Made by a program: the position numbers and the translations under genes. A DNA stretch of 60,830 nucleotides from the NCBI GenBank assembly GCA_028376655.1, contig JAONAZ010000006.1, positions 1-60,830 of the forward strand. Direction: 5' to 3'. The DNA comes from Acidimicrobiia bacterium. Lineage in GTDB: Bacteria; Actinomycetota; Acidimicrobiia; Actinomarinales; Actinomarinaceae. Positions 1 through 60,830 of this stretch are shown here, one piece after another (position 1 is the stretch's first letter; each line of letters begins with the position of its first letter). The notes beneath the pieces are model-generated. The model was given only the letters and a program-made list of their open reading frames with translations. It was not told the DNA's origin and did no database searches.

Positions 1-904
1 TTTCGGCCAGTTGAGTAAAGTCTTCCTCTGTAAAAAGCTCTTCTCTTGAGAGAGATTCTTCAAATCTCAAAATAGGATCCCTATCCATCCAAAACTCTCG
101 CACTTCATCACCAACATATTCCGCGGGATCATGACCAGCATGTCCGTAGTGTCTAAAGGTAACTAGCTCTATTAGTGTTGGTCCTTTACCAGAACTTGCT
201 TTTTCACGTGCTTTATGCATTGTGTTAATGACTTCATAAATATTATTACCGTCAATTATTACAGATTCGATTCCATATCCTAAACCTCTATCTGCAACAT
301 TAGGGGTACCAAATTCTGTTTCATTTGGAGAGGAGTAAGCAAACTGATTGTTTTGAACAGTAAAAATAATTGGAAGATTTTGTACCCCCGCCATATTGAT
401 ACTTTCGTGCCATGTTCCGGTTGCTGTGGCCCCTTCACCACAGTTTGCAAATGCAACAACATCATTATTCTCAAACTGAGCTGTTAATGCCACACCTAAC
501 GCAACGGGAGCTGAATCTGGTAATGGTGAAACAACCATTAATGTTCCCTTGTCGACTAAACCAAAATGACTGTTTCCATCACGGCCTTTTGATGGGCCAT
601 CTTTTTTACCGTAAAAGTTTAGAGCAATTTCTTTAAGGGTTACCCCTCTATATATCTGTACCCCTAAATCTCTGTGTGTTCCCCCGAAGACATCTTGAGG
701 TTCCATACCTGTTCCAATACCTGCCATTGAGGCCTCTTGACCAATACCTGGATAGACTGCTCCAGAAAGTTGTCCACCTTTATACATTTTTAAGAGCCTG
801 TCTTCAAGAATTCTTTGAGTCTTCATTGACTTATAGATATCCCAAAGTTTATCTTTTGATAAAGATGCAGAGTGTCCAAGTCTTTCAATTTTCTTTATTT
901 CCAT
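1..904 (-). CDS. pdhA: Pyruvate dehydrogenase E1 component, alpha subunit (partial, 3' end cut by window)
   Basis: Reading the minus strand from the ATG at 904 gives an open frame to the window edge (about 301 codons) that is missing from the ORF track because it has no stop. It shows the E1-alpha pattern: a G-x-E/S segment with PGIGQEA, GGTHRDLG, GRDGNSHFG, and a thiamine diphosphate motif read as GEGATATG...QNN, with Glu where GDG is most common. It would decarboxylate a 2-oxo acid, probably pyruvate, with ThDP. Its ATG overlaps the TAA of the upstream lpd gene by one base, so the two are translationally linked. E1-beta and E2 presumably lie beyond the left edge. A branched-chain 2-oxoacid dehydrogenase is the main alternative. 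Confidence 0.88.
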   Translation of the reverse strand, partial: MEIKKIERLGHSASLSKDKLWDIYKSMKTQRILEDRLLKMYKGGQLSGAVYPGIGQEASMAGIGTGMEPQDVFGGTHRDLGVQIYRGVTLKEIALNFYGKKDGPSKGRDGNSHFGLVDKGTLMVVSPLPDSAPVALGVALTAQFENNDVVAFANCGEGATATGTWHESINMAGVQNLPIIFTVQNNQFAYSSPNETEFGTPNVADRGLGYGIESVIIDGNNIYEVINTMHKAREKASSGKGPTLIELVTFRHYGHAGHDPAEYVGDEVREFWMDRDPILRFEESLSREELFTEEDFTQLAE

Positions 905-2271
905 TAGTGAAGTCCCTTTCCATTTAAAGATAATAGTGACTCTCCAACAGCTTCACTTAAAGTTGGATGAGCATGTATAAATTCAGCAGCCTCATCTGGA
1001 AGTGCCTCCCAGCCAACCATATACATTAATTCATGAATCATTTCTCCAGCACTTGGACCACATATACTTGCACCCACTATAGGGCCATCTTTTTGAGCAT
1101 AGACTTTGACCAAACCTTGATTCTGATTTTGTATCATAGCTCTTCCAATCCCTGCAAAACTATGCTGTGCTTGGTTTATCTCAATTTCTTCTAATTTTGC
1201 TTTATCAGAGTTTAAACCTACTTCAGCAAGCTCAGGATTTGTATAGACAACATAAGGAATCGCAGAATAGTTAATTGGGCTTGGATTTCCCGTTGCAATA
1301 TAAGTTACTGCTGACATTGCCTCTGCAAATGCTACATGTGCTAGTTGAGGGGAATTGCTTATGATATCCCCTGCTGCAAAAATATTCTCAGTACCTATTA
1401 CTTGCATTGTTTCAAGATTCACATCTATGTATCCGTTTTTTGTGATCACAGAAATATCTTCTAGACCAATATTTTCAGTGAGAGGGCTTCGTCCAATAGC
1501 TACTAGGATCGTACTAAAGGTTTCCTTCTCTCCATCTGAGAAAAGAACCTCTTTATCGTTAACAGAGTCTATTGATGTGCCCATCTTGAAAGAAACACCT
1601 CTTTTAGTAAGTTGTTTTCTTAATTCTCCAGAAGTTCTTTTATCAAGTCCTGGAAGTATCTCTTTTTCGAGTTCAACAACAGTCACATTCGTACCCAGAT
1701 CAATGAGAGCACTTGCAAATTCACAACCTATAGCTCCAGCACCAACAATACAAACGTTCTTTGGTGGTTGTTCCCATTTGAGGGCTGAATCTGAACTTAT
1801 GATGAAATCATTATCAAATTGTAAACTTGGTAATTCTCTTGGTTTACTACCGGTAGCAAGAAGTATATAGTCCGTTTCTATAATTGTTTCAGAGCCATCT
1901 TCCTTTTTAACAAGGACAGATTGTTCATTTTCTATCTTCCCCCAGCCATCAATAACATTTACTTTTTTACTTTTAAGCAACATGCCAATTCCATTGACTA
2001 ATCCTGAAATTATGTCTTGTCTTTTTGAGGCTGATTTATTCCAATCTATTTCTGAAGTTTCGACTTTAATACCATAATCAGAAGCGTTATTAATTTCATG
2101 GTTAAGCTCTGCGAGGTGTAACCAATATTTTGCAGGTATGCACCCTCTATTTAGACAAGTTCCACCAAGAATATCTGACTCTATAAGAGTTACTTCAAGA
2201 TCAAAGTTATTTGCATAAAGAGCAGCTGCATATCCAGCTGGTCCTCCGCCAATAATGGTTAATTTTTTCAA
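904..2271 (-). CDS. lpdA: Dihydrolipoamide dehydrogenase (E3)
   Basis: This 455-residue flavoprotein reoxidises dihydrolipoamide in the 2-oxoacid dehydrogenase complex and passes electrons to NAD+. The N-terminal FAD fold GGGPAGYAAA is followed by the redox-active disulfide motif GGTCLNRGCIPAK (about residues 37-49), a second NAD-binding GAGAIGCE, the FAD motif AAGDI, and the C-terminal catalytic HAHPTLSEA. The start codon is TTG, preceded by a good Shine-Dalgarno (GGAAGAGG). It is the first visible gene of the complex operon, with E1 alpha directly downstream. Length and motifs are normal for the family. Confidence 0.95.
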   Translation of the reverse strand: MKKLTIIGGGPAGYAAALYANNFDLEVTLIESDILGGTCLNRGCIPAKYWLHLAELNHEINNASDYGIKVETSEIDWNKSASKRQDIISGLVNGIGMLLKSKKVNVIDGWGKIENEQSVLVKKEDGSETIIETDYILLATGSKPRELPSLQFDNDFIISSDSALKWEQPPKNVCIVGAGAIGCEFASALIDLGTNVTVVELEKEILPGLDKRTSGELRKQLTKRGVSFKMGTSIDSVNDKEVLFSDGEKETFSTILVAIGRSPLTENIGLEDISVITKNGYIDVNLETMQVIGTENIFAAGDIISNSPQLAHVAFAEAMSAVTYIATGNPSPINYSAIPYVVYTNPELAEVGLNSDKAKLEEIEINQAQHSFAGIGRAMIQNQNQGLVKVYAQKDGPIVGASICGPSAGEMIHELMYMVGWEALPDEAAEFIHAHPTLSEAVGESLLSLNGKGLH

Positions 2272-2434
2272 ATTACCTCTTCCTAGATAGGGTTTCTATC
2301 AAATCGAGATAATAACTGTACTTTCTTCAGGGGTTCCCATTAAAAGTAGTCAAAGTTATTGTCACTATTAAATCTAGTAAAAAAGAATACATTTACCAAC
2401 TCAAGATACTCCATTAATTTGATAAGATATACGT

Positions 2435-2521
2435 ATGCAGACCAGATTCTTAATACTTTCATCTCTATTAACTGGTTTACTTATCCTTGTATCTTTTGGA
2501 GTTTGGCTAATAACGAATTAA
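2435..2521 (+). CDS. Small single-helix membrane peptide (28 aa)
   Basis: A short ATG-to-TAA frame encodes one hydrophobic helix (LSSLLTGLLILVSFGVWLI) after an N-terminal MQTR. It is below the ORF-track cut-off. It ends one base before the ATG of the metallo-hydrolase gene, so it could be translationally coupled to it or be a leader peptide. A TAAGAT-like -10 box lies about seven bases upstream, which would make the message leaderless. No function can be assigned, and an accidental short frame in an AT-rich leader cannot be excluded. Confidence 0.4.
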   Translation: MQTRFLILSSLLTGLLILVSFGVWLITN

Positions 2522-2522
2522 T

Positions 2523-3485
2523 ATGAATAGTTTTCAAATGCCTAATGGGATTTACCATATCCCCCTTAGGCTCCCGTGGAGCACACCAAGTAACGTGAAT
2601 GTTTATCTTATCGAAGATGATGATGGATACGTCATGATTGATTGTGGTGTAAATGGGTCAGAGTATCTTGACTTACTAAAAGGTCACCTAAATGAAATTG
2701 GAATAAAATTTAATGATATTAAATTATTGATAGGTACCCATATGCATCTTGATCACATAGGCCTATCTGGTAGCTTAAGAGAATTTGATATACCTTTGGC
2801 GCTCTTCGAAAATAGTGTTGACTATCTCAAAGAATACAACGACTGGTCAGTCAGATTTAAAGATTTAATTAGAATGGCAAAGAATGAGCACGCTCCTTCA
2901 GATTTCATTAATAATCTTAAATCAATCACAACACCTCTATACGCTGGAAAATTGACAAAACCAGATGTCCTATTGTCTGAAGGCAAAATTACTTCACTTA
3001 ATAGAAAAATTAATGTTCTGTTTACACCTGGTCATGATTACAGTGAAATATCTCTTCATGATGAACACTCAAAAATTATATTTTCTGGTGACCATATATT
3101 ACCAAGAATTACACCTTTCATCCCAGTGCAAAATGAAAATAGTAATCTCTTAAAGGAATTTCTTGATTCTTTAGATAAGGTACACGCAGTAGATCACGAT
3201 ATTATTGCTCCTGGTCATGGGAATATAATTTCAACACCTCATAAAAGAATCGAGCAAATGAAACTTCATCATCAAAGAAGGTCTGATAAAATTTTAAGTT
3301 TTTTAAAGATAAGTGATTTGACGGGTTGGGAGCTTACAAACCAACTATTTCCTAGAGAACTAGATTCATTAAATCTCAGACTTGCATTTCAAGAAACTTT
3401 AGCACACCTTCATTTGCTAGAATCTAAGAATGAAATCTCAAGAAATTCGAAAAATGGAATAAAAAAGTGGTCTTTAACAGACTAA
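2523..3485 (+). CDS. Metallo-beta-lactamase-fold hydrolase
   Basis: This 320-residue protein has the binuclear zinc motif THMHLDHIG (HxHxDH, about residue 77) and the further MBL signature stretches TPGHDYSEIS, FSGDHILPR and PGHGNII that supply the remaining metal ligands. A C-terminal helical part (about 245-320) looks like the winged-helix tail found in LACTB2/SdsA-like members. It is probably a soluble hydrolase of thioesters or similar small molecules, but the substrate is not visible. It follows the 28-aa peptide by one base and converges with the next gene on the other strand, overlapping it by four bases. Confidence 0.8.
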   Translation: MNSFQMPNGIYHIPLRLPWSTPSNVNVYLIEDDDGYVMIDCGVNGSEYLDLLKGHLNEIGIKFNDIKLLIGTHMHLDHIGLSGSLREFDIPLALFENSVDYLKEYNDWSVRFKDLIRMAKNEHAPSDFINNLKSITTPLYAGKLTKPDVLLSEGKITSLNRKINVLFTPGHDYSEISLHDEHSKIIFSGDHILPRITPFIPVQNENSNLLKEFLDSLDKVHAVDHDIIAPGHGNIISTPHKRIEQMKLHHQRRSDKILSFLKISDLTGWELTNQLFPRELDSLNLRLAFQETLAHLHLLESKNEISRNSKNGIKKWSLTD

Positions 3486-3685
3486 AGGGCCTTGTAGCCT
3501 CTGTTATTTGCTTCTTCTAATGTGTCTGGTGAAAAAGATTGAATTTTGTTATTCTTCAACATTTCCTTTTCTTTAAATAGAACTTCCAGAGTTTTAAATT
3601 GTTCTTCATCGTCACAGTCGTATACCTTCATATTTAAACGATTCCCAAGAAATCTATAATTATCAAACCTATTTAAACGAGCCAC
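3482..3685 (-). CDS. Small hypothetical protein
   Basis: A 67-residue charged, soluble protein with a GTG start. It begins one base after the stop of the acyl-CoA dehydrogenase gene, which argues that it is a real, co-transcribed gene. No known motif was recognised. The sequence is rich in Asn, Lys and Glu with no membrane segment or Cys pair, and it is not recognisable as an ETF or CoA-binding protein. Its 3' end overlaps the convergent MBL-hydrolase gene by four bases. Confidence 0.6.
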   Translation of the reverse strand: MARLNRFDNYRFLGNRLNMKVYDCDDEEQFKTLEVLFKEKEMLKNNKIQSFSPDTLEEANNRGYKAL

Positions 3686-3686
3686 T

Positions 3687-4808
3687 TTATAAATTAATCA
3701 GTTCTGCAATTTTAGATCTTGCTGACTTGGAAGAGCCAAACAATAATGAATCGGATTTTGCTTTTTTGAAATATAAATGTGCAGGATGCTCCCAAGTAAA
3801 CCCAATACCTCCATGTACCTGTATATTGTCACCTGCTATTTTGTTGTACACTTCTGAACAGTAAGATTTAGCTAGTAATGAACTCATCTCTAATTCCGTT
3901 GCATCGTTTATGTCAACCCTTACTGAATTATAAGCTAAAGATTTTGCACTTTCTATTTGGAGTAACATGTTTGCACATATATGCTGAATTGCCTGGAATG
4001 AGCCAATAGGTCTTCCAAACTGAATTCTCTCTTTTGCATAACTTGTTGACATCTCCAGACATGCCTGGGAACCCCCAACCTGTTCCATTGAAAGAAAAGC
4101 TATCGCTATGTTTTGTACTTTGTTCCATACACTGAGTTCTTCATCCATAACAATCATTATATTTTCCGAAGAAACAGCTACATCCTTGAATGTAATTTCA
4201 GTTAATGGTCTAGTTTGGTCAAGAGATGGAGTATTTTTTATATCTATACCCGCATCAGTAGTTTTCACAAGCACAAACTTAAATTCATTTCCATCTTTTG
4301 CTAGTACTGCAACATAGTCAGACACATCACCAAACATTACATATTTTTTTATTCCATTCAGTATCCAACCATCACCCGAAGAGATAAGAGATGTTTGGAC
4401 ACTTTCGTTGTTAATCTCATATTTATCACTTTCATATAATCCAAAAGTACCAATTTTTTCTCCAGATATAATTTCAGATAAATAAGTTTTTTTAATTTCA
4501 TCACTTGAATTTAAAAGTAAATGTTTAAACACAACACCTGAACTAAAAAGAGGAATGATTGGTAAATAATATCCAGCTACCTCAGAAAGAATTGAAGCAT
4601 CAACAGTTGAGAAGCCAAGTCCTCCATCTTCCTCCGGAACATCTAAAGCTAACCAGCCCTGTTCATTAACCAGTTTCCAAATATCTGAATCTAATCTAAG
4701 GTCTTCATCAACTTTTTTTATAGTATTCAAAAGATCAATTTGCTCAGATAGTAGTTTTTCCGCATTTTCTTTTATTTCTTTTTGTAGGTCTGTAAGTATA
4801 AATTGCAT
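3687..4808 (-). CDS. Acyl-CoA dehydrogenase family protein
   Basis: This 373-residue flavoprotein has the three-part acyl-CoA dehydrogenase layout: an N-terminal helical domain (EEDGGLGFS), a middle beta domain, and a C-terminal helical domain with YAKERIQFGRPIGSFQAIQH and QVHGGIGFTWEHPAHLY. It should use FAD to introduce a 2,3-double bond in an acyl-CoA or a related CoA ester. No clear catalytic Glu can be assigned by eye, so the chain length or substrate is unknown. It is divergent from sufC1 across a 67-bp gap and is followed by a small hypothetical gene. Confidence 0.85.
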   Translation of the reverse strand: MQFILTDLQKEIKENAEKLLSEQIDLLNTIKKVDEDLRLDSDIWKLVNEQGWLALDVPEEDGGLGFSTVDASILSEVAGYYLPIIPLFSSGVVFKHLLLNSSDEIKKTYLSEIISGEKIGTFGLYESDKYEINNESVQTSLISSGDGWILNGIKKYVMFGDVSDYVAVLAKDGNEFKFVLVKTTDAGIDIKNTPSLDQTRPLTEITFKDVAVSSENIMIVMDEELSVWNKVQNIAIAFLSMEQVGGSQACLEMSTSYAKERIQFGRPIGSFQAIQHICANMLLQIESAKSLAYNSVRVDINDATELEMSSLLAKSYCSEVYNKIAGDNIQVHGGIGFTWEHPAHLYFKKAKSDSLLFGSSKSARSKIAELINL

Positions 4809-4875
4809 TTTCTTAGTCTAATTTTATTTTTTATTTTTCGTATTGAAATATCGTTTGTTTTTATAAATAATTAAC

Positions 4876-5607
4876 ATGGTGTATATGTTAAAAATTACAA
4901 ACTTACACGCAAACGTAGAAGACACTCCTATTTTAAAAGGAATTAATTTAGAAATTAATCCTGGAGAGGTTCATGCAATTATGGGACCAAACGGATCTGG
5001 TAAATCTACCTTATCTAATGTCTTGATGGGCAACCCTGTTTATGAGGTAACAGAGGGAACAATACTTTTTAATGGGAAAGATATTACTGAAGAAACTGTG
5101 AACAATAGAGCAAAAGAAGGAATGTTCCTGGCTTTTCAGTATCCTGAATCAATTCCTGGAGTGACAATTGTCAATATGCTAAAAACAGCACTCACCAATA
5201 TTGAAAATACTGAATATTCAACCCTTGAACTAAGGCTAAGAGTTGCAGATGCCATGAAAGATTTAGGCTTATCTCCAGATTTTGTAGATAGATACTTAAA
5301 TGAAGGCTTCTCTGGTGGGGAAAGAAAGCGTAATGAAATACTCCAGTTAGCAGTATTAAATCCAAAACTTGCCATTCTAGATGAAACTGATTCTGGATTA
5401 GATGTTGATGGATTGAGAATAGTTGGTGAAGGTATCAGTAAACTGAGAACGCCTGAGAGAGGATATCTTATAATAACTCATTACCAAAGGCTATTGGAGT
5501 ACATAACACCTGATTTTGTACACGTGTTTGTAGATGGAAAAATTGTAGAAACAGGTGGTAAAGAATTATCTGATAAACTAGAAAAAGAAGGATATGAATC
5601 ATACTAA
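4876..5607 (+). CDS. sufC: Fe-S cluster assembly ATPase SufC (copy 1)
   Basis: This 243-residue ABC-type ATPase lacks membrane segments and matches SufC: Walker A GPNGSGKST, the SufC-specific FLAFQYPESIPGV stretch, signature FSGGERKRNEI and Walker B LAILDETDSGLD. SufC powers the SufBCD scaffold. The first ATG (MVYMLK) is used by the ORF track, but the ATG at 4885 (MLKITNL) fits the family better. A TATAAATAAT stretch just upstream suggests a leaderless promoter. Its TAA overlaps the ATG of sufS. A second, diverged sufC lies at 15100-15795, so this genome carries two. DETDSGLD replaces the usual DEIDSGLD. Confidence 0.92.
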   Translation: MVYMLKITNLHANVEDTPILKGINLEINPGEVHAIMGPNGSGKSTLSNVLMGNPVYEVTEGTILFNGKDITEETVNNRAKEGMFLAFQYPESIPGVTIVNMLKTALTNIENTEYSTLELRLRVADAMKDLGLSPDFVDRYLNEGFSGGERKRNEILQLAVLNPKLAILDETDSGLDVDGLRIVGEGISKLRTPERGYLIITHYQRLLEYITPDFVHVFVDGKIVETGGKELSDKLEKEGYESY

Positions 5608-6830
5608 TGAGTGAGTTTGTAGATATTAAAAAAGACTTTCCTATTTTTAATCGCGAAATTAACTCTAAAAAGTTAACATACCTTGATTCTGGTGCAACAG
5701 CACAAAAACCACAAATAGTTATAGACGCCATGAATAATGTTTACACTAATACAAATGCCAATGTTCACCGTGGAACTTATGTACTATCTGCTGAAACAAC
5801 ACAACTTTATGAAGATGTTCGAAAAAAATGTAAGAAATTTTTGAATGCATATAGCTCTGATGAGATAATTTTTACGAAAGGTGCAACTGAAGGTTTTAAT
5901 TTTCTAGCTAACTCTATTTCTAAAAAATATCTCAAACCTGGAGATGAGATTTTACTTACTGAAATAGAACACCATGCAAACATTATCCCCTGGCAGATGG
6001 TTGCAAAACAATATGATTTACAAATTAAATACATAAAGATTGATGAAAATTTTAGTATTGACTTAGATGATCTTAAAGAAAAAATATCAACCAAAACTAA
6101 GGTTGTCTCTATCACGGGAGAATCTAATCTCTCCGGATTGCTTCCAGATATAAAATTGATTAGCACACTGGTGAAGGAAAATTCAGATGCATTGTTCATA
6201 CTTGATGGGGCACAACTCGTCCCTCATAGAAAAGTTGACGTTCAGGCTTTAGGGATTGACTTTATATTATTTTCTGGTCACAAATTATTAGGTCCTACAG
6301 GGATAGGGATTGTTTGGGGAAGATTAGATTTATTAAATGAGCTCGAACCTGTATCAGGTGGTGGAGATATGATTGAAGAGGTTTACTATGATCGAGCAAC
6401 ATGGGCTCCAGTACCACACAAATTTGAGGCTGGAACACCTCCTTATGTAGAGGCAATTGGACTAGGTGCAGCAATTGACTACTTAGAGAACATTACAATG
6501 GAAAAAGTCTCTCAGCATTCAGACACACTTAGAAAATATGCTCAGGGAATATTTTCAGATATTGACAGGGTCAACGTAATTCATACAAATGAAGAGTTTG
6601 CTGGTTGTACATTTAGTATGTATGTTGATCAAATACACGCAACAGATATTTCACTGATGCTTGATACATACGGTGTAGCTGTGAGAGCAGGCCACCACTG
6701 TGTCCAGCCTTTCCACAGAAAATTAGGGATAGATGCAACTTTCAGAGCAACAGGATATATTTACAACGATGAAAATGATCTTGATGTTTTTAAAGATGCA
6801 CTTTTGAGCAGTATTGAAATGTTGGGTTAA
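5607..6830 (+). CDS. sufS: Cysteine desulfurase SufS
   Basis: This 407-residue PLP enzyme takes sulfur from cysteine for Fe-S assembly. It shows EHHANIIPWQ, the PLP lysine in FSGHKLLGPTGIG, and the catalytic cysteine in VRAGHHCVQPFHRK (class II/SufS type with a short Cys loop). It starts within the sufC1 stop codon (TAATG) and is followed three bases later by sufE, so sufC1-sufS-sufE form one operon. SufE is the expected partner that accepts the persulfide. Confidence 0.95.
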   Translation: MSEFVDIKKDFPIFNREINSKKLTYLDSGATAQKPQIVIDAMNNVYTNTNANVHRGTYVLSAETTQLYEDVRKKCKKFLNAYSSDEIIFTKGATEGFNFLANSISKKYLKPGDEILLTEIEHHANIIPWQMVAKQYDLQIKYIKIDENFSIDLDDLKEKISTKTKVVSITGESNLSGLLPDIKLISTLVKENSDALFILDGAQLVPHRKVDVQALGIDFILFSGHKLLGPTGIGIVWGRLDLLNELEPVSGGGDMIEEVYYDRATWAPVPHKFEAGTPPYVEAIGLGAAIDYLENITMEKVSQHSDTLRKYAQGIFSDIDRVNVIHTNEEFAGCTFSMYVDQIHATDISLMLDTYGVAVRAGHHCVQPFHRKLGIDATFRATGYIYNDENDLDVFKDALLSSIEMLG

Positions 6831-6833
6831 TCA

Positions 6834-7250
6834 ATGGCTATTGATCAAAAGGTACAAGATTATAAAAAGATGTTAGATTTATTTCCAAATGCACAAGAAA
6901 AATATCAATATTTAATTGAACAAGCAAAAGATAATACCAATTTTCCTGAAGAGCTTAGAAATGACAATTTCAAAGTTAGTGGATGTCAGAGCCAAGTTTG
7001 GTTAATTCCAGAAGAAAAAGATGAAAAAGTATATTTTATGAGTGATTCTGATGCACTCATTGCAAAAGGATTAGTAACTCTCATTGCATCAATTTATTCA
7101 GATGAAACACCAGAAGATATAATCAATTCCGAAATAGATTTAATGGAAGAGTTTGAACTTGGAGTAATTTTAAGCCCAGCTAGAAGAAATGGTGCTTTTA
7201 ATATGTTAAAACTGATTAAAGATTACGCAGTAAAACTCAAAAAAGCTTAA
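6834..7250 (+). CDS. sufE: Sulfur acceptor protein SufE
   Basis: A 138-residue SufE-family protein with the conserved active-site cysteine in KVSGCQSQVWL (about residue 51) and the conserved C-terminal part SPARRNGAFNML. It accepts persulfide sulfur from SufS and passes it to SufBCD. Having SufE rather than the zinc-containing SufU usual in many Gram-positive actinobacteria is notable. It is the last gene of the sufC1-sufS-sufE operon and converges with the phosphoribosyltransferase gene two bases away. Confidence 0.92.
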   Translation: MAIDQKVQDYKKMLDLFPNAQEKYQYLIEQAKDNTNFPEELRNDNFKVSGCQSQVWLIPEEKDEKVYFMSDSDALIAKGLVTLIASIYSDETPEDIINSEIDLMEEFELGVILSPARRNGAFNMLKLIKDYAVKLKKA

Positions 7251-7252
7251 AT

Positions 7253-7738
7253 TTATATCCACCAATTTTCATGCGCGAACTCTATCCAAACTGGATTAGT
7301 AAATTTTGCAACTTCTTTAACAAAGTAATGTGGTTCAAATTCACTTTCATTGTTCCACCAAAGTGACATAAATCTAACATCACATTCGTGATTAATATTT
7401 TCTTTTATATATGCAGATAGTTTTTCGAATGTTTCTCCACTGTCACAAATATCATCAACAATAAGTACTTTTTTATCAGATGGCCTTGGGAGATAATTTT
7501 CCCAATGTGGAAAATCTCTTGTTGAAGCATGAACGGGTTTAAATGGGACATTTAATTTATGAGACATCATGACACCTGGAATAAGGCCACCCCTACTAAT
7601 TCCAACAATTACGTCTGGTTGGAATTCATCTTTTTCTAGTTGTTCGCAAACCAAGCCTGTATCTTTAAATTGTTCATCCCAAGTGTAATTTAGTTTTTCC
7701 ATATGATGAATAATTCTATCAAATTTAGAATCCATCAC
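7253..7738 (-). CDS. Purine-type phosphoribosyltransferase
   Basis: This 161-residue protein has the PRPP-binding motif VLIVDDICDSGET and the upstream VGISRGGLIPG loop typical of type I phosphoribosyltransferases. The short length, the lack of a hood insertion and the aromatic C-terminus (PVWIEFAHENWWI) resemble xanthine/hypoxanthine-guanine PRTases of the Gpt type. It would salvage a free purine base with PRPP. It is divergent from the BMP/ABC nucleoside transporter locus, which supports a purine-salvage role. The exact base is inferred, not shown. Confidence 0.8.
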   Translation of the reverse strand: MMDSKFDRIIHHMEKLNYTWDEQFKDTGLVCEQLEKDEFQPDVIVGISRGGLIPGVMMSHKLNVPFKPVHASTRDFPHWENYLPRPSDKKVLIVDDICDSGETFEKLSAYIKENINHECDVRFMSLWWNNESEFEPHYFVKEVAKFTNPVWIEFAHENWWI

Positions 7739-7795
7739 GACAATTATTTGAATAAATATTTACCTCTAAAATTAATTCGTTAGTTGTGGTTCGTT

Positions 7796-7824
7796 TATAA
7801 TGAGCTCATGAAAAGGAGGTAAGG
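7796..7824 (+). promoter_or_regulatory. -10 box and strong Shine-Dalgarno of the BMP lipoprotein gene
   Basis: A perfect TATAAT lies at 7796-7801, and an AAAAGGAGGTAAGG Shine-Dalgarno lies immediately before the ATG at 7825. This is one of the strongest ribosome-binding sites in the window, consistent with high expression of a solute-binding protein. No clear -35 box was found at 16-18 bp spacing. Confidence 0.6.
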
Positions 7825-8832
7825 ATGCATAAAAGATGGGCGGTAGGTCTAATCTTAATCAGTATTCTTACTACGGCATGCGGTGGAGCCGCATCCGTAG
7901 ACGAATATAAAGCTGCATTTGTGTACGTAGGTCCAACTGACGATGGTGGTTGGTCTCAAGCACATGATGTAGGTCGACAATATCTAGTAGAACAAACTGG
8001 TATTCAAACGGAGTACACAGCTCTAGTACCAGAAGATGCTACAGAATTCAGAACAGTTGCAGAAGCATATATTGAACAAGGTTACAATATTATCTTTGGA
8101 ACTACTTTTGGGTATATAGATGCAATGGCGGAAATGGCAGAGGAATATCCAGATGTTATTTTCTTACACTGTTCAGGTTATCTGAATAACGATACGAACT
8201 TTGCAAATTATTTTGGAAAGATGTATCAACCTAGATATCTCTCTGGTTTAGCTGCAGGAGCTATGACTGATTCAAATAAAATTGGTTATGTTGCGGCTTT
8301 TCCAATACCGGAAGTAATTAGAGGAATTAATGCTTTTGCTGCAGGTGTAAATGAGGTAAATCCTGAAGCTACTGTTGAAGTGGTTTGGACATTCACCTGG
8401 TTTGGTCCAGAAGCAGAAACGCAAGCTGCAAATGCTTTACTTGAAAAAGGTGCAGATGTTCTTGCTCAACATCAAGACTCCACAGCAACCGGATTAGCTG
8501 CAGAAGCTGCTGGTGCAAAATGGATATCTTACAATACCGCTTACGGACAAAACTCTGCTCCGGAAGCTTTTGTGACAGCTCCAGTCTGGGATTGGGGTCC
8601 ATATTATGTAAATATTGTTGAGCAGATAATAGATGGAACTTTCACAACAGAAAGTTACTGGGGAGGCATGGAAACTGGTTTAGTTTCTCTATATGACTTA
8701 TCTTCAGATGTGCCATCTGATACAGCAACATTAATTGCAGAAAAAACTGAGGCTATTATCGATGGAAGTTTAGAAGTTGAAATAGTTGAAGAAGAATTTA
8801 TTAGTAACGTTATCGGAACGGTAAATCCGTAA
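7825..8832 (+). CDS. BMP-family nucleoside-binding lipoprotein (ABC transporter substrate-binding protein)
   Basis: This 335-residue lipoprotein has a signal peptide ending in the lipobox LTTAC (Cys about residue 19). The mature part matches the Bmp/PnrA family: FVYVGPTDDGGWSQAHD near the N-terminus, IIFGTTFGYIDAM, HCSGY, NYFGKMYQPRYLSGLAAGAM and GFVAAFP-like segments. These proteins bind purine nucleosides outside the membrane. The downstream ATPase and two permeases are of the matching CUT2-like nucleoside transporter type (BmpA/NupABC, RnsBACD). A strong hairpin separates it from those genes, which would allow more binding protein than transporter to be made. Confidence 0.9.
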   Translation: MHKRWAVGLILISILTTACGGAASVDEYKAAFVYVGPTDDGGWSQAHDVGRQYLVEQTGIQTEYTALVPEDATEFRTVAEAYIEQGYNIIFGTTFGYIDAMAEMAEEYPDVIFLHCSGYLNNDTNFANYFGKMYQPRYLSGLAAGAMTDSNKIGYVAAFPIPEVIRGINAFAAGVNEVNPEATVEVVWTFTWFGPEAETQAANALLEKGADVLAQHQDSTATGLAAEAAGAKWISYNTAYGQNSAPEAFVTAPVWDWGPYYVNIVEQIIDGTFTTESYWGGMETGLVSLYDLSSDVPSDTATLIAEKTEAIIDGSLEVEIVEEEFISNVIGTVNP

Positions 8833-8842
8833 CGTAGAATTT

Positions 8843-8878
8843 TTACAATGTCCTGATCTTTCGATTAGGACATTGTAA
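8843..8878 (+). terminator. Strong intercistronic hairpin after the BMP gene
   Basis: TTACAATGTCCT and AGGACATTGTAA form perfect 12-bp arms. The stem extends by one G-U and three more pairs to a TTTC tetraloop, for about 16 pairs in total. No long T-run follows, only AATAAATTAATTAATG leading into the next gene 12 bases later. It is more likely a 3'-end stabiliser or partial attenuator that sets a high binding-protein to transporter ratio than a full terminator. Confidence 0.75.
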
Positions 8879-8889
8879 TAAATTAATTA

Positions 8890-10386
8890 ATGAATCAAAT
8901 TATTCTAGAAGCCAAAAATATATCAAAATCTTTTGGGAAGACCCAGGCACTTAAGAACGTTGATTTTTATTTAAATAAAGCACAAATACATGGTCTACTT
9001 GGTGAAAATGGAGCTGGTAAATCATCTCTAATGAACATTTTATCTGGAATCTACCAACCAGAAGGTGGTTCTATATATATTGAGGGAGAAAAGGTTAAAA
9101 AACTTAACCCTGATCTTGCTGCCAGATTTGGGATTGGCATGGTTCATCAAGAATTCAGATTAATCAATAATTTCAGTATTAAGGACAATCTAACATTATC
9201 TAAATCAAATATTTATAAAGCTAACTTTGAAGAAGCATTTGAAAAATACTCTGAAATTTTTTCACTATCCGCAAAATCCTCAATTCTAATAAACGAGCTT
9301 TCAGTTGGAGAAAAACAAAAAATTGAGATTATAAAGCTAATTTTTAATGACAATAATATTATGTTGCTAGACGAGCCAACTGCTGTGCTTACACCCCAGG
9401 AAACAAATCAATTAAAAATATCACTAAAAAAACTTTCAAGTGAAGACGATAAGACCATTGTATTGATCACACACAAATTAAAAGAAATTCAAGAATTTAC
9501 TGAATCAATTTTCGTACTAAAAGATGGAGTAATGGTTGCAAAAGATTTAAAGACTCAAAATGTTACAAATAATGATTTAGTCACCCTCATGATGGGTGAA
9601 ATTAAGATTTCCAAAATACGAAAAGATAATCTAAAAGGTACAAATAAGCTTGAAGTTAAAAATATATTTTTTGAAAATAGTCATTCAAACGTACCAACTT
9701 TAGAAAACATATCTCTAACAGTTCAGTCAGGTGAAGTTTTAGGAATAGCAGGAGTATCTGGAAATGGCCAAGTTGAACTTGCAAATATAATTTCTGGTAT
9801 TGAAAGGGACTACAAAGGAAAAGTTATAGTTAACGGTAAAAATATTTCTAATCAAGGTGTACGAGCAAGAAAAAATTTGAATTTATCTTATATTCCTGAA
9901 AATAGACTTGGAGTTGGTCTTGCTCCCGGAGTTTCCATAATCGATAATTCTGCTGTAAAAGATTATTTTAAATCCAGACTAGGTCCGCATTTATCAAGGA
10001 ACAAAATGTTAGATTATCTAGATTTACTCATAAAACAATTTTCTATAAAAGCTCCTGACCCAAAGGCTGAGGTATCTACATTATCTGGTGGTAATATGCA
10101 GAAATTACTTATGGGTAGAGAATTAATTTCAAATCCGGAAGTAATTATTGCGGCTCAACCAACTAGAGGTCTAGATATAAGTGCTGTTGAAGCTCTCCAT
10201 GAACTTATCATCAAACAACGTGATAATGGAGCTGCAGTAATGTTAGTTTCAGAGGATTTGGATGAATTATTTAAGTTAAGTGATCGGATAATCGTTTTAT
10301 ATGAAGGACAAATAGTAAAAGAGTTCCAAATTGATGAAGCTGATATCGAAAGTGTTGGTTTAGCTATGGCGGGTTCTGTTGAATAA
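8890..10386 (+). CDS. Nucleoside ABC transporter, duplicated ATP-binding protein
   Basis: This 498-residue protein contains two ABC modules. The first has Walker A GENGAGKSS, signature LSVGEKQKIEI and Walker B IMLLDEPTAVL. The second has the usual degenerate P-loop GVSGNGQVE, signature LSGGNMQKLLMGREL and ends with the D-loop-like AAQPTRGLD. This tandem layout is that of sugar and nucleoside CUT2-type importers (YufO/NupA/RnsB). It should energise the two permeases encoded directly downstream. The start of the next gene lies inside its 3' end (8-nt overlap, TTGAATAA). Confidence 0.9.
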   Translation: MNQIILEAKNISKSFGKTQALKNVDFYLNKAQIHGLLGENGAGKSSLMNILSGIYQPEGGSIYIEGEKVKKLNPDLAARFGIGMVHQEFRLINNFSIKDNLTLSKSNIYKANFEEAFEKYSEIFSLSAKSSILINELSVGEKQKIEIIKLIFNDNNIMLLDEPTAVLTPQETNQLKISLKKLSSEDDKTIVLITHKLKEIQEFTESIFVLKDGVMVAKDLKTQNVTNNDLVTLMMGEIKISKIRKDNLKGTNKLEVKNIFFENSHSNVPTLENISLTVQSGEVLGIAGVSGNGQVELANIISGIERDYKGKVIVNGKNISNQGVRARKNLNLSYIPENRLGVGLAPGVSIIDNSAVKDYFKSRLGPHLSRNKMLDYLDLLIKQFSIKAPDPKAEVSTLSGGNMQKLLMGRELISNPEVIIAAQPTRGLDISAVEALHELIIKQRDNGAAVMLVSEDLDELFKLSDRIIVLYEGQIVKEFQIDEADIESVGLAMAGSVE

Positions 10387-11440
10387 ATATCTAATCTCCA
10401 AAAAAATAGTTATTAATGACTTATCGACATTTTATTCTTTTTTAATAGGCCTTTCGATTGGTATAACAATTGGTTCAATAATACTTTTGGTTCAAGGCCA
10501 AAACCCAATAGAAGTCTTCTCACTCATGCTCAGACTTTCGGTAGGTAGTATAAAGAGCCTGAGTTCTTCACTTAATAAAGCCACTCCATTAATACTCGCT
10601 GGACTTGGAATCTCTATAATCAATTCAGTCAAACTATGGAATATTGGAGCCGAAGGTCAAATATTTATGGGGGGAATAGCTTTAAATTTTATTTATATAA
10701 GCTACCAAATTCCAAATTCAAAGCTATCAATAATTCTTCTTCTACTTACAGCATTTGTAGGTGGATCGATATGTATATTACTTCCTGCCCTTGCAAAAGT
10801 ACTGTTTGGAGTAAATGAAATAATTACAACATTACTTTTCAACTATATCATTATTGGCTTTACGGTTTATCTAGTAAATGGCCCTTGGAAAGACCCAAAC
10901 TCTCTTAACTTTCCAGCAGCTACATATGTTGGAAAAGAAGTGTATTTACCAACAGTTTTTGGCAGGTTGAGTTATGGATTTATCATCTGCATATTATGTA
11001 CCGCTGGTGTGCACTACCTTAAAGAAAAATCAGTATTTGGATACGAACTACGAATTTCAGGTGGGTCGGCATTAACTGCAATATATGCAGGTATTAATGC
11101 CAAGCAAAAAGCATTTATAGCTCTGTTAATAGGTGGTGGTTTAGCTGGTTTAGCTGGCGGAATTGAGTTGTTAAGTCAAACTCATAGAGTTTCGACTGGA
11201 TTATCACAAGGGTTTGGTTATACCGCAATTATTGTTGCAGCAATAACTGGTATGAGACCATTAGGTATTTTTTTAGTTGGATCACTATTTGGAGCCCTGA
11301 CTATTGGAGGAACTGTAATACAAACTATGGGAGTTAGTAGCTATATTGCAGATGTCATCCAGGCTACAACATTATTTGGAGCACTTATATCTCAATTCTT
11401 TTTTACCTATAAAATAAAAGAGGTTACTAATGATGTTTGA
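10379..11440 (+). CDS. Nucleoside ABC transporter permease 1
   Basis: This 353-residue integral membrane protein has about eight to ten hydrophobic segments and the BPD_transp_2 landmarks LWNIGAEGQIFMGGI and GGLAGLAGGIELLSQTHR. These are typical of the first nucleoside permease (YufP/NupB/RnsC). It pairs with the second permease to form the membrane channel. The start is TTG and overlaps the ATPase stop by 8 nt. The next permease overlaps its own stop, so the operon is translationally coupled. Confidence 0.88.
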   Translation: MNKYLISKKIVINDLSTFYSFLIGLSIGITIGSIILLVQGQNPIEVFSLMLRLSVGSIKSLSSSLNKATPLILAGLGISIINSVKLWNIGAEGQIFMGGIALNFIYISYQIPNSKLSIILLLLTAFVGGSICILLPALAKVLFGVNEIITTLLFNYIIIGFTVYLVNGPWKDPNSLNFPAATYVGKEVYLPTVFGRLSYGFIICILCTAGVHYLKEKSVFGYELRISGGSALTAIYAGINAKQKAFIALLIGGGLAGLAGGIELLSQTHRVSTGLSQGFGYTAIIVAAITGMRPLGIFLVGSLFGALTIGGTVIQTMGVSSYIADVIQATTLFGALISQFFFTYKIKEVTNDV

Positions 11441-12356
11441 CATTCAATTAATGGGTCTTCTCAACGCTACTCTACAAGCAGGAACTTTACTCTTCATTGC
11501 TGCTCTTGGAGAATTAATAACAGAAAAGTCAGGAATTCTAAATCTTGGTGTAGAGGGAATGATTTCAATTGGTGCAGTAACTGGTTTTATGGTTGCAGTA
11601 AATACAGGAAATTTGTTCCTCTCGGTATTAATTGGTGTCTTTTCTGCATCCTTATTTGCATCTTTACATGCTTTTGTGACAGTTATATTGAAGCAAGACC
11701 AAACTGTATCTGGTTTAATCTTGACGATATTAGGACTCTCCTTATCTGCCCTACTGGGTAAGAAGTATGTTGGTAAGAAATTGCCTGTAAAAATAGAAAG
11801 TCTGATAGAAATCGATGAGCCTAGCAACATTTTTGAAGTTCTTATAAGCCAAAATTATATTTTCTATTTAGGTATTTTTCTTATGGTTGCTACAGCATTC
11901 GTTCTTAAAAAAACTATGTTTGGAAGAAGACTTGAAGCAGTTGGCGAAGACTCTAGAGCAGCTGACTCGATGGGTTTAAATGTAAATAAAACACAGTTTA
12001 TTGCAACTTGTGTTGGTGGTGGATTTTCTGGTTTGGCCGGTGTTTATCTTACATTAAGTTATGTTCCTTATTGGACAGATAACATGACTTCGGGACGTGG
12101 GTGGATTGCTTTAGCATTAGTTATTTTTGGAGGATGGAAACCTTATAGAACAGCTGTTGGTGCACTGTTATTTGGATTTCTTGAAGCATTAGTTCCTAGA
12201 TTACAAACTTATGGATTTGAGTTAAGTCCATACCTTGTCAAAATTACTCCTTATGCAATTACAATTATAATTCTTATTGTTTTAACTATATACAAAGGTG
12301 GTCGAACAGGAGCACCTAGTAACATAGGTATTCCATTTTTTAGAGAGAATAGATGA
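11430..12356 (+). CDS. Nucleoside ABC transporter permease 2
   Basis: This 308-residue membrane protein has the family landmarks ALGELITEKSGILNLGVEGM near the N-terminus and GGGFSGLAGVYLTLSYVPYW in the second half. It corresponds to YufQ/NupC/RnsD, the second permease. Two consecutive ATGs exist; using the second (11433) gives an 8-nt overlap (ATGTTTGA) with the previous stop, a spacing seen repeatedly in this window. It ends the transporter operon, and 75 bases separate it from the next + strand gene. Confidence 0.88.
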   Translation: MMFDIQLMGLLNATLQAGTLLFIAALGELITEKSGILNLGVEGMISIGAVTGFMVAVNTGNLFLSVLIGVFSASLFASLHAFVTVILKQDQTVSGLILTILGLSLSALLGKKYVGKKLPVKIESLIEIDEPSNIFEVLISQNYIFYLGIFLMVATAFVLKKTMFGRRLEAVGEDSRAADSMGLNVNKTQFIATCVGGGFSGLAGVYLTLSYVPYWTDNMTSGRGWIALALVIFGGWKPYRTAVGALLFGFLEALVPRLQTYGFELSPYLVKITPYAITIIILIVLTIYKGGRTGAPSNIGIPFFRENR

Positions 12357-12431
12357 AGAAGCATTTACTTTATAAATTTGTTAAAATAATGAACAACTGG
12401 ACTAAAGCTATTTGGTAAATGTATATTCAAT

Positions 12432-13295
12432 ATGACAATAAATAAATACAAAACTTCCCTAGATGGACTAATCATAGAAAACCCTGTTAGAAGTTTCTTT
12501 GATTATTGCAAAGAAAGAGAAAATATACGTCAAAAGAGGGAGAAAGGTGATGTTTTCCCTTGGAGTGATGATAAAATCTTTCAAAAAGGTAGATTTTTAA
12601 ATGTTTTTAGAGAAGATGATAAAGTCAGTAAGTCAATAATATCATTTGCTGAGCCACTGAAAAATAATCTACCAAGACTGATTCAAGCCCTATTTTTTGC
12701 AAGATGGTGTAATCGTCAAGAGACACTAGATCAATTACATAATCAGGACTTACTAGATGTAAGTAAACTTAATAGGAAACTTTCAAATTTAGAACAATGG
12801 GAAAATTTTAATGCCTATCCGGTCCAAGATGTAACCTGGATGGATAAAACTTACACTAGATTAGATACAGCTACATATCTTTTTAATGAGATAAAAGAAG
12901 AGCTTGTAGATATTATTTTAAACTCAGAATTAGATGTTAAAAAAGCAACATACAATATAAATAAATTATTCAAAATGGAAAATAATTTCCCTATTTTTAT
13001 GGCTTTAATAGACATTGCTTGGTTTAGAAATGATGTCATGCCAATTACTTCTGCAGTACCAACGGGAATTGGTGCACAACCTTACTTAGATAGATTAGAG
13101 GAATATTTAGGATTAAATAATCATCAAGAGGTTGCAACCAAGATGATTTCTTTACAAAAAGAATACTGGCCCAATGCAAAAAGAGAATTTTATCCAATAG
13201 ATATCGAATACCAATCTTGTGAATGTAGAAAATACTTTAGCTATTTAAATGGTACTAAGAAATTTGAAGGTAAAAATCTTCTGATAATTAATTAG
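12432..13295 (+). CDS. Orphan protein resembling the 5-hmdU DNA kinase helical / thymine-pyrophosphorylase-like domain
   Basis: This 287-residue soluble protein has the N-terminal pattern NPVRSFFDYCKERENIRQKR, PWSDDKIFQKGRFLNVFRE-DDKVS. I associate this with the helical domain of hydroxymethyl-dU DNA kinases and the glutamyl/putrescinyl-thymine pyrophosphorylase-like families described in phage and bacterial DNA base hypermodification. Further landmarks are PRLIQALFFARWCNRQETL and FMALIDIAWFR. The C-terminal part with Cys-x-Cys (SCECRKYF) matches ends seen in that family. The assignment is from memory of the pattern and not verified. It follows a nucleoside importer, so a role in nucleotide or base metabolism is plausible. 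No partner kinase or base-modifying gene is present nearby. Confidence 0.55.
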   Translation: MTINKYKTSLDGLIIENPVRSFFDYCKERENIRQKREKGDVFPWSDDKIFQKGRFLNVFREDDKVSKSIISFAEPLKNNLPRLIQALFFARWCNRQETLDQLHNQDLLDVSKLNRKLSNLEQWENFNAYPVQDVTWMDKTYTRLDTATYLFNEIKEELVDIILNSELDVKKATYNINKLFKMENNFPIFMALIDIAWFRNDVMPITSAVPTGIGAQPYLDRLEEYLGLNNHQEVATKMISLQKEYWPNAKREFYPIDIEYQSCECRKYFSYLNGTKKFEGKNLLIIN

Positions 13296-13726
13296 TGAGT
13301 TAGTTTATTAATTCTTCTTAAGTATCTTTCTTCTTTACTAAAGGTTGCATTAAGAAAAGCAGAAATTATATTCATAGCGTCTTCATTTTGAACATTATTG
13401 GACCCAAGGGAAAGAACATTTACATTATTATGTTCAACACTCTGGATGGCTGTCTCTTTGTTAGAGACATTTGCAGCACGTATCCCAGCAAACTTATTTG
13501 CAGCTATTGACATACCCACTCCACTCCCACAAATTAATATACCTCTATAGTCTTTATTTTCAAGAATATACTCACAAACTTTAGATGCATAATCTGGAAA
13601 ATCACAACTATCAGTTGAGTCAGTGCCAAAATCATGTACAACTACTTCGTTATCTAAATTATTAAGGATATGATTTTTTAAGTCATATCCAGCATGGTCT
13701 GAAGCAATAGCAACTTTTGTAAGCAT
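13292..13726 (-). CDS. rpiB: Ribose 5-phosphate isomerase B
   Basis: This 144-residue protein begins with the RpiB N-terminus VAIASDHAGYDLK and carries FPDYASKVC, the active-site loop GILICGSGVGMSIAANK and NKFAGIRAA. It interconverts ribulose 5-phosphate and ribose 5-phosphate in the pentose phosphate pathway, feeding PRPP and purine synthesis. It is the last gene of the sufB-sufD-Rieske-sufC2-fumC-rpiB run; its ATG overlaps the fumC stop by one base. Its 3' end overlaps the convergent orphan gene by four bases. Confidence 0.93.
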   Translation of the reverse strand: MLTKVAIASDHAGYDLKNHILNNLDNEVVVHDFGTDSTDSCDFPDYASKVCEYILENKDYRGILICGSGVGMSIAANKFAGIRAANVSNKETAIQSVEHNNVNVLSLGSNNVQNEDAMNIISAFLNATFSKEERYLRRINKLTH

Positions 13727-15096
13727 TAAATAAGTTTTTCGATATCCAGAAGATTATCTATTTCATCTTCTGACAACAATGCTTTATCTAGAAGTACATT
13801 TTTAATAGTTTTATTTGTAGCAACTGCTTCTTTTGCAATTTCAGCTGCAGTATCGTACCCAAGTTTAGGTACTAAAGCAGTGACTAAAATAGAATTTTTT
13901 TGTATATTTTCATCCAATTTATCCGTATTCGCTTCAAGCCCGACTATTAATTTTTCTGTAAATGTCTTTGCGCCTGTAGTAAGAATTGATATGCTTTCTA
14001 AAATGTTGTAAGCCATAACGGGCAACATAGTATTTAATTCAAAGTTTCCATTTGCTGCTGAAAATGTAATTGTAGAATCATTGCCAATTACTTGTGCTGA
14101 AACTTGCATCATCATTTCTGGAATAACGGGATTTACTTTACCTGGCATAATAGAAGATCCTGGTTGCAGTGCAGGTATTTTTAATTCACCCAATCCTGAT
14201 ACGGGTCCACTCCCCATCCATCTAATATCGTTTGCTATTTTAAACAAAGATACAGCTAGGGACTTTAGTGTACCTGAAAGTTGTACTATTTCTTCTCTAG
14301 ACCCCTGCCTTGTAAAATGATCCTCTACTTCCTGGAAAGAAGTTTTAAGAGATTCACCCAATTCTTTTGAAACATCACTACCAAAATTTTCTGGTGCATT
14401 AATACCTGTTCCTACTGCAGTTCCTCCTATTGCAAGTTTTCTTACATTATCTAATGCATTTTGTATATCTATTGATCTCTCTTTAAGTAAAGATGCATAA
14501 CCTGAGAATTCTTGTCCTAAAGTAACAGGGGTAGCATCCATTAAATGAGTACGACCATTTTTATAAATTTTCTTCCAGTTTTCTCCTTTTTGTGCAAGTG
14601 AGTTAATTAAATTTTCTAATTCAGGTATCAATTCTTGTGAGACTTTTAAAACACATGCAACATTTGTAGCTGTAGGAATAATATCATTAGAGGATTGGCT
14701 CATGTTTACATGATCATTAGGGTGAATTCCACTACTACTGATTTCAGATGCTAAATTTGCTATTATTTCATTGGCATTCATATTTGTAGAGGTTCCTGAG
14801 CCAGTTTGAAAAATATCTACAACAAAATCTCCATCATGATCTCCATCAATAACTTCCTGGGCACTTTTGATAATCGCTTCAGCAATTTCTTTATCAAGAA
14901 GAAGATTTTTTTGGTTAACAACAGCACAAGCTTTTTTGATTTCAGCTAGAGATTTAATAAAAGTTCGTGAAAATCTTAGTTTTGATATTGGGAAGTTTTC
15001 GACAGCTCTAGCAGTTGAAGCACCGTATCTAGCTGACTCTGGAACTTGAAATTCTCCCATTGAGTCTTTTTCTATTCTCATATTTTCTTTGTTCAA
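13726..15096 (-). CDS. fumC: Fumarate hydratase class II
   Basis: This 456-residue enzyme of the fumarase/aspartase superfamily has the signature GSSIMPGKVNPVIPEM and the family blocks TGSGTSTNMNANEI, HPNDHVNMSQSSND and GRTHLMDATPVTLGQE. It hydrates fumarate to malate in the TCA cycle and, unlike class I enzymes, needs no Fe-S cluster. The ORF start is TTG (15096); the ATG at 15081 (MRIEKDSMGEF) is an equally good candidate. It lies a few bases downstream of sufC2 and is probably co-transcribed with the suf genes. Confidence 0.93.
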   Translation of the reverse strand: MNKENMRIEKDSMGEFQVPESARYGASTARAVENFPISKLRFSRTFIKSLAEIKKACAVVNQKNLLLDKEIAEAIIKSAQEVIDGDHDGDFVVDIFQTGSGTSTNMNANEIIANLASEISSSGIHPNDHVNMSQSSNDIIPTATNVACVLKVSQELIPELENLINSLAQKGENWKKIYKNGRTHLMDATPVTLGQEFSGYASLLKERSIDIQNALDNVRKLAIGGTAVGTGINAPENFGSDVSKELGESLKTSFQEVEDHFTRQGSREEIVQLSGTLKSLAVSLFKIANDIRWMGSGPVSGLGELKIPALQPGSSIMPGKVNPVIPEMMMQVSAQVIGNDSTITFSAANGNFELNTMLPVMAYNILESISILTTGAKTFTEKLIVGLEANTDKLDENIQKNSILVTALVPKLGYDTAAEIAKEAVATNKTIKNVLLDKALLSEDEIDNLLDIEKLI

Positions 15097-15099
15097 TCT

Positions 15100-15795
15100 T
15101 TATTCCTGGTATTGAGTGTATCCATTCGAATCAACTTCTTCAATCAATTCTTCACCGCCAGATTTAATTACATTACCTTGAACTACTATGTGAACTTGGT
15201 CGACATTTAGATATTTCAAAATTCTACTGTAATGAGTAACCAAGATGTAAGATGTGTCTTTATTTCTATTTTCATTAATTAACTCTGATACTGACTTAAT
15301 AGCATCAATATCTAATCCTGAATCAATCTCATCGAGTAAAGCAACTTTTGGTTTCTTTATGGCTAGTTGAAATAATTCTGATCTTTTCTTTTCTCCCCCA
15401 GAAAGATCTACATTGACATCTCTTGTGAGGAACTGTTCAACATTGAACTTGCTAGAAAGTTCTTGTATTTCATCATCACTTAACTGTGGATTTATTTCAT
15501 TAACATACTCTTTAAGAGTCACACCCGGAAGACCAACTGGATATTGAAAGGATTGGAAAATACCTGCGCTTGATCTTTCGAATTGGGGTAGTTTTGATAC
15601 ATCAGTATCTCCAATTTGTATTGACCCAGATTGTTCATAATCTGGATTACCCATTACAGCATGGCAAAATGTTGATTTTCCTGATCCATTTGGACCCATT
15701 ATTGCATGAAGCTCGCCAGAAGGTACTTCCATATCAATACCTTTTAATATTTGTACCTCTCCTATGGAGACTTTTAAATTTTGAACGCTAAGCAT
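15100..15795 (-). CDS. sufC: Fe-S cluster assembly ATPase SufC (copy 2, in the sufBD operon)
   Basis: The family-matching start is the ATG at 15795 (MLSVQNLKV), giving 231 residues. The ORF-track start at 15885 adds 30 unrelated residues that overlap the Rieske gene. Walker A GPNGSGKST, the SufC-type FQSFQYPVGLPGV, signature LSGGEKKRSEL and Walker B DEIDSGLD are intact, so it should be an active ATPase partner of SufB and SufD encoded upstream. It overlaps the Rieske gene by 8 nt (ATGCTTAG). It is a paralogue of the sufC at 4876-5607. Confidence 0.93.
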   Translation of the reverse strand: MLSVQNLKVSIGEVQILKGIDMEVPSGELHAIMGPNGSGKSTFCHAVMGNPDYEQSGSIQIGDTDVSKLPQFERSSAGIFQSFQYPVGLPGVTLKEYVNEINPQLSDDEIQELSSKFNVEQFLTRDVNVDLSGGEKKRSELFQLAIKKPKVALLDEIDSGLDIDAIKSVSELINENRNKDTSYILVTHYSRILKYLNVDQVHIVVQGNVIKSGGEELIEEVDSNGYTQYQE

Positions 15796-16105
15796 CTTTT
15801 TCGACTTCGATATATATTGAATTTTCATCAGTTGTTGTTTGATAACAAGTAACTCCTTTTGATGCAGGTGGGCTGAGAGCCTCACCTGTTTTTAAGTCAA
15901 ATTCAGCTCCATGAGCTGGACATTCAACTTTACAGTCGTATACTTCTCCCTCAGATAGAGATTCGTCTGCATGAGAACATTTATCATCTATTGCGAAAAA
16001 TTCTCCGTCTACATTAAAAACTGCTATCGATTTCTCTTCCACATTTACTACTTTTGACTGATTATTTTCTAAATCACTTATATTTAAAACTTTGATTTTA
16101 CCCAT
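15788..16105 (-). CDS. Rieske [2Fe-2S] ferredoxin in the suf operon
   Basis: A Rieske-type domain of about 105 residues, starting at the ATG at 16105 (MGKIKVL) with a Shine-Dalgarno (GGAGAGG) upstream. The track start at 16126 adds seven unlikely residues. The cluster ligands are CSH in DDKCSHADESLSEG and CPAH in VECPAHGAEFDL, that is CxH...CxxH. Such small Rieske ferredoxins (NirD/bphF-like) are a regular member of actinobacterial suf operons and may supply electrons for cluster assembly. It overlaps sufD and sufC2 by 8 nt each, which implies tight translational coupling. Confidence 0.9.
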   Translation of the reverse strand: MGKIKVLNISDLENNQSKVVNVEEKSIAVFNVDGEFFAIDDKCSHADESLSEGEVYDCKVECPAHGAEFDLKTGEALSPPASKGVTCYQTTTDENSIYIEVEKDA

Positions 16106-17267
16106 TCTTTGACCTCTCCAAAACATTGTTATATTTTTTAATTAAATTTGTAGAAACTTCACTATTGATAATGTCCCAACTGTTTTTGTTTATTACTTCA
16201 TTAAAGAATCCTTTAATAAGTAGTTTTTCTGCTTTTTCTTTATTTATACCTCTAGACATAACATAGTGATAAAGGTTTTCGTCAATAGGTCCTACTGAAG
16301 AACCATGTCCACAAATAACGTCATCACATAGAATTTCCATATTAGGAACGGATTGAGCACTCGCTTTTTTACTAAGAAGAATATTTCTATTTTCCTGATG
16401 AGATTCTGTTTTAGTTGCTCCTTCAGCAATATGTATAGTTCCTGTGAATATTGATGTGCTTTCATCACCAAGTACACCTTTAGTTTGCATGTTCGAGGTT
16501 GTATTTTGCCCTAAATGATTTACAAATACTCGATTATCGTGAACTTGTTTATTTTCACCAAAATACACACCGTCAATATTAAAATTTGATCCGTTGCCTA
16601 TTAGGTCTATATCTATTCGAGACCGTGAAAATACCCCGCCAGTAATTACTGTATGAATAGAGAGACTAGAGTCTTTTTCAAGCTTTGCATATAGTGAATT
16701 TATTAAATTGATTTCATGGGTAGAAGTAACTTGAATAATTAGCTCTAAATTTGAATTTACATCTAAGTAAAGCTCTATCAAAGGATATATATTACTTTTA
16801 ACGAGATCACTGAAATTGATAAAGAATCTTGCAGATTTATTTTTGTTAACGTTTATACCTATATACGGAATTGTATTTTGTTCAGATTCAAAATTAATTT
16901 TGAAATAATCTACGATGTCATCGTTTACATCAATCCTAAATCCACCAGTTGCTCTGGTTAACTGCTGAAAGAGAAATTTATCAACAGGTCTTTTAATTGA
17001 TTCATCAATTACAGGTGTGTCAATATCAACTAAATCAGTAAACACGATGCCATCAACTTCATGATTAATATTAAAAGTATTTCCATTTGTATTTACATGA
17101 AATCCATCTGTATTTTCTAAATTAGTATTTTCACCTAATTCAAGATTGTTAATGTCTGATTGAAGGGGAACATATTTCCAGTCTTCATTTTTAGTTGTTA
17201 AATCAATAACATCTTTGTTCTCTATAGCACGACTTTTTTTATCAATTATATTCTTATTCAATATCAA
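16098..17267 (-). CDS. sufD: Fe-S cluster assembly protein SufD
   Basis: A 389-residue SufB/SufD-family protein. The N-terminal half is divergent and AT-biased in composition. The C-terminal beta-helix core is recognisable by EDVICGHGSSVGPID-type and YYVMSRGINKEKAEKLLIKGFF segments, which contain the conserved Cys/His region of SufD. It forms the scaffold heterodimer with SufB and binds SufC. It lies 14 bases downstream of sufB and overlaps the Rieske gene by 8 nt (ATGGGTAA). Confidence 0.92.
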   Translation of the reverse strand: MILNKNIIDKKSRAIENKDVIDLTTKNEDWKYVPLQSDINNLELGENTNLENTDGFHVNTNGNTFNINHEVDGIVFTDLVDIDTPVIDESIKRPVDKFLFQQLTRATGGFRIDVNDDIVDYFKINFESEQNTIPYIGINVNKNKSARFFINFSDLVKSNIYPLIELYLDVNSNLELIIQVTSTHEINLINSLYAKLEKDSSLSIHTVITGGVFSRSRIDIDLIGNGSNFNIDGVYFGENKQVHDNRVFVNHLGQNTTSNMQTKGVLGDESTSIFTGTIHIAEGATKTESHQENRNILLSKKASAQSVPNMEILCDDVICGHGSSVGPIDENLYHYVMSRGINKEKAEKLLIKGFFNEVINKNSWDIINSEVSTNLIKKYNNVLERSKNG

Positions 17268-17281
17268 CCTATTAATCTAAT

Positions 17282-18691
17282 TTAACCGACAGCGCCGGCT
17301 TCAATCATATTTATTTCAATTAGTTTGTTAAATTCCATTGCATATTCCATTGGAAGTGTTTTTGTAAAGGCTTCAACGAAACCAGCAACAATCATGGAGG
17401 TTGCTTCCTCTTCGGAAAGTCCTCTACTCATGAGATAAAACAGCTGATCTTCTCCAACTTTTGAAACAGTAGCTTCATGACCAATTTCTGCTGTAGACTC
17501 CTCTATTTCCATATATGGATAAGTGTCAGATCTTGAGTTGTCATCGAGTATGAGTGCATCACATCTTACAAAACTTTTAGCTGTCTCAGCACCTTCCTCT
17601 ACTCTTACAAGACCTCTGTAGGCACCTCTTCCTCCACCTTTAGAAATTGATTTTGATGTTATTAAAGACGTTGTGTCTGGAGCTAAATGAACCATCTTTG
17701 CTCCGGTATCTAGGTGTTGTCCTGAGTTAGCAAAAGCAACGGATAACACTTCGCCATGTGCCCCTGGTTCCATCAAGTAAACTGATGGATACTTTACTGT
17801 TAAGGAAGATCCTATATTTGCATCAATCCATTCCATTGTTGCATTTCCATAAGCTTGAGCCCTTTTTGTTACAAGGTTATAAACATCGTTCGACCAGTTT
17901 TGAATAGTTGTATATCTACAAGTTCCCGATGCTTTGACTACTATTTCTACAACAGCAGAATGTAAGGCATCTGTTGTGTAAACAGGAGCCGAACACCCTT
18001 CTATGTAGTGAACTGAAGCTCCTTCATCAACAAGAATTAATGTTCTTTCGAACTGTCCCATATTTTCAGCATTAATTCTGAAATATGCTTGTAATGGATC
18101 TTCTAGATGGACTCCTTTAGGCACATAAATAAATGAACCTCCAGACCATACAGCTGAATTTAATGCAGCAAATTTATTATCTCCGGATGGAATCACTGTT
18201 CCAAAATATTCTTGAACTAATTCTGGATACTCTCTAACGGCAGTGTCCATATCGCAGAATAATACACCTAGCTTTTCTAAGTCTTCTCTGTTTTTATGAT
18301 AGACAACTTCACTATCGTATTGTGCAGTCACACCTGCTAGATATGTTCTTTCAGCTTGCGGAATACCTAATTTTTCATAGGTTTCTTTTATATCATCAGG
18401 AACCATATCCCAAGAGTCTGTTTGTTCTTCAGTTGGTTTGATATAGTAATAAATATCATCAAAATCTAAAGCTGCAAGCTTTTCTTTTGCAACCCATTCA
18501 GGCATAGGTTTTTTTAAGAACTTTTTATAAGCATCTAATCTGAAATCTAGCATCCACTGTGGTTCTTCTTTTATTTCAGACATTTTTCTAATAATGTCTT
18601 CATTCAAACCTTTTTCAGGTTTGAAAACATTTTGTTCTGGATCAGACCAGCCGAGTGAGTACTTTCCTAAGTCGATATCTATGTTTGCCAT
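17282..18691 (-). CDS. sufB: Fe-S cluster assembly scaffold SufB
   Basis: This 469-residue protein matches SufB closely: an N-terminal domain with KPMPEWV, then FFGTVIP-like, [39 protein letters not shown], and the C-terminal [19 protein letters not shown]. SufB carries the site where the nascent cluster is built. It is the first gene of the minus-strand suf operon. Upstream, an 85-bp divergent region holds its promoter and that of a small hypothetical gene. No SufR-type repressor gene lies next to it. Confidence 0.96.
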
Positions 18692-18761
18692 AAGTCCATT
18701 GTAGTTGAGTCCTGTTTAAATAATAAAATCTAAGGGGTCTAGTTTTATAATTTTTTACAAG

Positions 18762-18767
18762 TATAAT
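18762..18767 (+). promoter_or_regulatory. -10 box of a probably leaderless gene
   Basis: A perfect TATAAT lies nine bases before the ATG at 18777, and no Shine-Dalgarno is visible between them. This spacing puts the transcription start at or next to the start codon, as in leaderless actinobacterial messages. Confidence 0.55.
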
Positions 18768-18776
18768 TTTCTTGTT

Positions 18777-19214
18777 ATGCCCGTAATATGTATAAATCCA
18801 ACAGATGATATAGATGCAGAATTGTTACAAAAATTAAATCTGCAAAATCAAGATATTCGTATATTTATTTCAGATCATATTTTAAATGATAAGATCGAAA
18901 AGTTTGTTGGCAAAAAAGCAGTAGGTGACCTTACTGATGATTCTCATATCTCTACTGCAAGCAGCGGAGCATATTGTGGTATTTTTATTGAATCGGAAGA
19001 AATTTCTCAGAGGTCTGTTTTTATAGAAGCAATAAAAAACAGTTCCCTTCAAAGAATTATATGGACTTCTCCATATGCCCCCTCAGAGGAATTAACAGAT
19101 ATGAAAAATCTTATCTATATAATCTCTAGAGATAAGAAGCTATCACATGATGTCATACTTGATTTTGAAGGTAGAGCTGAAGTTGAAACTGAAGTTGTTA
19201 ACCTAATAAATTAA
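18777..19214 (+). CDS. Hypothetical protein, possible Rossmann-like fold
   Basis: This 145-residue soluble protein has alternating hydrophobic strands and helices (PVICINPTDD, DIRIFISDHI, AYCGIFIES, LQRIIWTSPY, NLIYIISRD). They suggest a degenerate NAD(P)-binding or related alpha/beta fold without a glycine-rich motif. No family could be named. It is divergent from sufB and overlaps the convergent M23 peptidase gene by 12 bases. A perfect -10 box nine bases before its ATG supports real expression. Confidence 0.6.
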   Translation: MPVICINPTDDIDAELLQKLNLQNQDIRIFISDHILNDKIEKFVGKKAVGDLTDDSHISTASSGAYCGIFIESEEISQRSVFIEAIKNSSLQRIIWTSPYAPSEELTDMKNLIYIISRDKKLSHDVILDFEGRAEVETEVVNLIN

Positions 19215-19805
19215 TAACGACATTGTATTTTTAGGAAAAAGTTTTGCTTTCAGATAGTTTTCCCAAGACTGAAGAACATACTTATATACATCCTGTGGTT
19301 CACCTAAGTATTTTATTTCTAGATGCAAATGAGGAACTGTCCCTTCAGCATTTCCTGAGTTTCCTACAAAACCAATCACTTCACCCCGTCTTACGAAATC
19401 TCCCTTTTTAAAGTCTTTTGCGAATGCTGCTTTTTTTCCACCAGCATTATCATTACCAATTATGTCATCATCAAGATGAACATAAAGTGATAACCATCCA
19501 TTCATATGATCTATCGCAATATAGTAACCAGACAATGGGCTGTATGAGACAGTATTGATTTCTCCATCTGCAATTGAAACTATTTTAGAACCCTTAGGAG
19601 CTCGGACATCTAATCCTAGGTGAAGTCTATTTCCACTCCCCCTTTTTTCCTTCCAGTCATCATAAAAATGGGATTTTATATGATCAACTGGGAATTTTAT
19701 TTCGGTTAAGAAATCCAAATGTTTGGCATGTGCTGGATTATGAGATAAAGAAGTAGCAAATATTATTATTAAAAGAATGCTTATGATTCTATTAGATTTT
19801 CTCAT
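19203..19805 (-). CDS. Exported M23-family (LytM-type) peptidase
   Basis: This 200-residue protein starts with a signal peptide (hydrophobic IISILLIIIFATSL, likely cleaved after AHA). A single M23 domain follows: the zinc ligands HLGLD (HxxxD, about residue 62) and HLHLE near the C-terminus, with YVHLDDD between. The domain either cuts peptidoglycan cross-links or, if partnered, acts in cell-wall remodelling. The domain is close to minimal length, with no LysM or coiled-coil part. It is divergent from the DNA methyltransferase gene. Confidence 0.88.
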   Translation of the reverse strand: MRKSNRIISILLIIIFATSLSHNPAHAKHLDFLTEIKFPVDHIKSHFYDDWKEKRGSGNRLHLGLDVRAPKGSKIVSIADGEINTVSYSPLSGYYIAIDHMNGWLSLYVHLDDDIIGNDNAGGKKAAFAKDFKKGDFVRRGEVIGFVGNSGNAEGTVPHLHLEIKYLGEPQDVYKYVLQSWENYLKAKLFPKNTMSLLIY

Positions 19806-19844
19806 TCGATAATTTTAGAGGAAAATCTATCTAATATTTAGTAG

Positions 19845-20690
19845 GTGAAGAAAAAATCAGTTTTTAAAAATGGCATGGGCTCAAGAAAAGGCTATGTATC
19901 AGAGTTTCAAGTCGATGAAAGTAAAACTAATGTGAAAAATAACAAAAGTTCTGATATAAAAAATCTCATTCTCAATAAGAGTGCAGAAAAAATGGATGAA
20001 CTTATCGATAATTGTGTCTCTCTAACTATTACATCACCTCCATATAATGTTGGTAAATTGAGTGACAGTGATCTGAGTGATGATGATTATTGGATATTAA
20101 TAGAAGAATGCTTTAAGGAAGTTTACAGGGTTACAGAATCTGGTGGTCGTTTAGTAATTAATGTTGCAAACCTAGGAAGAAAACCATATATTCCATTTTC
20201 AAATATGTTTACCCAAATTATGTTAGATTTGGGTTTTCTTATGAGAGGAGAAATAATTTGGCAAAAATCAAAAGGAGCAAATGCTAATTTTGCATGGGGA
20301 AGCTGGCTATCAGCTTCTAATCCAGTTATTAGGGATATCCATGAGTATTGTCTTGTTTTTTCAAAAGATGGAATGTCTAAAGGAATTAAAGGAAAATCAA
20401 CTCTTGAAAAAGAAGAATTTATGGATTCAACATTATCAATCTGGAATATCAATCCTGCTAGAGCAAAGAAGATTGGACATCCTGCACCTTATCCGATAGA
20501 ACTAGTTGAACGATTTATAAACCTATATAGCTATGAGAAAGATTTAATACTAGATCCATTTATTGGAAGTGGCACAACCGCAATTGCAGCAAATAACTTA
20601 AATAGAAATTACATTGGGTATGAAATTAGTGAGGAGTACTGTGAACTGGCAAATAAAAGAATTATAGAAGCTAGTGAACTAACTACTTAA
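19845..20690 (+). CDS. Orphan DNA methyltransferase (N4-cytosine or N6-adenine, beta class)
   Basis: This 281-residue methyltransferase has the catalytic motif TSPPYNVGK (about residues 59-67) before the AdoMet motif DPFIGSGTTAIAA (about 236-248), the beta-class order. SPPY is most common in N4-cytosine enzymes, though N6-adenine specificity is possible. The start is GTG, with AT-rich -10-like sequence directly upstream and no Shine-Dalgarno. No restriction endonuclease gene is adjacent: the neighbours are an M23 peptidase and an ABC exporter. It therefore looks like a stand-alone epigenetic or regulatory methylase. Its 3' end overlaps the convergent exporter gene by 12 bases. Confidence 0.88.
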   Translation: MKKKSVFKNGMGSRKGYVSEFQVDESKTNVKNNKSSDIKNLILNKSAEKMDELIDNCVSLTITSPPYNVGKLSDSDLSDDDYWILIEECFKEVYRVTESGGRLVINVANLGRKPYIPFSNMFTQIMLDLGFLMRGEIIWQKSKGANANFAWGSWLSASNPVIRDIHEYCLVFSKDGMSKGIKGKSTLEKEEFMDSTLSIWNINPARAKKIGHPAPYPIELVERFINLYSYEKDLILDPFIGSGTTAIAANNLNRNYIGYEISEEYCELANKRIIEASELTT

Positions 20691-22400
20691 ATTCCAGGCT
20701 GAGAACAAATCTTTATATATATCGTTACTACTTAAAAGATTTTCATGATTATCAAATCCAACTAATTCTCCATCTTTCATTACTAAAATTTTTTCAGCAT
20801 TTAATATAGTCTCTAGCCTGTGAGCAATGACAATGGATGTTTGATAATCAAGGAGAGTATCTGTAGCATCAAGAATTGAATTTTCAGATTCTATATCTAA
20901 ATTTGCTGTTGCCTCATCGAAAACAATAATTTCTCTTTTAGCTAGAACTGCACGAAGAAGTGCTACAAATTGTCTTTCTCCTGCTGATATATTGGACCCT
21001 CTCTCTCCAACTTCTTGACTGAGACCATTTTCATACCTATCGAACCAACCCAATACACCTATTTCATCTAACTCCTGTTCGAGTTTTATTTTTTCAGGAT
21101 TTGAATATATTAAATTATCTCTTATTGTTCCTCTAAATAAAAAGCTTTCTTGAGGAACATAGGCTATATTTTTTCTGGCCCACCTTTGACTTACATCTTG
21201 TGCTGATTCATTGTAAAATCTAACATCTCCTTCCGTAGAAAGATAGAATCTAAGAATCAGCTTTGCTATGGTACTTTTTCCTGCACCTGTCTCGCCGACA
21301 ATTGCTATTTTTTCACCTTTCATTATTGAAAAATTAACATTGTGTAAGACAGTCTCTCTACCATATGAAAAAGATACGTCTTTAAATTCAATTACCTTAC
21401 TTGAATCCATACTTGGGGATAGGGTACCGGTACTACTCAATACTGGTTCTTCATCTAAAATTGAGAATACTTTTTTCATAGAAGATCCAGCAGACCTTAA
21501 CAGGTCATAATTAAAGGAAAGCTGTATTAGGGGATCAAAAAAATAGTTTAAATAAAATAATAAAGCGACCAACTCCCCTAATGATAATGTCCCTTCAGTA
21601 ATCCTTATTGAGGCAAACCAAATTACTATAGCTATAGAAGTTACGCGTGTAATTTCAAGAAATGGAAAATAAATTGCTATATTTTTTGCTGATTGCATAT
21701 TCGCTTTTAAGTGTTCATCATTGATATTTTTAAATCTATCGAACTGTGTTTGCTCATTAGAGTAAGCTTGAATAATTCGAACTCCAGAAATTCCTTCTTG
21801 AAGTGAAGATAGCACTTGGCCAATCCACTCTCTAACTGCCCAGTATGTTTTATCAGCGTGGTTTCGAAATATTTTAGTTGCTACACCGAGCAATGGTAAT
21901 ATCAGGAATGAAAGAAATGCTAATTGGACATCCACCAAAAATACTGCAACAGTTGCACCAAAAATTGTTAATAAAGCAGTAATAACACTACTTGCACCTT
22001 CTCTAGCAAATTCATTTAGGCTCTGCATGTCAGAAGTCATTCTTGCAACAAGTACACCTGTTTTATTTTTTTCAAAATAATTAATGTCTAATGAGGCAAG
22101 ATGTCTGAAAAGTTTTTCTCGTATGCTCCTAACATATGACTCTCCAACTAATCCAATTGCTAAAAGTGCCTTACTGGCTACGAAGTAGAGTAAAACTAAT
22201 GTAATGAAGTAAAAGAAACTCTGCTCTAAAAGATATCCATAATTTGATTTTAAAACTCCATCATCAATACCTCTTGAAATTAATTGTGGACCAACCATTC
22301 TTAGTCCTGAACCAGTGAGTGCAATGAGAGAACTCCAATAGAAAGCTCTTTTTATCTCGGGTACTAATCGGAATGATCTAATAAAAGTATTGTTATTCAT
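20679..22400 (-). CDS. ABC exporter half-transporter, canonical ATPase subunit
   Basis: This 573-residue protein has an N-terminal six-helix ABC membrane domain and a C-terminal ATPase. The ATPase carries Walker A GETGAGKST, signature ISAGERQFVAL, Walker B IIVFDEATANLD with the catalytic Glu, and the H-loop VIAHRLETI. Its ATG overlaps the stop of the partner gene by four bases (ATGA), so the two are co-translated. With the partner's degenerate Walker B this looks like a heterodimeric exporter of the BmrCD/TM287-288 type. The substrate (lipid, drug or peptide) is not evident. Confidence 0.9.
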   Translation of the reverse strand: MNNNTFIRSFRLVPEIKRAFYWSSLIALTGSGLRMVGPQLISRGIDDGVLKSNYGYLLEQSFFYFITLVLLYFVASKALLAIGLVGESYVRSIREKLFRHLASLDINYFEKNKTGVLVARMTSDMQSLNEFAREGASSVITALLTIFGATVAVFLVDVQLAFLSFLILPLLGVATKIFRNHADKTYWAVREWIGQVLSSLQEGISGVRIIQAYSNEQTQFDRFKNINDEHLKANMQSAKNIAIYFPFLEITRVTSIAIVIWFASIRITEGTLSLGELVALLFYLNYFFDPLIQLSFNYDLLRSAGSSMKKVFSILDEEPVLSSTGTLSPSMDSSKVIEFKDVSFSYGRETVLHNVNFSIMKGEKIAIVGETGAGKSTIAKLILRFYLSTEGDVRFYNESAQDVSQRWARKNIAYVPQESFLFRGTIRDNLIYSNPEKIKLEQELDEIGVLGWFDRYENGLSQEVGERGSNISAGERQFVALLRAVLAKREIIVFDEATANLDIESENSILDATDTLLDYQTSIVIAHRLETILNAEKILVMKDGELVGFDNHENLLSSNDIYKDLFSAWNLSS

Positions 22401-24157
22401 TTTTTAACACCGGAAGCCTGGCTCTCAAGAAACAAAGCTTTATAACTATCGACAGTCTCTATTAATTCTGTATGGCTTCCTTGAGCTTTTACCTTACCAT
22501 TTTCAATGAACACAACATCATCACAAAGCTCAATCGTTGGAACTCGATTTGTAATTATCAGCGTCGTCATATCAGACATTACATTTTGAAGTTCATTTCT
22601 AATCTCTTCTTCAGTTGAGGCATCTACTGCTGATAATGCATCATCAAGTATTAGGACTCTAGGTTTTCTTAATATTGCGCGAGCTAAAGCAATTCTCTGT
22701 CTCTGACCTCCGGAAAGACCGTAGCCTCGTTCTCCAACTTTTGTTTCATATGATTCGGGTAGCTGAGAAATGAACTCATGAGCACGTGCTATATTTGCTG
22801 CATCTTGAATCTGCTCCTCAGAAGCTTCATCAGTACCAAGAGAGATATTTTCCCTTGCTGTATTTGAGAAAAGGAAGCTTTCTTCAAAAGCAAGGCTTAC
22901 CTCAGATCTCAACTCACTAAGTTTGACATTGCTAATATCAACACCATCAATCTGGATAAGTCCCGACTCAATGTCATAAAGTCTTGGTAGTAAATAAGCT
23001 AAAGTTGATTTTCCAGAACCTGTAGACCCAACAATTGCTACTGTTTTTTTACCTTCTATTTCAAAAGATAGGTCACTAAATATATTTTCTTTTCCATATT
23101 TGAAATTCACATTTGAAAATTTTATGGTTCCATTTCCATCTTCTGGAAATGTTGTATCTGATTTATCGTCAATAATCGTAGGTTCTTCGTCTAGTAATTC
23201 TAATATTCTAATTCCTGCTGAAACACTTGAAGGTATCTCAGATAAGAACCAAGCAGTGATTCTTAATGGCCACAACAGTAAAAAAACATACTGAGTGAAA
23301 GCAATGAAATCTCCAAGAGTTATAAGTTCATTTATTGATAAGTACCCACCTAGTAACAATACAAGTAGCGTAATGACCATTGGTATCAGCTCAAATAATG
23401 GAACGAACCTAGTTCGTAAGTTTAAATACTCTAAAGAAGTGTCATAAATATTAGATATTGCTGATTCAACTTTTGAAGATGCAAGCTCTTCATTTCCAAA
23501 TGCTTTAACAACTCTTATACCTCCAAGTTGCTCTTCCACTTCGGTAGTCATTTGTGCCTCCGCTTCTTTAACTCTCAAAGAAACGCCCATTGCTTTTGCT
23601 GAAAAGTTTGATGCTAGCCACAATACTGCAGGAATCGAAAGCAAAACCATAGATCCAAGAGGTAAACTCAAGCTCAAAAGTGTGATGCTTAAAATAATTA
23701 ATAATAGGATATTTGCTGTTGCTAGTGGAGCGATAGCAAAAGCTAATCGAACTTGGGAAGCATCACTTGATGCCCTAGCCATTAGCTCACCAGTTGGAAC
23801 TTTGTCATGGAAATTAAATGCAAGTTTTTGCATATGTGTAAAAATTCTATTTCTAATGCCAGCTTCTACATTGTAAGAAACATCCATAGAATAAAATCGA
23901 CGTATACCGATTGTTGTTGCACGTATGTATCCAATAATTAACATAAAAGAAATAAGTACTATAAGAATCTGTCGATCCTGTTCAACGATACCTTCATCAA
24001 TAATTCTTTTAATCAGGTAGGGCTGAATAACTATTAGAAAACACCATACAACAGCTGAAAGCATTGATACAAGAAAACTTCGTTTATTTTCCAATACACC
24101 CTCTTTGTAAAATGAAAGTGCTTTTTTAAATTCTGGTGTTTTGAAGACATTAAACAT
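22397..24157 (-). CDS. ABC exporter half-transporter, degenerate-site subunit
   Basis: This 586-residue protein has six membrane helices followed by an ATPase with Walker A GSTGSGKST and signature LSGGQRQRIAL. Two catalytic positions are changed: Walker B reads VLILDDALSAVD (Asp in place of Glu) and the switch His is replaced in IITNRVPTI. These changes mark the non-catalytic half of heterodimeric exporters. The signature here is canonical and so would complete the active site of the partner. It is transcribed away from the UbiA-fusion gene and is first of the two-gene operon. Confidence 0.9.
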   Translation of the reverse strand: MFNVFKTPEFKKALSFYKEGVLENKRSFLVSMLSAVVWCFLIVIQPYLIKRIIDEGIVEQDRQILIVLISFMLIIGYIRATTIGIRRFYSMDVSYNVEAGIRNRIFTHMQKLAFNFHDKVPTGELMARASSDASQVRLAFAIAPLATANILLLIILSITLLSLSLPLGSMVLLSIPAVLWLASNFSAKAMGVSLRVKEAEAQMTTEVEEQLGGIRVVKAFGNEELASSKVESAISNIYDTSLEYLNLRTRFVPLFELIPMVITLLVLLLGGYLSINELITLGDFIAFTQYVFLLLWPLRITAWFLSEIPSSVSAGIRILELLDEEPTIIDDKSDTTFPEDGNGTIKFSNVNFKYGKENIFSDLSFEIEGKKTVAIVGSTGSGKSTLAYLLPRLYDIESGLIQIDGVDISNVKLSELRSEVSLAFEESFLFSNTARENISLGTDEASEEQIQDAANIARAHEFISQLPESYETKVGERGYGLSGGQRQRIALARAILRKPRVLILDDALSAVDASTEEEIRNELQNVMSDMTTLIITNRVPTIELCDDVVFIENGKVKAQGSHTELIETVDSYKALFLESQASGVKK

Positions 24158-24206
24158 TAGTTCATTTTATACGAATTTAGGATTTATAAATAAATGTAGA
24201 AGACTT

Positions 24207-24222
24207 TGTGCATTATTTCACA
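24207..24222 (+). promoter_or_regulatory. CRP/FNR-like palindrome upstream of the UbiA fusion
   Basis: TGTGCATTATTTCACA is a near-perfect palindrome of the TGTGA-N6-TCACA type, ending 19 bases before the ATG at 24242. It differs by one base from the perfect palindrome in front of the rhodopsin gene (28310-28325), and the identity continues into AAGC on the downstream side. It is a likely binding site for a CRP/FNR-family (GlxR-like) regulator. Confidence 0.6.
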
Positions 24223-24241
24223 AGCATATTACTCTAATCTT

Positions 24242-25759
24242 ATGAATGAAGTTCTAGATAGCAAAATACAAAAAGTATTAGATTCTGCCGACAGAATGTT
24301 CATCGCTACAAGTGTTGGTGGGAACTCTTCAGGCGCCTCAGTTTTTTTTAGTAGAGATGGTGAAGATCTTGTATTTTTTACTTTCAATCCAACAAGAAAA
24401 GCTGAACAAATTAGATTAAACCCCAGAGTACATGTAGTCATATGGCCAAAGGGCCAAGAAGGCATTGAAGGTTTACAAATTGATGGAGAATGCTACAAAA
24501 TTAAAGATGAGGATGAAAAAAAGAAGGCTTACGAATTAGTTCTTGAGACCACTGAGGCATTCAAAGAGTATATGGAAGATGAATTTCTCATTAAAAATGA
24601 TGTTGTCGGATACTACAGAGTGAAGCCAACAACTATCAAATATGTTAACTTTTTTGAAGAAGAACAATTTCAGTGGAAGACTATTCCTGGTAACAAAACT
24701 TCCGCATTAAAAATGGCATTCAAACTTGGTTTAAAAAGAATTAGTTTGTGGTTGAGAACAGTTAGAGCCCCCTTTCTAACGGCTACATTTGCTCCAATAT
24801 TTATTGGCGCAGCCGTAGCATGGAGCGATCTCAAAGATAATGGTATTGCCGAGAGCTGGTCATGGAAAATGTTCTGGTTAGTTCTCGGTGGTGCATCTTT
24901 AGCTCAAATTGCAACAAACTCCTCAAATGACTTTTTTGATCATACATCAAATGCTGATGAAATTAACAAAGTAGCTAGTCCTTTCAATGGTGGAAGTAGA
25001 GTAATTCAAGTTGGACTGATGACACCTGGACAAGTACTGATCACTGCTTTAGTCAGCATTATGGGTACTGTTGGAATTGGCTTGTACCTTAATGAACAAG
25101 TAAGTGGTAATTACTTTGGTAACACCCCTATTTTATGGACTGGTGTAATTGGAACATTTTTAGCTTTAGGTTATACAGGAGATCCAGTAAGACTGGGCTA
25201 CAAAGGATTTGGAGAAATAGCTATAGCGCTTGGATTTGGCCCAATCATGGTTATGGGTGCACACTATGTGTTGACCTCTCCTATCCATAATAACGATATA
25301 AATCAATGGAATTGGATTGAAGCACTTATAGCTTCTGTTCCAATAGGGATATTGGTTATGCTTATTGTTTGGATTAATCAATTCCAAGATGCTCCCTCGG
25401 ATGCGGCTGTTGGTAAAAACACATGGGTAGTACGAACAGCAGTCGATGATGGCTGGATGCGACTCGAAAAGCCACTTTCTTTATATAAACAATTCATGGT
25501 TGAAGCTTTTCTCTCTGTTGCAGCTATTGGTCTCTTAGGTCTCTTTACAGATTTCGGAACCGTCTATGCTTTTGCTGCTTTATTACCCGTCCTACTTGTT
25601 TGGAAAGCCTTTAAAATGGCTGATGAATGGATGATCAAGTGGAATGACCCTAATGCTGATCGACAAAAAGTGCCTTATGAGCTCTTACTTGTCAATGTAT
25701 CAACAATAGGTATTCATTTTTTAACAGGAATTTTACTTTCTGTTGCCTACATACTCTAG
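24242..25759 (+). CDS. Fusion: FMN split-barrel (pyridoxamine oxidase-like) domain + UbiA/MenA-type prenyltransferase
   Basis: I choose the ATG at 24242 (MNEVLDSKIQKV), not the TTG at 24206, which would lie inside a promoter palindrome. The product is 505 residues. Residues about 1-140 form a split-barrel flavin-binding domain (FIATSVGGNSSGASVFF, KAEQIRLNPRVHVVIWP). The rest has about eight membrane helices with UbiA Asp motifs, NDFFDHTSNADE and QFQDAPSDAAVGKNT, as in 1,4-dihydroxy-2-naphthoate prenyltransferases (MenA). A UbiE-like methyltransferase follows directly, which fits the last two steps of menaquinone synthesis. The fusion itself is unusual, and the N-terminal domain's redox role is unknown. 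Confidence 0.82.
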   Translation: MNEVLDSKIQKVLDSADRMFIATSVGGNSSGASVFFSRDGEDLVFFTFNPTRKAEQIRLNPRVHVVIWPKGQEGIEGLQIDGECYKIKDEDEKKKAYELVLETTEAFKEYMEDEFLIKNDVVGYYRVKPTTIKYVNFFEEEQFQWKTIPGNKTSALKMAFKLGLKRISLWLRTVRAPFLTATFAPIFIGAAVAWSDLKDNGIAESWSWKMFWLVLGGASLAQIATNSSNDFFDHTSNADEINKVASPFNGGSRVIQVGLMTPGQVLITALVSIMGTVGIGLYLNEQVSGNYFGNTPILWTGVIGTFLALGYTGDPVRLGYKGFGEIAIALGFGPIMVMGAHYVLTSPIHNNDINQWNWIEALIASVPIGILVMLIVWINQFQDAPSDAAVGKNTWVVRTAVDDGWMRLEKPLSLYKQFMVEAFLSVAAIGLLGLFTDFGTVYAFAALLPVLLVWKAFKMADEWMIKWNDPNADRQKVPYELLLVNVSTIGIHFLTGILLSVAYIL

Positions 25760-26387
25760 ATTGCCTAAGTCTGCTAATTTCTCAAAAATATACAGATTCT
25801 ATGATGGCATAAACTCTCTACTCACACTTGGGTTTGATAAATCCTGGAGAGAAAAAGCGTCTCAGCAACTTACTGGTTCAACTGTTTTAGACCTTGGTAG
25901 TGGTACTGGTGCGGCTGAAAAACAACTTATTGGCTATGAAGTGACGGCATTAGATCCTGATGAAAGAATGTTGTCTTTAAATAATTTTTCTAATAAGATT
26001 TTAGGCTCTGCAGAGGCCTTACCTTTCGACGATAAATCTTTTGATAATATCTACTGTGCATTCGTCTGGAGAAATGTCTCAGATACTGATAAAGCTTTTA
26101 AAGAAATAAAAAGAGTTCTTAAAGATGACGGTAACTTTGTGTTGCTTGATATGACGAGGCCATTAAATATGTTCACCAAAAGATTGCATAAGTTGGGCAC
26201 ATTCATAACGTTACATTTGATTGGTATCGTAACATTCAGCTTTAAACAATATAGATTTCTTTACACGTCTTTAGACAAACTAGAAGCTCCTGAATCATTT
26301 CTTAAAGAATCTGGATTCAATAGCTACACCCTCGAGAGAATGGGAATATTTGGTTTTGTATATTTATCTGTACTGAAAAAAAGCTAG
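25743..26387 (+). CDS. UbiE/MenG-like demethylmenaquinone methyltransferase
   Basis: This class I AdoMet methyltransferase has the UbiE-type N-terminus FSKIYRFYDGINSLLTLGFDKSWR, AdoMet motif I VLDLGSGTG, LDPDERML, and the motif region ALPFDDKSFDNIYCAF. It would methylate demethylmenaquinone to menaquinone, matching the prenyltransferase just upstream. The track start (TTG 25743) overlaps the previous gene by 17 bases; a second TTG at 25761 begins right after the upstream stop and is also plausible. At about 209-214 residues it is slightly shorter than typical UbiE. Confidence 0.85.
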   Translation: MPTYSRLPKSANFSKIYRFYDGINSLLTLGFDKSWREKASQQLTGSTVLDLGSGTGAAEKQLIGYEVTALDPDERMLSLNNFSNKILGSAEALPFDDKSFDNIYCAFVWRNVSDTDKAFKEIKRVLKDDGNFVLLDMTRPLNMFTKRLHKLGTFITLHLIGIVTFSFKQYRFLYTSLDKLEAPESFLKESGFNSYTLERMGIFGFVYLSVLKKS

Positions 26388-26393
26388 ATGCTT

Positions 26394-27026
26394 TTATCTG
26401 CTTTCTAAAGCTAGCTGAACTAAAAGTTGACCAACTGCGTCTTGTGGTAAGCTACCAGTTCTTCGTGCCTTAACATTTAATTCATTATCAAGAAATACCC
26501 AGTATGGAAATGATGTAAGACCATATGCATCTCCAATTTTTTTATCTAGATCATATATCTGAGTTTCACTCCAGCCTTCTCTTTCTAGCCAATCGTGAGG
26601 AGGATAATTACCTCTTGATCTGTCAATTGAAGTGGCAACTGCAATTATATCTATACCCTCTGGAACTCCTATAGTATCAATCCATTCTTGTACAGATGGA
26701 ACTTCTGCTTGGCAGTAATTACACCAATGAGCAAGAAAAAGTATAGCTTTAGCATTACCATTTTTTTCAAGTGCGATTATTTCAGAATTTTCATTTGGTC
26801 CAGAAAACGTTGGAGCTGAAAGCCCAATTGCAACATTATCATCATTTTCACCAGCATAAGTTGGTAGCGGATCTCCTGTAACAGTGGTCTCTCCTTCTGG
26901 AAGACCAGCAGTTAAAGGTTCAGTACTTAAAGTAACCCCTACTGCGACAGCAAAGCCAATCACTAAGAGAACACCTGCGGCTATTAAGAAATTTTTATTC
27001 AATGTTTTGTCTCCTTGCATAGTCAT
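26394..27026 (-). CDS. Membrane-anchored TlpA-like thioredoxin-fold protein
   Basis: This 210-residue protein has one N-terminal membrane helix (FLIAAGVLLVIGFAVAVGV) and an external thioredoxin-like domain. The domain has active site AHWCNYCQAEVP (CxxC, about residues 102-105) and the cis-proline loop TSFPYWVF. It is likely a thiol-disulfide oxidoreductase outside the membrane. The ATG lies inside the end of the DsbB-like gene (about 30 nt overlap; a later ATG at 27020 shortens this), so the pair is co-expressed and probably forms an oxidative folding couple. Confidence 0.85.
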   Translation of the reverse strand: MTMQGDKTLNKNFLIAAGVLLVIGFAVAVGVTLSTEPLTAGLPEGETTVTGDPLPTYAGENDDNVAIGLSAPTFSGPNENSEIIALEKNGNAKAILFLAHWCNYCQAEVPSVQEWIDTIGVPEGIDIIAVATSIDRSRGNYPPHDWLEREGWSETQIYDLDKKIGDAYGLTSFPYWVFLDNELNVKARRTGSLPQDAVGQLLVQLALESR

Positions 27027-27519
27027 AATACAATAAAGATATAAATATCGTTAAAAACCCAGTAGCACCCATTACTGGAATACTAATAAAACCGAATATG
27101 TCTACATATTTGAGATTACATGGAATGTCTACTGCGCAAGACCCTCCACCGCCACCACCATTTTGAAGATAAATATGGTACAAACTAACAAAGAGGCCAC
27201 CTAAACTAATAAAGCCAAATTTGTATAAATCCTTTTTAAAAAGTGAAAGAATAAGTATTAATGCTATTGGATACATTAAATAACGTTGGTACCAGCAAAA
27301 TTTACATGGGATAAATCCAACAACTTCAGAGTAAATAATACTTCCAACGGCAGAGAAAGTAGCGACACTTGTTGCGAAGTATAAAAACTGATCAGTAATA
27401 AATTTATTAAAAGTTTTTTTCGTTATATATAGGTATAGAATGCCTGTCGAGATTATCCATGCAGTGACTGTAAAAAACCCAAAGAGAGTATTGAAAAAAA
27501 TAATTTTATCCATGACCAT
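26995..27519 (-). CDS. DsbB-like quinone-dependent disulfide oxidoreductase
   Basis: This 174-residue protein has about five hydrophobic segments. The first DsbB Cys pair is in IPCKFCWYQR and the second periplasmic pair is in SCAVDIPC, preceded by a run of six glycines. DsbB-type proteins reoxidise the external thiol oxidase and hand electrons to quinone. The partner thioredoxin-fold protein is encoded immediately downstream, and menaquinone genes lie two genes away. It is preceded by the rhodopsin terminator, so it has its own transcription start. Confidence 0.85.
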   Translation of the reverse strand: MVMDKIIFFNTLFGFFTVTAWIISTGILYLYITKKTFNKFITDQFLYFATSVATFSAVGSIIYSEVVGFIPCKFCWYQRYLMYPIALILILSLFKKDLYKFGFISLGGLFVSLYHIYLQNGGGGGGSCAVDIPCNLKYVDIFGFISIPVMGATGFLTIFISLLYYDYARRQNIE

Positions 27520-27531
27520 AATTGTACCTAT

Positions 27532-27563
27532 AAAAAAAGATAGGCGGACATTGCCGCCTATCT
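27532..27563 (-). terminator. Rho-independent terminator of the rhodopsin gene
   Basis: On the minus strand GATAGGCGG - CAATGT - CCGCCTATC forms a 9-bp GC-rich stem with a six-base loop, directly followed by TTTTTTT. It lies 22 bases after the rhodopsin stop. It is the clearest intrinsic terminator in the window and implies that rhodopsin is a separate, strongly expressed transcript. Confidence 0.9.
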
Positions 27564-27585
27564 ATAAATTTAATAAGAGTTAAAG

Positions 27586-28251
27586 TTAGACTTTTTCTCC
27601 TGATTGAACTTTTGCCATATTAAGAACTAATACACCAAGACCGACTTTGTTAATAATGTCAGCAACTGTGTATAGAAGCTCTCTCAAGTCCATTAAGTCT
27701 GGACTCACTGCTGGTGCTAAGAATCCTAATGGATAGATTATCCAACCAATAAGAATAAGATTCTTGATTTTTTGGAATGCTTCACCTGCATCACCTGTTA
27801 GTGATGTACCTTCAGCTTGTAGTGCTCTCATTAGAAATGCATAAGCAACCATCGATACTACAAAACCAGTCCAGTATTGTGCATCTCCAGCTTCTGCTGA
27901 TACTTCTCCGTAATATCCTCCACCAATCATTACAAGTGCAGCTGCACCCATAGTTCTGACTTTTTGGGCATACTCTGCACCTTTAGATGTTACTGCAAGA
28001 ACTTCTACGAACATTAATGGAACGGTTAGTACCCAATCAACATATCGCAAAGGTGTGTCAAAGTCTCCTGATGCAAAAGATACTGTCATTTTTTGGTAGT
28101 GATACCATGCAATTCCAGTCACTAATGCTGAGATATATACACCTCTTCTGAATTTCGGATCAACTTCTCTTGATGACATCAGTAAATATACTGTTCCTGC
28201 AAGCATACCTGCAGTTGCCACCATAAAGAGTCTGTATGTAAGTTCGGCCAT
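27586..28251 (-). CDS. Proton-pumping actinobacterial rhodopsin (green-tuned)
   Basis: This 221-residue seven-helix retinal protein has helix C RYVDWVLTVPLMFVEVL, giving Asp72, Thr76 and Glu83 at the proteorhodopsin 97/101/108 positions. That is the D-T-E set of outward proton pumps. Met80 is at the spectral tuning position (proteorhodopsin 105), where Leu/Met means green absorption and Gln blue. His51 (WYHYQKM) matches the counterion partner, and Lys202 (ADIINKVGLG) is the retinal Schiff base. The Shine-Dalgarno AAAGGAGA precedes the ATG. The gene is monocistronic with its own terminator and a CRP-like palindrome upstream. No retinal synthesis gene is in the window. Confidence 0.95.
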   Translation of the reverse strand: MAELTYRLFMVATAGMLAGTVYLLMSSREVDPKFRRGVYISALVTGIAWYHYQKMTVSFASGDFDTPLRYVDWVLTVPLMFVEVLAVTSKGAEYAQKVRTMGAAALVMIGGGYYGEVSAEAGDAQYWTGFVVSMVAYAFLMRALQAEGTSLTGDAGEAFQKIKNLILIGWIIYPLGFLAPAVSPDLMDLRELLYTVADIINKVGLGVLVLNMAKVQSGEKV

Positions 28252-28309
28252 TTTTAAGCGTCTCCTTTATATAGCTTTTAAATATCTTATAATCACAATA
28301 TAGCACGCT

Positions 28310-28325
28310 TGTGAAATAATTCACA
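28310..28325 (-). promoter_or_regulatory. Perfect CRP/FNR-like palindrome upstream of rhodopsin
   Basis: TGTGAATTATTTCACA (minus strand) is a perfect TGTGA-N6-TCACA palindrome ending 58 bases before the rhodopsin ATG. Its right half, TTCACA, could also serve as the -35 box with TATAAG 18 bases on, so a bound protein would act at the promoter. TGTGA-N6-TCACA is the known site of CRP and of the actinobacterial GlxR/CRP proteins. Nineteen of twenty bases, including AAGC, match the site before the UbiA fusion. Confidence 0.65.
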
Positions 28326-28357
28326 TGATTTTGGGTATTTTTAACTTTGCAGGTTAT

Positions 28358-29827
28358 CTATATTTTGGAGCCGTATTTTTCAAGATAACCGCCAAGTTTA
28401 AATTTCTTAGCAGTATTTTCAGAGGTCATATAACGAATTTTTCCATAAATTTTTCTTTCTGGCCCCCACGCTCTATCGTACCTGCCTAGTGACCAGAATA
28501 CCCCTGAGTATGAATTTGGATCTCTACCATCTAAAGCAAATCTATCATTTAAATCAATCATATACGACAAAGCTAATTTAGGATTTGGTGCCCACTCTAA
28601 TATTTTTTTTGCCCAGAGCATTCTTAAATAATTATGAATAATACCCTCTTCTCTTAATTGTGTTTGAGCTGCATTCCATATTTCATCATGAGTTTCAGAA
28701 TTGACTAATTGTTGTAGTGAATAAACATACTCTCTGGGATCATTCGCATGTTCCTCTAGAGTTTTAATTGCCCATTCTGGAAGCGAGGAATACTGGTCAT
28801 AATTGGCTCGCGTAACGCAAGTATGATATCCAAGTTCTCTCCACGTAATAAGCTCGTCAAAGAAACTTTCTAAATTCTCTGATCCGCCCCACCAACCTTG
28901 CCTTCTCCCAACAAAAGCAGGGTTAACATTTTCCATAGACCAGGATTCGAGTTCATTAACTTTGACAAAAATTTCATATGGCGAAATATGGCCAGCGTGT
29001 AAATACGGTGATAGTTGACTACTTGCATCTTCAGATGGATGACTTCTTAATGTTGCGTAATCCTTGTACCCATTTTCTAAAAAGTAATCTAAACGCTCTT
29101 TTGCTTTTTTATAGCCTCCAATAATGGGGCTCTCTTTGACAGTTTTATCGATATTTAAATTGTTTAAAAAGTCTTCTTGATTGAATGTTTCGAAATTTAT
29201 TTTATTCCACTTACTATCTATATCTTTGATTAACTTATCATCAAATTCCACCTCTAATTTGTTAAGAGGATTCTCTTCAGGAACATCCACAAGAAAATCT
29301 AATAGATTTTTATGCATGTATCTGCGAAAGTCATGAGCCCTTACATACTCTTTTTCCGCAATACGAATTGGAATTAGTCCATTGGCATCGATAATTTCAT
29401 AGCGTATGTTAATAACTCCTTTTGCTTTTGCAGTCATTTGAGGAACAAAATAGGTTGGGTAATCATCAGTGACTACTACGGCAGCTTTTGAAGATAGTAT
29501 CGTAAGGAGATCTTCACTTGCATTTGGTGTTTCCTCTGCGTATGGGTAGTAAAAAGCTTTAGTTTTTGAAATATCTTCATCAATATCCTTCATACCCTCA
29601 AGAAAGAATTTATGGAACCTTACGCTGGACATTGGATAATCAAGAATTAATGGATCGAAAATCAGTAGTGGTTTATTAAGTTTATTTGCCCATTCGACAG
29701 CACGTTGAAGGGCAAAGTTATACGATGTTCTTTTAAAATTTATTACCCAATAAAGAACGAATTCTTTATCAATATCTGGCTCAATATCTTTTAATGCAGT
29801 AATTCTGTTATCAGGTACGAGATTCAT
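28358..29827 (-). CDS. phrB: Class II CPD photolyase
   Basis: This 489-residue flavoprotein uses blue/near-UV light to split cyclobutane pyrimidine dimers. Class II landmarks are present: YWVINFKRTSYNFALQRAVEWA at the N-terminus, LSPYLHAGHISPYEIF, DELITWRELGYH, REYVYSLQQLVNSETHDEIWNAAQ, LRMLWAKKILEW, DLNDRFALDGRDPNSYSGVFW and the end GKIRYM. It lies directly upstream of rhodopsin in the same direction, and the rhodopsin promoter sits in the 106-bp gap. Light repair next to light harvesting fits a sunlit-ocean lifestyle. Confidence 0.93.
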   Translation of the reverse strand: MNLVPDNRITALKDIEPDIDKEFVLYWVINFKRTSYNFALQRAVEWANKLNKPLLIFDPLILDYPMSSVRFHKFFLEGMKDIDEDISKTKAFYYPYAEETPNASEDLLTILSSKAAVVVTDDYPTYFVPQMTAKAKGVINIRYEIIDANGLIPIRIAEKEYVRAHDFRRYMHKNLLDFLVDVPEENPLNKLEVEFDDKLIKDIDSKWNKINFETFNQEDFLNNLNIDKTVKESPIIGGYKKAKERLDYFLENGYKDYATLRSHPSEDASSQLSPYLHAGHISPYEIFVKVNELESWSMENVNPAFVGRRQGWWGGSENLESFFDELITWRELGYHTCVTRANYDQYSSLPEWAIKTLEEHANDPREYVYSLQQLVNSETHDEIWNAAQTQLREEGIIHNYLRMLWAKKILEWAPNPKLALSYMIDLNDRFALDGRDPNSYSGVFWSLGRYDRAWGPERKIYGKIRYMTSENTAKKFKLGGYLEKYGSKI

Positions 29828-29899
29828 TAATCAAGTATAAATATAAAATGAACTTTAAATCAGAGAGTTTAATTTTAAAATAGGATTGATGTAGATTAT

Positions 29900-31165
29900 T
29901 TAAAAGTTAGTATCTAACTCTTCAGTAATATCTTCAATATAAAGACTTTTGAATTCAATATATTGCGTAAGAGCATACCACAAGCTATCGGATCCAATTC
30001 GCCTTTCCATAAGCTCAGAAGCATCATACCTAAAAAGATTTTCCTTAAAAGCAGACCTAATTAAATTAGTCTCATCAATTGTCATCTGGTTTATAAGTGA
30101 ATCAGTTTGAGAATTCATATTTGCAGAAATATATTGAGAATCTTTCTTGCTTAACCAATTCTCTCCAAAGCCTGTTGAAGTAAGACTCTGCATTACATTA
30201 GAAGTATTTGAATTGGTGTTCAATCCGATCACAACATCACCAATGCCTACCATTGCATTTTTATATTTTGCTGAAGGAAGTTTAAAAAAGTTATAATCAA
30301 CACCGTATTTGGCATCCTTTGGAAAATAGTAACTAGTAAAATGGCCAGACCAACTAAACGTGCATGTATTATTTTCATCCAAAAGATTTTTATAATTATT
30401 TCTAAACTCTTTTCTTACGATTCTCTTATGCCCTCCATATACGGCATCTTCAATGAAAATTAATTTTCCAATATCTAAAATTGACATAGTTACTTCTTCT
30501 GAGCTTGATAATTTTTCTTGTTTAAACCAATCATCATAAACAACAGGACCATAATTATGAAGAATCATATCTTCTAACCAATTTGTTGCTATCCAACCAG
30601 TAGATGCACCACTCTCAATATCCATACACCATAAAGGTTTATCTTTTGATGAGTTTTCTTGAGTGTAGGTAATCATTTCTTCATAATCATTAAAGACGGG
30701 TGACCCAATATCTTTATATTTGCTTGTATCGTACCAAACTAAAGAATTAGGAATCACTCTAAACCAAGCTCCATAATTATGATTATCTAAATCTGAAGTT
30801 GTAATATCCACTAAGTGTTGAGAGAAATTATCATCTATAAAAATCTCATCTAAAAGTTTATTAATTGGAACAGCTATACCTCTTTGGCCCAAGTTAACCA
30901 CACCTTGAGGGTTCGGTATCAATGCTAAGTCTAAATTATGATCTGAATTTTCAATAAGATAGGTTTCAATATCACTAAATGTTTTGTACTCAACTTTTAT
31001 TCCTAATTGTTCAGATATTACATCTAACTCTTCAACAAAATATTCTACTTGTGGAAAGTTAGGACCGCCTATAAGGACATCTACTGGCTTATATGCTAAG
31101 AAAGAAAAAATACCTGTGATTGTTATAAATATTGTTACGAATAGAATATTTTTATTTATTCTCAT
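29900..31165 (-). CDS. ABC-type extracellular solute-binding protein (orphan)
   Basis: This 421-residue protein has an N-terminal signal/anchor helix (ILFVTIFITITGIFSFLAY) with no lipobox cysteine. It has a family 1 solute-binding fold: VLIGGPNFPQVEYF, DLALIPNPQGVVNLGQRG, GIAVPINKLL, WYDTSKYKDIG, SGWIATNWLED and GIGDVVIGL. It resembles sugar or polyol-binding proteins. No permease or ATPase is next to it: the neighbours are photolyase and tRNA-Leu. It must either share a transporter encoded elsewhere or act as a sensor. Confidence 0.75.
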   Translation of the reverse strand: MRINKNILFVTIFITITGIFSFLAYKPVDVLIGGPNFPQVEYFVEELDVISEQLGIKVEYKTFSDIETYLIENSDHNLDLALIPNPQGVVNLGQRGIAVPINKLLDEIFIDDNFSQHLVDITTSDLDNHNYGAWFRVIPNSLVWYDTSKYKDIGSPVFNDYEEMITYTQENSSKDKPLWCMDIESGASTGWIATNWLEDMILHNYGPVVYDDWFKQEKLSSSEEVTMSILDIGKLIFIEDAVYGGHKRIVRKEFRNNYKNLLDENNTCTFSWSGHFTSYYFPKDAKYGVDYNFFKLPSAKYKNAMVGIGDVVIGLNTNSNTSNVMQSLTSTGFGENWLSKKDSQYISANMNSQTDSLINQMTIDETNLIRSAFKENLFRYDASELMERRIGSDSLWYALTQYIEFKSLYIEDITEELDTNF

Positions 31166-31253
31166 AAAAATTTACCTCTTACTTCAGTAATCATATAAAG
31201 ATTTGTTGGTCTTCACAATGAAAGTATTTTTATTTTTTAGATAAATTTACCTG

Positions 31254-31338
31254 TGCCCGGGGGGGGGACTCGAACCCCCACATCCTTTCGAATAACGGAT
31301 TTTAAGTCCGTCGCGTCTACCGATTCCGCCACCCGGGC
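31254..31338 (-). tRNA. tRNA-Leu (anticodon UAA)
   Basis: On the minus strand GCCCGGGTGGCGG starts the acceptor stem, which pairs with CCCGGGC at the other end. The anticodon loop is CTTAAAA (UAA) in a CGGA/TCCG stem, a long variable arm (type II tRNA) follows, and the T arm is GGGGGTTCGAGTCCCCC. The length is 85 nt. CCA is not encoded. Confidence 0.95.
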
Positions 31339-31351
31339 TACCTTATTAAAC

Positions 31352-32251
31352 TTAATAATTTTTTAAGATTAGCCCTTCTAAAATATCACTTTTTGAGACT
31401 TTTAGCTCATCAAAATTAAATTTTTTCATTATATTACAAACTATTAATACTCCTGGTGATAAGGTTTTTGCCCTTTTCGGATCTAATGATGTGTATTTAC
31501 TGATTATCTGTGCTTCAGTCATTAGATTTAGTTGTGAAGATAGATTTGTTATCCATGAGTAAGTTAGGTTTGTTAAATGTATTTCATCTTCGTCATATAT
31601 TTTTTGCTCTAAGTAGATAGATGCTATCGAGGTAAAAGTTCCTGCTACGCCAATCATAAAAGACTCTTGTGTATCAATTTCCCTATTAAGGTTTTGATTA
31701 ATCAATATTTCTGCTTTTTCTTTATCTGACTCACTAAAAGGGTTTATATTAGAAATACGCTCTGTCAAAGAGACAACACCTATATCAAGAGAGTGCACAT
31801 TTGTTCTGTTATCAGCATCATAAATTAACTCTGTACTTCTACCTCCAATATCAACAATGAAGAAATGTTTTTTAATTGAGCTGGCTGATAAAACTCCTAT
31901 AGAAGTTAAATACCCCTCTTCGTCTCCACTAATAACTTGGATTTCTAGATCAAGTTTTTTTCTGATCTCTTCAATAACTTCTTCGGAGTTATGAGCATCT
32001 CTAAATACAGCTGTACCTGTTATAAGGATGTGATCAACACTTTCACTATTAATCTTTTTAAGATACTCCCTTAAAACCTTGATGAGTCGATTTTTGGCAT
32101 CTTTTGAAATTTCATTCGAGTTTTCTAGTCCTTCTGAAGTTTTTGTTACTTTATGTGTCTTGAAGATAGGTGTCAGTTCTCCAGATGAAACATTTGCAAT
32201 TAATAGACGTGTCGAATTTGAACCACAGTCAATTGCTGCGACCTTTACCAT
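31352..32251 (-). CDS. ppx: Ppx/GppA-family exopolyphosphatase
   Basis: This 299-residue ASKHA-fold phosphatase has the N-terminal phosphate loop AAIDCGSNSTRLLIA, TGTAVFRDAHN, ISGDEEGYLT and FIVDIGGRSTELIY, the classic Ppx/GppA motif series. It hydrolyses polyphosphate or pppGpp; its short length (no extra C-terminal domains) is the actinobacterial form. It is last in the eno-ftsB-DUF501-ppx run, and its start overlaps the DUF501 gene by seven bases. tRNA-Leu follows. Confidence 0.92.
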   Translation of the reverse strand: MVKVAAIDCGSNSTRLLIANVSSGELTPIFKTHKVTKTSEGLENSNEISKDAKNRLIKVLREYLKKINSESVDHILITGTAVFRDAHNSEEVIEEIRKKLDLEIQVISGDEEGYLTSIGVLSASSIKKHFFIVDIGGRSTELIYDADNRTNVHSLDIGVVSLTERISNINPFSESDKEKAEILINQNLNREIDTQESFMIGVAGTFTSIASIYLEQKIYDEDEIHLTNLTYSWITNLSSQLNLMTEAQIISKYTSLDPKRAKTLSPGVLIVCNIMKKFNFDELKVSKSDILEGLILKNY

Positions 32252-32766
32252 TCGACCTTCCAGGCTTTATTTTTTTCAAGTTGTTCTTCATCGATACATG
32301 GCACTTGACAGTTAAATCCTCCGACTAATTCCTCGACAATCTGTCCGACAATATTCTTCCCAGTAGCTAGTTGGTCAGCTAGGTGTGAATGGAGACATTT
32401 TATACTTTCTCGTGCTCCTCCTACTCCACCGTATGGATGTATCTTTGTTTCTCCATCTATCTGTTGAGTGCGCTCTTCTTCGTAAGAACGTTGTCTTTCA
32501 GACCATTGATTTCCTAGATTTTTATCTTTTTGAATTTGTTTATCCAGCTCTTTAATTAAGCCTGTGGATTCAAGGGATCCTACTTTTTTATTGTACATAG
32601 GACATGAAAGCCAATATGTAGTTGGGAATGGAGTTCCGTCATCTAAATTAGGAGGTACTTTAATGACTACCGGTAAGTTAAAGTGGCATGTTGTAACAAC
32701 ATTTGCAGAACTTCTAAGTTTTCGACCGAGTTGTATTTCTACAACTTGTTTATTGTGATTCATCAT
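32245..32766 (-). CDS. DUF501 family protein
   Basis: About 173 residues, starting at the ATG at 32766; the track's start at 32775 is a TTG inside the ftsB gene. The conserved DUF501 blocks LGR, CHFNLPVVIKVPP, PFPTTYWLSCP, GVGGARESIKCLHSHLADQLATG and NCQVPCIDEE are visible, with several invariant Cys and His residues. Function is unknown. The position between FtsB/DivIC and Ppx/GppA after enolase is a conserved actinobacterial order, and this is a strong phylum marker for the window. Confidence 0.9.
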   Translation of the reverse strand: MMNHNKQVVEIQLGRKLRSSANVVTTCHFNLPVVIKVPPNLDDGTPFPTTYWLSCPMYNKKVGSLESTGLIKELDKQIQKDKNLGNQWSERQRSYEEERTQQIDGETKIHPYGGVGGARESIKCLHSHLADQLATGKNIVGQIVEELVGGFNCQVPCIDEEQLEKNKAWKVEW

Positions 32767-33148
32767 TAGTACCAATGATGAATTCTACAAACAATTCAAA
32801 AGCACTCTTACTTCTTTCACGTCTAATTGTCTCTTCCAAGGGGGTTACAGCCTCTGGGATTTCAAATTTATGAAGAACCTCCCCATCATTACCATATCCA
32901 TGTTCTTGAAGGATTAAATCTAATTTTTCTGGGTCATTTAAATTATCAATTTTTACCTGATAATCATTTATCTCTTGTTTTAGTTCTTCTGAATGCTCAA
33001 TTCTATTTTCCAATGTTGTTTGCATAGACATATAGTTTTTATAGTTAACTTCGTATGTATCAAACACAAAATATAAAGAAGTAAAAGTAATCGTGAATAT
33101 GATAATTTTAGAGCCTACGTTTCTCTTGAAAGTGTTTACTTGATCCAT
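32750..33148 (-). CDS. FtsB/DivIC-like septum formation initiator
   Basis: This 132-residue single-pass protein has a short cytoplasmic N-terminus, a membrane helix (IIIFTITFTSLYFVF), then an external coiled-coil (LENRIEHSEELKQEINDYQVKIDNLND) and a GYGNDGEVLHKF segment. This is the FtsB/DivIC layout. It should help assemble the division septum with FtsL and FtsQ partners. It overlaps enolase by 13 bases at its start and DUF501 by 17 bases at its end. Confidence 0.85.
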   Translation of the reverse strand: MDQVNTFKRNVGSKIIIFTITFTSLYFVFDTYEVNYKNYMSMQTTLENRIEHSEELKQEINDYQVKIDNLNDPEKLDLILQEHGYGNDGEVLHKFEIPEAVTPLEETIRRERSKSAFELFVEFIIGTNDESQ

Positions 33149-34404
33149 TTTTTATTATTAAAGTTGTCTAGTCCAATACTTTCACCGATACGAAGTAGCT
33201 CATTATATTTTGCTGTTCTTTCAGACCTTGCAGGTGCTCCTGTTTTAATTTGCCCACTAGAAGTTCCTGCTACTAGGTGACTAATAAATACATTCTCCGT
33301 TTCACCAGACCTGTGAGAAACCATCGAGGTAAAATCATGTTGATTTGCAAGCGTCATCGTCTCATACGTTTCACTTATACTGCCAACTTGATTAACTTTA
33401 ATTAAAATTGAATTTGCTGATTTCTGCTCTATTCCTTTTTGTAACATTGGAGACTGAGTTACAAATAAATCATCTCCAACAAGCTGAGTAGTTTGACCAA
33501 TTTTTGAGGTCAATTCATTCCAGCCATCCCAGTCATCCTCTGCGAGTCCATCTTCAATTGAAACAATTGGAAATTTCTCGGTAAGGTCTATTAGATAACT
33601 GACCATGTCACTAGAGCTCAGCTCTTGATTCTCAATTAAATATTTACCCTCTTTGTAGAATTCTGATGATGCAGCATCTAAGGCAATTGATACTTGTTCT
33701 TCCATTTTATAATCAGCTTTTTCAACTGCTTCAATTATAATTTTCAATACCTCTTCAGAAGAGTTTAAATTCGGAGCAAATCCACCTTCATCGCCTACAT
33801 TTGTTGCTAGGCCTCTATCTTTAAGTAATTGTTTTAGTGTGTGATATATCTCCACACCAGCTTGCAAAGCAGAATCAAATCGTGCAAAACCATGAGGGAC
33901 AATCATAAATTCTTGAATATCAACTTTGTTGTCTGCATGAGCTCCACCATTCAATATATTCATAAAGGGTACTGGTAAAGAGGGTGTGCCATAAATATTT
34001 GGAACAAGCTCATACATGTGTTTACCTGTTGCATTGGAGTAGGCATTTAAACTCGCCATAGAAACAGCTAAAATTGAGTTAGCACCAAGATTACTTTTAT
34101 TTGCAGTCCCATCAAGCTCAATCATTAACTTATCTAAATTGCTCTGGTCTCCAGCATCTTGGCCATTAAGTAATTCGAAAATTTCTGTATTTACTTTTTC
34201 GACTGCTTTACCGACACCCTTGCCAAGAAAATTACTATCACCATCTCTAAGCTCATGAGCTTCTAATTTTCCAGTTGATGCACCTGATGGTACTGATGCT
34301 CTACCCCATGACCCATCTTCTAGAGTAACTTCAGCTTCCACAGTGGGATTAGCTCTTGAATCTAGGACATACCTAGCGTGAATTTTATTAATATTTGTAT
34401 TCAT
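33136..34404 (-). CDS. eno: Enolase
   Basis: This 422-residue glycolytic enzyme converts 2-phosphoglycerate to phosphoenolpyruvate. Family blocks are complete: ARYVLDSRANPTVEAEV, GRASVPSGASTG, LPVPFMNILNGGAHADN, the metal site SIEDGLAEDDWDGW, VGDDLFVTQ, the catalytic Lys in SILIKVNQVGS, and SHRSGETEN. It heads the eno-ftsB-DUF501-ppx operon. Length is normal. Confidence 0.97.
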   Translation of the reverse strand: MNTNINKIHARYVLDSRANPTVEAEVTLEDGSWGRASVPSGASTGKLEAHELRDGDSNFLGKGVGKAVEKVNTEIFELLNGQDAGDQSNLDKLMIELDGTANKSNLGANSILAVSMASLNAYSNATGKHMYELVPNIYGTPSLPVPFMNILNGGAHADNKVDIQEFMIVPHGFARFDSALQAGVEIYHTLKQLLKDRGLATNVGDEGGFAPNLNSSEEVLKIIIEAVEKADYKMEEQVSIALDAASSEFYKEGKYLIENQELSSSDMVSYLIDLTEKFPIVSIEDGLAEDDWDGWNELTSKIGQTTQLVGDDLFVTQSPMLQKGIEQKSANSILIKVNQVGSISETYETMTLANQHDFTSMVSHRSGETENVFISHLVAGTSSGQIKTGAPARSERTAKYNELLRIGESIGLDNFNNKKWIK

Positions 34405-34441
34405 AACCCTGTTAGTTAAAATTTAACAGAATTTTCTGAGT

Positions 34442-35182
34442 TTACGACTCTATTTGACTATTCTTTGCTTCCTGCCATAAGTCATTGATGTCTGCATCCT
34501 CTTTGTAATTCTTCTCTACATACTTCGCTCTTGTAATAAATTTATCAATAGAGCGTTTTAGCTGAATTTCAGGATCTGCATCCAAGTATCTTGATACATT
34601 TATTAGCGAAAAGTAAACATCACCTAATTCATCTTTTCTATCTTCTAGATTATCTGCCTCTTTCAATTCATTAACCTCAGATATCAAATCCTCTAAAGCA
34701 GCTTCATAGTTTGGATAGGTCAGTTTAAGACTTTTCGCTTTTCTCTGAGCTTTAAATGCTATATTCACAGGAGGTAAGTTCTGATTTAAATCATCAAAAA
34801 TAGAGTTGTTGTCTTGTTGTTTAATTTTCTCCCATTGTTTCTCTACATCTTCTGCAGACTCAAGTTTTATGTCTTCAAAAATGTGAGGGTGTCTCTTTAT
34901 GAGTTTTAAGCGTAGATTTGTCATCACATCAGCCATATTAAAAAATTTCTTCTCTTCAGCTATTTTTGAGTGTAGAAATATTTGTAATAATACATCTCCT
35001 AGTTCATTTTTAAGTTCTTCAAAACTTTCTGTTGAAGTATCTAATTTTGATATGGCATCTAGTAGTTCATAAGATTCCTCAATTAAATGCTTCGCTAGTG
35101 ACTCATGTGTCTGCTCTTTATCCCAAGGACATTCGACCCTTAACTTAGCTACTATTTCAAGGAGCTCATCAAATTCATTCAT
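34442..35182 (-). CDS. mazG: MazG-type nucleoside triphosphate pyrophosphohydrolase
   Basis: This 246-residue protein has two MazG-like helical halves. The first has CPWDKEQTHESLAKHLIEES, EELKNELGDVLLQIFLHS (the EExxE...ExxD metal-binding set). The second has a parallel KDELGDVYFSLINVSR. The layout and length match the housekeeping MazG that removes abnormal or excess NTPs. It lies 37 bases upstream of enolase in the same direction and two bases after the SDR gene. Confidence 0.9.
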   Translation of the reverse strand: MNEFDELLEIVAKLRVECPWDKEQTHESLAKHLIEESYELLDAISKLDTSTESFEELKNELGDVLLQIFLHSKIAEEKKFFNMADVMTNLRLKLIKRHPHIFEDIKLESAEDVEKQWEKIKQQDNNSIFDDLNQNLPPVNIAFKAQRKAKSLKLTYPNYEAALEDLISEVNELKEADNLEDRKDELGDVYFSLINVSRYLDADPEIQLKRSIDKFITRAKYVEKNYKEDADINDLWQEAKNSQIES

Positions 35183-35184
35183 TG

Positions 35185-36192
35185 TTAGCTCTTATTCTTT
35201 ATTTCTAATTGCAATAAATCTTGACTGATTAACCAACTAATAATCTTATGTATGAAACTATCAACATCTATATATTCGATTTTCAAATCCCTTTGTGCTT
35301 TGGAGCCATCATAAACGTGGCCATGAGTCAAAACTCGTACTGACTCTCTACATATTATTGATTCACCAGTTGAAAACAATGCAACTAAATCAAATAGTGG
35401 GCCTGCAGATTTCAGAAGTCCTTTAGGAATATAAATAGGTGAGCCATTCCAGTTTGTTATTTGTTTTACCCTTTTAATGAGTTCCTCTGATGTAACGTGA
35501 AAACTATTTAATACATATCTCTCATTATCGATTCCGTGTAAAAGTGCGTTGTAATGTCCAGTTGTGCAATTATCAATATCAATGATTGAGATGTTATTTT
35601 TCAATAATGGTGGGTATTTCTTGTTTAATGATGAGATTAAAAGTTTGGCTGTTCCTGATACTCGTCCAGGTCCCTGAACAGAGGATGGATTGACAGAAAC
35701 GAATTCAAAATCTTTTTTAAACTTAAATGCCTCTACTTCAGCTTCATATTTAGATTTTTCGTAATTACTTAAAAAGCTACCCCTATGCACCGCATCTTCA
35801 TTACCAGGCAGTCCTTTTTCTTCTCCTAGGGTTACGGCTGAAGAAGTGTAAATGAACTTTTTAATTCCTAACTTGTTTCCAAGATCCAGCATTGATTTTG
35901 TGCCCTCGATATTTATATGAAACATTGCATCTGGATTTTTAGAACACATTTTATTCATTCCAGCTACATGAAAGATTGCATCGATTTTGAAATTTTCTAG
36001 TTGCTCAAATAGTGTTGAGTCAAATAAATCTCCATTGATAGGTGTTACATTTAATTCGCTAAGAATTTTTTTGGTTTCTTCACTTCTGGTGAGTGCAAAA
36101 ATATTATGGCCGTTATCAATTAATTTTTGTAATAATGGTTTCCCAACAACACCTGTAGCACCAGTAATAAAAATATTTTTATAGTCTGTCAT
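35185..36192 (-). CDS. Extended SDR, NAD(P)-dependent epimerase/dehydratase or reductase
   Basis: This 335-residue protein starts with the nucleotide-binding FITGATGVVGKPLL (TGxxGxxG). It carries HVAGMNK, the catalytic YEKSK (YxxxK, about residue 145) with upstream TSSAVT, and VNPSSVQGPG. It resembles the dihydroflavonol-4-reductase-like and hopanoid-associated epimerase group. The substrate is not known. It is coupled to pgsA upstream by a 4-nt overlap and to mazG downstream. Confidence 0.82.
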   Translation of the reverse strand: MTDYKNIFITGATGVVGKPLLQKLIDNGHNIFALTRSEETKKILSELNVTPINGDLFDSTLFEQLENFKIDAIFHVAGMNKMCSKNPDAMFHINIEGTKSMLDLGNKLGIKKFIYTSSAVTLGEEKGLPGNEDAVHRGSFLSNYEKSKYEAEVEAFKFKKDFEFVSVNPSSVQGPGRVSGTAKLLISSLNKKYPPLLKNNISIIDIDNCTTGHYNALLHGIDNERYVLNSFHVTSEELIKRVKQITNWNGSPIYIPKGLLKSAGPLFDLVALFSTGESIICRESVRVLTHGHVYDGSKAQRDLKIEYIDVDSFIHKIISWLISQDLLQLEIKNKS

Positions 36193-36728
36193 TCTGCTGA
36201 GTTATAGGCAGCAAAGTATTGATAGCCTGAAATGTAAGAGAATATCAATGCTAAGTAAACAACGATTGTTGCAAGAGAAACGCCAGCTACGTCTACAGGA
36301 AAGTCCATCAAAACAAATCCGATTGACCAAAACTGTAGGCTGGCCTTTATTTTACCAAGCGGGCTTGGTGGAATTAGTTTTCCCTCATTTCCAGCAAGAC
36401 CTCTTAAGCCAGTAACAATAAACTCTCTGGATATTAATAAAACTGTAATCCATATACTGACTCTATCGATATAGGTAAAACCTATAAATATACAAGTGAC
36501 AAAAAGCTTATCTGCGATTGTGTCCAGAAATGCTCCTGTTTTAGTCGAGACATCCCATTTTCTTGCTAATTTACCATCAAAAAAATCAGTCCATGCAGCT
36601 ATAAATGCAAGGATGGCTGGTGTTAACATAAGTCCACTTTGTGATCCATCTTGTAGAATTAAAAATAATATAACTGGTGAGGAGAAGATTCTAAACCAAG
36701 CTAATAAATCGGGTATTCTCTTCTTCAT
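36189..36728 (-). CDS. pgsA: CDP-diacylglycerol-glycerol-3-phosphate phosphatidyltransferase
   Basis: This 179-residue membrane enzyme with about five helices has the CDP-alcohol phosphotransferase signature DFFDGKLARKW...GAFLDTIADK (DGxxAR-x8-GxxxDxxxD). It makes phosphatidylglycerol phosphate for membrane lipids. The C-terminal part SREFIVTGLRGLAGNEG is typical of PgsA. It begins one base before the pth stop and overlaps the SDR gene by 4 nt. Confidence 0.9.
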   Translation of the reverse strand: MKKRIPDLLAWFRIFSSPVILFLILQDGSQSGLMLTPAILAFIAAWTDFFDGKLARKWDVSTKTGAFLDTIADKLFVTCIFIGFTYIDRVSIWITVLLISREFIVTGLRGLAGNEGKLIPPSPLGKIKASLQFWSIGFVLMDFPVDVAGVSLATIVVYLALIFSYISGYQYFAAYNSAE

Positions 36729-37325
36729 TTAGATCACATCAATTATTCTTCTCTCGGAAGCATTCTTAATAGCTACCTCTCGATTTTCAGAGAATGCCTC
36801 CATCACATCCAGGGCATCTTCTATAATAAACTCTACTTCTTCTCTCTCATCATTGTGGAACTTTGATAAAACGTAGTGCGCTGGATCGACTCCTTTTGGA
36901 GGTCTTCCTACTCCGATTTTTAATTTCCAATATTCATCTTTATTAAGGTATCGATCAACAGACTTAATACCATTATGACCACCATCTGAACTGCCTTGTT
37001 TAAGTCGCAGTCTTCCAAATGCTAAATCAATATCATCATAAATAATTAGAATATTCTGAGAATCTATATTTTTATTTTTTAAATAAGCTGCAAGAGCATC
37101 TCCAGAGTTATTCATGGAGACCATTGGTCGTAATAGTGTTACGTTATGTTCACCAAATGATGTTTCAGCAGATTGGAACATGCCTGTTTTGTGAGTTTTA
37201 AAACTAGAATCTGTTTTTAGAAGTTTTGTTAAAAGTGTATCGCCACCAATATTGTGTCGAGTGTTCTTATATTTTTCGTCAGGATTCCAAAGGCCAACAA
37301 ATAGGAGTGAGTTGTTATTCAGCAC
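36729..37325 (-). CDS. pth: Peptidyl-tRNA hydrolase
   Basis: I place the start at the GTG at 37325 (VLNNNSLLFVGL), giving 198 residues, the normal Pth length. The track start at 37394 lies deep in rplY. The essential Asn and His are kept (FVGLWNPDEKYKNTRHNIG), as are the catalytic Asp (IIYDDIDLAFG) and the tRNA-binding DGGHNGIKS. The usual GLGNPG reads GLWNPD here, an uncommon change in a very conserved loop. It frees tRNA from stalled peptidyl-tRNA. It overlaps rplY by 11 nt, in the common rplY-pth order. Confidence 0.9.
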   Translation of the reverse strand: MLNNNSLLFVGLWNPDEKYKNTRHNIGGDTLLTKLLKTDSSFKTHKTGMFQSAETSFGEHNVTLLRPMVSMNNSGDALAAYLKNKNIDSQNILIIYDDIDLAFGRLRLKQGSSDGGHNGIKSVDRYLNKDEYWKLKIGVGRPPKGVDPAHYVLSKFHNDEREEVEFIIEDALDVMEAFSENREVAIKNASERRIIDVI

Positions 37326-37995
37326 CTTCTGAGGAGTCGTCCCCAGCAGCTTCTTCACTAGATTCACCATCTCCAGATCCTTCTCCTTCTTCACCCTCTA
37401 GGCCTTCACCTAAGATATCTTCTTCTTCAACAGCTGCTCTTGGTAGAGTAACGATGACCATAACTGAATCATCTTCTTCGTTAGCCAAAGTAACTCCCTC
37501 AGGTAGTTCAATATCTGATGCAATAACATTTTCACCCACATTTAAGTGAGAGATTTCAATGTCAAGAGATGTAGGAATGCTTGAAGGTAAGGCACTAATT
37601 CTTAGTGTGTTATTAATAGTTTGTACTAAACCGCCTTCTTCTTTAACGCCGGTTGGTATGCCTAAGTAATTGATTTGAACTTCAGCTTCAACTTTTTGAG
37701 TTAAATCTACTTTAATAAGGTCGACATGTACAAATTGATCTTTATAAGGATGTCTTTGTATTTGTCTCGCTAATGCTGTAACTTTTTCTTTTTCACCAAG
37801 TTCAATATTAAATATGATGTTTGAACCGGCATCAGTTTTTAGTGCATTTGTAAATTCTCTTGCGTCTATATATACAGAAGTAGATTCCATTCCCTGGCCG
37901 TACAAGACTGCAGGTAAAAGGCCCTCTGTTCGTAGTCTTCTTGACTCTGGTGAACCCTTATCTTCTCTAATTGTTGCTTTTAATGTTGCTTCCAT
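37315..37995 (-). CDS. rplY: 50S ribosomal protein L25 (CTC form)
   Basis: This 226-residue protein has an N-terminal L25 domain that binds 5S rRNA (GSPESRRLRTEGLLPAVLYGQG) and the longer C-terminal TL5/CTC beta domain. It ends in a strongly acidic tail of about 40 residues (EEEDILGEGLEGEEGEGSGD...). Such tails are common in actinobacterial L25. It is the first gene of rplY-pth-pgsA-SDR-mazG. Confidence 0.93.
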   Translation of the reverse strand: MEATLKATIREDKGSPESRRLRTEGLLPAVLYGQGMESTSVYIDAREFTNALKTDAGSNIIFNIELGEKEKVTALARQIQRHPYKDQFVHVDLIKVDLTQKVEAEVQINYLGIPTGVKEEGGLVQTINNTLRISALPSSIPTSLDIEISHLNVGENVIASDIELPEGVTLANEEDDSVMVIVTLPRAAVEEEDILGEGLEGEEGEGSGDGESSEEAAGDDSSEGAE

Positions 37996-38052
37996 AATTT
38001 CCTTAAGAAGTATATAGAGTAATTAAATTTAATTACTAACTAAAGCAGTATT

Positions 38053-38850
38053 TTATGCTTTTTCTGTAGCTTTTCCAACTGATATAACGGCAAATGTTAA
38101 CGTCACAAATGCAAACAAACCTGCAGCTAGATAGCCTTTAGCGATAACATCAATAACCCATCCTTCAACCATAACTGCTCTCATAGCTTCGATAACATAG
38201 GTTGTTGGATTGTAAGCAGAGGCAGTTGCTAGCCATCCTCTAAGTGCTTCTCTTGGCACAAAGGTTGGAGCTAAAAATAAAGCTGGGAAAAATAAGAAGG
38301 ATGCAGCCTGTGCCCCTTGAGAGGATCCCGATCGTACGCCAGCTGCGACAGAGTATCCTGCAAAACCCATCCCCCATAGAAATGCAATTGATAAGACAAC
38401 AAAAAATCCAACTGTTCCTACTGCTGGATCTGCTCCTATGAATTTTCCAATTACCATTATTAGGCCTGCTTGAACTAATACTCTTAATGCCCCAATAAGC
38501 ATTGGGGATAAAATAATTGCCCATTTTGAAATAGGCATACTTTGATATCTCTTAAAAACTCCAGATTCAATGTCTTCTACTAAATAAATACCTGATGCTC
38601 CACCACTTAAAGATGCAGAGACTATGGATACAGGAAGGATAAAGTTAACAAAATTACCATTAGCAAAATCGAAAGGTGTTCCTTCTGCTGAGCCCCCAAA
38701 AACTCCACCAAGAGCTCCATCATATACGAATAAAAAGAACGCAGAAATAAAGATGTTAGGTAGCTCCGCTAGTGGTCTTCTCATGAAACGAAGAACTAAT
38801 CTTTTAGTAAGAATTTGAAGTTGGGTAGCGAATGTTCTTTTTGTTTCCAT
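38053..38850 (-). CDS. ABC-2 type exporter permease
   Basis: This 265-residue protein has six hydrophobic segments and the ABC-2 permease pattern: an N-terminal cytoplasmic stretch KRLVLRFMRRPLAELP, IYLVEDIESGVFKRYQSMPIS before helix 3, and PREALRGWLATASAYNPTTYVIEAMR near the C-terminus. It resembles the DrrB family, which exports drugs or lipids. Its ATG shares a base with the stop of the ATPase gene upstream, so they form one transporter. Confidence 0.87.
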   Translation of the reverse strand: METKRTFATQLQILTKRLVLRFMRRPLAELPNIFISAFFLFVYDGALGGVFGGSAEGTPFDFANGNFVNFILPVSIVSASLSGGASGIYLVEDIESGVFKRYQSMPISKWAIILSPMLIGALRVLVQAGLIMVIGKFIGADPAVGTVGFFVVLSIAFLWGMGFAGYSVAAGVRSGSSQGAQAASFLFFPALFLAPTFVPREALRGWLATASAYNPTTYVIEAMRAVMVEGWVIDVIAKGYLAAGLFAFVTLTFAVISVGKATEKA

Positions 38851-39833
38851 TATCTACCTCTTCTTCTAGATGGCTCTTTTTTTTCTTCAACAGGTTCCTC
38901 AGCACCCTCAAGTCTATATCCCGTTACTTCTAGAAATACATCATCGAGCGTTGGTTTACTTGCAGAGACAGCACTGACTTCAATACCCTCAGCATTTAAC
39001 TGTTTGATATATCCTGGTATTTTTGTTGCGCCATCAGTAACTGTAATTCTTAATTCATCATTGTCTTGTACGGCATCAGTAAACAATTCTTGTGCTTTTT
39101 TAAGATCTTCTTTGGAAGTAAAGGACAGAGTAATGACATCGCCACCAATACTAGCTTTGAGCTCATCAGATGTTCCCTCTGCAACAACAAGTCCTTCATC
39201 TATGATGGCTATTCTATCTGCTAACTCATCAGCCTCTTCAAGGTACTGCGTAGTAAGGATGATCGTAACCCCACTATCTCGAAGTCTTTTAATCTCATCC
39301 CATAACACTCTTCTTGATCCTGGATCAAGACCAGTTGTAGGTTCGTCTAAAAATAAAATCTCTGGTGAGTGTACAAGACTGAGACCTAAATCTAATCGTC
39401 TTTTCATACCACCCGAATAGGTCTTTACTCTTCTATCTGCTGCTTCAGTTAAGCCAACGAGTTCAAGTAACTCCCCTGTTCTGATCTCTGAATCTGCTTT
39501 TGAATAACCCCAGAGTCGACAGGTGGTAAAAAATAATTCACGACCTGTAAGAATTTTATCTATGCCAGTGTCTTGTAAGGCAACACCTATTTTTTCACGT
39601 ACCGCTTTATCTTGAGTTGCGACATCGATGCCTAAAATGGAGGCACTACCGTCAGTGATACTAAGAAGTGTGGTGAGCATTAAGATCGTGGTTGATTTTC
39701 CTGCTCCATTGGGGCCGAGTAGCCCGAAGATTTCTCCTTGCTCAACCTGAAAGCTTACATCTTTTACTGCCTCAACGGTGTCTTGTTTGCTGGTAAAAGT
39801 TTTTTTAATATTCTTAACGTCGACTGCTAACAT
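38850..39833 (-). CDS. ABC-2 type exporter ATP-binding protein (DrrA-like)
   Basis: This 327-residue ATPase has Walker A GPNGAGKST, signature YSGGMKRRLDLG, Walker B ILFLDEPTTGLD, and the C-terminal regulatory extension typical of DrrA-type proteins (SASKPTLDDVFLEVTG). It drives the ABC-2 permease encoded just downstream. Substrate is unknown; drug or lipid export is typical for the family. It is the last core gene before tRNA-Arg and the island. Confidence 0.9.
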   Translation of the reverse strand: MLAVDVKNIKKTFTSKQDTVEAVKDVSFQVEQGEIFGLLGPNGAGKSTTILMLTTLLSITDGSASILGIDVATQDKAVREKIGVALQDTGIDKILTGRELFFTTCRLWGYSKADSEIRTGELLELVGLTEAADRRVKTYSGGMKRRLDLGLSLVHSPEILFLDEPTTGLDPGSRRVLWDEIKRLRDSGVTIILTTQYLEEADELADRIAIIDEGLVVAEGTSDELKASIGGDVITLSFTSKEDLKKAQELFTDAVQDNDELRITVTDGATKIPGYIKQLNAEGIEVSAVSASKPTLDDVFLEVTGYRLEGAEEPVEEKKEPSRRRGR

Positions 39834-39882
39834 TTATAACCTATATACAAATACATAGCATACAAGTATCAAGTTTATACTT

Positions 39883-39955
39883 GGCCTCGTAGCTCAGGGG
39901 ATAGAGCACAGGTTTCCTAAACCTGGTGTCGCAAGTTCGAATCTTGCCGAGGCCG
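39883..39955 (+). tRNA. tRNA-Arg (anticodon CCU)
   Basis: GGCCTCG and CGAGGCC form the acceptor stem. The D arm AGCTCAGGGGATAGAGC, an anticodon loop TTCCTAA (CCU, reading AGG) in a CAGGT/ACCTG stem and a T arm GCAAGTTCGAATCTTGC complete a normal 73-nt cloverleaf. CCA is not encoded. A T8 run follows directly. The tRNA is intact and marks the last core locus before the accessory island. Confidence 0.95.
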
Positions 39956-40125
39956 CTTTTTTTTAACTACATATATATGTGTCCTGTTTACTGACAGATG
40001 ACATTTTAAATACGTTGCAAAAGTCTTTGTAAAAATCATTGAAATAAGTTGTATTCATTGGGCTTTTTAGTGTTTTTGTAAAATAGTTTTGCGACGCGGA
40101 AAGCAGGTATGACAGATGAGATTGC

Positions 40126-40192
40126 AGAGCGCTTCCCTTGCAAGGAGGAAGTCACAGGTTCAAATCCTGTAGCGCCCACAAGGGTTTTTCAG
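40126..40192 (+). repeat. tRNA 3'-half fragment, copy A, with shared flank (left end of island)
   Basis: From AGAGCGC onward this reads as the end of a D arm, an anticodon arm (CTTCC-CTTGCAA-GGAGG, UGC), a T arm CAGGTTCAAATCCTG and a 3' acceptor TAGCGCCC. The sequence before it cannot form a 5' acceptor or normal D arm, so the tRNA is not complete. The T arm, acceptor and the following AGGGTTTTTCAG recur at 60570-60613 with about three mismatches, making the two ends look like attachment sites of an inserted element. Related fragments are at 56530 and 59402. Confidence 0.75.
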
Positions 40193-40279
40193 ATATTGCC
40201 CTATAAAAATAGCCCTGCGACCCGCATACGACCAGCTTTTAGTGTGATTTTATTGAATAAGTTCCCTAAATCCCTCGAT

Positions 40280-40309
40280 TTGACAACTAACACCCTTGTC
40301 GTGTAAATT
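40280..40309 (+). promoter_or_regulatory. Sigma70-type promoter of the first island gene
   Basis: A perfect TTGACA (40280-40285) and TAAATT (40304-40309) are separated by 18 bases. The ATG of the next gene comes 11 bases after the -10 box, so the transcript would have almost no leader. The rest of the gene-free stretch 39956-40320 holds only the tRNA fragment and an ACATATATATGT palindrome (39969-39980). Confidence 0.55.
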
Positions 40310-40320
40310 GTTTTGCTTAT

Positions 40321-40656
40321 ATGAATGACAACAAAAAACTCAAAATAATTAAAAATTTAGATAGGGAGAATTTCTATAATAAAATTTTTACTGTCTGGAC
40401 TAGAAAAAAAACAGAACTTCCTAATTGGATGATTTGTTTTTGGTGTGGCAAGAATATTAATCCCAAGAGCTACTTTGATGAAAAAGTAATGTACTTTGAA
40501 ACTTCAAGAGACGGTACTATCTTTGAAAATCCAACTTATGGAAAACATACATTTAATAAGATGTATCAGAATACCTACAGAGTAGAGATGTGTAGTTATT
40601 GTTACTACAATTTGGACATGTTCAATAAAACTGGTCTATGGTTTGAAAATGAATAG
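40321..40656 (+). CDS. Small protein with paired CxxC motifs (zinc-binding, possibly HNH-like)
   Basis: This 111-residue protein has CFWCG near residue 40 and CSYCY near residue 94. The two CxxC knuckles are separated by an aromatic-rich middle, consistent with one structural zinc site. This arrangement is seen in HNH-like and other small zinc folds, but no His-Asn catalytic motif is obvious. It is the first gene inside the island, with its own promoter, just before the type I restriction-modification operon. Function is unknown. Confidence 0.6.
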   Translation: MNDNKKLKIIKNLDRENFYNKIFTVWTRKKTELPNWMICFWCGKNINPKSYFDEKVMYFETSRDGTIFENPTYGKHTFNKMYQNTYRVEMCSYCYYNLDMFNKTGLWFENE

Positions 40657-40706
40657 CCGTACTATAAAATAACACCAATCTTCAAAACAAGTTTTCGGAA
40701 TATTCG

Positions 40707-40712
40707 TATAAT
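40707..40712 (+). promoter_or_regulatory. -10 box directly before hsdM
   Basis: A perfect TATAAT ends six bases before the hsdM ATG at 40719, with the palindrome GAATATTC just upstream. No Shine-Dalgarno lies between, so the hsd message is probably leaderless. The palindrome overlaps the spacer and could be an operator. Confidence 0.5.
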
Positions 40713-40718
40713 TAAGTT

Positions 40719-42167
40719 ATGTCGTATGAACAAACACTCAAAGCAGTAGATGATATTTTAAGAACTGATGCTGGGTGTGCAACACCAATTGACTACATTG
40801 AACAAACTTCCTGGATCCTCTTTTTAAAATATCTCTCAGATTTAGAGAAAGAACGCATTGATGAGGCAACACTTAAAGGTAACGAGTATAAACCATTATT
40901 CTCTGATGAATTTACCTGGGATACATGGGCGGTACCAAAAAAAGCAGATGGTTCACAAGATATTGTTAACGCCTTAACAGGAGATGATCTTTTAGAATTT
41001 GTAAATTTGAAACTCATACCGTATCTTAAAACTTTCAAAACTGATGCTGAGAACTCAAATACTTTAGAGTATAAAATTGGAGAAGTCTTTTCAGAGATAG
41101 GCAATAGACTACAAAGTGGATACACCCTACGTGATGTCTTAAACAATGTGGATTCTCTTCGTTTCCTCTCCATTGAGGAAAAGCATGAAATGTCACATCT
41201 CTATGAAGAAAAGATAAAAGATATGGGTAATGCTGGAAGATCTGGTGGTGAGTATTACACACCAAGACCTTTGATTCAGTCAATTGTAGAAAAAGTAAAT
41301 CCAAAGATTGGTGACACTGTTTACGACCCAGCTGTTGGTTCTGCAGGATTCTTAGTTGAGGCATTTAAACATATGTCTAAGGATAAATTAAGTGTTGAAG
41401 ATGTAGAGACTTTACAATTTAAAACATTTTATGGCAAAGAGAAGAAATCTTTAGCGTACATTATCGCCATTATGAATATGATTTTACATGGTGTGGATGC
41501 ACCAAATATCTTACATATCAATACGTTGACAGAGAATATCTTAGATGTACAGGACTCTGAGCGACATGACGTCATCTTAGCTAACCCACCATTTGGTGGA
41601 AAAGAGAGAAAAGAAGTCCAGCAAAACTTTCCTATTAAAACTGGTGAAACAGCATATCTCTTTATGCAGCATTTTATTAAGTTACTTAAAGCTGGAGGTA
41701 GAGCAGGTGTAGTAATTAAGAATACATTTTTATCAAATGTTGATAATGCATCAGTATCACTTAGAAAAGAATTACTTGAAACCTGTAATCTTCATACAAT
41801 ACTAGATCTTCCTGGTGGAACATTTCCAGGAGCAGGAGTAAAAACTGTAGTATTGTTCTTTGAAAAAGGTTCTCCAACTAAAGAAATTCAATACTATCAA
41901 CTTAATTTAGATAGAAATATTGGCAAAGGACAGCCTCTGAATTTAGATGATCTTGATGAATTTAGAAATTTAGCTAAGGATTCAAATTCAGAAAATACCT
42001 GGACTCTTGGTATTAAAGATATAAATCAGGAGACTTTAGATTTAGGTGTCGTTAATCCTCATATTGAAGAAGAAGCTTTACCAGATCCGAGTGATATTTT
42101 AAATGAAATTGAGAAACTTGAAAAAGAATCTTCAACACTTCTAAAACAAATTAAAAAATTAATCTAA
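40719..42167 (+). CDS. hsdM: Type I restriction-modification, methyltransferase subunit
   Basis: This 482-residue N6-adenine methylase has an N-terminal HsdM helical domain (LRTDAGCATPIDYIEQTSWILFLKYL), SGGEYYTPRPLIQ, the AdoMet motif DPAVGSAGFL (about residue 203) and the catalytic NPPFGG (about 291). With HsdS it methylates the recognition site to protect self DNA. It opens the operon hsdM-hsdS-hsdR, sharing a base with the hsdS start (TAATG). Confidence 0.95.
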   Translation: MSYEQTLKAVDDILRTDAGCATPIDYIEQTSWILFLKYLSDLEKERIDEATLKGNEYKPLFSDEFTWDTWAVPKKADGSQDIVNALTGDDLLEFVNLKLIPYLKTFKTDAENSNTLEYKIGEVFSEIGNRLQSGYTLRDVLNNVDSLRFLSIEEKHEMSHLYEEKIKDMGNAGRSGGEYYTPRPLIQSIVEKVNPKIGDTVYDPAVGSAGFLVEAFKHMSKDKLSVEDVETLQFKTFYGKEKKSLAYIIAIMNMILHGVDAPNILHINTLTENILDVQDSERHDVILANPPFGGKERKEVQQNFPIKTGETAYLFMQHFIKLLKAGGRAGVVIKNTFLSNVDNASVSLRKELLETCNLHTILDLPGGTFPGAGVKTVVLFFEKGSPTKEIQYYQLNLDRNIGKGQPLNLDDLDEFRNLAKDSNSENTWTLGIKDINQETLDLGVVNPHIEEEALPDPSDILNEIEKLEKESSTLLKQIKKLI

Positions 42168-43288
42168 TGAAATTATACGAAATAGAAAATATTGCAAATA
42201 TAAATTATGGCACGAGAGTAGTAAAAAAAAGAGATTCGGGAACAATATATGATGTATATGGGGGTGGAGGTAAAACATTCAAAGTTGATTCATACAACCG
42301 TGAAAACTGCGTAATAATATCAAGATTTGGGATGTCTGAAAAGTGTGTTCGTAGAGTAGATGGAAAATTTTTTTTAAACGATTCAGGTTTATCTGTTGAA
42401 ACGAAAGATCCAAATGTAGTTATTCAAAAATATATAGATTGGTTTTTATTTTCAAAAATGTTTGATATCTATCTTCTTGGGAGAGGGGCAGCTCAAAAAA
42501 ACTTGGATGTTGATAAATTTAGATTGATCAAAATTCCAGTTCCATCTCTTCATGAACAAGAAAAAATTGTTGAAAGGTTAGATAAGGTTGTTGAAAATAT
42601 AGATAAGTTAACTAATGATGTAACAAAGAATATTGAAAATAGTAAAAATTTATTTTTTAGTTATTTGAATGAAACTTTTAGAGGAGATAGCTCTGGAGAT
42701 TTGATCGAACTAGAAAAACTATCTACATATATTTCAAGAGGGATGCAACCTAAATACACTGATAATTCTAAAACATTAATTGTTAATCAAAGGTGTATAA
42801 GGGACAATCAAATTAACTTTGAAGTCGGTAGGTATCATGACCAAAATATTAAAAAAGTTTCCGATGATAAAAAAATACAAATTGGCGATATCCTAATAAA
42901 TTCAACTGGCGTTGGTACTTTAGGGAGAGTTGCACAAGTGACAGAGTTGCCAAGTAATGATGTAACTGTTGATACCCATGTGACAATATTTCGTCCAAAT
43001 TTTAATATTTTAAGTAAAGAATTTACTAATTGGCTATTTATATATCTAGAGAAACTAATAGAAAAAATGGGAGTCGGGGCATCGGGTCAAACAGAGTTAA
43101 GAAGAGAAGATCTTAAAAATATGAAAATTATAAATCCTCCGAATGAAAAGATTCAACAAGATATTTCGGACAGGCTTAATAAATTAAAAAATCCTTACGA
43201 CAATTATTTGAGACTTAAAGAAGATCTGATTATTAAGTACTCAATGTTAAGAAAATCAATATTAGATAAAGAGTTTTACTATGAATGA
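42167..43288 (+). CDS. hsdS: Type I restriction-modification, specificity subunit
   Basis: A 373-residue HsdS with two variable target-recognition domains, each followed by a conserved helical spacer. The first spacer is IPVPSLHEQEKIVERLDKVVENIDKL (about residues 123-150) and the second begins IINPPNEKIQQDISDRLNKL. It chooses the bipartite DNA sequence for both modification and cutting. The composition is more AT-rich than hsdM and hsdR, as usual for exchangeable specificity genes. It overlaps hsdR by 8 nt (ATGAATGA). Confidence 0.93.
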   Translation: MKLYEIENIANINYGTRVVKKRDSGTIYDVYGGGGKTFKVDSYNRENCVIISRFGMSEKCVRRVDGKFFLNDSGLSVETKDPNVVIQKYIDWFLFSKMFDIYLLGRGAAQKNLDVDKFRLIKIPVPSLHEQEKIVERLDKVVENIDKLTNDVTKNIENSKNLFFSYLNETFRGDSSGDLIELEKLSTYISRGMQPKYTDNSKTLIVNQRCIRDNQINFEVGRYHDQNIKKVSDDKKIQIGDILINSTGVGTLGRVAQVTELPSNDVTVDTHVTIFRPNFNILSKEFTNWLFIYLEKLIEKMGVGASGQTELRREDLKNMKIINPPNEKIQQDISDRLNKLKNPYDNYLRLKEDLIIKYSMLRKSILDKEFYYE

Positions 43289-45590
43289 AGCAGAGACAAG
43301 AGCAGAGTTAATTGATCCAGCATTAAGAGAACTTGGCTGGGTAACTGAAGATAACGTAAAAGTATCAAGAGAGTTCAAAATAAATAATGGAAGAATTCTT
43401 ACTGGTGGAAGAAATACAGATCCAAAAATAGCTGATTACTTGCTCACGGTTAATGATCAAGATCTAGCAGTCATAGAAGCAAAATCAGATGAAAAACCAC
43501 TTAGCGAGGGGGTTCCACAAGCTAAGAAATATGCTCAACTACTGCAAACACGATTCACTTATTCAACCAATGGTAAAGAGATTCTCCAGATTGATATGGA
43601 GACAGGTAAAGAAGAGAAAGTACATAACTACCCAACACCAGAACGACTCTGGGATATGGTCCATGGCAATATTACCGACTGGGAATCTAAATTTAACAAA
43701 GTGTCTTATGAAACCTTCTCTGGAACAAAACCACTTCGTTATTACCAGAAAAACGCTGTAAATAATGTCTTAAAAGCAATTGCAAACGGCGAACAACGAT
43801 TGCTACTTACTCTTGCCACAGGAACTGGTAAAACATACATTGCATTCCAGATTGCATGGAAGCTTTTTAATGCAAGATGGAATAATAGAGGTGCTAAAGA
43901 TCAGAGACCAAGAGTATTGTTTTTAGCTGATAGAAACATCCTTGCTGACCAAGCATATAACTCATTCTCAGCCTTTGCAGAAGATGCATTAGTGAGAATT
44001 AGACCAGGAAAATTGGGTACTTCAGGATCAATATTTTTCACTATCTTTCAGACCTTTATGACAGGTACAGGCGAAGAAACAGATGGTGTTGAAGATTTTG
44101 ATGTAAAACGATATGAAGAGTACCCACCAGAGTTTTTTGATCTCATCATTATTGACGAGTGTCATAGAGGTGGAGCAAAAGATGAATCTAACTGGCGTGC
44201 CATTATGGAGTATTTCGAACCTGCAGTTCAACTTGGTTTAACAGCAACCCCAAGAACAAAAGATAATGCCAATACCTATAAATATTTTGGTAAACCTGTT
44301 TATCAGTACTCACTAAAAGAAGGTATTCAAGATGGTTTCTTAACACCTTATAAAGTACAAAATATTAAAACACAATTTGATAAAGATAATGAAGAGTATA
44401 TTTACCGTCCAGATGACTTGGTTCTTGAGGGAGAAATAGAGGAAGGAAAAGTTTATTTCTCAAAAGACTTCAATAGATCCATAATTATCAAGGCAAGGGA
44501 AAAAGAAAGAGTAAAAAAACTCCTCTCTGAAATTGATCAGAATGAAAAGACACTTGTTTTTTGTGCAACACAGACACATGCTTCTTTAGTAAGAGACTTA
44601 ATCAATAAATATAAAGATTCAGATCATGATGATTACTGTCATAGGGTAACTGCAGATGATGGAGAGATTGGTGAAAAACACCTTCGGAGCTTCCAAGATA
44701 ACGAGAAAACAGTTCCAACTATTTTAACTACATCGCAAAAGCTCTCCACTGGTGTTGATGCTAGAAATGTGAGAAATATTGTGTTATTTAGACCTGTTGG
44801 ATCAATGATTGAGTTCAAACAGATTATTGGTAGAGGAACACGACTCTTTGATAAAAAGGATTACTTTACGGTATATGACTTTGAAGATGTTTACTTAAAA
44901 TTCTTTGATGTGGAGTGGGATGGTGAATCTATTGATCCAGATCCTCCTTCTGAACCTAAAGAGCCAAAAGAACCTCGTGAGCCAAGAGAACCTCGAGGGT
45001 CTAGAGAGAAAGTCATCATTGAGCTGAGCGATGGTCGAGAAAGAGAAATTACTCATACTACAAAAACATTCTTTTTTGGTAATGAAGGACAGACACTGAC
45101 TGCACAACAATTTATTGAGGAACTATACAACACTTGTATGTTGCCAGAGATATTTGAATCAGAAGATAAATTAAGAGAGTTATGGTCGCTCCCCTCGACG
45201 AGAAAAGCTTTACTTAAAAGCCTAGAAACTGCTGGCTTTAGTTATGAAGACTTAAAAGAGATTCAGAAAATCATTGACGCTGAGAAATCAGACATTTTTG
45301 ATGTATTAGAGTTTGTTGCTTTTGCAAAGAAACCAATAACCAGAATGGAGAGAATTGAAAGCTCAGAGAAAATGCTTGAAAATGAATTTGGTGAGGCACA
45401 AATGCAATTTATCAGTTTTGTACTTGAAGAATATGAAAATGAAGGAATCACAGTTCTTGATGACGAGAAACTTCCTATATTGCTAGAGCTAAAGTACCAA
45501 TCTATTGAAAATGCAAAAAGTATTCTTGGAGACCTAGCAACAGCTAGAAATGTATTTTTAGACTTTCAAAAAGTTTTATATTTAATTTAA
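43281..45590 (+). CDS. hsdR: Type I restriction endonuclease, motor/nuclease subunit
   Basis: A 769-residue EcoEI-type HsdR. The N-terminal nuclease has DPKIADYLL...LAVIEAKSDE (PD-ExK, about residues 47-71). The SF2 motor carries motif I LATGTGKT (about 181), motif II IIDECHRGG, motif III LTATPR and motif VI IIGRGTRLF. After the motor lies a Pro/Glu/Arg tandem linker (SEPKEPKEPREPREPRGS) before the C-terminal HsdM-docking domain. It translocates DNA and cuts unmethylated foreign DNA. It is intact and co-translated with hsdS. Confidence 0.95.
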   Translation: MNEAETRAELIDPALRELGWVTEDNVKVSREFKINNGRILTGGRNTDPKIADYLLTVNDQDLAVIEAKSDEKPLSEGVPQAKKYAQLLQTRFTYSTNGKEILQIDMETGKEEKVHNYPTPERLWDMVHGNITDWESKFNKVSYETFSGTKPLRYYQKNAVNNVLKAIANGEQRLLLTLATGTGKTYIAFQIAWKLFNARWNNRGAKDQRPRVLFLADRNILADQAYNSFSAFAEDALVRIRPGKLGTSGSIFFTIFQTFMTGTGEETDGVEDFDVKRYEEYPPEFFDLIIIDECHRGGAKDESNWRAIMEYFEPAVQLGLTATPRTKDNANTYKYFGKPVYQYSLKEGIQDGFLTPYKVQNIKTQFDKDNEEYIYRPDDLVLEGEIEEGKVYFSKDFNRSIIIKAREKERVKKLLSEIDQNEKTLVFCATQTHASLVRDLINKYKDSDHDDYCHRVTADDGEIGEKHLRSFQDNEKTVPTILTTSQKLSTGVDARNVRNIVLFRPVGSMIEFKQIIGRGTRLFDKKDYFTVYDFEDVYLKFFDVEWDGESIDPDPPSEPKEPKEPREPREPRGSREKVIIELSDGREREITHTTKTFFFGNEGQTLTAQQFIEELYNTCMLPEIFESEDKLRELWSLPSTRKALLKSLETAGFSYEDLKEIQKIIDAEKSDIFDVLEFVAFAKKPITRMERIESSEKMLENEFGEAQMQFISFVLEEYENEGITVLDDEKLPILLELKYQSIENAKSILGDLATARNVFLDFQKVLYLI

Positions 45591-45594
45591 ATAC

Positions 45595-45768
45595 TTAATT
45601 ATTAATTTTTTGAATTTCTGCTTTTAATTCATCAATAAAACCCCTAAAAGTTTCTTCTTCTAGATTTGCTAGTTTCTCTGCAAATTCTAATGTAAAACTT
45701 GCAGTCATCTTATTAATACCCTTTTTATTAGTAAAGGTGCTAAAGAACAATTGTTTTTTATCTACCAT
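45595..45768 (-). CDS. Small hypothetical protein (57 aa), antisense to the hsd operon
   Basis: A frame below the track's size limit runs from an ATG at 45768 to a TAA at 45595. The predicted peptide is charged and helical (FTLEFAEKLANLEEETFRGFIDELKAEIQ) and looks protein-like rather than random. A TAAAAT box lies five bases before the ATG, suggesting a leaderless message. It is convergent with hsdR, ending five bases from its stop. Function is unknown. Confidence 0.45.
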   Translation of the reverse strand: MVDKKQLFFSTFTNKKGINKMTASFTLEFAEKLANLEEETFRGFIDELKAEIQKINN

Positions 45769-45835
45769 ATTCAATTTTACTTGATTTGTACTAAAAAAGT
45801 TCGTAAATGAAAGATGGAAATGTTAGATTTATTAA

Positions 45836-46444
45836 ATGAGCGAAAATGAAATATCAGATGAGGTATTAAAAGCAATCAATGCATGGAAAATTTCCCTATT
45901 AGATTTAACAGGTAGAAATCAATTGCTTTTTCTTAAAGATTATAAATATCAGATTGATCTGGATAAATTAAATGATGCTGAAGGAAATAATTTTGACATT
46001 AAAAGGTTTACCCAAGAATTATTAAGTAACAGTAATAATGATCAATTTGAGATTGCACCTATAGATTTTTTTACAAATGACAATACAGAGGATATGCCTG
46101 AACAAAATATTAAGAATGTAGGTGAAGTAGAAAATCAAGAATCAGAAGATTTACATTTAAATAATATTTTGCAAAAATTAAATGAATATGCTTTAGATAA
46201 AAAGATTTTTGATGAGGAGATAATTAAGAAAGCATTCTCTGAAGCATTAAAAATTTTTGAAGACTTAGGATATTCGGATGATATAGAAAAATGGGATGAA
46301 GAAGCTTTGCCCAACTTAATAGAAGAAACGAAAAGGATTCTTAATGACTCAACAAGTAAAAATAACCAAAATCCAGAAAAAAGTATTTCAGATCTAGAAG
46401 GTGTAACAAATTTATTAAATAAATTGAGAGATAATGACAATTAA
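45836..46444 (+). CDS. DUF4011-like N-terminal component of a split helicase defence protein
   Basis: This 202-residue protein begins with WKISLLDLTGRNQLLFLKDY, matching the start of DUF4011 (W..LLDLTGRN.LL). That domain normally sits at the N-terminus of large SF1 helicase-nuclease proteins. Here it is a separate gene whose remainder is acidic and helical with a low-complexity Asn/Glu-rich middle. The helicase gene starts inside its last codons (11-nt overlap), so the two products are probably made together and form one complex. The split could be ancient or from a rearrangement. Confidence 0.75.
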   Translation: MSENEISDEVLKAINAWKISLLDLTGRNQLLFLKDYKYQIDLDKLNDAEGNNFDIKRFTQELLSNSNNDQFEIAPIDFFTNDNTEDMPEQNIKNVGEVENQESEDLHLNNILQKLNEYALDKKIFDEEIIKKAFSEALKIFEDLGYSDDIEKWDEEALPNLIEETKRILNDSTSKNNQNPEKSISDLEGVTNLLNKLRDNDN

Positions 46445-49400
46445 TTCTTCACAAAATGAAGATGTCGCTAAGAAGGCTCAAGATACTCTTGATCAAAAAA
46501 AACAAAATTTTGAAAAAAGCCTCAATACTCAAATAAGAAAAGAAAAATCTGCAAATGAAGAAAAAGGTATATCTATTATTAAATTTGCTAAATTTTCTGC
46601 AACATGGAATGTAGATAATAAACAACCTAAAGCTCCTGTTTTCTTAGCTGATGTAACAATCAGAAAATCGGGAAAACATTTTCTTAATATCTCAAATGAA
46701 TTTGAAATAAATAATGTACTTATTCAGTATTTCAAAAATGAGCGAAAAATAGAACCATCACCAAAAATAACTGAATTAATGAAAAACCCAGTCAAATTAG
46801 ATGAAATGAGTGAAGTCATTAAAACTTTAAAGAAATATTACTTAAATGAAGGTATTCATGGGTTCGAAATTACTGATATGAATTTTATTGGTTGCTTTGA
46901 TTACTCTACACAGGCAATGGTCAAAGATCTGGAATCAGAAGAATTTCAGAATTTAGTGATGGAACATGAGCTAGGTGAGGCTATAGCTACTGCAGATTTT
47001 GACAAGATTGATAAAAAGATCATAGATCAATACAAAATTAATGATAAAGATGTTTATGAAGAAATTGATACTCTTAAGCCATCAAAAGAATTTATTATCT
47101 TAGATGCAGACTCATCTCAACATTCTGCAGTATTAGCAGCTGGTAAAGATCTGCACCTAATAATAAAAGGGCCTCCAGGAACAGGGAAAAGTCAAACGAT
47201 TGCAAACATGATCAGTTACTGTGCATCACTGGATCCGCCAAAAAAGATATTATTTGTTTCTGAAAAACGAGCAGCAATAGATGCTGTTAAAAAGAGGCTG
47301 GATGAAAAAGAATTAGGGTTTTTAACTCTCGATGTTTTCGAAGGACTAAAACCTAAAAATAAAAGAGCGCTTTATGAAGAGCTTAAAAATGATTTAGAAA
47401 ATACAACTCAAATAACTACTTCTGTTCTTGAGGCACAAAATCTAGATAGAGAACTTCCAATCATTAGAAAAAAACTGATTTCTTTTAAAGACGATATAAG
47501 TAATCAAACTTACTCGGAGTTATCGTCATTTACAGTAGACGCGTTAGAAGAACAGAGTATAGATTCAGCTCTTGAAGAATATTATTTTTTGCTTTCCAGA
47601 ATTAAAGACAAATCCTTAATAACTTTTCTTGAAGAATTAAAAGATAAAGATTCTCTAACTTCTATTAACGAAACAGATCTTAATTTGATAAAAAAAGCCA
47701 TATCTGACAAAAATAAAATTGTCGTTTCTAATATTAAGGATCTTTCTGTAATTGAAAACAAAATCTTAGCAAACGATGACTTTAAAAATATTGAAAGTAT
47801 TCAGAACCTTATAGAAGCTTTTCAAAATATTGTGCAGCTAAACGATGAGGCCAATCAAAAAAAATTTGCTGAGCTTAGTCACCTATTCGAAATGAAAATA
47901 GATAACTTTAAGAGCATCCAAGAACTTACAGAGATAGCACAAAATATAAATAATGTTTTAGATGTTTGCAACTCAGAAGTATTTTCTATAGATGTGGAAA
48001 CAATTACTCACAAAATAGGAAGACTTGAACAAATAAAAAATAAAAATAATCAAGAAAAAATAAAGCTATTAAACAAAGAACTAGATAACTCAATAAAGCC
48101 CTATCTACTCAGAAGATTCTTTTCACTAAAAAAGAAAAGAATTGAAGCTATAAAAAATATAGCTACAGCAAAAAATATTCTAAGTAAATATGATTTAGAT
48201 TATTCCAAAATTGAAGATTTCAACTATATTTTTTCTGAAATAAGTAAAAAATTTAACTCTCTTGAGGAAAATAAATCACTTATCGAAGAATATACTAAAT
48301 ATAAGTTCAATGAAATTGAAACTATAAAAGAAATTACAACAGAATTTGAACAACTTTTAGAAAATACCCTTCTCGAAGAGTCATTAAATATCGCAGCAAT
48401 AAATCACAATGTAGCCAAGCATAATTTAGATAAATATTTTGAAATGTTCTATACGTGCAACAATGAAGATCTTGATATCTTCCTAAAAACACTAATTTTT
48501 AAATTAAGACTAAATCAAGTCTTGTCAACAATAGATACGAATACTCAAAATAGAAATGAATTGTTAAGAAAATTTTCAAAATTGGACAGCGATGACAGAA
48601 TGAGTGCCAATATAAAATATATTAAGAAAAAATATCGAGATAAAATTAATCACTCAGTTATAAAATATGATTCTCAATATCAAAAAATTAGAAGGGAGGC
48701 TAACAGAAAAAGAGGTCAAGCAAATATTAGGACAATTCTAGACAAAGCACCTGATTTGATGTTAGATGTTAAACCGTGTTGGATTATGTCACCACTAGTT
48801 GCTTCCCAAGTTCTACCTAGAAAGCAGATGTTTGATATTGTTATTTTTGATGAATCAAGCCAAGTTACTCCTCAAGCTGCAGTAACTGCAATTGCCAGAG
48901 GGAAAAAATTAATACTTGCAGGCGATGAAAAACAATTAGCTCCTACAAACTTTTTTCAATCAGAAATATCAGAGGACGTTGATACAGATATTACAGACTT
49001 TGAATCTATCCTCAATCTTGTAGATGCACTAATACCACCACTTGGAAATAGAAAACTGGAGTTTCACTATAGGAGTAGAGATGAAAGACTTATTTCGGTA
49101 TCAAATATTTTCATGAAATATAATCTAAATACTGTCCCTAGTGTGGTTGACATAAATGCAGTGGACTTTATAAAAGTGGATACAGAAAAGCCCTCAACAC
49201 AGGGTACAAATCCTGATGAAGTAGTCAGGGTATGTGAAGCAATTTCACAACATATGAAAGAAAATAAATCAAAATCTTTAGTGGTGATTGCGTTCGGAGT
49301 AAATCATCAAAAGCAAATTGAAGAATTATTTTTTAAGGAATATGAAAATGAACCACATATCAAGGAGTTCATAGATGATTGGGAAGAATCAGTAGAACCA

Positions 49401-50090
49401 TTTAGAATTAAAAATTTAGAAACTGTACAAGGTGATGAGAGAGACCATGTAATTCTTTCAGTTGGATACGGTAAAGGAGAAAATGGACGAATTGCTTATA
49501 GATTTGGACCAATTAATCAAAAAGGCGGTGATAGAAGACTAAATGTAGCTGCCAGTAGATCAAAAGAAAAAATGACCATTGTCTCAACAATTTCTTATCA
49601 AGAGTTAGATGACAGGAAGCTCTCAAGTGAAGGACCAAAAATGTTCAAAGGTTTACTACAGTATTTTGAACTTGAAGCACAGGCTGAAGAAAAAGATAAG
49701 GGACTTGCTGGTTTGCAAGCTTTTGGAAACTTTCAGTTAGATAAACCACAACTTAATCAAATTGAAGAACAAGTACTTAAGAGTATTGAACAACTGGGAT
49801 TTATTGTTACTCCACAATTTGGAGTTTCAGGATATTATATTGATTTTGTAGTGGCTCATCCTAGTAGACCGGGGAAATGGCTTCTTGCTGTTGAATTTGA
49901 CGGAGCAAGATATCATTCTTCGAATACTGCTCGAGATAGAGATAGGCTTCGACAAAACAACTTGGAAAATCTTGGATGGAAATTCTTTAGAATTTGGTCA
50001 ACAGACTGGTTTAATAACAAACGTCAAGTTCTTGAAGATCTTGAGAATGCTTTAAATGAAGAGTTTGCCAAATTACCTAAAAATGACTGA
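46434..50090 (+). CDS. SF1 helicase with C-terminal REase-like nuclease domain (Hhe-like defence)
   Basis: A 1218-residue protein with SF1 (COG1112) motif I GPPGTGKSQT (about residue 245), motif II IFDESSQVTPQAA (about 805), GDEKQLAPT, FHYRSRDERL and VQGDERDHVILSVGYG (about 1000). A long coiled-coil insertion separates motifs I and II (about 330-770). The C-terminus AVEFDGARYHSSNTARDRDRLRQ...WRIWSTDWF-like is the REase/Vsr-like nuclease found in MTES_1575-type helicases. DUF4011 plus helicase plus Vsr-like nuclease is the layout of the reported Hhe antiphage protein; COG1112 helicases also occur in Mokosh. Its place beside a type I RM system supports defence. Confidence 0.85.
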   Translation: MTINSSQNEDVAKKAQDTLDQKKQNFEKSLNTQIRKEKSANEEKGISIIKFAKFSATWNVDNKQPKAPVFLADVTIRKSGKHFLNISNEFEINNVLIQYFKNERKIEPSPKITELMKNPVKLDEMSEVIKTLKKYYLNEGIHGFEITDMNFIGCFDYSTQAMVKDLESEEFQNLVMEHELGEAIATADFDKIDKKIIDQYKINDKDVYEEIDTLKPSKEFIILDADSSQHSAVLAAGKDLHLIIKGPPGTGKSQTIANMISYCASLDPPKKILFVSEKRAAIDAVKKRLDEKELGFLTLDVFEGLKPKNKRALYEELKNDLENTTQITTSVLEAQNLDRELPIIRKKLISFKDDISNQTYSELSSFTVDALEEQSIDSALEEYYFLLSRIKDKSLITFLEELKDKDSLTSINETDLNLIKKAISDKNKIVVSNIKDLSVIENKILANDDFKNIESIQNLIEAFQNIVQLNDEANQKKFAELSHLFEMKIDNFKSIQELTEIAQNINNVLDVCNSEVFSIDVETITHKIGRLEQIKNKNNQEKIKLLNKELDNSIKPYLLRRFFSLKKKRIEAIKNIATAKNILSKYDLDYSKIEDFNYIFSEISKKFNSLEENKSLIEEYTKYKFNEIETIKEITTEFEQLLENTLLEESLNIAAINHNVAKHNLDKYFEMFYTCNNEDLDIFLKTLIFKLRLNQVLSTIDTNTQNRNELLRKFSKLDSDDRMSANIKYIKKKYRDKINHSVIKYDSQYQKIRREANRKRGQANIRTILDKAPDLMLDVKPCWIMSPLVASQVLPRKQMFDIVIFDESSQVTPQAAVTAIARGKKLILAGDEKQLAPTNFFQSEISEDVDTDITDFESILNLVDALIPPLGNRKLEFHYRSRDERLISVSNIFMKYNLNTVPSVVDINAVDFIKVDTEKPSTQGTNPDEVVRVCEAISQHMKENKSKSLVVIAFGVNHQKQIEELFFKEYENEPHIKEFIDDWEESVEPFRIKNLETVQGDERDHVILSVGYGKGENGRIAYRFGPINQKGGDRRLNVAASRSKEKMTIVSTISYQELDDRKLSSEGPKMFKGLLQYFELEAQAEEKDKGLAGLQAFGNFQLDKPQLNQIEEQVLKSIEQLGFIVTPQFGVSGYYIDFVVAHPSRPGKWLLAVEFDGARYHSSNTARDRDRLRQNNLENLGWKFFRIWSTDWFNNKRQVLEDLENALNEEFAKLPKND

Positions 50091-50131
50091 GTGACTTTTC
50101 AGCTCTAAACTTTATTAATTTGATTCATACT

Positions 50132-51199
50132 TTATAAGAATCTGCCCTTAAATACTTTGCCTATCTCCCCAGGTGAGATTTCTAAAACCTGGTTTCCAGA
50201 TCGAGTATATATTTTCTCAGTACCGGATTTAAGGCTTAAGCTAGCATATGAATACTGAACTTTTCTTGGTGGGACTGTTATTCTTACAACTTCTTTATCT
50301 TTTATATTGTCAAAAGAAAAAACTAATTCAAGAGACGAAAATTTATCAATAAAATCACTCACCCACTTTCTCCACGTTAATTCAAATTCATCTTTATTTT
50401 TTAAGCTTTTTATTTGTTGGTCTATCTGCCAACCAGTTATTTCTCCCCCATTTTTGCCATCTTGTAATCCGATTATTAATACACCTCCATCTGAGTTTCC
50501 AAAAGCACAAATTAATTTTAGTATTCCGTTTCTTACAGATTCTGATTTACCTGCAATGTATTTTTCATTTTTACCCTCTGCGACTTTTTTCATTTTATGT
50601 TCTTCTCTTTGATCCCAAAAACTTGTTTCTTTAAATTCGAGCCACTGGTTTTCATCTTTTGATGAAAGTACTAATGTCTCTGTATTTACGGTATTTAAAA
50701 ATCCACTAGTTTTCATTACAATTTTTAGCAGAGGATATAAAACAAATTCTGCATATATTTGAGATACGATAACTTTATCAATCTTACGAAGACCAACTGC
50801 AAAATAGCCCCCTTCTTCAACTGCTTGTATGTTGTTTTCAATTACTAATGATCTCAATTGAGTACTGTAATTTTTTAATTCATAAACAGACCTTTTATCT
50901 TTGATAATTTTTAGTCCATCACTAATTAGGGTAAATGGCTCAAGATAAACTTCTTCACTAAATTCCATGTCAGCCCACCAACTCATTGTTATATCTTCTA
51001 AGGTAACATGATTCTTGATCGCATCTAAAAAAAAAGGATTATCGATATAAATTTTGTAATTTTTAAAATTAATTTCAAACTCTGTCCCATTTAATATGGT
51101 TTTACTTGAAATATAAATATTATTTTTCTCATCTAAAGCTAAGCTATAATCGTCATTTTTAAAAAATGATAGGCCTGTTGATTGGTGTTCGTTTTTCAT
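50132..51199 (-). CDS. Schlafen/AlbA_2-domain protein
   Basis: This 355-residue protein has a C-terminal AlbA_2 (divergent Schlafen) domain: NQWLEFKETSFWD (about residue 185), then LICAFGNSDGGVLIIGLQDG and VVRITVPPRKVQYSY. The N-terminal half (about 1-175) is not recognised and may be a sensor or effector-specific domain. AlbA_2 domains occur in transcriptional regulators and in many defence-island proteins, some of them nucleases. It is convergent with the helicase and reads toward it. No partner gene is obvious. Confidence 0.8.
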   Translation of the reverse strand: MKNEHQSTGLSFFKNDDYSLALDEKNNIYISSKTILNGTEFEINFKNYKIYIDNPFFLDAIKNHVTLEDITMSWWADMEFSEEVYLEPFTLISDGLKIIKDKRSVYELKNYSTQLRSLVIENNIQAVEEGGYFAVGLRKIDKVIVSQIYAEFVLYPLLKIVMKTSGFLNTVNTETLVLSSKDENQWLEFKETSFWDQREEHKMKKVAEGKNEKYIAGKSESVRNGILKLICAFGNSDGGVLIIGLQDGKNGGEITGWQIDQQIKSLKNKDEFELTWRKWVSDFIDKFSSLELVFSFDNIKDKEVVRITVPPRKVQYSYASLSLKSGTEKIYTRSGNQVLEISPGEIGKVFKGRFL

Positions 51200-51262
51200 A
51201 AATGTTTTCTGAAACTATTATATATATATTCGAACTCAGGATGTATTACGTTTTTTAATCTT

Positions 51263-52081
51263 TTAATTTACATCATTTTTATTAATTATTGGAATTTCTG
51301 ATGTCATATTGTCTAAATTTTTTTGATACTCAGACTCTTTCTCTCTTATAACAGCCCCATCTGGATTAGAAATCATCCGTTCAAACTGGGGAACATCATG
51401 CTCTTTATACCACGTTGGAGGCTTTCCCCTTCTTGCCTTTAAATCCTCTGGTGGATTCTTCACTTCACGTATCCAACCATCAACATTCGTTAATTTATCT
51501 CTAAAATTGGCAGGATCAAGTTCAACCTCCCAAATAGTCTCATAAACATCTTGTATCTGACCTAAAGTGAAATAATCTGGTAAAAACCTTGTTGCTAGGC
51601 CACTAAATTCAAGGTTTCTACGTAGACGATTAGAGGCATCAGTTAAAATCTGCTCATGATCAAAAGCTAATTCAGGAATAGACCGCTGGATATACTTTCT
51701 TGGGATCTTAAACCATGCATAGTCAGAGCTTTCCTCTGTTAGAACTGGATCTTTATCAAAGGTATACACCCCAATAAAAGATGTAGTAACTACTCTCACT
51801 TTGTATTTGCCAACATCTCTTATGTCTCTTTTACTATCAGAGTATGTTCTCACCTGAGATAAATATGAAGGAGCAATACCTGTCTCTTCAACAAATTTAC
51901 GGAGAGCTGCATCTTCAACAGTTTCATCAACATTAACAAATCCTCCAGGGAGAGACCATTTATTCTTTTGGGGTGTAATGTTTCTTTTGATAAGTAAGAC
52001 TTTTAATGCACGTTCATCCCAATCTATCTTAAAACAAACGACGTTCACAGCATTCAGTGATAATGGGTATCTCTCAGTCAT
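51263..52081 (-). CDS. NrtR-like Nudix-related transcriptional regulator
   Basis: A 272-residue protein. Residues about 10-145 are a Nudix fold with the box GGFVNVDETVEDAALRKFVEETG. The first catalytic Glu of RExxEE is Lys here, so hydrolysis may be lost, as in many NrtR regulators. Residues about 155-215 (GLATRFLPDYFTLGQIQDVYETIW) match the NrtR-type winged-helix domain, followed by a long extra C-terminal tail. NrtR proteins repress NAD-related genes and sense ADP-ribose. The gene is divergent from a five-gene operon across a region with palindromes, so it may control that operon. Confidence 0.85.
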   Translation of the reverse strand: MTERYPLSLNAVNVVCFKIDWDERALKVLLIKRNITPQKNKWSLPGGFVNVDETVEDAALRKFVEETGIAPSYLSQVRTYSDSKRDIRDVGKYKVRVVTTSFIGVYTFDKDPVLTEESSDYAWFKIPRKYIQRSIPELAFDHEQILTDASNRLRRNLEFSGLATRFLPDYFTLGQIQDVYETIWEVELDPANFRDKLTNVDGWIREVKNPPEDLKARRGKPPTWYKEHDVPQFERMISNPDGAVIREKESEYQKNLDNMTSEIPIINKNDVN

Positions 52082-52151
52082 GGAAATAAGTATACAAAGA
52101 ATGTCTTTATAGTGCTATGTACTAAAAAACTTTAATATTAATTGTACTAAT

Positions 52152-52187
52152 CACCAAAAAGGTGTATATTAATAGTGACAAACACTA
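52152..52187 (+). promoter_or_regulatory. Two short palindromes between the NrtR-like gene and the divergent operon
   Basis: CACC-AAAAA-GGTG (52152-52164) and TAGTG-ACAAA-CACTA (52173-52187) are perfect inverted repeats 21 bases apart, i.e. two turns of the helix. They lie 13 bases before the divergent operon's ATG at 52200. Two same-face sites in a divergent promoter suit a dimeric regulator such as the adjacent NrtR-like protein. The link to that protein is inferred from position only. Confidence 0.45.
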
Positions 52188-52199
52188 AAAAGGGCTAAG

Positions 52200-52442
52200 A
52201 TGACGAGACTACAAACTCCTTACAGATCGACGCTATGTTGGTCTGCGTTCAACGGGACTCCATGCTTATGTCATAAGTGTTGGAGTTGTAAAAGAAAAAT
52301 GAAATATCACACAACAGAGCAAGCTGCACGGATTGCATTACGAGCTAGTAGGCGTACTAATTCACTTATACACTCCTACCCTTGTTCCTACTGTGACTCA
52401 TTTCATATTGGTCATGTAGGAAGAAGACAACAATGGCAGTAG
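52200..52442 (+). CDS. Small Cys/His-rich zinc-binding protein
   Basis: This 80-residue protein is rich in Cys and basic residues: CLCHKCWSC near residue 23 and PCSYCDSFHIGH near the end. The latter pattern (C-x2-C-x-x-x-HxGH) resembles a family of small phage or actinobacterial proteins ending in a Cys-Cys-Trp-His-type knuckle after an Arg-rich helix. It likely binds zinc and may bind nucleic acid. It is the first gene of the five-gene operon and overlaps the SGNH hydrolase gene by 10 nt. Confidence 0.6.
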   Translation: MTRLQTPYRSTLCWSAFNGTPCLCHKCWSCKRKMKYHTTEQAARIALRASRRTNSLIHSYPCSYCDSFHIGHVGRRQQWQ

Positions 52443-53050
52443 TTAATCTCCTTGGCGACAGCATTATTGATAATAAGATTTATGTTGGCCCCCATGAACT
52501 TAGTGTTACGGAACATTTACATAATCTATCTGATGATGTTATCAACTCGATTGCAGTTGATGGCCATACAACAAAAGATGTAATTCATGCTCAACTAGAT
52601 TTACTTCCACAATACTCCACACATCAAGTCCTCTCCATTGGGGGTAATGATCTTTTACAAAATATATATTTTTTAAAAAATCAGGAACGATTAACAACAA
52701 ATGAGGTTTTTGAACAAGCTGTTGGGATTATGGCGCCAATTAAACGAAGGTATCAGACCATTGTAGAAAAACTGTCACTGCAAGATTCTAATATTTTGTT
52801 ATGTACAGTTTATGAAGGAAATCTATTGAACGACCCCCTATTATATGATATTGCTCTTTCATCTAAGGCAATGGTCTCGATGCTGAATGATATCGTCTAC
52901 TCCACTGCAAATACCTATAATGCTCAAGTTTTAGAGCTGAGAACTATTTTCACAATGCCAAAAGATTATGCAAACCCCATTGAGCCATCACATATTGGTG
53001 GGTCAAAGTTTGCATTAGAGATAAATGATTGGATTCAACAGAGTGCTTAA
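52433..53050 (+). CDS. SGNH/GDSL-family hydrolase
   Basis: A 205-residue protein with the SGNH blocks: block I LLGDSII (catalytic Ser), the oxyanion block SIGGNDLLQN, and the C-terminal PSHIGGSKFA, where the H is the probable catalytic His. It has no signal peptide, so it should act in the cytoplasm on an ester or acetyl group of an unknown substrate. Its 3' end overlaps the secreted metalloprotease gene. Cytosolic SGNH enzymes are rare partners for exported proteases, which makes the operon interesting. Confidence 0.78.
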   Translation: MAVVNLLGDSIIDNKIYVGPHELSVTEHLHNLSDDVINSIAVDGHTTKDVIHAQLDLLPQYSTHQVLSIGGNDLLQNIYFLKNQERLTTNEVFEQAVGIMAPIKRRYQTIVEKLSLQDSNILLCTVYEGNLLNDPLLYDIALSSKAMVSMLNDIVYSTANTYNAQVLELRTIFTMPKDYANPIEPSHIGGSKFALEINDWIQQSA

Positions 53051-54524
53051 GACCTTATCTGTTTACTTTATGGCATCGGTATGGATTGGAAGTTGGGGTT
53101 TTTTTGCAGTAGATGAAGTCAGTGCCTCTATTACTCATATATTAGAAACAAATGGTACTCAAATAAGTTCTGTCCTTAAACCTGGTTATGTCATGCATGA
53201 AAAAAATGGTGTGAAGTTTATGATCAAAAGAGAAACTGCAGAGGCCTTAGGAGTAGTCACCCTTGATATGGAGTGTGATAGTCCAGAGTTTTGGGACAAT
53301 ATTGAATATGGAGTCGATCTAGAAACCCTAGAATTTGTTGTAGATTTCAATAATCTCAACTACAGAGATTATAAGATACAAAATCTTTATGTAGTAACTG
53401 AACCCTACTCTCCTGATGCTGCCGATTGGAACCATAGTACCAAAGGTTTCGAATTTCATAATTTTACAAAAACTTTAGTACCTCACAATAACGATATTGC
53501 GAAAGTTCGCCTGCCGTTAAATAAATCAAACTTCGCCTCATTGGAGAAAACCTATCCCTTAGATATAAAAATTGAAGCAACCAGTACGGGGACTTCTACT
53601 CCAGTTGCCTGCGTCAAAGAAGAAGTGTCGAGGATTCCAGTTGAGAAATTTGCAGACTTTGCAAATATGGAGCCATTTTTTGCTGACGGCATTTTTCAGC
53701 CTTATGATATTGAAAGTTTACAAGTAGAGGCTTATGGAGAAGATGCTTTTATAGAAAAGTTTATGGAGTATCAGGACTTGAGAAAATCTGGACAAGACCT
53801 TCCATCATTAGAAGCTGCATTGGCTTTGCTTGGCAAGAATCTGATTTTCGAACCAAGTAATGAAGGTGATTTTAAGTGGGAAGACCAGCCTGTCAGTTAT
53901 AAACTACTCAGGAATAAAAAAACAGTCATTGGCCTTTATGGCGATGTTGTTAAGTCCGATCTTGAAGATGTAAATAAAATGATACAGGTTTTACACGTTG
54001 TAGCTCCTGGTCTAGATATTTCATACTCCAGTGAAACAAAAGATGTTACCCTACCAATTCACTTTACTCAGTGCAAAGATAAGCTCGGCAAGCACATAGG
54101 TTGCAAGACTGAGGGTTTTGTAGGTGTTTACTTTACGAGTTACAAAGATTACGTCTGGGTTGATAGCAGTAAACGTGGTGACTATCGTTCCCATATAATT
54201 ATTCATGAAATTGGCCATGCTCTTGGATTGGGGCACAATCTCTGTTGGACATCAGCAATGACCTATGAGTTTGAAGGACCACAGGTTCCATACTTAAGTC
54301 ATATTGATTTAATGCAGCTACAAATCTTGTACCATCCGGATTTAACACCTACCTCAAAAAGTTACAAACCTGCAAAAAGATCCCTAGGGAGACAAGAGGT
54401 AATAAACAAATTGGGTCTTTCAGAAGAGCGGGTTTCATATTATGAAGACAATATTGAGGAAGCATGTTATCAGAAGCCTGGGGCATATGATTATCTCATT
54501 GACATGCAGATAGGAAAAAAGTAA
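53025..54524 (+). CDS. Exported matrixin-like (metzincin, M10) metalloprotease
   Basis: This 499-residue protein has an N-terminal export signal (VYFMASVWIGSWGFFAV, likely cut after VSA) and a C-terminal metzincin zinc site IIHEIGHALGLGHN (about residues 395-408). The Met-turn is supplied by SAMTYEF shortly after. The first 300 residues are an unrecognised domain that may be a propeptide or substrate-binding part. A GTG at 53043 gives an 8-nt overlap with the upstream gene and is the likelier start; the track's ATG at 53025 overlaps by 26. It should be a secreted or surface protease. The next gene starts directly after its stop. Confidence 0.82.
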   Translation: MIGFNRVLKTLSVYFMASVWIGSWGFFAVDEVSASITHILETNGTQISSVLKPGYVMHEKNGVKFMIKRETAEALGVVTLDMECDSPEFWDNIEYGVDLETLEFVVDFNNLNYRDYKIQNLYVVTEPYSPDAADWNHSTKGFEFHNFTKTLVPHNNDIAKVRLPLNKSNFASLEKTYPLDIKIEATSTGTSTPVACVKEEVSRIPVEKFADFANMEPFFADGIFQPYDIESLQVEAYGEDAFIEKFMEYQDLRKSGQDLPSLEAALALLGKNLIFEPSNEGDFKWEDQPVSYKLLRNKKTVIGLYGDVVKSDLEDVNKMIQVLHVVAPGLDISYSSETKDVTLPIHFTQCKDKLGKHIGCKTEGFVGVYFTSYKDYVWVDSSKRGDYRSHIIIHEIGHALGLGHNLCWTSAMTYEFEGPQVPYLSHIDLMQLQILYHPDLTPTSKSYKPAKRSLGRQEVINKLGLSEERVSYYEDNIEEACYQKPGAYDYLIDMQIGKK

Positions 54525-54734
54525 GTGGGGGTATTCGATAAGGACTCGGAGGAAAATAGTTTTATTCGAAATTTACATCTTCTTTCTTTTGGTAAGGAGA
54601 TTGAAGAGACCTTTAATTTAGTTTGTGGAATGTGTGAAAAACCTTTTTTTACAAGTGAACAAGGAGTCGATCTTTGTAGCGAATGTCATGAACATATCCA
54701 AGAGTTGATTGATGAATTTAAGAATGATTGTTAA
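54525..54734 (+). CDS. Small zinc-ribbon protein
   Basis: A 69-residue soluble protein starting with GTG immediately after the protease stop codon. Two knuckles, CGMCEKPFF and CSECHEH (about residues 35-58), form a likely zinc ribbon between charged helices. No enzyme motif is seen, so a protein- or nucleic-acid-binding adaptor is most likely. It is the fourth gene of the operon. A similar CGMC knuckle appears in the 37-aa frame at 58113-58226. Confidence 0.65.
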   Translation: MGVFDKDSEENSFIRNLHLLSFGKEIEETFNLVCGMCEKPFFTSEQGVDLCSECHEHIQELIDEFKNDC

Positions 54735-55177
54735 TGAAAAGCATTGAAGCTAAAGTACTAAAATCTCTTATCTTTACTACCTCTTTTTTGTTTTGCTATC
54801 AGTTAATCTTTTCTCTTTTTATACCATTTATAGCACCGCAAGAATCATTAAATGATTTTAGGTTCATAGGCTTTGTTGTTACCTTTTTTGGTCTCCACAC
54901 TTTTTTTGCACTGTGTACATTTATATCTTCGAGATTGCCTGCAAATGATAAATTAAGCTTAATTACACTTGGGGCATCTATTTTTATACCTGCAATCTAT
55001 TTAATACTTAACATTAATTATTTATCTACCCTCGATATATCTACCTTCATTGTTATTTTATTCTCTTCACTGATTTTTGATTTTATTAGAAAAGATGCAG
55101 AAGGAAATACTGTAAGAAAATATATTAAGGTGCTCATAAATCCTTTTTATCTAGATGATGGAGATATGCAATTTTAA
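54734..55177 (+). CDS. Small four-helix membrane protein
   Basis: About 147 residues from the ATG at 54734, which overlaps the previous stop by one base (TAATG). The track's TTG at 54728 is less likely. Four hydrophobic stretches (LIFTTSFLFCYQLIFSLFIPF, FIGFVVTFFGLHTFFALCTF, LGASIFIPAIYLILNI, IVILFSSLIFDFI) indicate an integral membrane protein with a short charged C-terminus. It belongs to the same operon as the protease and zinc ribbon. Function is unknown. Confidence 0.7.
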   Translation: MKSIEAKVLKSLIFTTSFLFCYQLIFSLFIPFIAPQESLNDFRFIGFVVTFFGLHTFFALCTFISSRLPANDKLSLITLGASIFIPAIYLILNINYLSTLDISTFIVILFSSLIFDFIRKDAEGNTVRKYIKVLINPFYLDDGDMQF

Positions 55178-55230
55178 GATGACATATAACCTCTATAAAA
55201 ATGTCACTTCCTAGGGTTATGGTTTAGTTT

Positions 55231-55500
55231 ATGGAAGATGAACAAAAAGAAATATTAGATGGAGTAATTGTTGATATCAGTAAATTCAGTTTTGAAAAGA
55301 GAAAGGAACTCCTAAGTTTTTCAGAAAAAATTACAGAAAAATTTCCTGGAAACCAACCACTCTCATTCAAATGGGTTGACGAAGATCCCTTTGCGCCAGA
55401 AGAAATTTTACATATTGCCACATGTGATGATGGTTTTGTAGATGCAGACAACACAGAACTTTATGAATACATATATGACTTGATGCATCCATTTGTATGA
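55231..55500 (+). CDS. Small acidic hypothetical protein
   Basis: An 89-residue acidic, soluble protein with a helix-rich N-terminus (FSFEKRKELLSFSEKITEKF) and an aromatic, Asp-rich C-terminus (TELYEYIYDLMHPF). No motif was recognised. It sits 53 bases after the membrane-protein gene on the same strand, so it may share its transcript or have its own promoter. Coding is supported by length and composition only. Confidence 0.55.
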   Translation: MEDEQKEILDGVIVDISKFSFEKRKELLSFSEKITEKFPGNQPLSFKWVDEDPFAPEEILHIATCDDGFVDADNTELYEYIYDLMHPFV

Positions 55501-55542
55501 ACAAAGATTATAAAATTGTTATTTATTGTTAAAGTTTAAATT

Positions 55543-56502
55543 ATGAGGAAATTAATTCTACTTTTACTTTTAGTATCTTGCTCGTCCGGAGCACTTCAAA
55601 ATGAGGAACCCTCAAATGCTACGGAGACTCCAACTTCCACAACTATTATTAATGACACTACTACAACAACCTTTTCATCCATTCAAGAAAAAGTAACTAG
55701 GACATATCGTGGTGTTCTTAGAAGTTCTATGTATCAAAATATTCCAATAGTGTATACAAGTGTGGAGTCATTTGAGCAAAAAAAGATAGAACCTGAACAC
55801 GAGTATTTAGAGTATTTTTTCTACGATATACGAATTCCAGTGATTAATGATGCTGTAGCCTGCTCAGATGTTGTAAACAGAAAAATTGAAACAATTGTAA
55901 GTAGGCTTGTTGCGGAAAAAAAATCAATCTTGAATTCCACTAACCCCATGGAGGCTGAAGAAGAATGGGGTGGGTTTGGAGAATATCTAACTATAAAATA
56001 TGATATTGTTGAGATTTCTGATGACGTCATATCAATATTTATTTCAAATGAAACTTACAGCTGGGGAGCAGCTCACTTTGTGTCTTACACGGAACCAATA
56101 AATATTTCTGTAAACGACTGCACAGACTTAGATGTTTTTCAATTATTTGATACCTCAAATGATGAATATCAAAAGACAATAACTTTAGAAATGCAGAATC
56201 AGATCTGCGCAGTCTTAACTGCTGAAGAATGTAGTGATTTATTAAAATTTACACAACCATTTCCTTCATTAGAGGATTTAACAAAATGTTGTAGCGCTAT
56301 AGGAATATCTAGATTTGGAATTTTTGTTCAATTTTGGGAATATGAGATTAGTAGTTTCTCGGAAGGTTCTGAGTTAATTTTAGTACCTTGGTATTACCTC
56401 TCAGAGGTTATTGATAGGAATGGAAGCTATTCAGAAATTTTAGAAAGCTTTAGCAAGCAAACGTGGATTAATTCTGTCTTTGAGCCAGAGTGGAATTTTT
56501 AA
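55543..56502 (+). CDS. Lipoprotein with Thr-rich linker, RsiV/DUF3298-like
   Basis: This 319-residue lipoprotein has a short signal ending in the lipobox LLVSC (Cys about residue 13). A Thr-rich linker (TSTTIINDTTTTTF) follows, then a globular part. The stretch SWGAAHFVSYTEPINISVNDCTDLDVFQLFD and the end SEGSELILVPWYYLSEVI resemble the DUF3298/RsiV fold (an exported lysozyme-binding type domain). Its role here is unknown. It is the last gene before tRNA fragment B. Confidence 0.65.
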   Translation: MRKLILLLLLVSCSSGALQNEEPSNATETPTSTTIINDTTTTTFSSIQEKVTRTYRGVLRSSMYQNIPIVYTSVESFEQKKIEPEHEYLEYFFYDIRIPVINDAVACSDVVNRKIETIVSRLVAEKKSILNSTNPMEAEEEWGGFGEYLTIKYDIVEISDDVISIFISNETYSWGAAHFVSYTEPINISVNDCTDLDVFQLFDTSNDEYQKTITLEMQNQICAVLTAEECSDLLKFTQPFPSLEDLTKCCSAIGISRFGIFVQFWEYEISSFSEGSELILVPWYYLSEVIDRNGSYSEILESFSKQTWINSVFEPEWNF

Positions 56503-56529
56503 TTTAAATCAATATTTGATAAAAATTTT

Positions 56530-56568
56530 CTTCCCTTACAAGGAAGAAGTCACAGGTTCAAATCCTGG
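56530..56568 (+). repeat. tRNA 3'-half fragment, copy B
   Basis: CTTCC-CTTACAA-GGAAG and the T arm CAGGTTCAAATCCTG are identical to copy C at 59402-59453 over 38 bases. The part after the T arm differs (GGCTCACTCC), as if joined to another tRNA end. There is no 5' half. It marks an internal junction of the island, about 16.4 kb from copy A. Confidence 0.7.
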
Positions 56569-56580
56569 CTCACTCCAGCA

Positions 56581-56898
56581 CCCGATTTTCTTATTGATCC
56601 AATTACTATAAAGCAAGTTCCTAGTGGTTTTTGTAGTGGTTATTTGTATCTTTCTCAGAGGCATAATCAGTAGTATTTTTTATTAACGTATAAACAAAAG
56701 GGGAACTCACACATTCCCCTCTCTAAAGTCAAAGACCTTCTATCGATAAATAGCTAGGTCGTAACTCTACTTCAAATTATACCCACCTTAGAAACCATAG
56801 AAAGTAGGGTAAAATTTAGTAAATTAAAACTCATAAATATTAAATAATCTTATCAAGTAATGTCTTCAGTTTTTTTCTATAAATGTTTGTGCAGTGTT
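56581..56898. other. Gene-free junction stretch with hairpin and repeats
   Basis: No convincing frame was found in these 318 bases. They contain two TAGTGGT repeats 12 bases apart (56622 and 56634) and a small hairpin GGGGAA...TTCCCC (56700-56719). The hairpin lacks a long T-run on either side and so is at best a weak bidirectional terminator. The stretch lies directly beside tRNA fragment B, so it is probably element-end sequence. Confidence 0.5.
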
Positions 56899-57780
56899 TT
56901 AAAAGTGCTGTAAACCTAGTTCTGTTTTTAGTAAAGTGCGAAAATCATCTAATTCACTTTGACTAACTGAGTAATTTTCTATAACTTTTGGATTTCCTTT
57001 AAAAGCAGAACCAGAACCTTTTGGACCAATGTAGTCTCCATTTTTTACCTCACTAGAAAGGACACCCATTAATTGTGAGAGTGCACCTTGGTGAATTGTC
57101 ATCCCAAAAAATTTCATCACGTATACCCAAAAAGGCCCACTTATACCCACTCCACCCATCTTGCGAGTGTTTATTTGTAGTTGCGAAGCAGTACCTCCAG
57201 GATGCGCTGCGATTGATAAAGCATCAATATCTTGTTCTCTGAAATATTGAGCTAACGCTTTGGCGTAATATACATCTCCTAATTTTGAATTGGAGTACGA
57301 CTGCCAAGGTCGGTATTCTTTTGTTAGTTTTAGCATTTGTTTTTGGAGTGGTCGTCCAGAATTACTTGCCACACTGCTTAAGGATATAACGCGAGCATCT
57401 GGCGTAGTTTTAATAAGTGGAACTAATAAGTCGGCAAGTAGTGCGTGTCCAAGAACATTGACACCAATTTGCATCTCATAGCCTTCTTTAGTTTCACTGG
57501 GAGGTGTAGCCATCAATCCTGCATTTAACATTAAGACATTTAATTGTTTTTCTTTATTTAAAACATATGTAGCACATTCTCGTATAGAGTCAAAAGAAGA
57601 GAGGTCGCAGTGAACATACTCAACCTGATCTCTTAATTGTGGATCAAAAGACTTAATTGCTTCAAGTGTTTTTTCCTCTGAACGACAGGCCATATATATG
57701 TAATAACCTTCTTTAAGTAATTTTTGTGTGCTTGCATAACCTAGTCCAGAATTTGCTCCTGTAATTATTCCTATTTTCAC
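56899..57780 (-). CDS. Short-chain dehydrogenase/reductase
   Basis: A 293-residue SDR with the cofactor motif TGANSGLG, CDLSSFDSI, NAGLMA (NAG), a catalytic Ser in SLSSVASN and YSNSK (YxxxK, about residue 163). It is close to the retinol dehydrogenase/protochlorophyllide reductase-like group that handles lipophilic carbonyls. The substrate is unknown. It stands alone between tRNA fragment B and the tRNA-Phe fragment and looks like cargo of one island module. Confidence 0.88.
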   Translation of the reverse strand: MKIGIITGANSGLGYASTQKLLKEGYYIYMACRSEEKTLEAIKSFDPQLRDQVEYVHCDLSSFDSIRECATYVLNKEKQLNVLMLNAGLMATPPSETKEGYEMQIGVNVLGHALLADLLVPLIKTTPDARVISLSSVASNSGRPLQKQMLKLTKEYRPWQSYSNSKLGDVYYAKALAQYFREQDIDALSIAAHPGGTASQLQINTRKMGGVGISGPFWVYVMKFFGMTIHQGALSQLMGVLSSEVKNGDYIGPKGSGSAFKGNPKVIENYSVSQSELDDFRTLLKTELGLQHF

Positions 57781-57865
57781 TATGTAAATATATATTCATC
57801 AGGTTTATATATATTTAGATTTTTTTCGGTACATCAAGTAAATCGGCGATAAGCTTATGTTTATT

Positions 57866-57898
57866 GTGGCCAGAGGCAGAATCGAACTGCCGACCCCT
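57866..57898 (-). repeat. 3' end fragment of tRNA-Phe on the opposite strand
   Basis: On the minus strand GGGGTCGGCAGTTCGATT and CTGCCTCTGGCCAC read as the variable loop, T arm and 3' acceptor of a typical actinobacterial tRNA-Phe. The expected anticodon arm with GAA is absent; the neighbouring CTATCTCAAAAACAAG cannot form it. It is therefore a partial copy, probably left by an element that integrates at tRNA-Phe. The rest of 57781-58004 shows no gene. Confidence 0.6.
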
Positions 57899-58004
57899 TG
57901 TTTTTGAGATAGAGGCTAATCTTCTAACTTTTCTTTACTGTCTTGTCAGTAAATCTATATTGTAAATTACTGAAAAAAAGAGATTAGACCTAAAATATTT
58001 ATTT

Positions 58005-58127
58005 ATGAATATAGATAAAATTCTCATTGGTGCAGTTATTGTTTTAATAATTTGCTTTCTTATTTATATTTCTTTTGCATTGATATCAATACCTTTTGTA
58101 ATACTGTTCTCATTATTTACTCCATAA
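58005..58127 (+). CDS. Small hydrophobic membrane peptide (40 aa)
   Basis: An ATG-to-TAA frame below the track limit encodes an almost wholly hydrophobic peptide (ILIGAVIVLIICFLIYISFA, then LISIPFVILFSLF), probably one or two membrane helices. TAAAATATTTATTT directly upstream supplies a possible -10 box. It overlaps the end of the opposite-strand zinc-knuckle frame by 15 bases. No function known, and it may be a spurious frame. Confidence 0.4.
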   Translation: MNIDKILIGAVIVLIICFLIYISFALISIPFVILFSLFTP

Positions 58128-58226
58128 GCAATAGTCAGTAAGGTAACCATTACAAGTAGGAACCTTATCTTGATACATTAAAAATCTTTTATTACACATC
58201 CCACAAATCTTTTTCTTATCAGCCAA
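58113..58226 (-). CDS. Very small zinc-knuckle protein (37 aa)
   Basis: A minus-strand frame from TTG 58226 to TAA 58113 encodes ICGMCNKRFLMYQDKVPTC and a second C after NGYLTDY: two Cys pairs suited to one zinc ion. The CGMC knuckle matches that of the 69-aa zinc ribbon at 54525. The non-ATG start and lack of a clear ribosome site make it tentative. It is too short for the ORF track. Confidence 0.4.
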   Translation of the reverse strand: MADKKKICGMCNKRFLMYQDKVPTCNGYLTDYCLWSK

Positions 58227-58269
58227 TTAACACCCAAAATGTAGACAAACAGATGCGTTTACTTGAGTT

Positions 58270-58278
58270 TGTGATAAT
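58270..58278 (+). promoter_or_regulatory. Extended -10 promoter before the 94-aa gene
   Basis: TGTGATAAT followed by ATTTA lies ten bases before the ATG at 58289. The same TGTGATAATATTTA string precedes the lipoprotein start at 60679, pointing to a shared extended -10 promoter type and leaderless messages. Confidence 0.5.
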
Positions 58279-58288
58279 ATTTAATTTA

Positions 58289-58573
58289 ATGAAAACAACA
58301 AAACCAAATCTAGAAGAGCGCACAGTTGATTTTAATGGAAGAGAAATCAAAGTATCCAATTGGTGGAATTGGAAACTCCAAGGTGCTGCTGACCTTTATC
58401 TAGATGGTGAACACTTAGATCAAAACAAAGATAAAATTGCTACCGGCAAAAAAGTATCTCTTTCTAAATATGATATATCTGAAGACATTAAATCTATTGA
58501 AGTATATGTATCATTCTTTTTTAAACTTAAATTTAAGATTCTTGTAAATGGAAATATTATCTATCAAGATTAA
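58289..58573 (+). CDS. Small beta-rich hypothetical protein
   Basis: About 94 residues from the ATG at 58289, chosen because the track's start at 58253 lies upstream of an extended -10 box. The peptide alternates short strands (RTVDFNGREIKVSNWW, GAADLYLDGEHLD, IKSIEVYVSFFFKLKFKILVNG) and looks like a small beta sandwich, with an FNGREIKV / VNGNIIY echo at the two ends. No family recognised. It converges with the next gene by four bases. Confidence 0.6.
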   Translation: MKTTKPNLEERTVDFNGREIKVSNWWNWKLQGAADLYLDGEHLDQNKDKIATGKKVSLSKYDISEDIKSIEVYVSFFFKLKFKILVNGNIIYQD

Positions 58574-58968
58574 ATACGATCAACTCTCCCTCTAAAAATT
58601 CTTACTAAAAAGCTTTCCTTGTCTTTAATAGGGTTATAAGATTTGTTATTTTTTTCAATTTCTTTCACGACAACTTCTTCAGAGTCAAATTTTTCAAACT
58701 CCTGTAAAGTTTCTTCATCGTAAATATCTTTATCTTCTTCCATAGTCTCTTTAGAGCCATCATCACTACTAGGTGTTTTTGAACTTCTGAAAATACCTGA
58801 GAGGAAGAATACAATCACTAAACCCCCTATTGCACCACCAATACTCTCACCAGAAAAGGTTCCGGATAAAATATCATTAATTATTCCAGAGACAATGGAG
58901 AAGAGTAGGAATATAGAGAAAAATCTTCTAATTACTTTAGAAAGAGAGAGTTTTGGTTTTTTGTTCAT
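58570..58968 (-). CDS. Membrane protein with acidic cytoplasmic tail, hypothetical
   Basis: This 132-residue protein has a basic start, two membrane helices (FFSIFLLFSIVSGIINDI and a Gly-rich GGAIGGLVIVFFLSGIF), then a highly charged tail (EDKDIYDEETLQEFEKFDSEE) and a basic end (RIFRGRVDRI). Not recognised. It is 11 bases downstream of the ABM-like gene's stop in the opposite order on the same strand side, so the two could share a transcript. Confidence 0.6.
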   Translation of the reverse strand: MNKKPKLSLSKVIRRFFSIFLLFSIVSGIINDILSGTFSGESIGGAIGGLVIVFFLSGIFRSSKTPSSDDGSKETMEEDKDIYDEETLQEFEKFDSEEVVVKEIEKNNKSYNPIKDKESFLVRIFRGRVDRI

Positions 58969-58979
58969 CTAAATATAAC

Positions 58980-59354
58980 TTAGTTTAAACCTGCTTTAAA
59001 AGTTTTTATTTTTGGCTCCATAGCAGCTAAGTTGTTTTTCATTTCTTCTGATACATCACCTAAGATGGTCATATTTTCAAACTTAGCTAACTCACGAAAT
59101 TTCAGATTAACTGGAGTGCCCAATGCTTTTGTAGCAAGTTCTCCAAAACTCTCGGCATTATCAAATACCTCAACTAATGTCGCTGTGTTGGTATCTTCAT
59201 CAACGTACCATTCAAATTTTTTAAGACCTTCTACACCTAAGCTATCAATAAACTGACATTGTTCATTTTCAATAAAATCTATAAACTCTTCTGCAGACGT
59301 ATAGCTCACATCTATAACGACTCTAAGTTCTCCACTGTTTTTATGTAATTCCAT
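58980..59354 (-). CDS. Dimeric alpha/beta-barrel (ABM-like) protein
   Basis: About 124 residues from the ATG at 59354, which has a clear AAAAGGAG Shine-Dalgarno; the track start at 59375 lies before it. The order strand (LRVVIDVSY), helix (AEEFIDFIE), strand (LKKFEWYVDEDTNTATLVEVF), DNAESF helix and a last strand (MTILGDV) is that of antibiotic-biosynthesis-monooxygenase-type ferredoxin-like domains. These often bind small aromatics or act as quinol oxygenases. The fold call is an inference. Confidence 0.65.
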   Translation of the reverse strand: MELHKNSGELRVVIDVSYTSAEEFIDFIENEQCQFIDSLGVEGLKKFEWYVDEDTNTATLVEVFDNAESFGELATKALGTPVNLKFRELAKFENMTILGDVSEEMKNNLAAMEPKIKTFKAGLN

Positions 59355-59401
59355 GTAGTCTCCTTTTAATAACAAATCTTATATTAATAATAATGTATTT
59401 T

Positions 59402-59453
59402 GAGCGCTTCCCTTACAAGGAAGAAGTCACAGGTTCAAATCCTGTAGCCGACA
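59402..59453 (+). repeat. tRNA 3'-half fragment, copy C
   Basis: GAGCGC, the anticodon arm CTTCC-CTTACAA-GGAAG (UAC) and the T arm CAGGTTCAAATCCTG are followed by TAGCCGACA. It has only two differences from copy A through the T arm and none from copy B over 38 bases. No 5' half is present, so it is not a working tRNA. It marks the left side of a 1.1-kb single-gene segment ending at copy D. Confidence 0.75.
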
Positions 59454-59457
59454 TAAA

Positions 59458-60543
59458 TTATTTGCTAAGTGCTTGGTCAGAAAATATTACTTTTCCATTC
59501 ACAACTTCAGCATCATACCAATACTGTCTTGCGATGGTCATCATTTCAGAACTAAAGTAGTCTCCATTACAAGTACTAAAAATAGTTGCGTTTAATAAAA
59601 GCTCTTCATCAAGGTCGCCTCTTTGAACTAATAAATATAGACCTATCGCTGCTTTTTCAGCGATAGCGGGATCTTTAAATTCTGTTGTACTCTCTCCAAC
59701 AGCAATAATATGTTTTATAAACGTTAACCATTCTCCCATTAATTGTTCTTTTGGTATGTTTTGCAAAGTTGCTGTGGTCACCCAGGCAAAATAATTTGCA
59801 CCTCCTTCGACTAAAGCAAAGCTATCTTCTGGAGAATCTGAAAGAAGACAGTCATCTAAATAGGGTAGATGAATTTGTAATGCATGAAAAATTTCATGAA
59901 AAAATACAAACTGTAATTCTATAGGAATTTTCTTTCTCTCGGGATCTATGGTTATTATGACAGTTTTTTTGTTGGATAGTTCCGGGCATAATGCAGCCTG
60001 GACTTGCTGCCCTCCACCTATCTCAGCATAACGAGCAATCTCATAAGCTTGTTGTTCTACATTACACTCAGGACCATAAAATTCTAAAACTCTTTCATAT
60101 ATAGTTGAAACTTCATTCTCATTAAGGACGGGTTCAAAACCAGCTCCTCTGTAAGGAGTATCATTATTTTGAAGTTCACCAACATAATCCCCAACAGGAT
60201 AAATTATGAGAAGTGTTTCAATCTCTGTAGGTATAGTTTTGGATAATGCATAGTTGTAACATTGAATTAGATTCTCATCTGGTATGGATGAGAGATTAAC
60301 TAGGAATAATTCTTCTTTTGGTGGAGGTGCGTCAGGACATTCAAATGAAGAATATCTCTCTTCAAAAGGAACTAGAGGTGCAATAGATTCTTCCTCAAGA
60401 AGAGGATTCTGAACTACATATTTAGTTGTTGTAGTAGTAGAAGTAGCTTGCTCTACTGCTTGCTCAATTTGTTCTTGAATTTCTGATTCCGTTGGTCCAC
60501 AAGATACAAAGATAAGTAAAAGTACGAAGAATTTAGTATTCAT
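59458..60543 (-). CDS. Lipoprotein with HExxH zinc motif and Thr-rich linker
   Basis: This 361-residue protein has a lipobox IFVSC (Cys about residue 15), a short helical part (SEIQEQIEQAVEQA), then TSTTTTTK and a globular domain. The domain carries VFFHEIFHALQIH (HExxH, about residue 221) and a downstream FALVEGGANYFA that could supply the third, glutamate, ligand of a gluzincin-like site. It is probably a surface-anchored metallopeptidase. It is the only gene between tRNA fragments C and D, and its stop lies five bases from copy C. Confidence 0.7.
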   Translation of the reverse strand: MNTKFFVLLLIFVSCGPTESEIQEQIEQAVEQATSTTTTTKYVVQNPLLEEESIAPLVPFEERYSSFECPDAPPPKEELFLVNLSSIPDENLIQCYNYALSKTIPTEIETLLIIYPVGDYVGELQNNDTPYRGAGFEPVLNENEVSTIYERVLEFYGPECNVEQQAYEIARYAEIGGGQQVQAALCPELSNKKTVIITIDPERKKIPIELQFVFFHEIFHALQIHLPYLDDCLLSDSPEDSFALVEGGANYFAWVTTATLQNIPKEQLMGEWLTFIKHIIAVGESTTEFKDPAIAEKAAIGLYLLVQRGDLDEELLLNATIFSTCNGDYFSSEMMTIARQYWYDAEVVNGKVIFSDQALSK

Positions 60544-60569
60544 ATTCTAATTCTAATCATTTAAGCAAG

Positions 60570-60613
60570 GGCTCACAGGTTTAAATCCTGTAGCGCCTAC
60601 AGGGGTTTTTCAG
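60570..60613 (+). repeat. tRNA 3' fragment, copy D, with shared flank (right end of island unit)
   Basis: CTCACAGGTTTAAATCCTG, TAGCGCC and GGGGTTTTTCAG repeat the T arm, acceptor end and flank of copy A with about three changes. Similarity to copy A's flank continues more loosely to TTTAGTGTGAT about 90 bases on. Two ACCGCACA repeats (60640 and 60651) with an 11-base period follow, resembling recombinase arm sites. It is the outer right boundary seen here, but the sequence after it looks like yet another module. Confidence 0.7.
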
Positions 60614-60663
60614 TAATTAACCCAAATATTTATATGAAAACCGCACAATAACCGCACATTTAG

Positions 60664-60672
60664 TGTGATAAT
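60664..60672 (+). promoter_or_regulatory. Extended -10 promoter before the right-edge lipoprotein
   Basis: TGTGATAAT plus ATTTA ends near the GTG start at 60679, with no Shine-Dalgarno in between. The same string is found at 58270. It lies inside the region similar to the flank of tRNA copy A (TTTAGTGTGAT), so part of the promoter is brought by the element end. Confidence 0.5.
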
Positions 60673-60678
60673 ATTTAT

Positions 60679-60830
60679 GTGAAAAAACTTAATATCTTAA
60701 TATTATTTTTAATAATTTATTGTGTTGGGGGTGAAATTGCTGAAGAACCTACAACTACTTCGACTTCAACGACTGCTTCGACTTCAACGACTACTTCGAC
60801 TTCAACGACTACTACTGTTCCAGAAATCAT
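60679..60830 (+). CDS. Lipoprotein with Thr/Ser tandem-repeat linker (partial, runs off window)
   Basis: A GTG-started frame of 50 codons is open to the window end. A hydrophobic signal (ILILFLIIYC) gives a lipobox-like cysteine at about residue 15. A linker built from an 18-bp DNA unit repeated three times (60757-60810) encodes TTSTST-type repeats. It shares the lipobox plus Thr-rich linker design with the lipoproteins at 55543 and 59458. The functional domain lies outside the window. Confidence 0.65.
   Translation, partial: MKKLNILILFLIIYCVGGEIAEEPTTTSTSTTASTSTTTSTSTTTTVPEI

What the first reader, a model, noticed from the sequence alone, without database searches (positions are those of the whole stretch)
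24207..28325. Same CRP/FNR-like palindrome controls rhodopsin and the menaquinone prenyltransferase fusion
TGTGAATTATTTCACA sits before rhodopsin (28310-28325, minus) and TGTGCATTATTTCACA before the UbiA fusion (24207-24222). With the following AAGC they match at 19 of 20 positions, and both lie in promoter regions. This suggests one regulator linking light-driven proton pumping to quinone/respiratory capacity, something not commonly described for rhodopsin genes.
Basis: partly seen in the sequence, partly recalled or inferred. Interest (0 to 1): 0.75.

Follow-up and report, generated by a model that had tools for sequence, protein, structure and literature searches.

The report
NADH-sensing repressor sites controlling rhodopsin
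In a tiny sunlight-using ocean bacterium, the gene for its light-driven proton pump and a gene for making the electron carrier menaquinone carry the same DNA switch as respiratory complex I, a switch that fits the redox repressor Rex, so light harvesting appears to be tied to the cell's NADH level.

Summary
The two palindromes are real and are not chance, but the regulator is not CRP/FNR. The full motif is TTGTGAA-N4-TTCACAA, the published operator of Rex, the NADH/NAD+-sensing repressor. No cNMP-binding (CRP/FNR) protein was found in any of 42 genomes of the genus ("Ca. Actinomarina"). An intact Rex was found in 38 of 42, and the window's own assembly breaks four bases into rex. A matrix trained only on sites before nuoA, whiB and a copper-ATPase cluster ranks the two window sites first and second (20.3 bits; next 12.0; expected by chance 0.007 per window). 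Those other targets include Rex targets known in Streptomyces (nuo, a WhiB gene). In both window promoters the operator lies in the same register, 6 nt before a -10 box, which suits repression by occlusion. Upstream of rhodopsin, 20 of 30 distinct sequences keep a canonical or near-canonical operator, 9 have a 1-bp-shorter variant, 1 has none. Genomes whose rhodopsin sits at another locus carry two perfect operators. Actinobacterial rhodopsins outside the genus show no site. The proposed link between proton pumping and quinone/respiratory capacity is supported, with Rex as regulator. I found no report of Rex control of a rhodopsin. Binding and expression remain untested.

The parts
28309..28326 (-). 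Rex operator of rhodopsin, ATGTGAATTATTTCACAA (one mismatch to TTGTGAAN4TTCACAA)
   Evidence: conserved in orthologous loci
28297..28302 (-). putative -10 box TATATT of rhodopsin, 6 nt downstream of the operator; operator overlaps the -35/spacer region
   Evidence: same spacing in L025, L050, L051, L192
28293..28298 (-). TTGTGA half-site at the downstream edge of the -10, in the region where other lineages carry a second, full operator
   Evidence: alignment of 30 upstream regions
27586..28251 (-). type-1 rhodopsin (MACRhodopsin, proton-pump type)
   Evidence: PF01036 E=2.5e-34; D72/T76/E83 invariant; family described in PMC7771536
27538..27563 (-). terminator-like hairpin after rhodopsin (10 pairs, T-run)
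28358..29827 (-). photolyase gene upstream of rhodopsin, same strand
   Evidence: TIGR00591 E=1e-105, below curated cut-off
24206..24223 (+). Rex operator of the UbiA fusion, TTGTGCATTATTTCACAA (one mismatch)
   Evidence: 11 of 11 loci printed (one with a spacer change)
24230..24235 (+). putative -10 box TACTCT (TANNNT in 11 of 11 loci), 6 nt after the operator; 6-8 nt before the first ATG in 10 of 11 loci, implying a leaderless mRNA
24242..25759 (+). PNPOx-like + UbiA prenyltransferase fusion, probable menaquinone (MenA-type) prenyltransferase
   Evidence: PF01040 E=2.4e-24, PF01243 E=1.2e-9; best NCBIfam matches are MenA models, below cut-off
25743..26387 (+). UbiE/MenG-type methyltransferase, probably co-transcribed with the UbiA fusion
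   Evidence: PF01209 E=2.9e-24; TIGR01934 E=8.5e-34, below cut-off

Best explanation
The palindromes are operators of the NADH/NAD+-sensing repressor Rex. In 'Ca. Actinomarina' Rex most likely represses, as one small regulon, the NADH dehydrogenase operon (nuo), a WhiB1-like regulator, a small Cys/His protein with a copper-ATPase cluster, a MenA-type prenyltransferase with a MenG-type methyltransferase, and the proton-pumping rhodopsin. When NADH is low, Rex sits over the -35/spacer (UbiA fusion, window rhodopsin) or just after the -10 (nuo, whiB, and rhodopsin of other clades) and blocks RNA polymerase. When respiration cannot keep up and NADH rises, Rex lets go and the cell makes more complex I, more menaquinone and more rhodopsin. 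Shown here: motif, conservation, register with predicted promoters, presence of Rex. Inferred from Rex biochemistry in other species: binding, repression and the NADH response.
For: Motif equals the published Rex consensus TTGTGAANNNNTTCACAA, and both deviations seen here (TTGTGC, leading A) occur in Rex sites listed for S. avermitilis, TTGTGCACGCGTTCACAA and ATGTGAACGCGTTCACAA. Rex passes the NCBIfam equivalog cut-off (278.5 vs 226 bits), matches Rex proteins of known structure (E to 5e-46), and is in 38 of 42 genomes; the own assembly breaks 4 nt into rex. Independent-target matrix test. Conserved targets nuoA and whiB, both Rex-regulated in Streptomyces. Same operator-to-(-10) register in both window promoters. 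Operators retained, moved or doubled upstream of rhodopsin across the genus. Within the -47 clade the operator core is 97% identical against 82% in the flanks.
Against: No binding or expression data. Nine of 30 distinct rhodopsin upstream sequences carry a variant with the half-sites 1 bp closer (TGTGAACGTTTCACA) and one (G001) has none, so control of rhodopsin is not universal in the genus. The genomes are close relatives, so conservation counts are not independent. Rex itself is missing from the window's own incomplete (78.7%) assembly. Two further genomes without Rex (G014, G016) also lack its neighbour menJ, which fits an assembly gap; the fourth (G046) was not checked this way.
Confidence: 0.85

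Rival explanations
1. A CRP/FNR (or GlxR-type) regulator binds the palindromes.
For: The core TGTGA-N6-TCACA fits the CRP consensus exactly in the rhodopsin copy.
Against: No cNMP_binding domain in any of 42 genomes, with 10 of 14 control genomes positive; the HTH_Crp_2 hit examined is a DtxR-type iron repressor next to a ferrochelatase-like gene. The TT...AA outer bases and the AA/TT inner bases fit Rex.
Confidence: 0.03
2. Rex binds the nuo, whiB and UbiA promoters, but the rhodopsin palindrome has little effect because rhodopsin is mainly co-transcribed from the photolyase promoter.
For: Photolyase is directly upstream on the same strand, and co-transcription is suggested in PMC7771536; only 106 nt separate the genes.
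Against: A TATATT box sits in the same register as in the UbiA promoter, the operator is kept in most lineages despite shifts in position, and genomes with rhodopsin divergent from photolyase carry two perfect operators.
Confidence: 0.1
3. The two window sites resemble each other because of shared promoter elements or recent duplication, not a regulator.
For: Identity extends from the palindrome to AGC (18 of 19), and the UbiA site is nearly invariant across the genus.
Against: The same inverted repeat with different spacers stands before unrelated genes with other promoter geometry (nuo, whiB, small ORF), and the match stops shortly after the palindrome.
Confidence: 0.02

Closest known systems
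Rex regulon of Streptomyces avermitilis (PMC5355995)
   Same: Operator TTGTGAANNNNTTCACAA; targets nuoA1-N1 and a WhiB gene (wblE); proton-motive-force genes (nuo, atp, hppA) under Rex.
   Different: No rhodopsin target is reported and the word menaquinone does not occur in the paper; here rex is divergent from a geranylgeranyl-reductase gene, and rhodopsin, a MenA-type fusion and a copper-ATPase cluster join the regulon.
Rex of Staphylococcus aureus (PMC2883068)
   Same: Binding sequence TTGTGAAW4TTCACAA; repression relieved by NADH.
   Different: Targets are anaerobic and fermentative genes; no light-driven pump.
Bat/Brz control of bacteriorhodopsin in Halobacterium (PMC2253796)
   Same: A rhodopsin proton pump is raised at low oxygen through a redox-type sensor.
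   Different: Archaeal activators (PAS/GAF protein, zinc-finger protein), unrelated to the NADH-binding repressor Rex.

Membership tests
Rex regulon / Rex operator | Inverted repeat TTGTGAA-N4-TTCACAA near the promoter | tested here: met
   One mismatch in each window site; top two matrix hits of the window
Rex regulon / Rex operator | A Rex protein (winged helix + NAD(H)-binding Rossmann domain) in the organism | tested here: met
   38 of 42 genomes of the genus; PF06971 and PF02629, equivalog cut-off passed; own contig ends 4 nt into rex, so the own copy is inferred
Rex regulon / Rex operator | Shared targets with characterised actinobacterial Rex | tested here: met
   nuoA and a WhiB1-like gene against S. 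avermitilis targets
Rex regulon / Rex operator | Rex binds the site and NADH releases it | not testable with these tools
   needs gel shift or footprinting
CRP/FNR regulon | A cNMP-binding/FNR-type effector domain protein in the genome | tested here: not met
   PF00027 in 0 of 42 genomes; the HTH_Crp_2 hit examined is a DtxR-type protein
Type-1 proton-pumping rhodopsin (MACRhodopsin) | Bac_rhodopsin domain with proton-pump carboxylates (D72, E83) and retinal lysine | tested here: met
   PF01036; D72, T76, E83, K202 invariant; the rhodopsins of this group are described as outward proton pumps

The most novel reading that the evidence does not exclude
A light-driven proton pump is a direct member of a bacterial NADH-sensing (Rex) regulon, so the cell adjusts rhodopsin together with complex I and menaquinone according to its redox state; the operator has been moved, doubled or degraded upstream of rhodopsin in different lineages of a highly streamlined ocean bacterium.
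Probability: 0.75. Interest if true: 0.7.

Novelty: new variant of a known kind. Interest (0 to 1): 0.62.

Why it matters
How marine bacteria decide when to make rhodopsin is poorly known. "Ca. Actinomarinales" are described as having little regulatory capability and no identifiable two-component systems (PMC7771536), yet they keep Rex and a handful of conserved operators. If rhodopsin is one of the targets, its expression is predicted to follow NADH/NAD+ and respiratory limitation, not light itself, which can be checked in ocean metatranscriptomes by asking whether rhodopsin and nuo transcripts rise and fall together. It also suggests that light-made proton-motive force and respiration are managed as one budget.

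Tried and rejected
CRP/FNR as regulator. The first scan used a pattern one base too short and was replaced. Weaker one-mismatch sites in the own genome (L233-L236) mostly overlap predicted reading frames of unrelated genes and look like chance. Sites L001-L003, which match only the loose 16-mer, were set aside. Search for Rex sites before rhodopsins elsewhere in the phylum: best 4-7 mismatches in 30 loci (the earlier version, missed many reading frames). Literature searches for Rex with rhodopsin found nothing relevant; the library is open-access only, so absence there is weak evidence. The published suggestion that rhodopsin is co-transcribed with photolyase was weighed; a promoter of its own seems likelier but both may occur.

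Full report
What is there. The two palindromes are present as stated and are the only exact matches to TGTG-N7-TCACA in the window. Extended by one base each side they read ATGTGAATTATTTCACAA (28309-28326, minus, before rhodopsin) and TTGTGCATTATTTCACAA (24206-24223, plus, before the UbiA fusion).

Which regulator. The 18-bp motif TTGTGAA-N4-TTCACAA is the operator of Rex, the repressor that binds DNA when NADH is low and lets go when NADH binds: consensus TTGTGAAW4TTCACAA in S. aureus (PMC2883068) and TTGTGAANNNNTTCACAA in S. avermitilis (PMC5355995). The two deviations seen in the window both occur in Rex sites listed for S. avermitilis (TTGTGCACGCGTTCACAA before rex-hemAC1DB, ATGTGAACGCGTTCACAA in the preceding table row). 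No protein with the cNMP-binding domain of CRP/FNR was found in any of 42 genomes of the genus. HTH_Crp_2 gives short helix-turn-helix hits in 33 genomes, 15 of them over the cut-off; the one examined is a DtxR-type iron repressor beside a ferrochelatase-like gene. Rex was found in 38 of 42 genomes, passes an NCBIfam equivalog cut-off and aligns with Rex proteins of known structure, including the QVRxDLSYxGxxGxRGxGY winged-helix segment and the GxGxxG NAD(H) site.

The missing own copy. The window's assembly (883 kb, 78.7% complete) has no rex hit. Its contig C18 starts with TCACTAATGCACAATC..., which matches the rex-menJ intergenic region of relative G044 and begins at the reverse complement of GTGA, the first four bases of rex. 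The gene is therefore cut by the contig end. G014 and G016 lack both rex and the neighbouring menJ, again consistent with a gap.

The regulon. Perfect operators in the own genome stand before nuoA (14 nt before its start in L004), before a WhiB gene close to WhiB1, before a 63-64 aa Cys/His-containing ORF followed by an HMA-domain protein and a copper-type ATPase, and, in the own genome and in G044 among those examined, before a lipoprotein-like gene and a zinc-type quinone oxidoreductase. The first three and the UbiA site recur at the same place in relatives. nuo and a WhiB gene are experimentally established Rex targets in S. avermitilis. A matrix built only from the nuo, whiB and small-ORF sites gives the two window sites the top two scores of the window (20.3 bits each, next 12.0; 0.007 such hits expected per window in simulation).

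Promoter anatomy. Before the UbiA fusion, operator, 6 nt, TANNNT is found in 11 of 11 loci, and an ATG follows 6-8 nt later in 10 of them (the 1-nt value for L083 is an extra ATG inside the spacer), implying a leaderless mRNA. The window rhodopsin has the same register: operator, 6 nt, TATATT, then 45 nt to the ATG. So the operator covers the -35/spacer in both, which explains why the two look so alike and suits repression by occlusion. In nuo and whiB the operator lies just after a predicted -10 (my reading of the sequences).

Evolution upstream of rhodopsin. Thirty distinct upstream sequences (about 33 genomes) were compared. Eighteen have an operator with normal spacing, two differ by TAGTG for TTGTG, nine have the half-sites one base closer (TGTGAACGTTTCACA), and one (G001) has none. 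The position differs: about -74 in the window's clade, about -47 in a second clade, and both positions, 41 bp apart and flanking the -10, in G012, G042 and G013. In G042 and G013 rhodopsin is at another locus, divergent from photolyase, as described for genus G4 in PMC7771536. The window sequence keeps a TTGTGA half-site at the end of its -10. A simple reading is a two-operator ancestor with one or the other decaying, though gain is not excluded. In the -47 clade the operator core is 97% identical against about 82% in the flanks. Outside the genus, 30 actinobacterial rhodopsin loci have 4-7 mismatches at best, so this control appears specific to the genus.

How it would work. Rex bound when NADH is low keeps complex I, the MenA-type prenyltransferase and rhodopsin down; rising NADH, as when oxygen or electron flow limits, releases all of them. 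Rex controls other proton-motive-force genes in Streptomyces (nuo, atp, hppA), so a rhodopsin pump is a natural addition. Functionally this resembles the low-oxygen induction of bacteriorhodopsin through Bat/Brz in Halobacterium (PMC2253796), with unrelated regulators. Binding, direction of control and the NADH response are inferred, not shown.

Novelty. Searches of the open-access library for Rex with rhodopsin gave nothing relevant, and the Actinomarinales genome paper does not mention Rex in its text. Subscription papers, including Rex regulon reconstructions, could not be searched. The regulator and operator are known; rhodopsin as a target appears new.

Noticed in passing
L005 1501-2000; also L082, L090, L097, L103, L108, L112: A highly conserved 63-64 aa ORF (MTDGLKASQIKGG..., CX4C and CX2H pattern) sits directly after a perfect, spacer-invariant Rex site (TTGTGAATATATTCACAA), followed by an HMA protein and a copper-type ATPase; no Pfam or NCBIfam match.
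   Followed up: partly
window 27538-28357: Rhodopsin, described in the literature as likely co-transcribed with photolyase, has its own predicted promoter and operator between the two genes and a terminator-like hairpin after it.
   Followed up: partly
L239 2995-5247; L240 1288-3541: Rhodopsin at a different locus, divergent from photolyase, with two perfect Rex operators 41 bp apart in the shared intergenic region.
   Followed up: partly
L040-L049 rhodopsin upstream regions: A whole clade has the half-sites one base closer (TGTGAACGTTTCACA) at rhodopsin, while the members examined (G005, G006) keep normally spaced sites at other targets.
   Followed up: partly
L006, L099: Extra perfect Rex site before a lipoprotein-like gene and a zinc-type quinone oxidoreductase in the window genome and in G044 among the genomes examined.
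   Followed up: no
window 24242-25759: The prenyltransferase is fused to an N-terminal pyridoxamine-phosphate-oxidase-like flavin-binding domain, which also has a weak match to an F420-type family.
   Followed up: no
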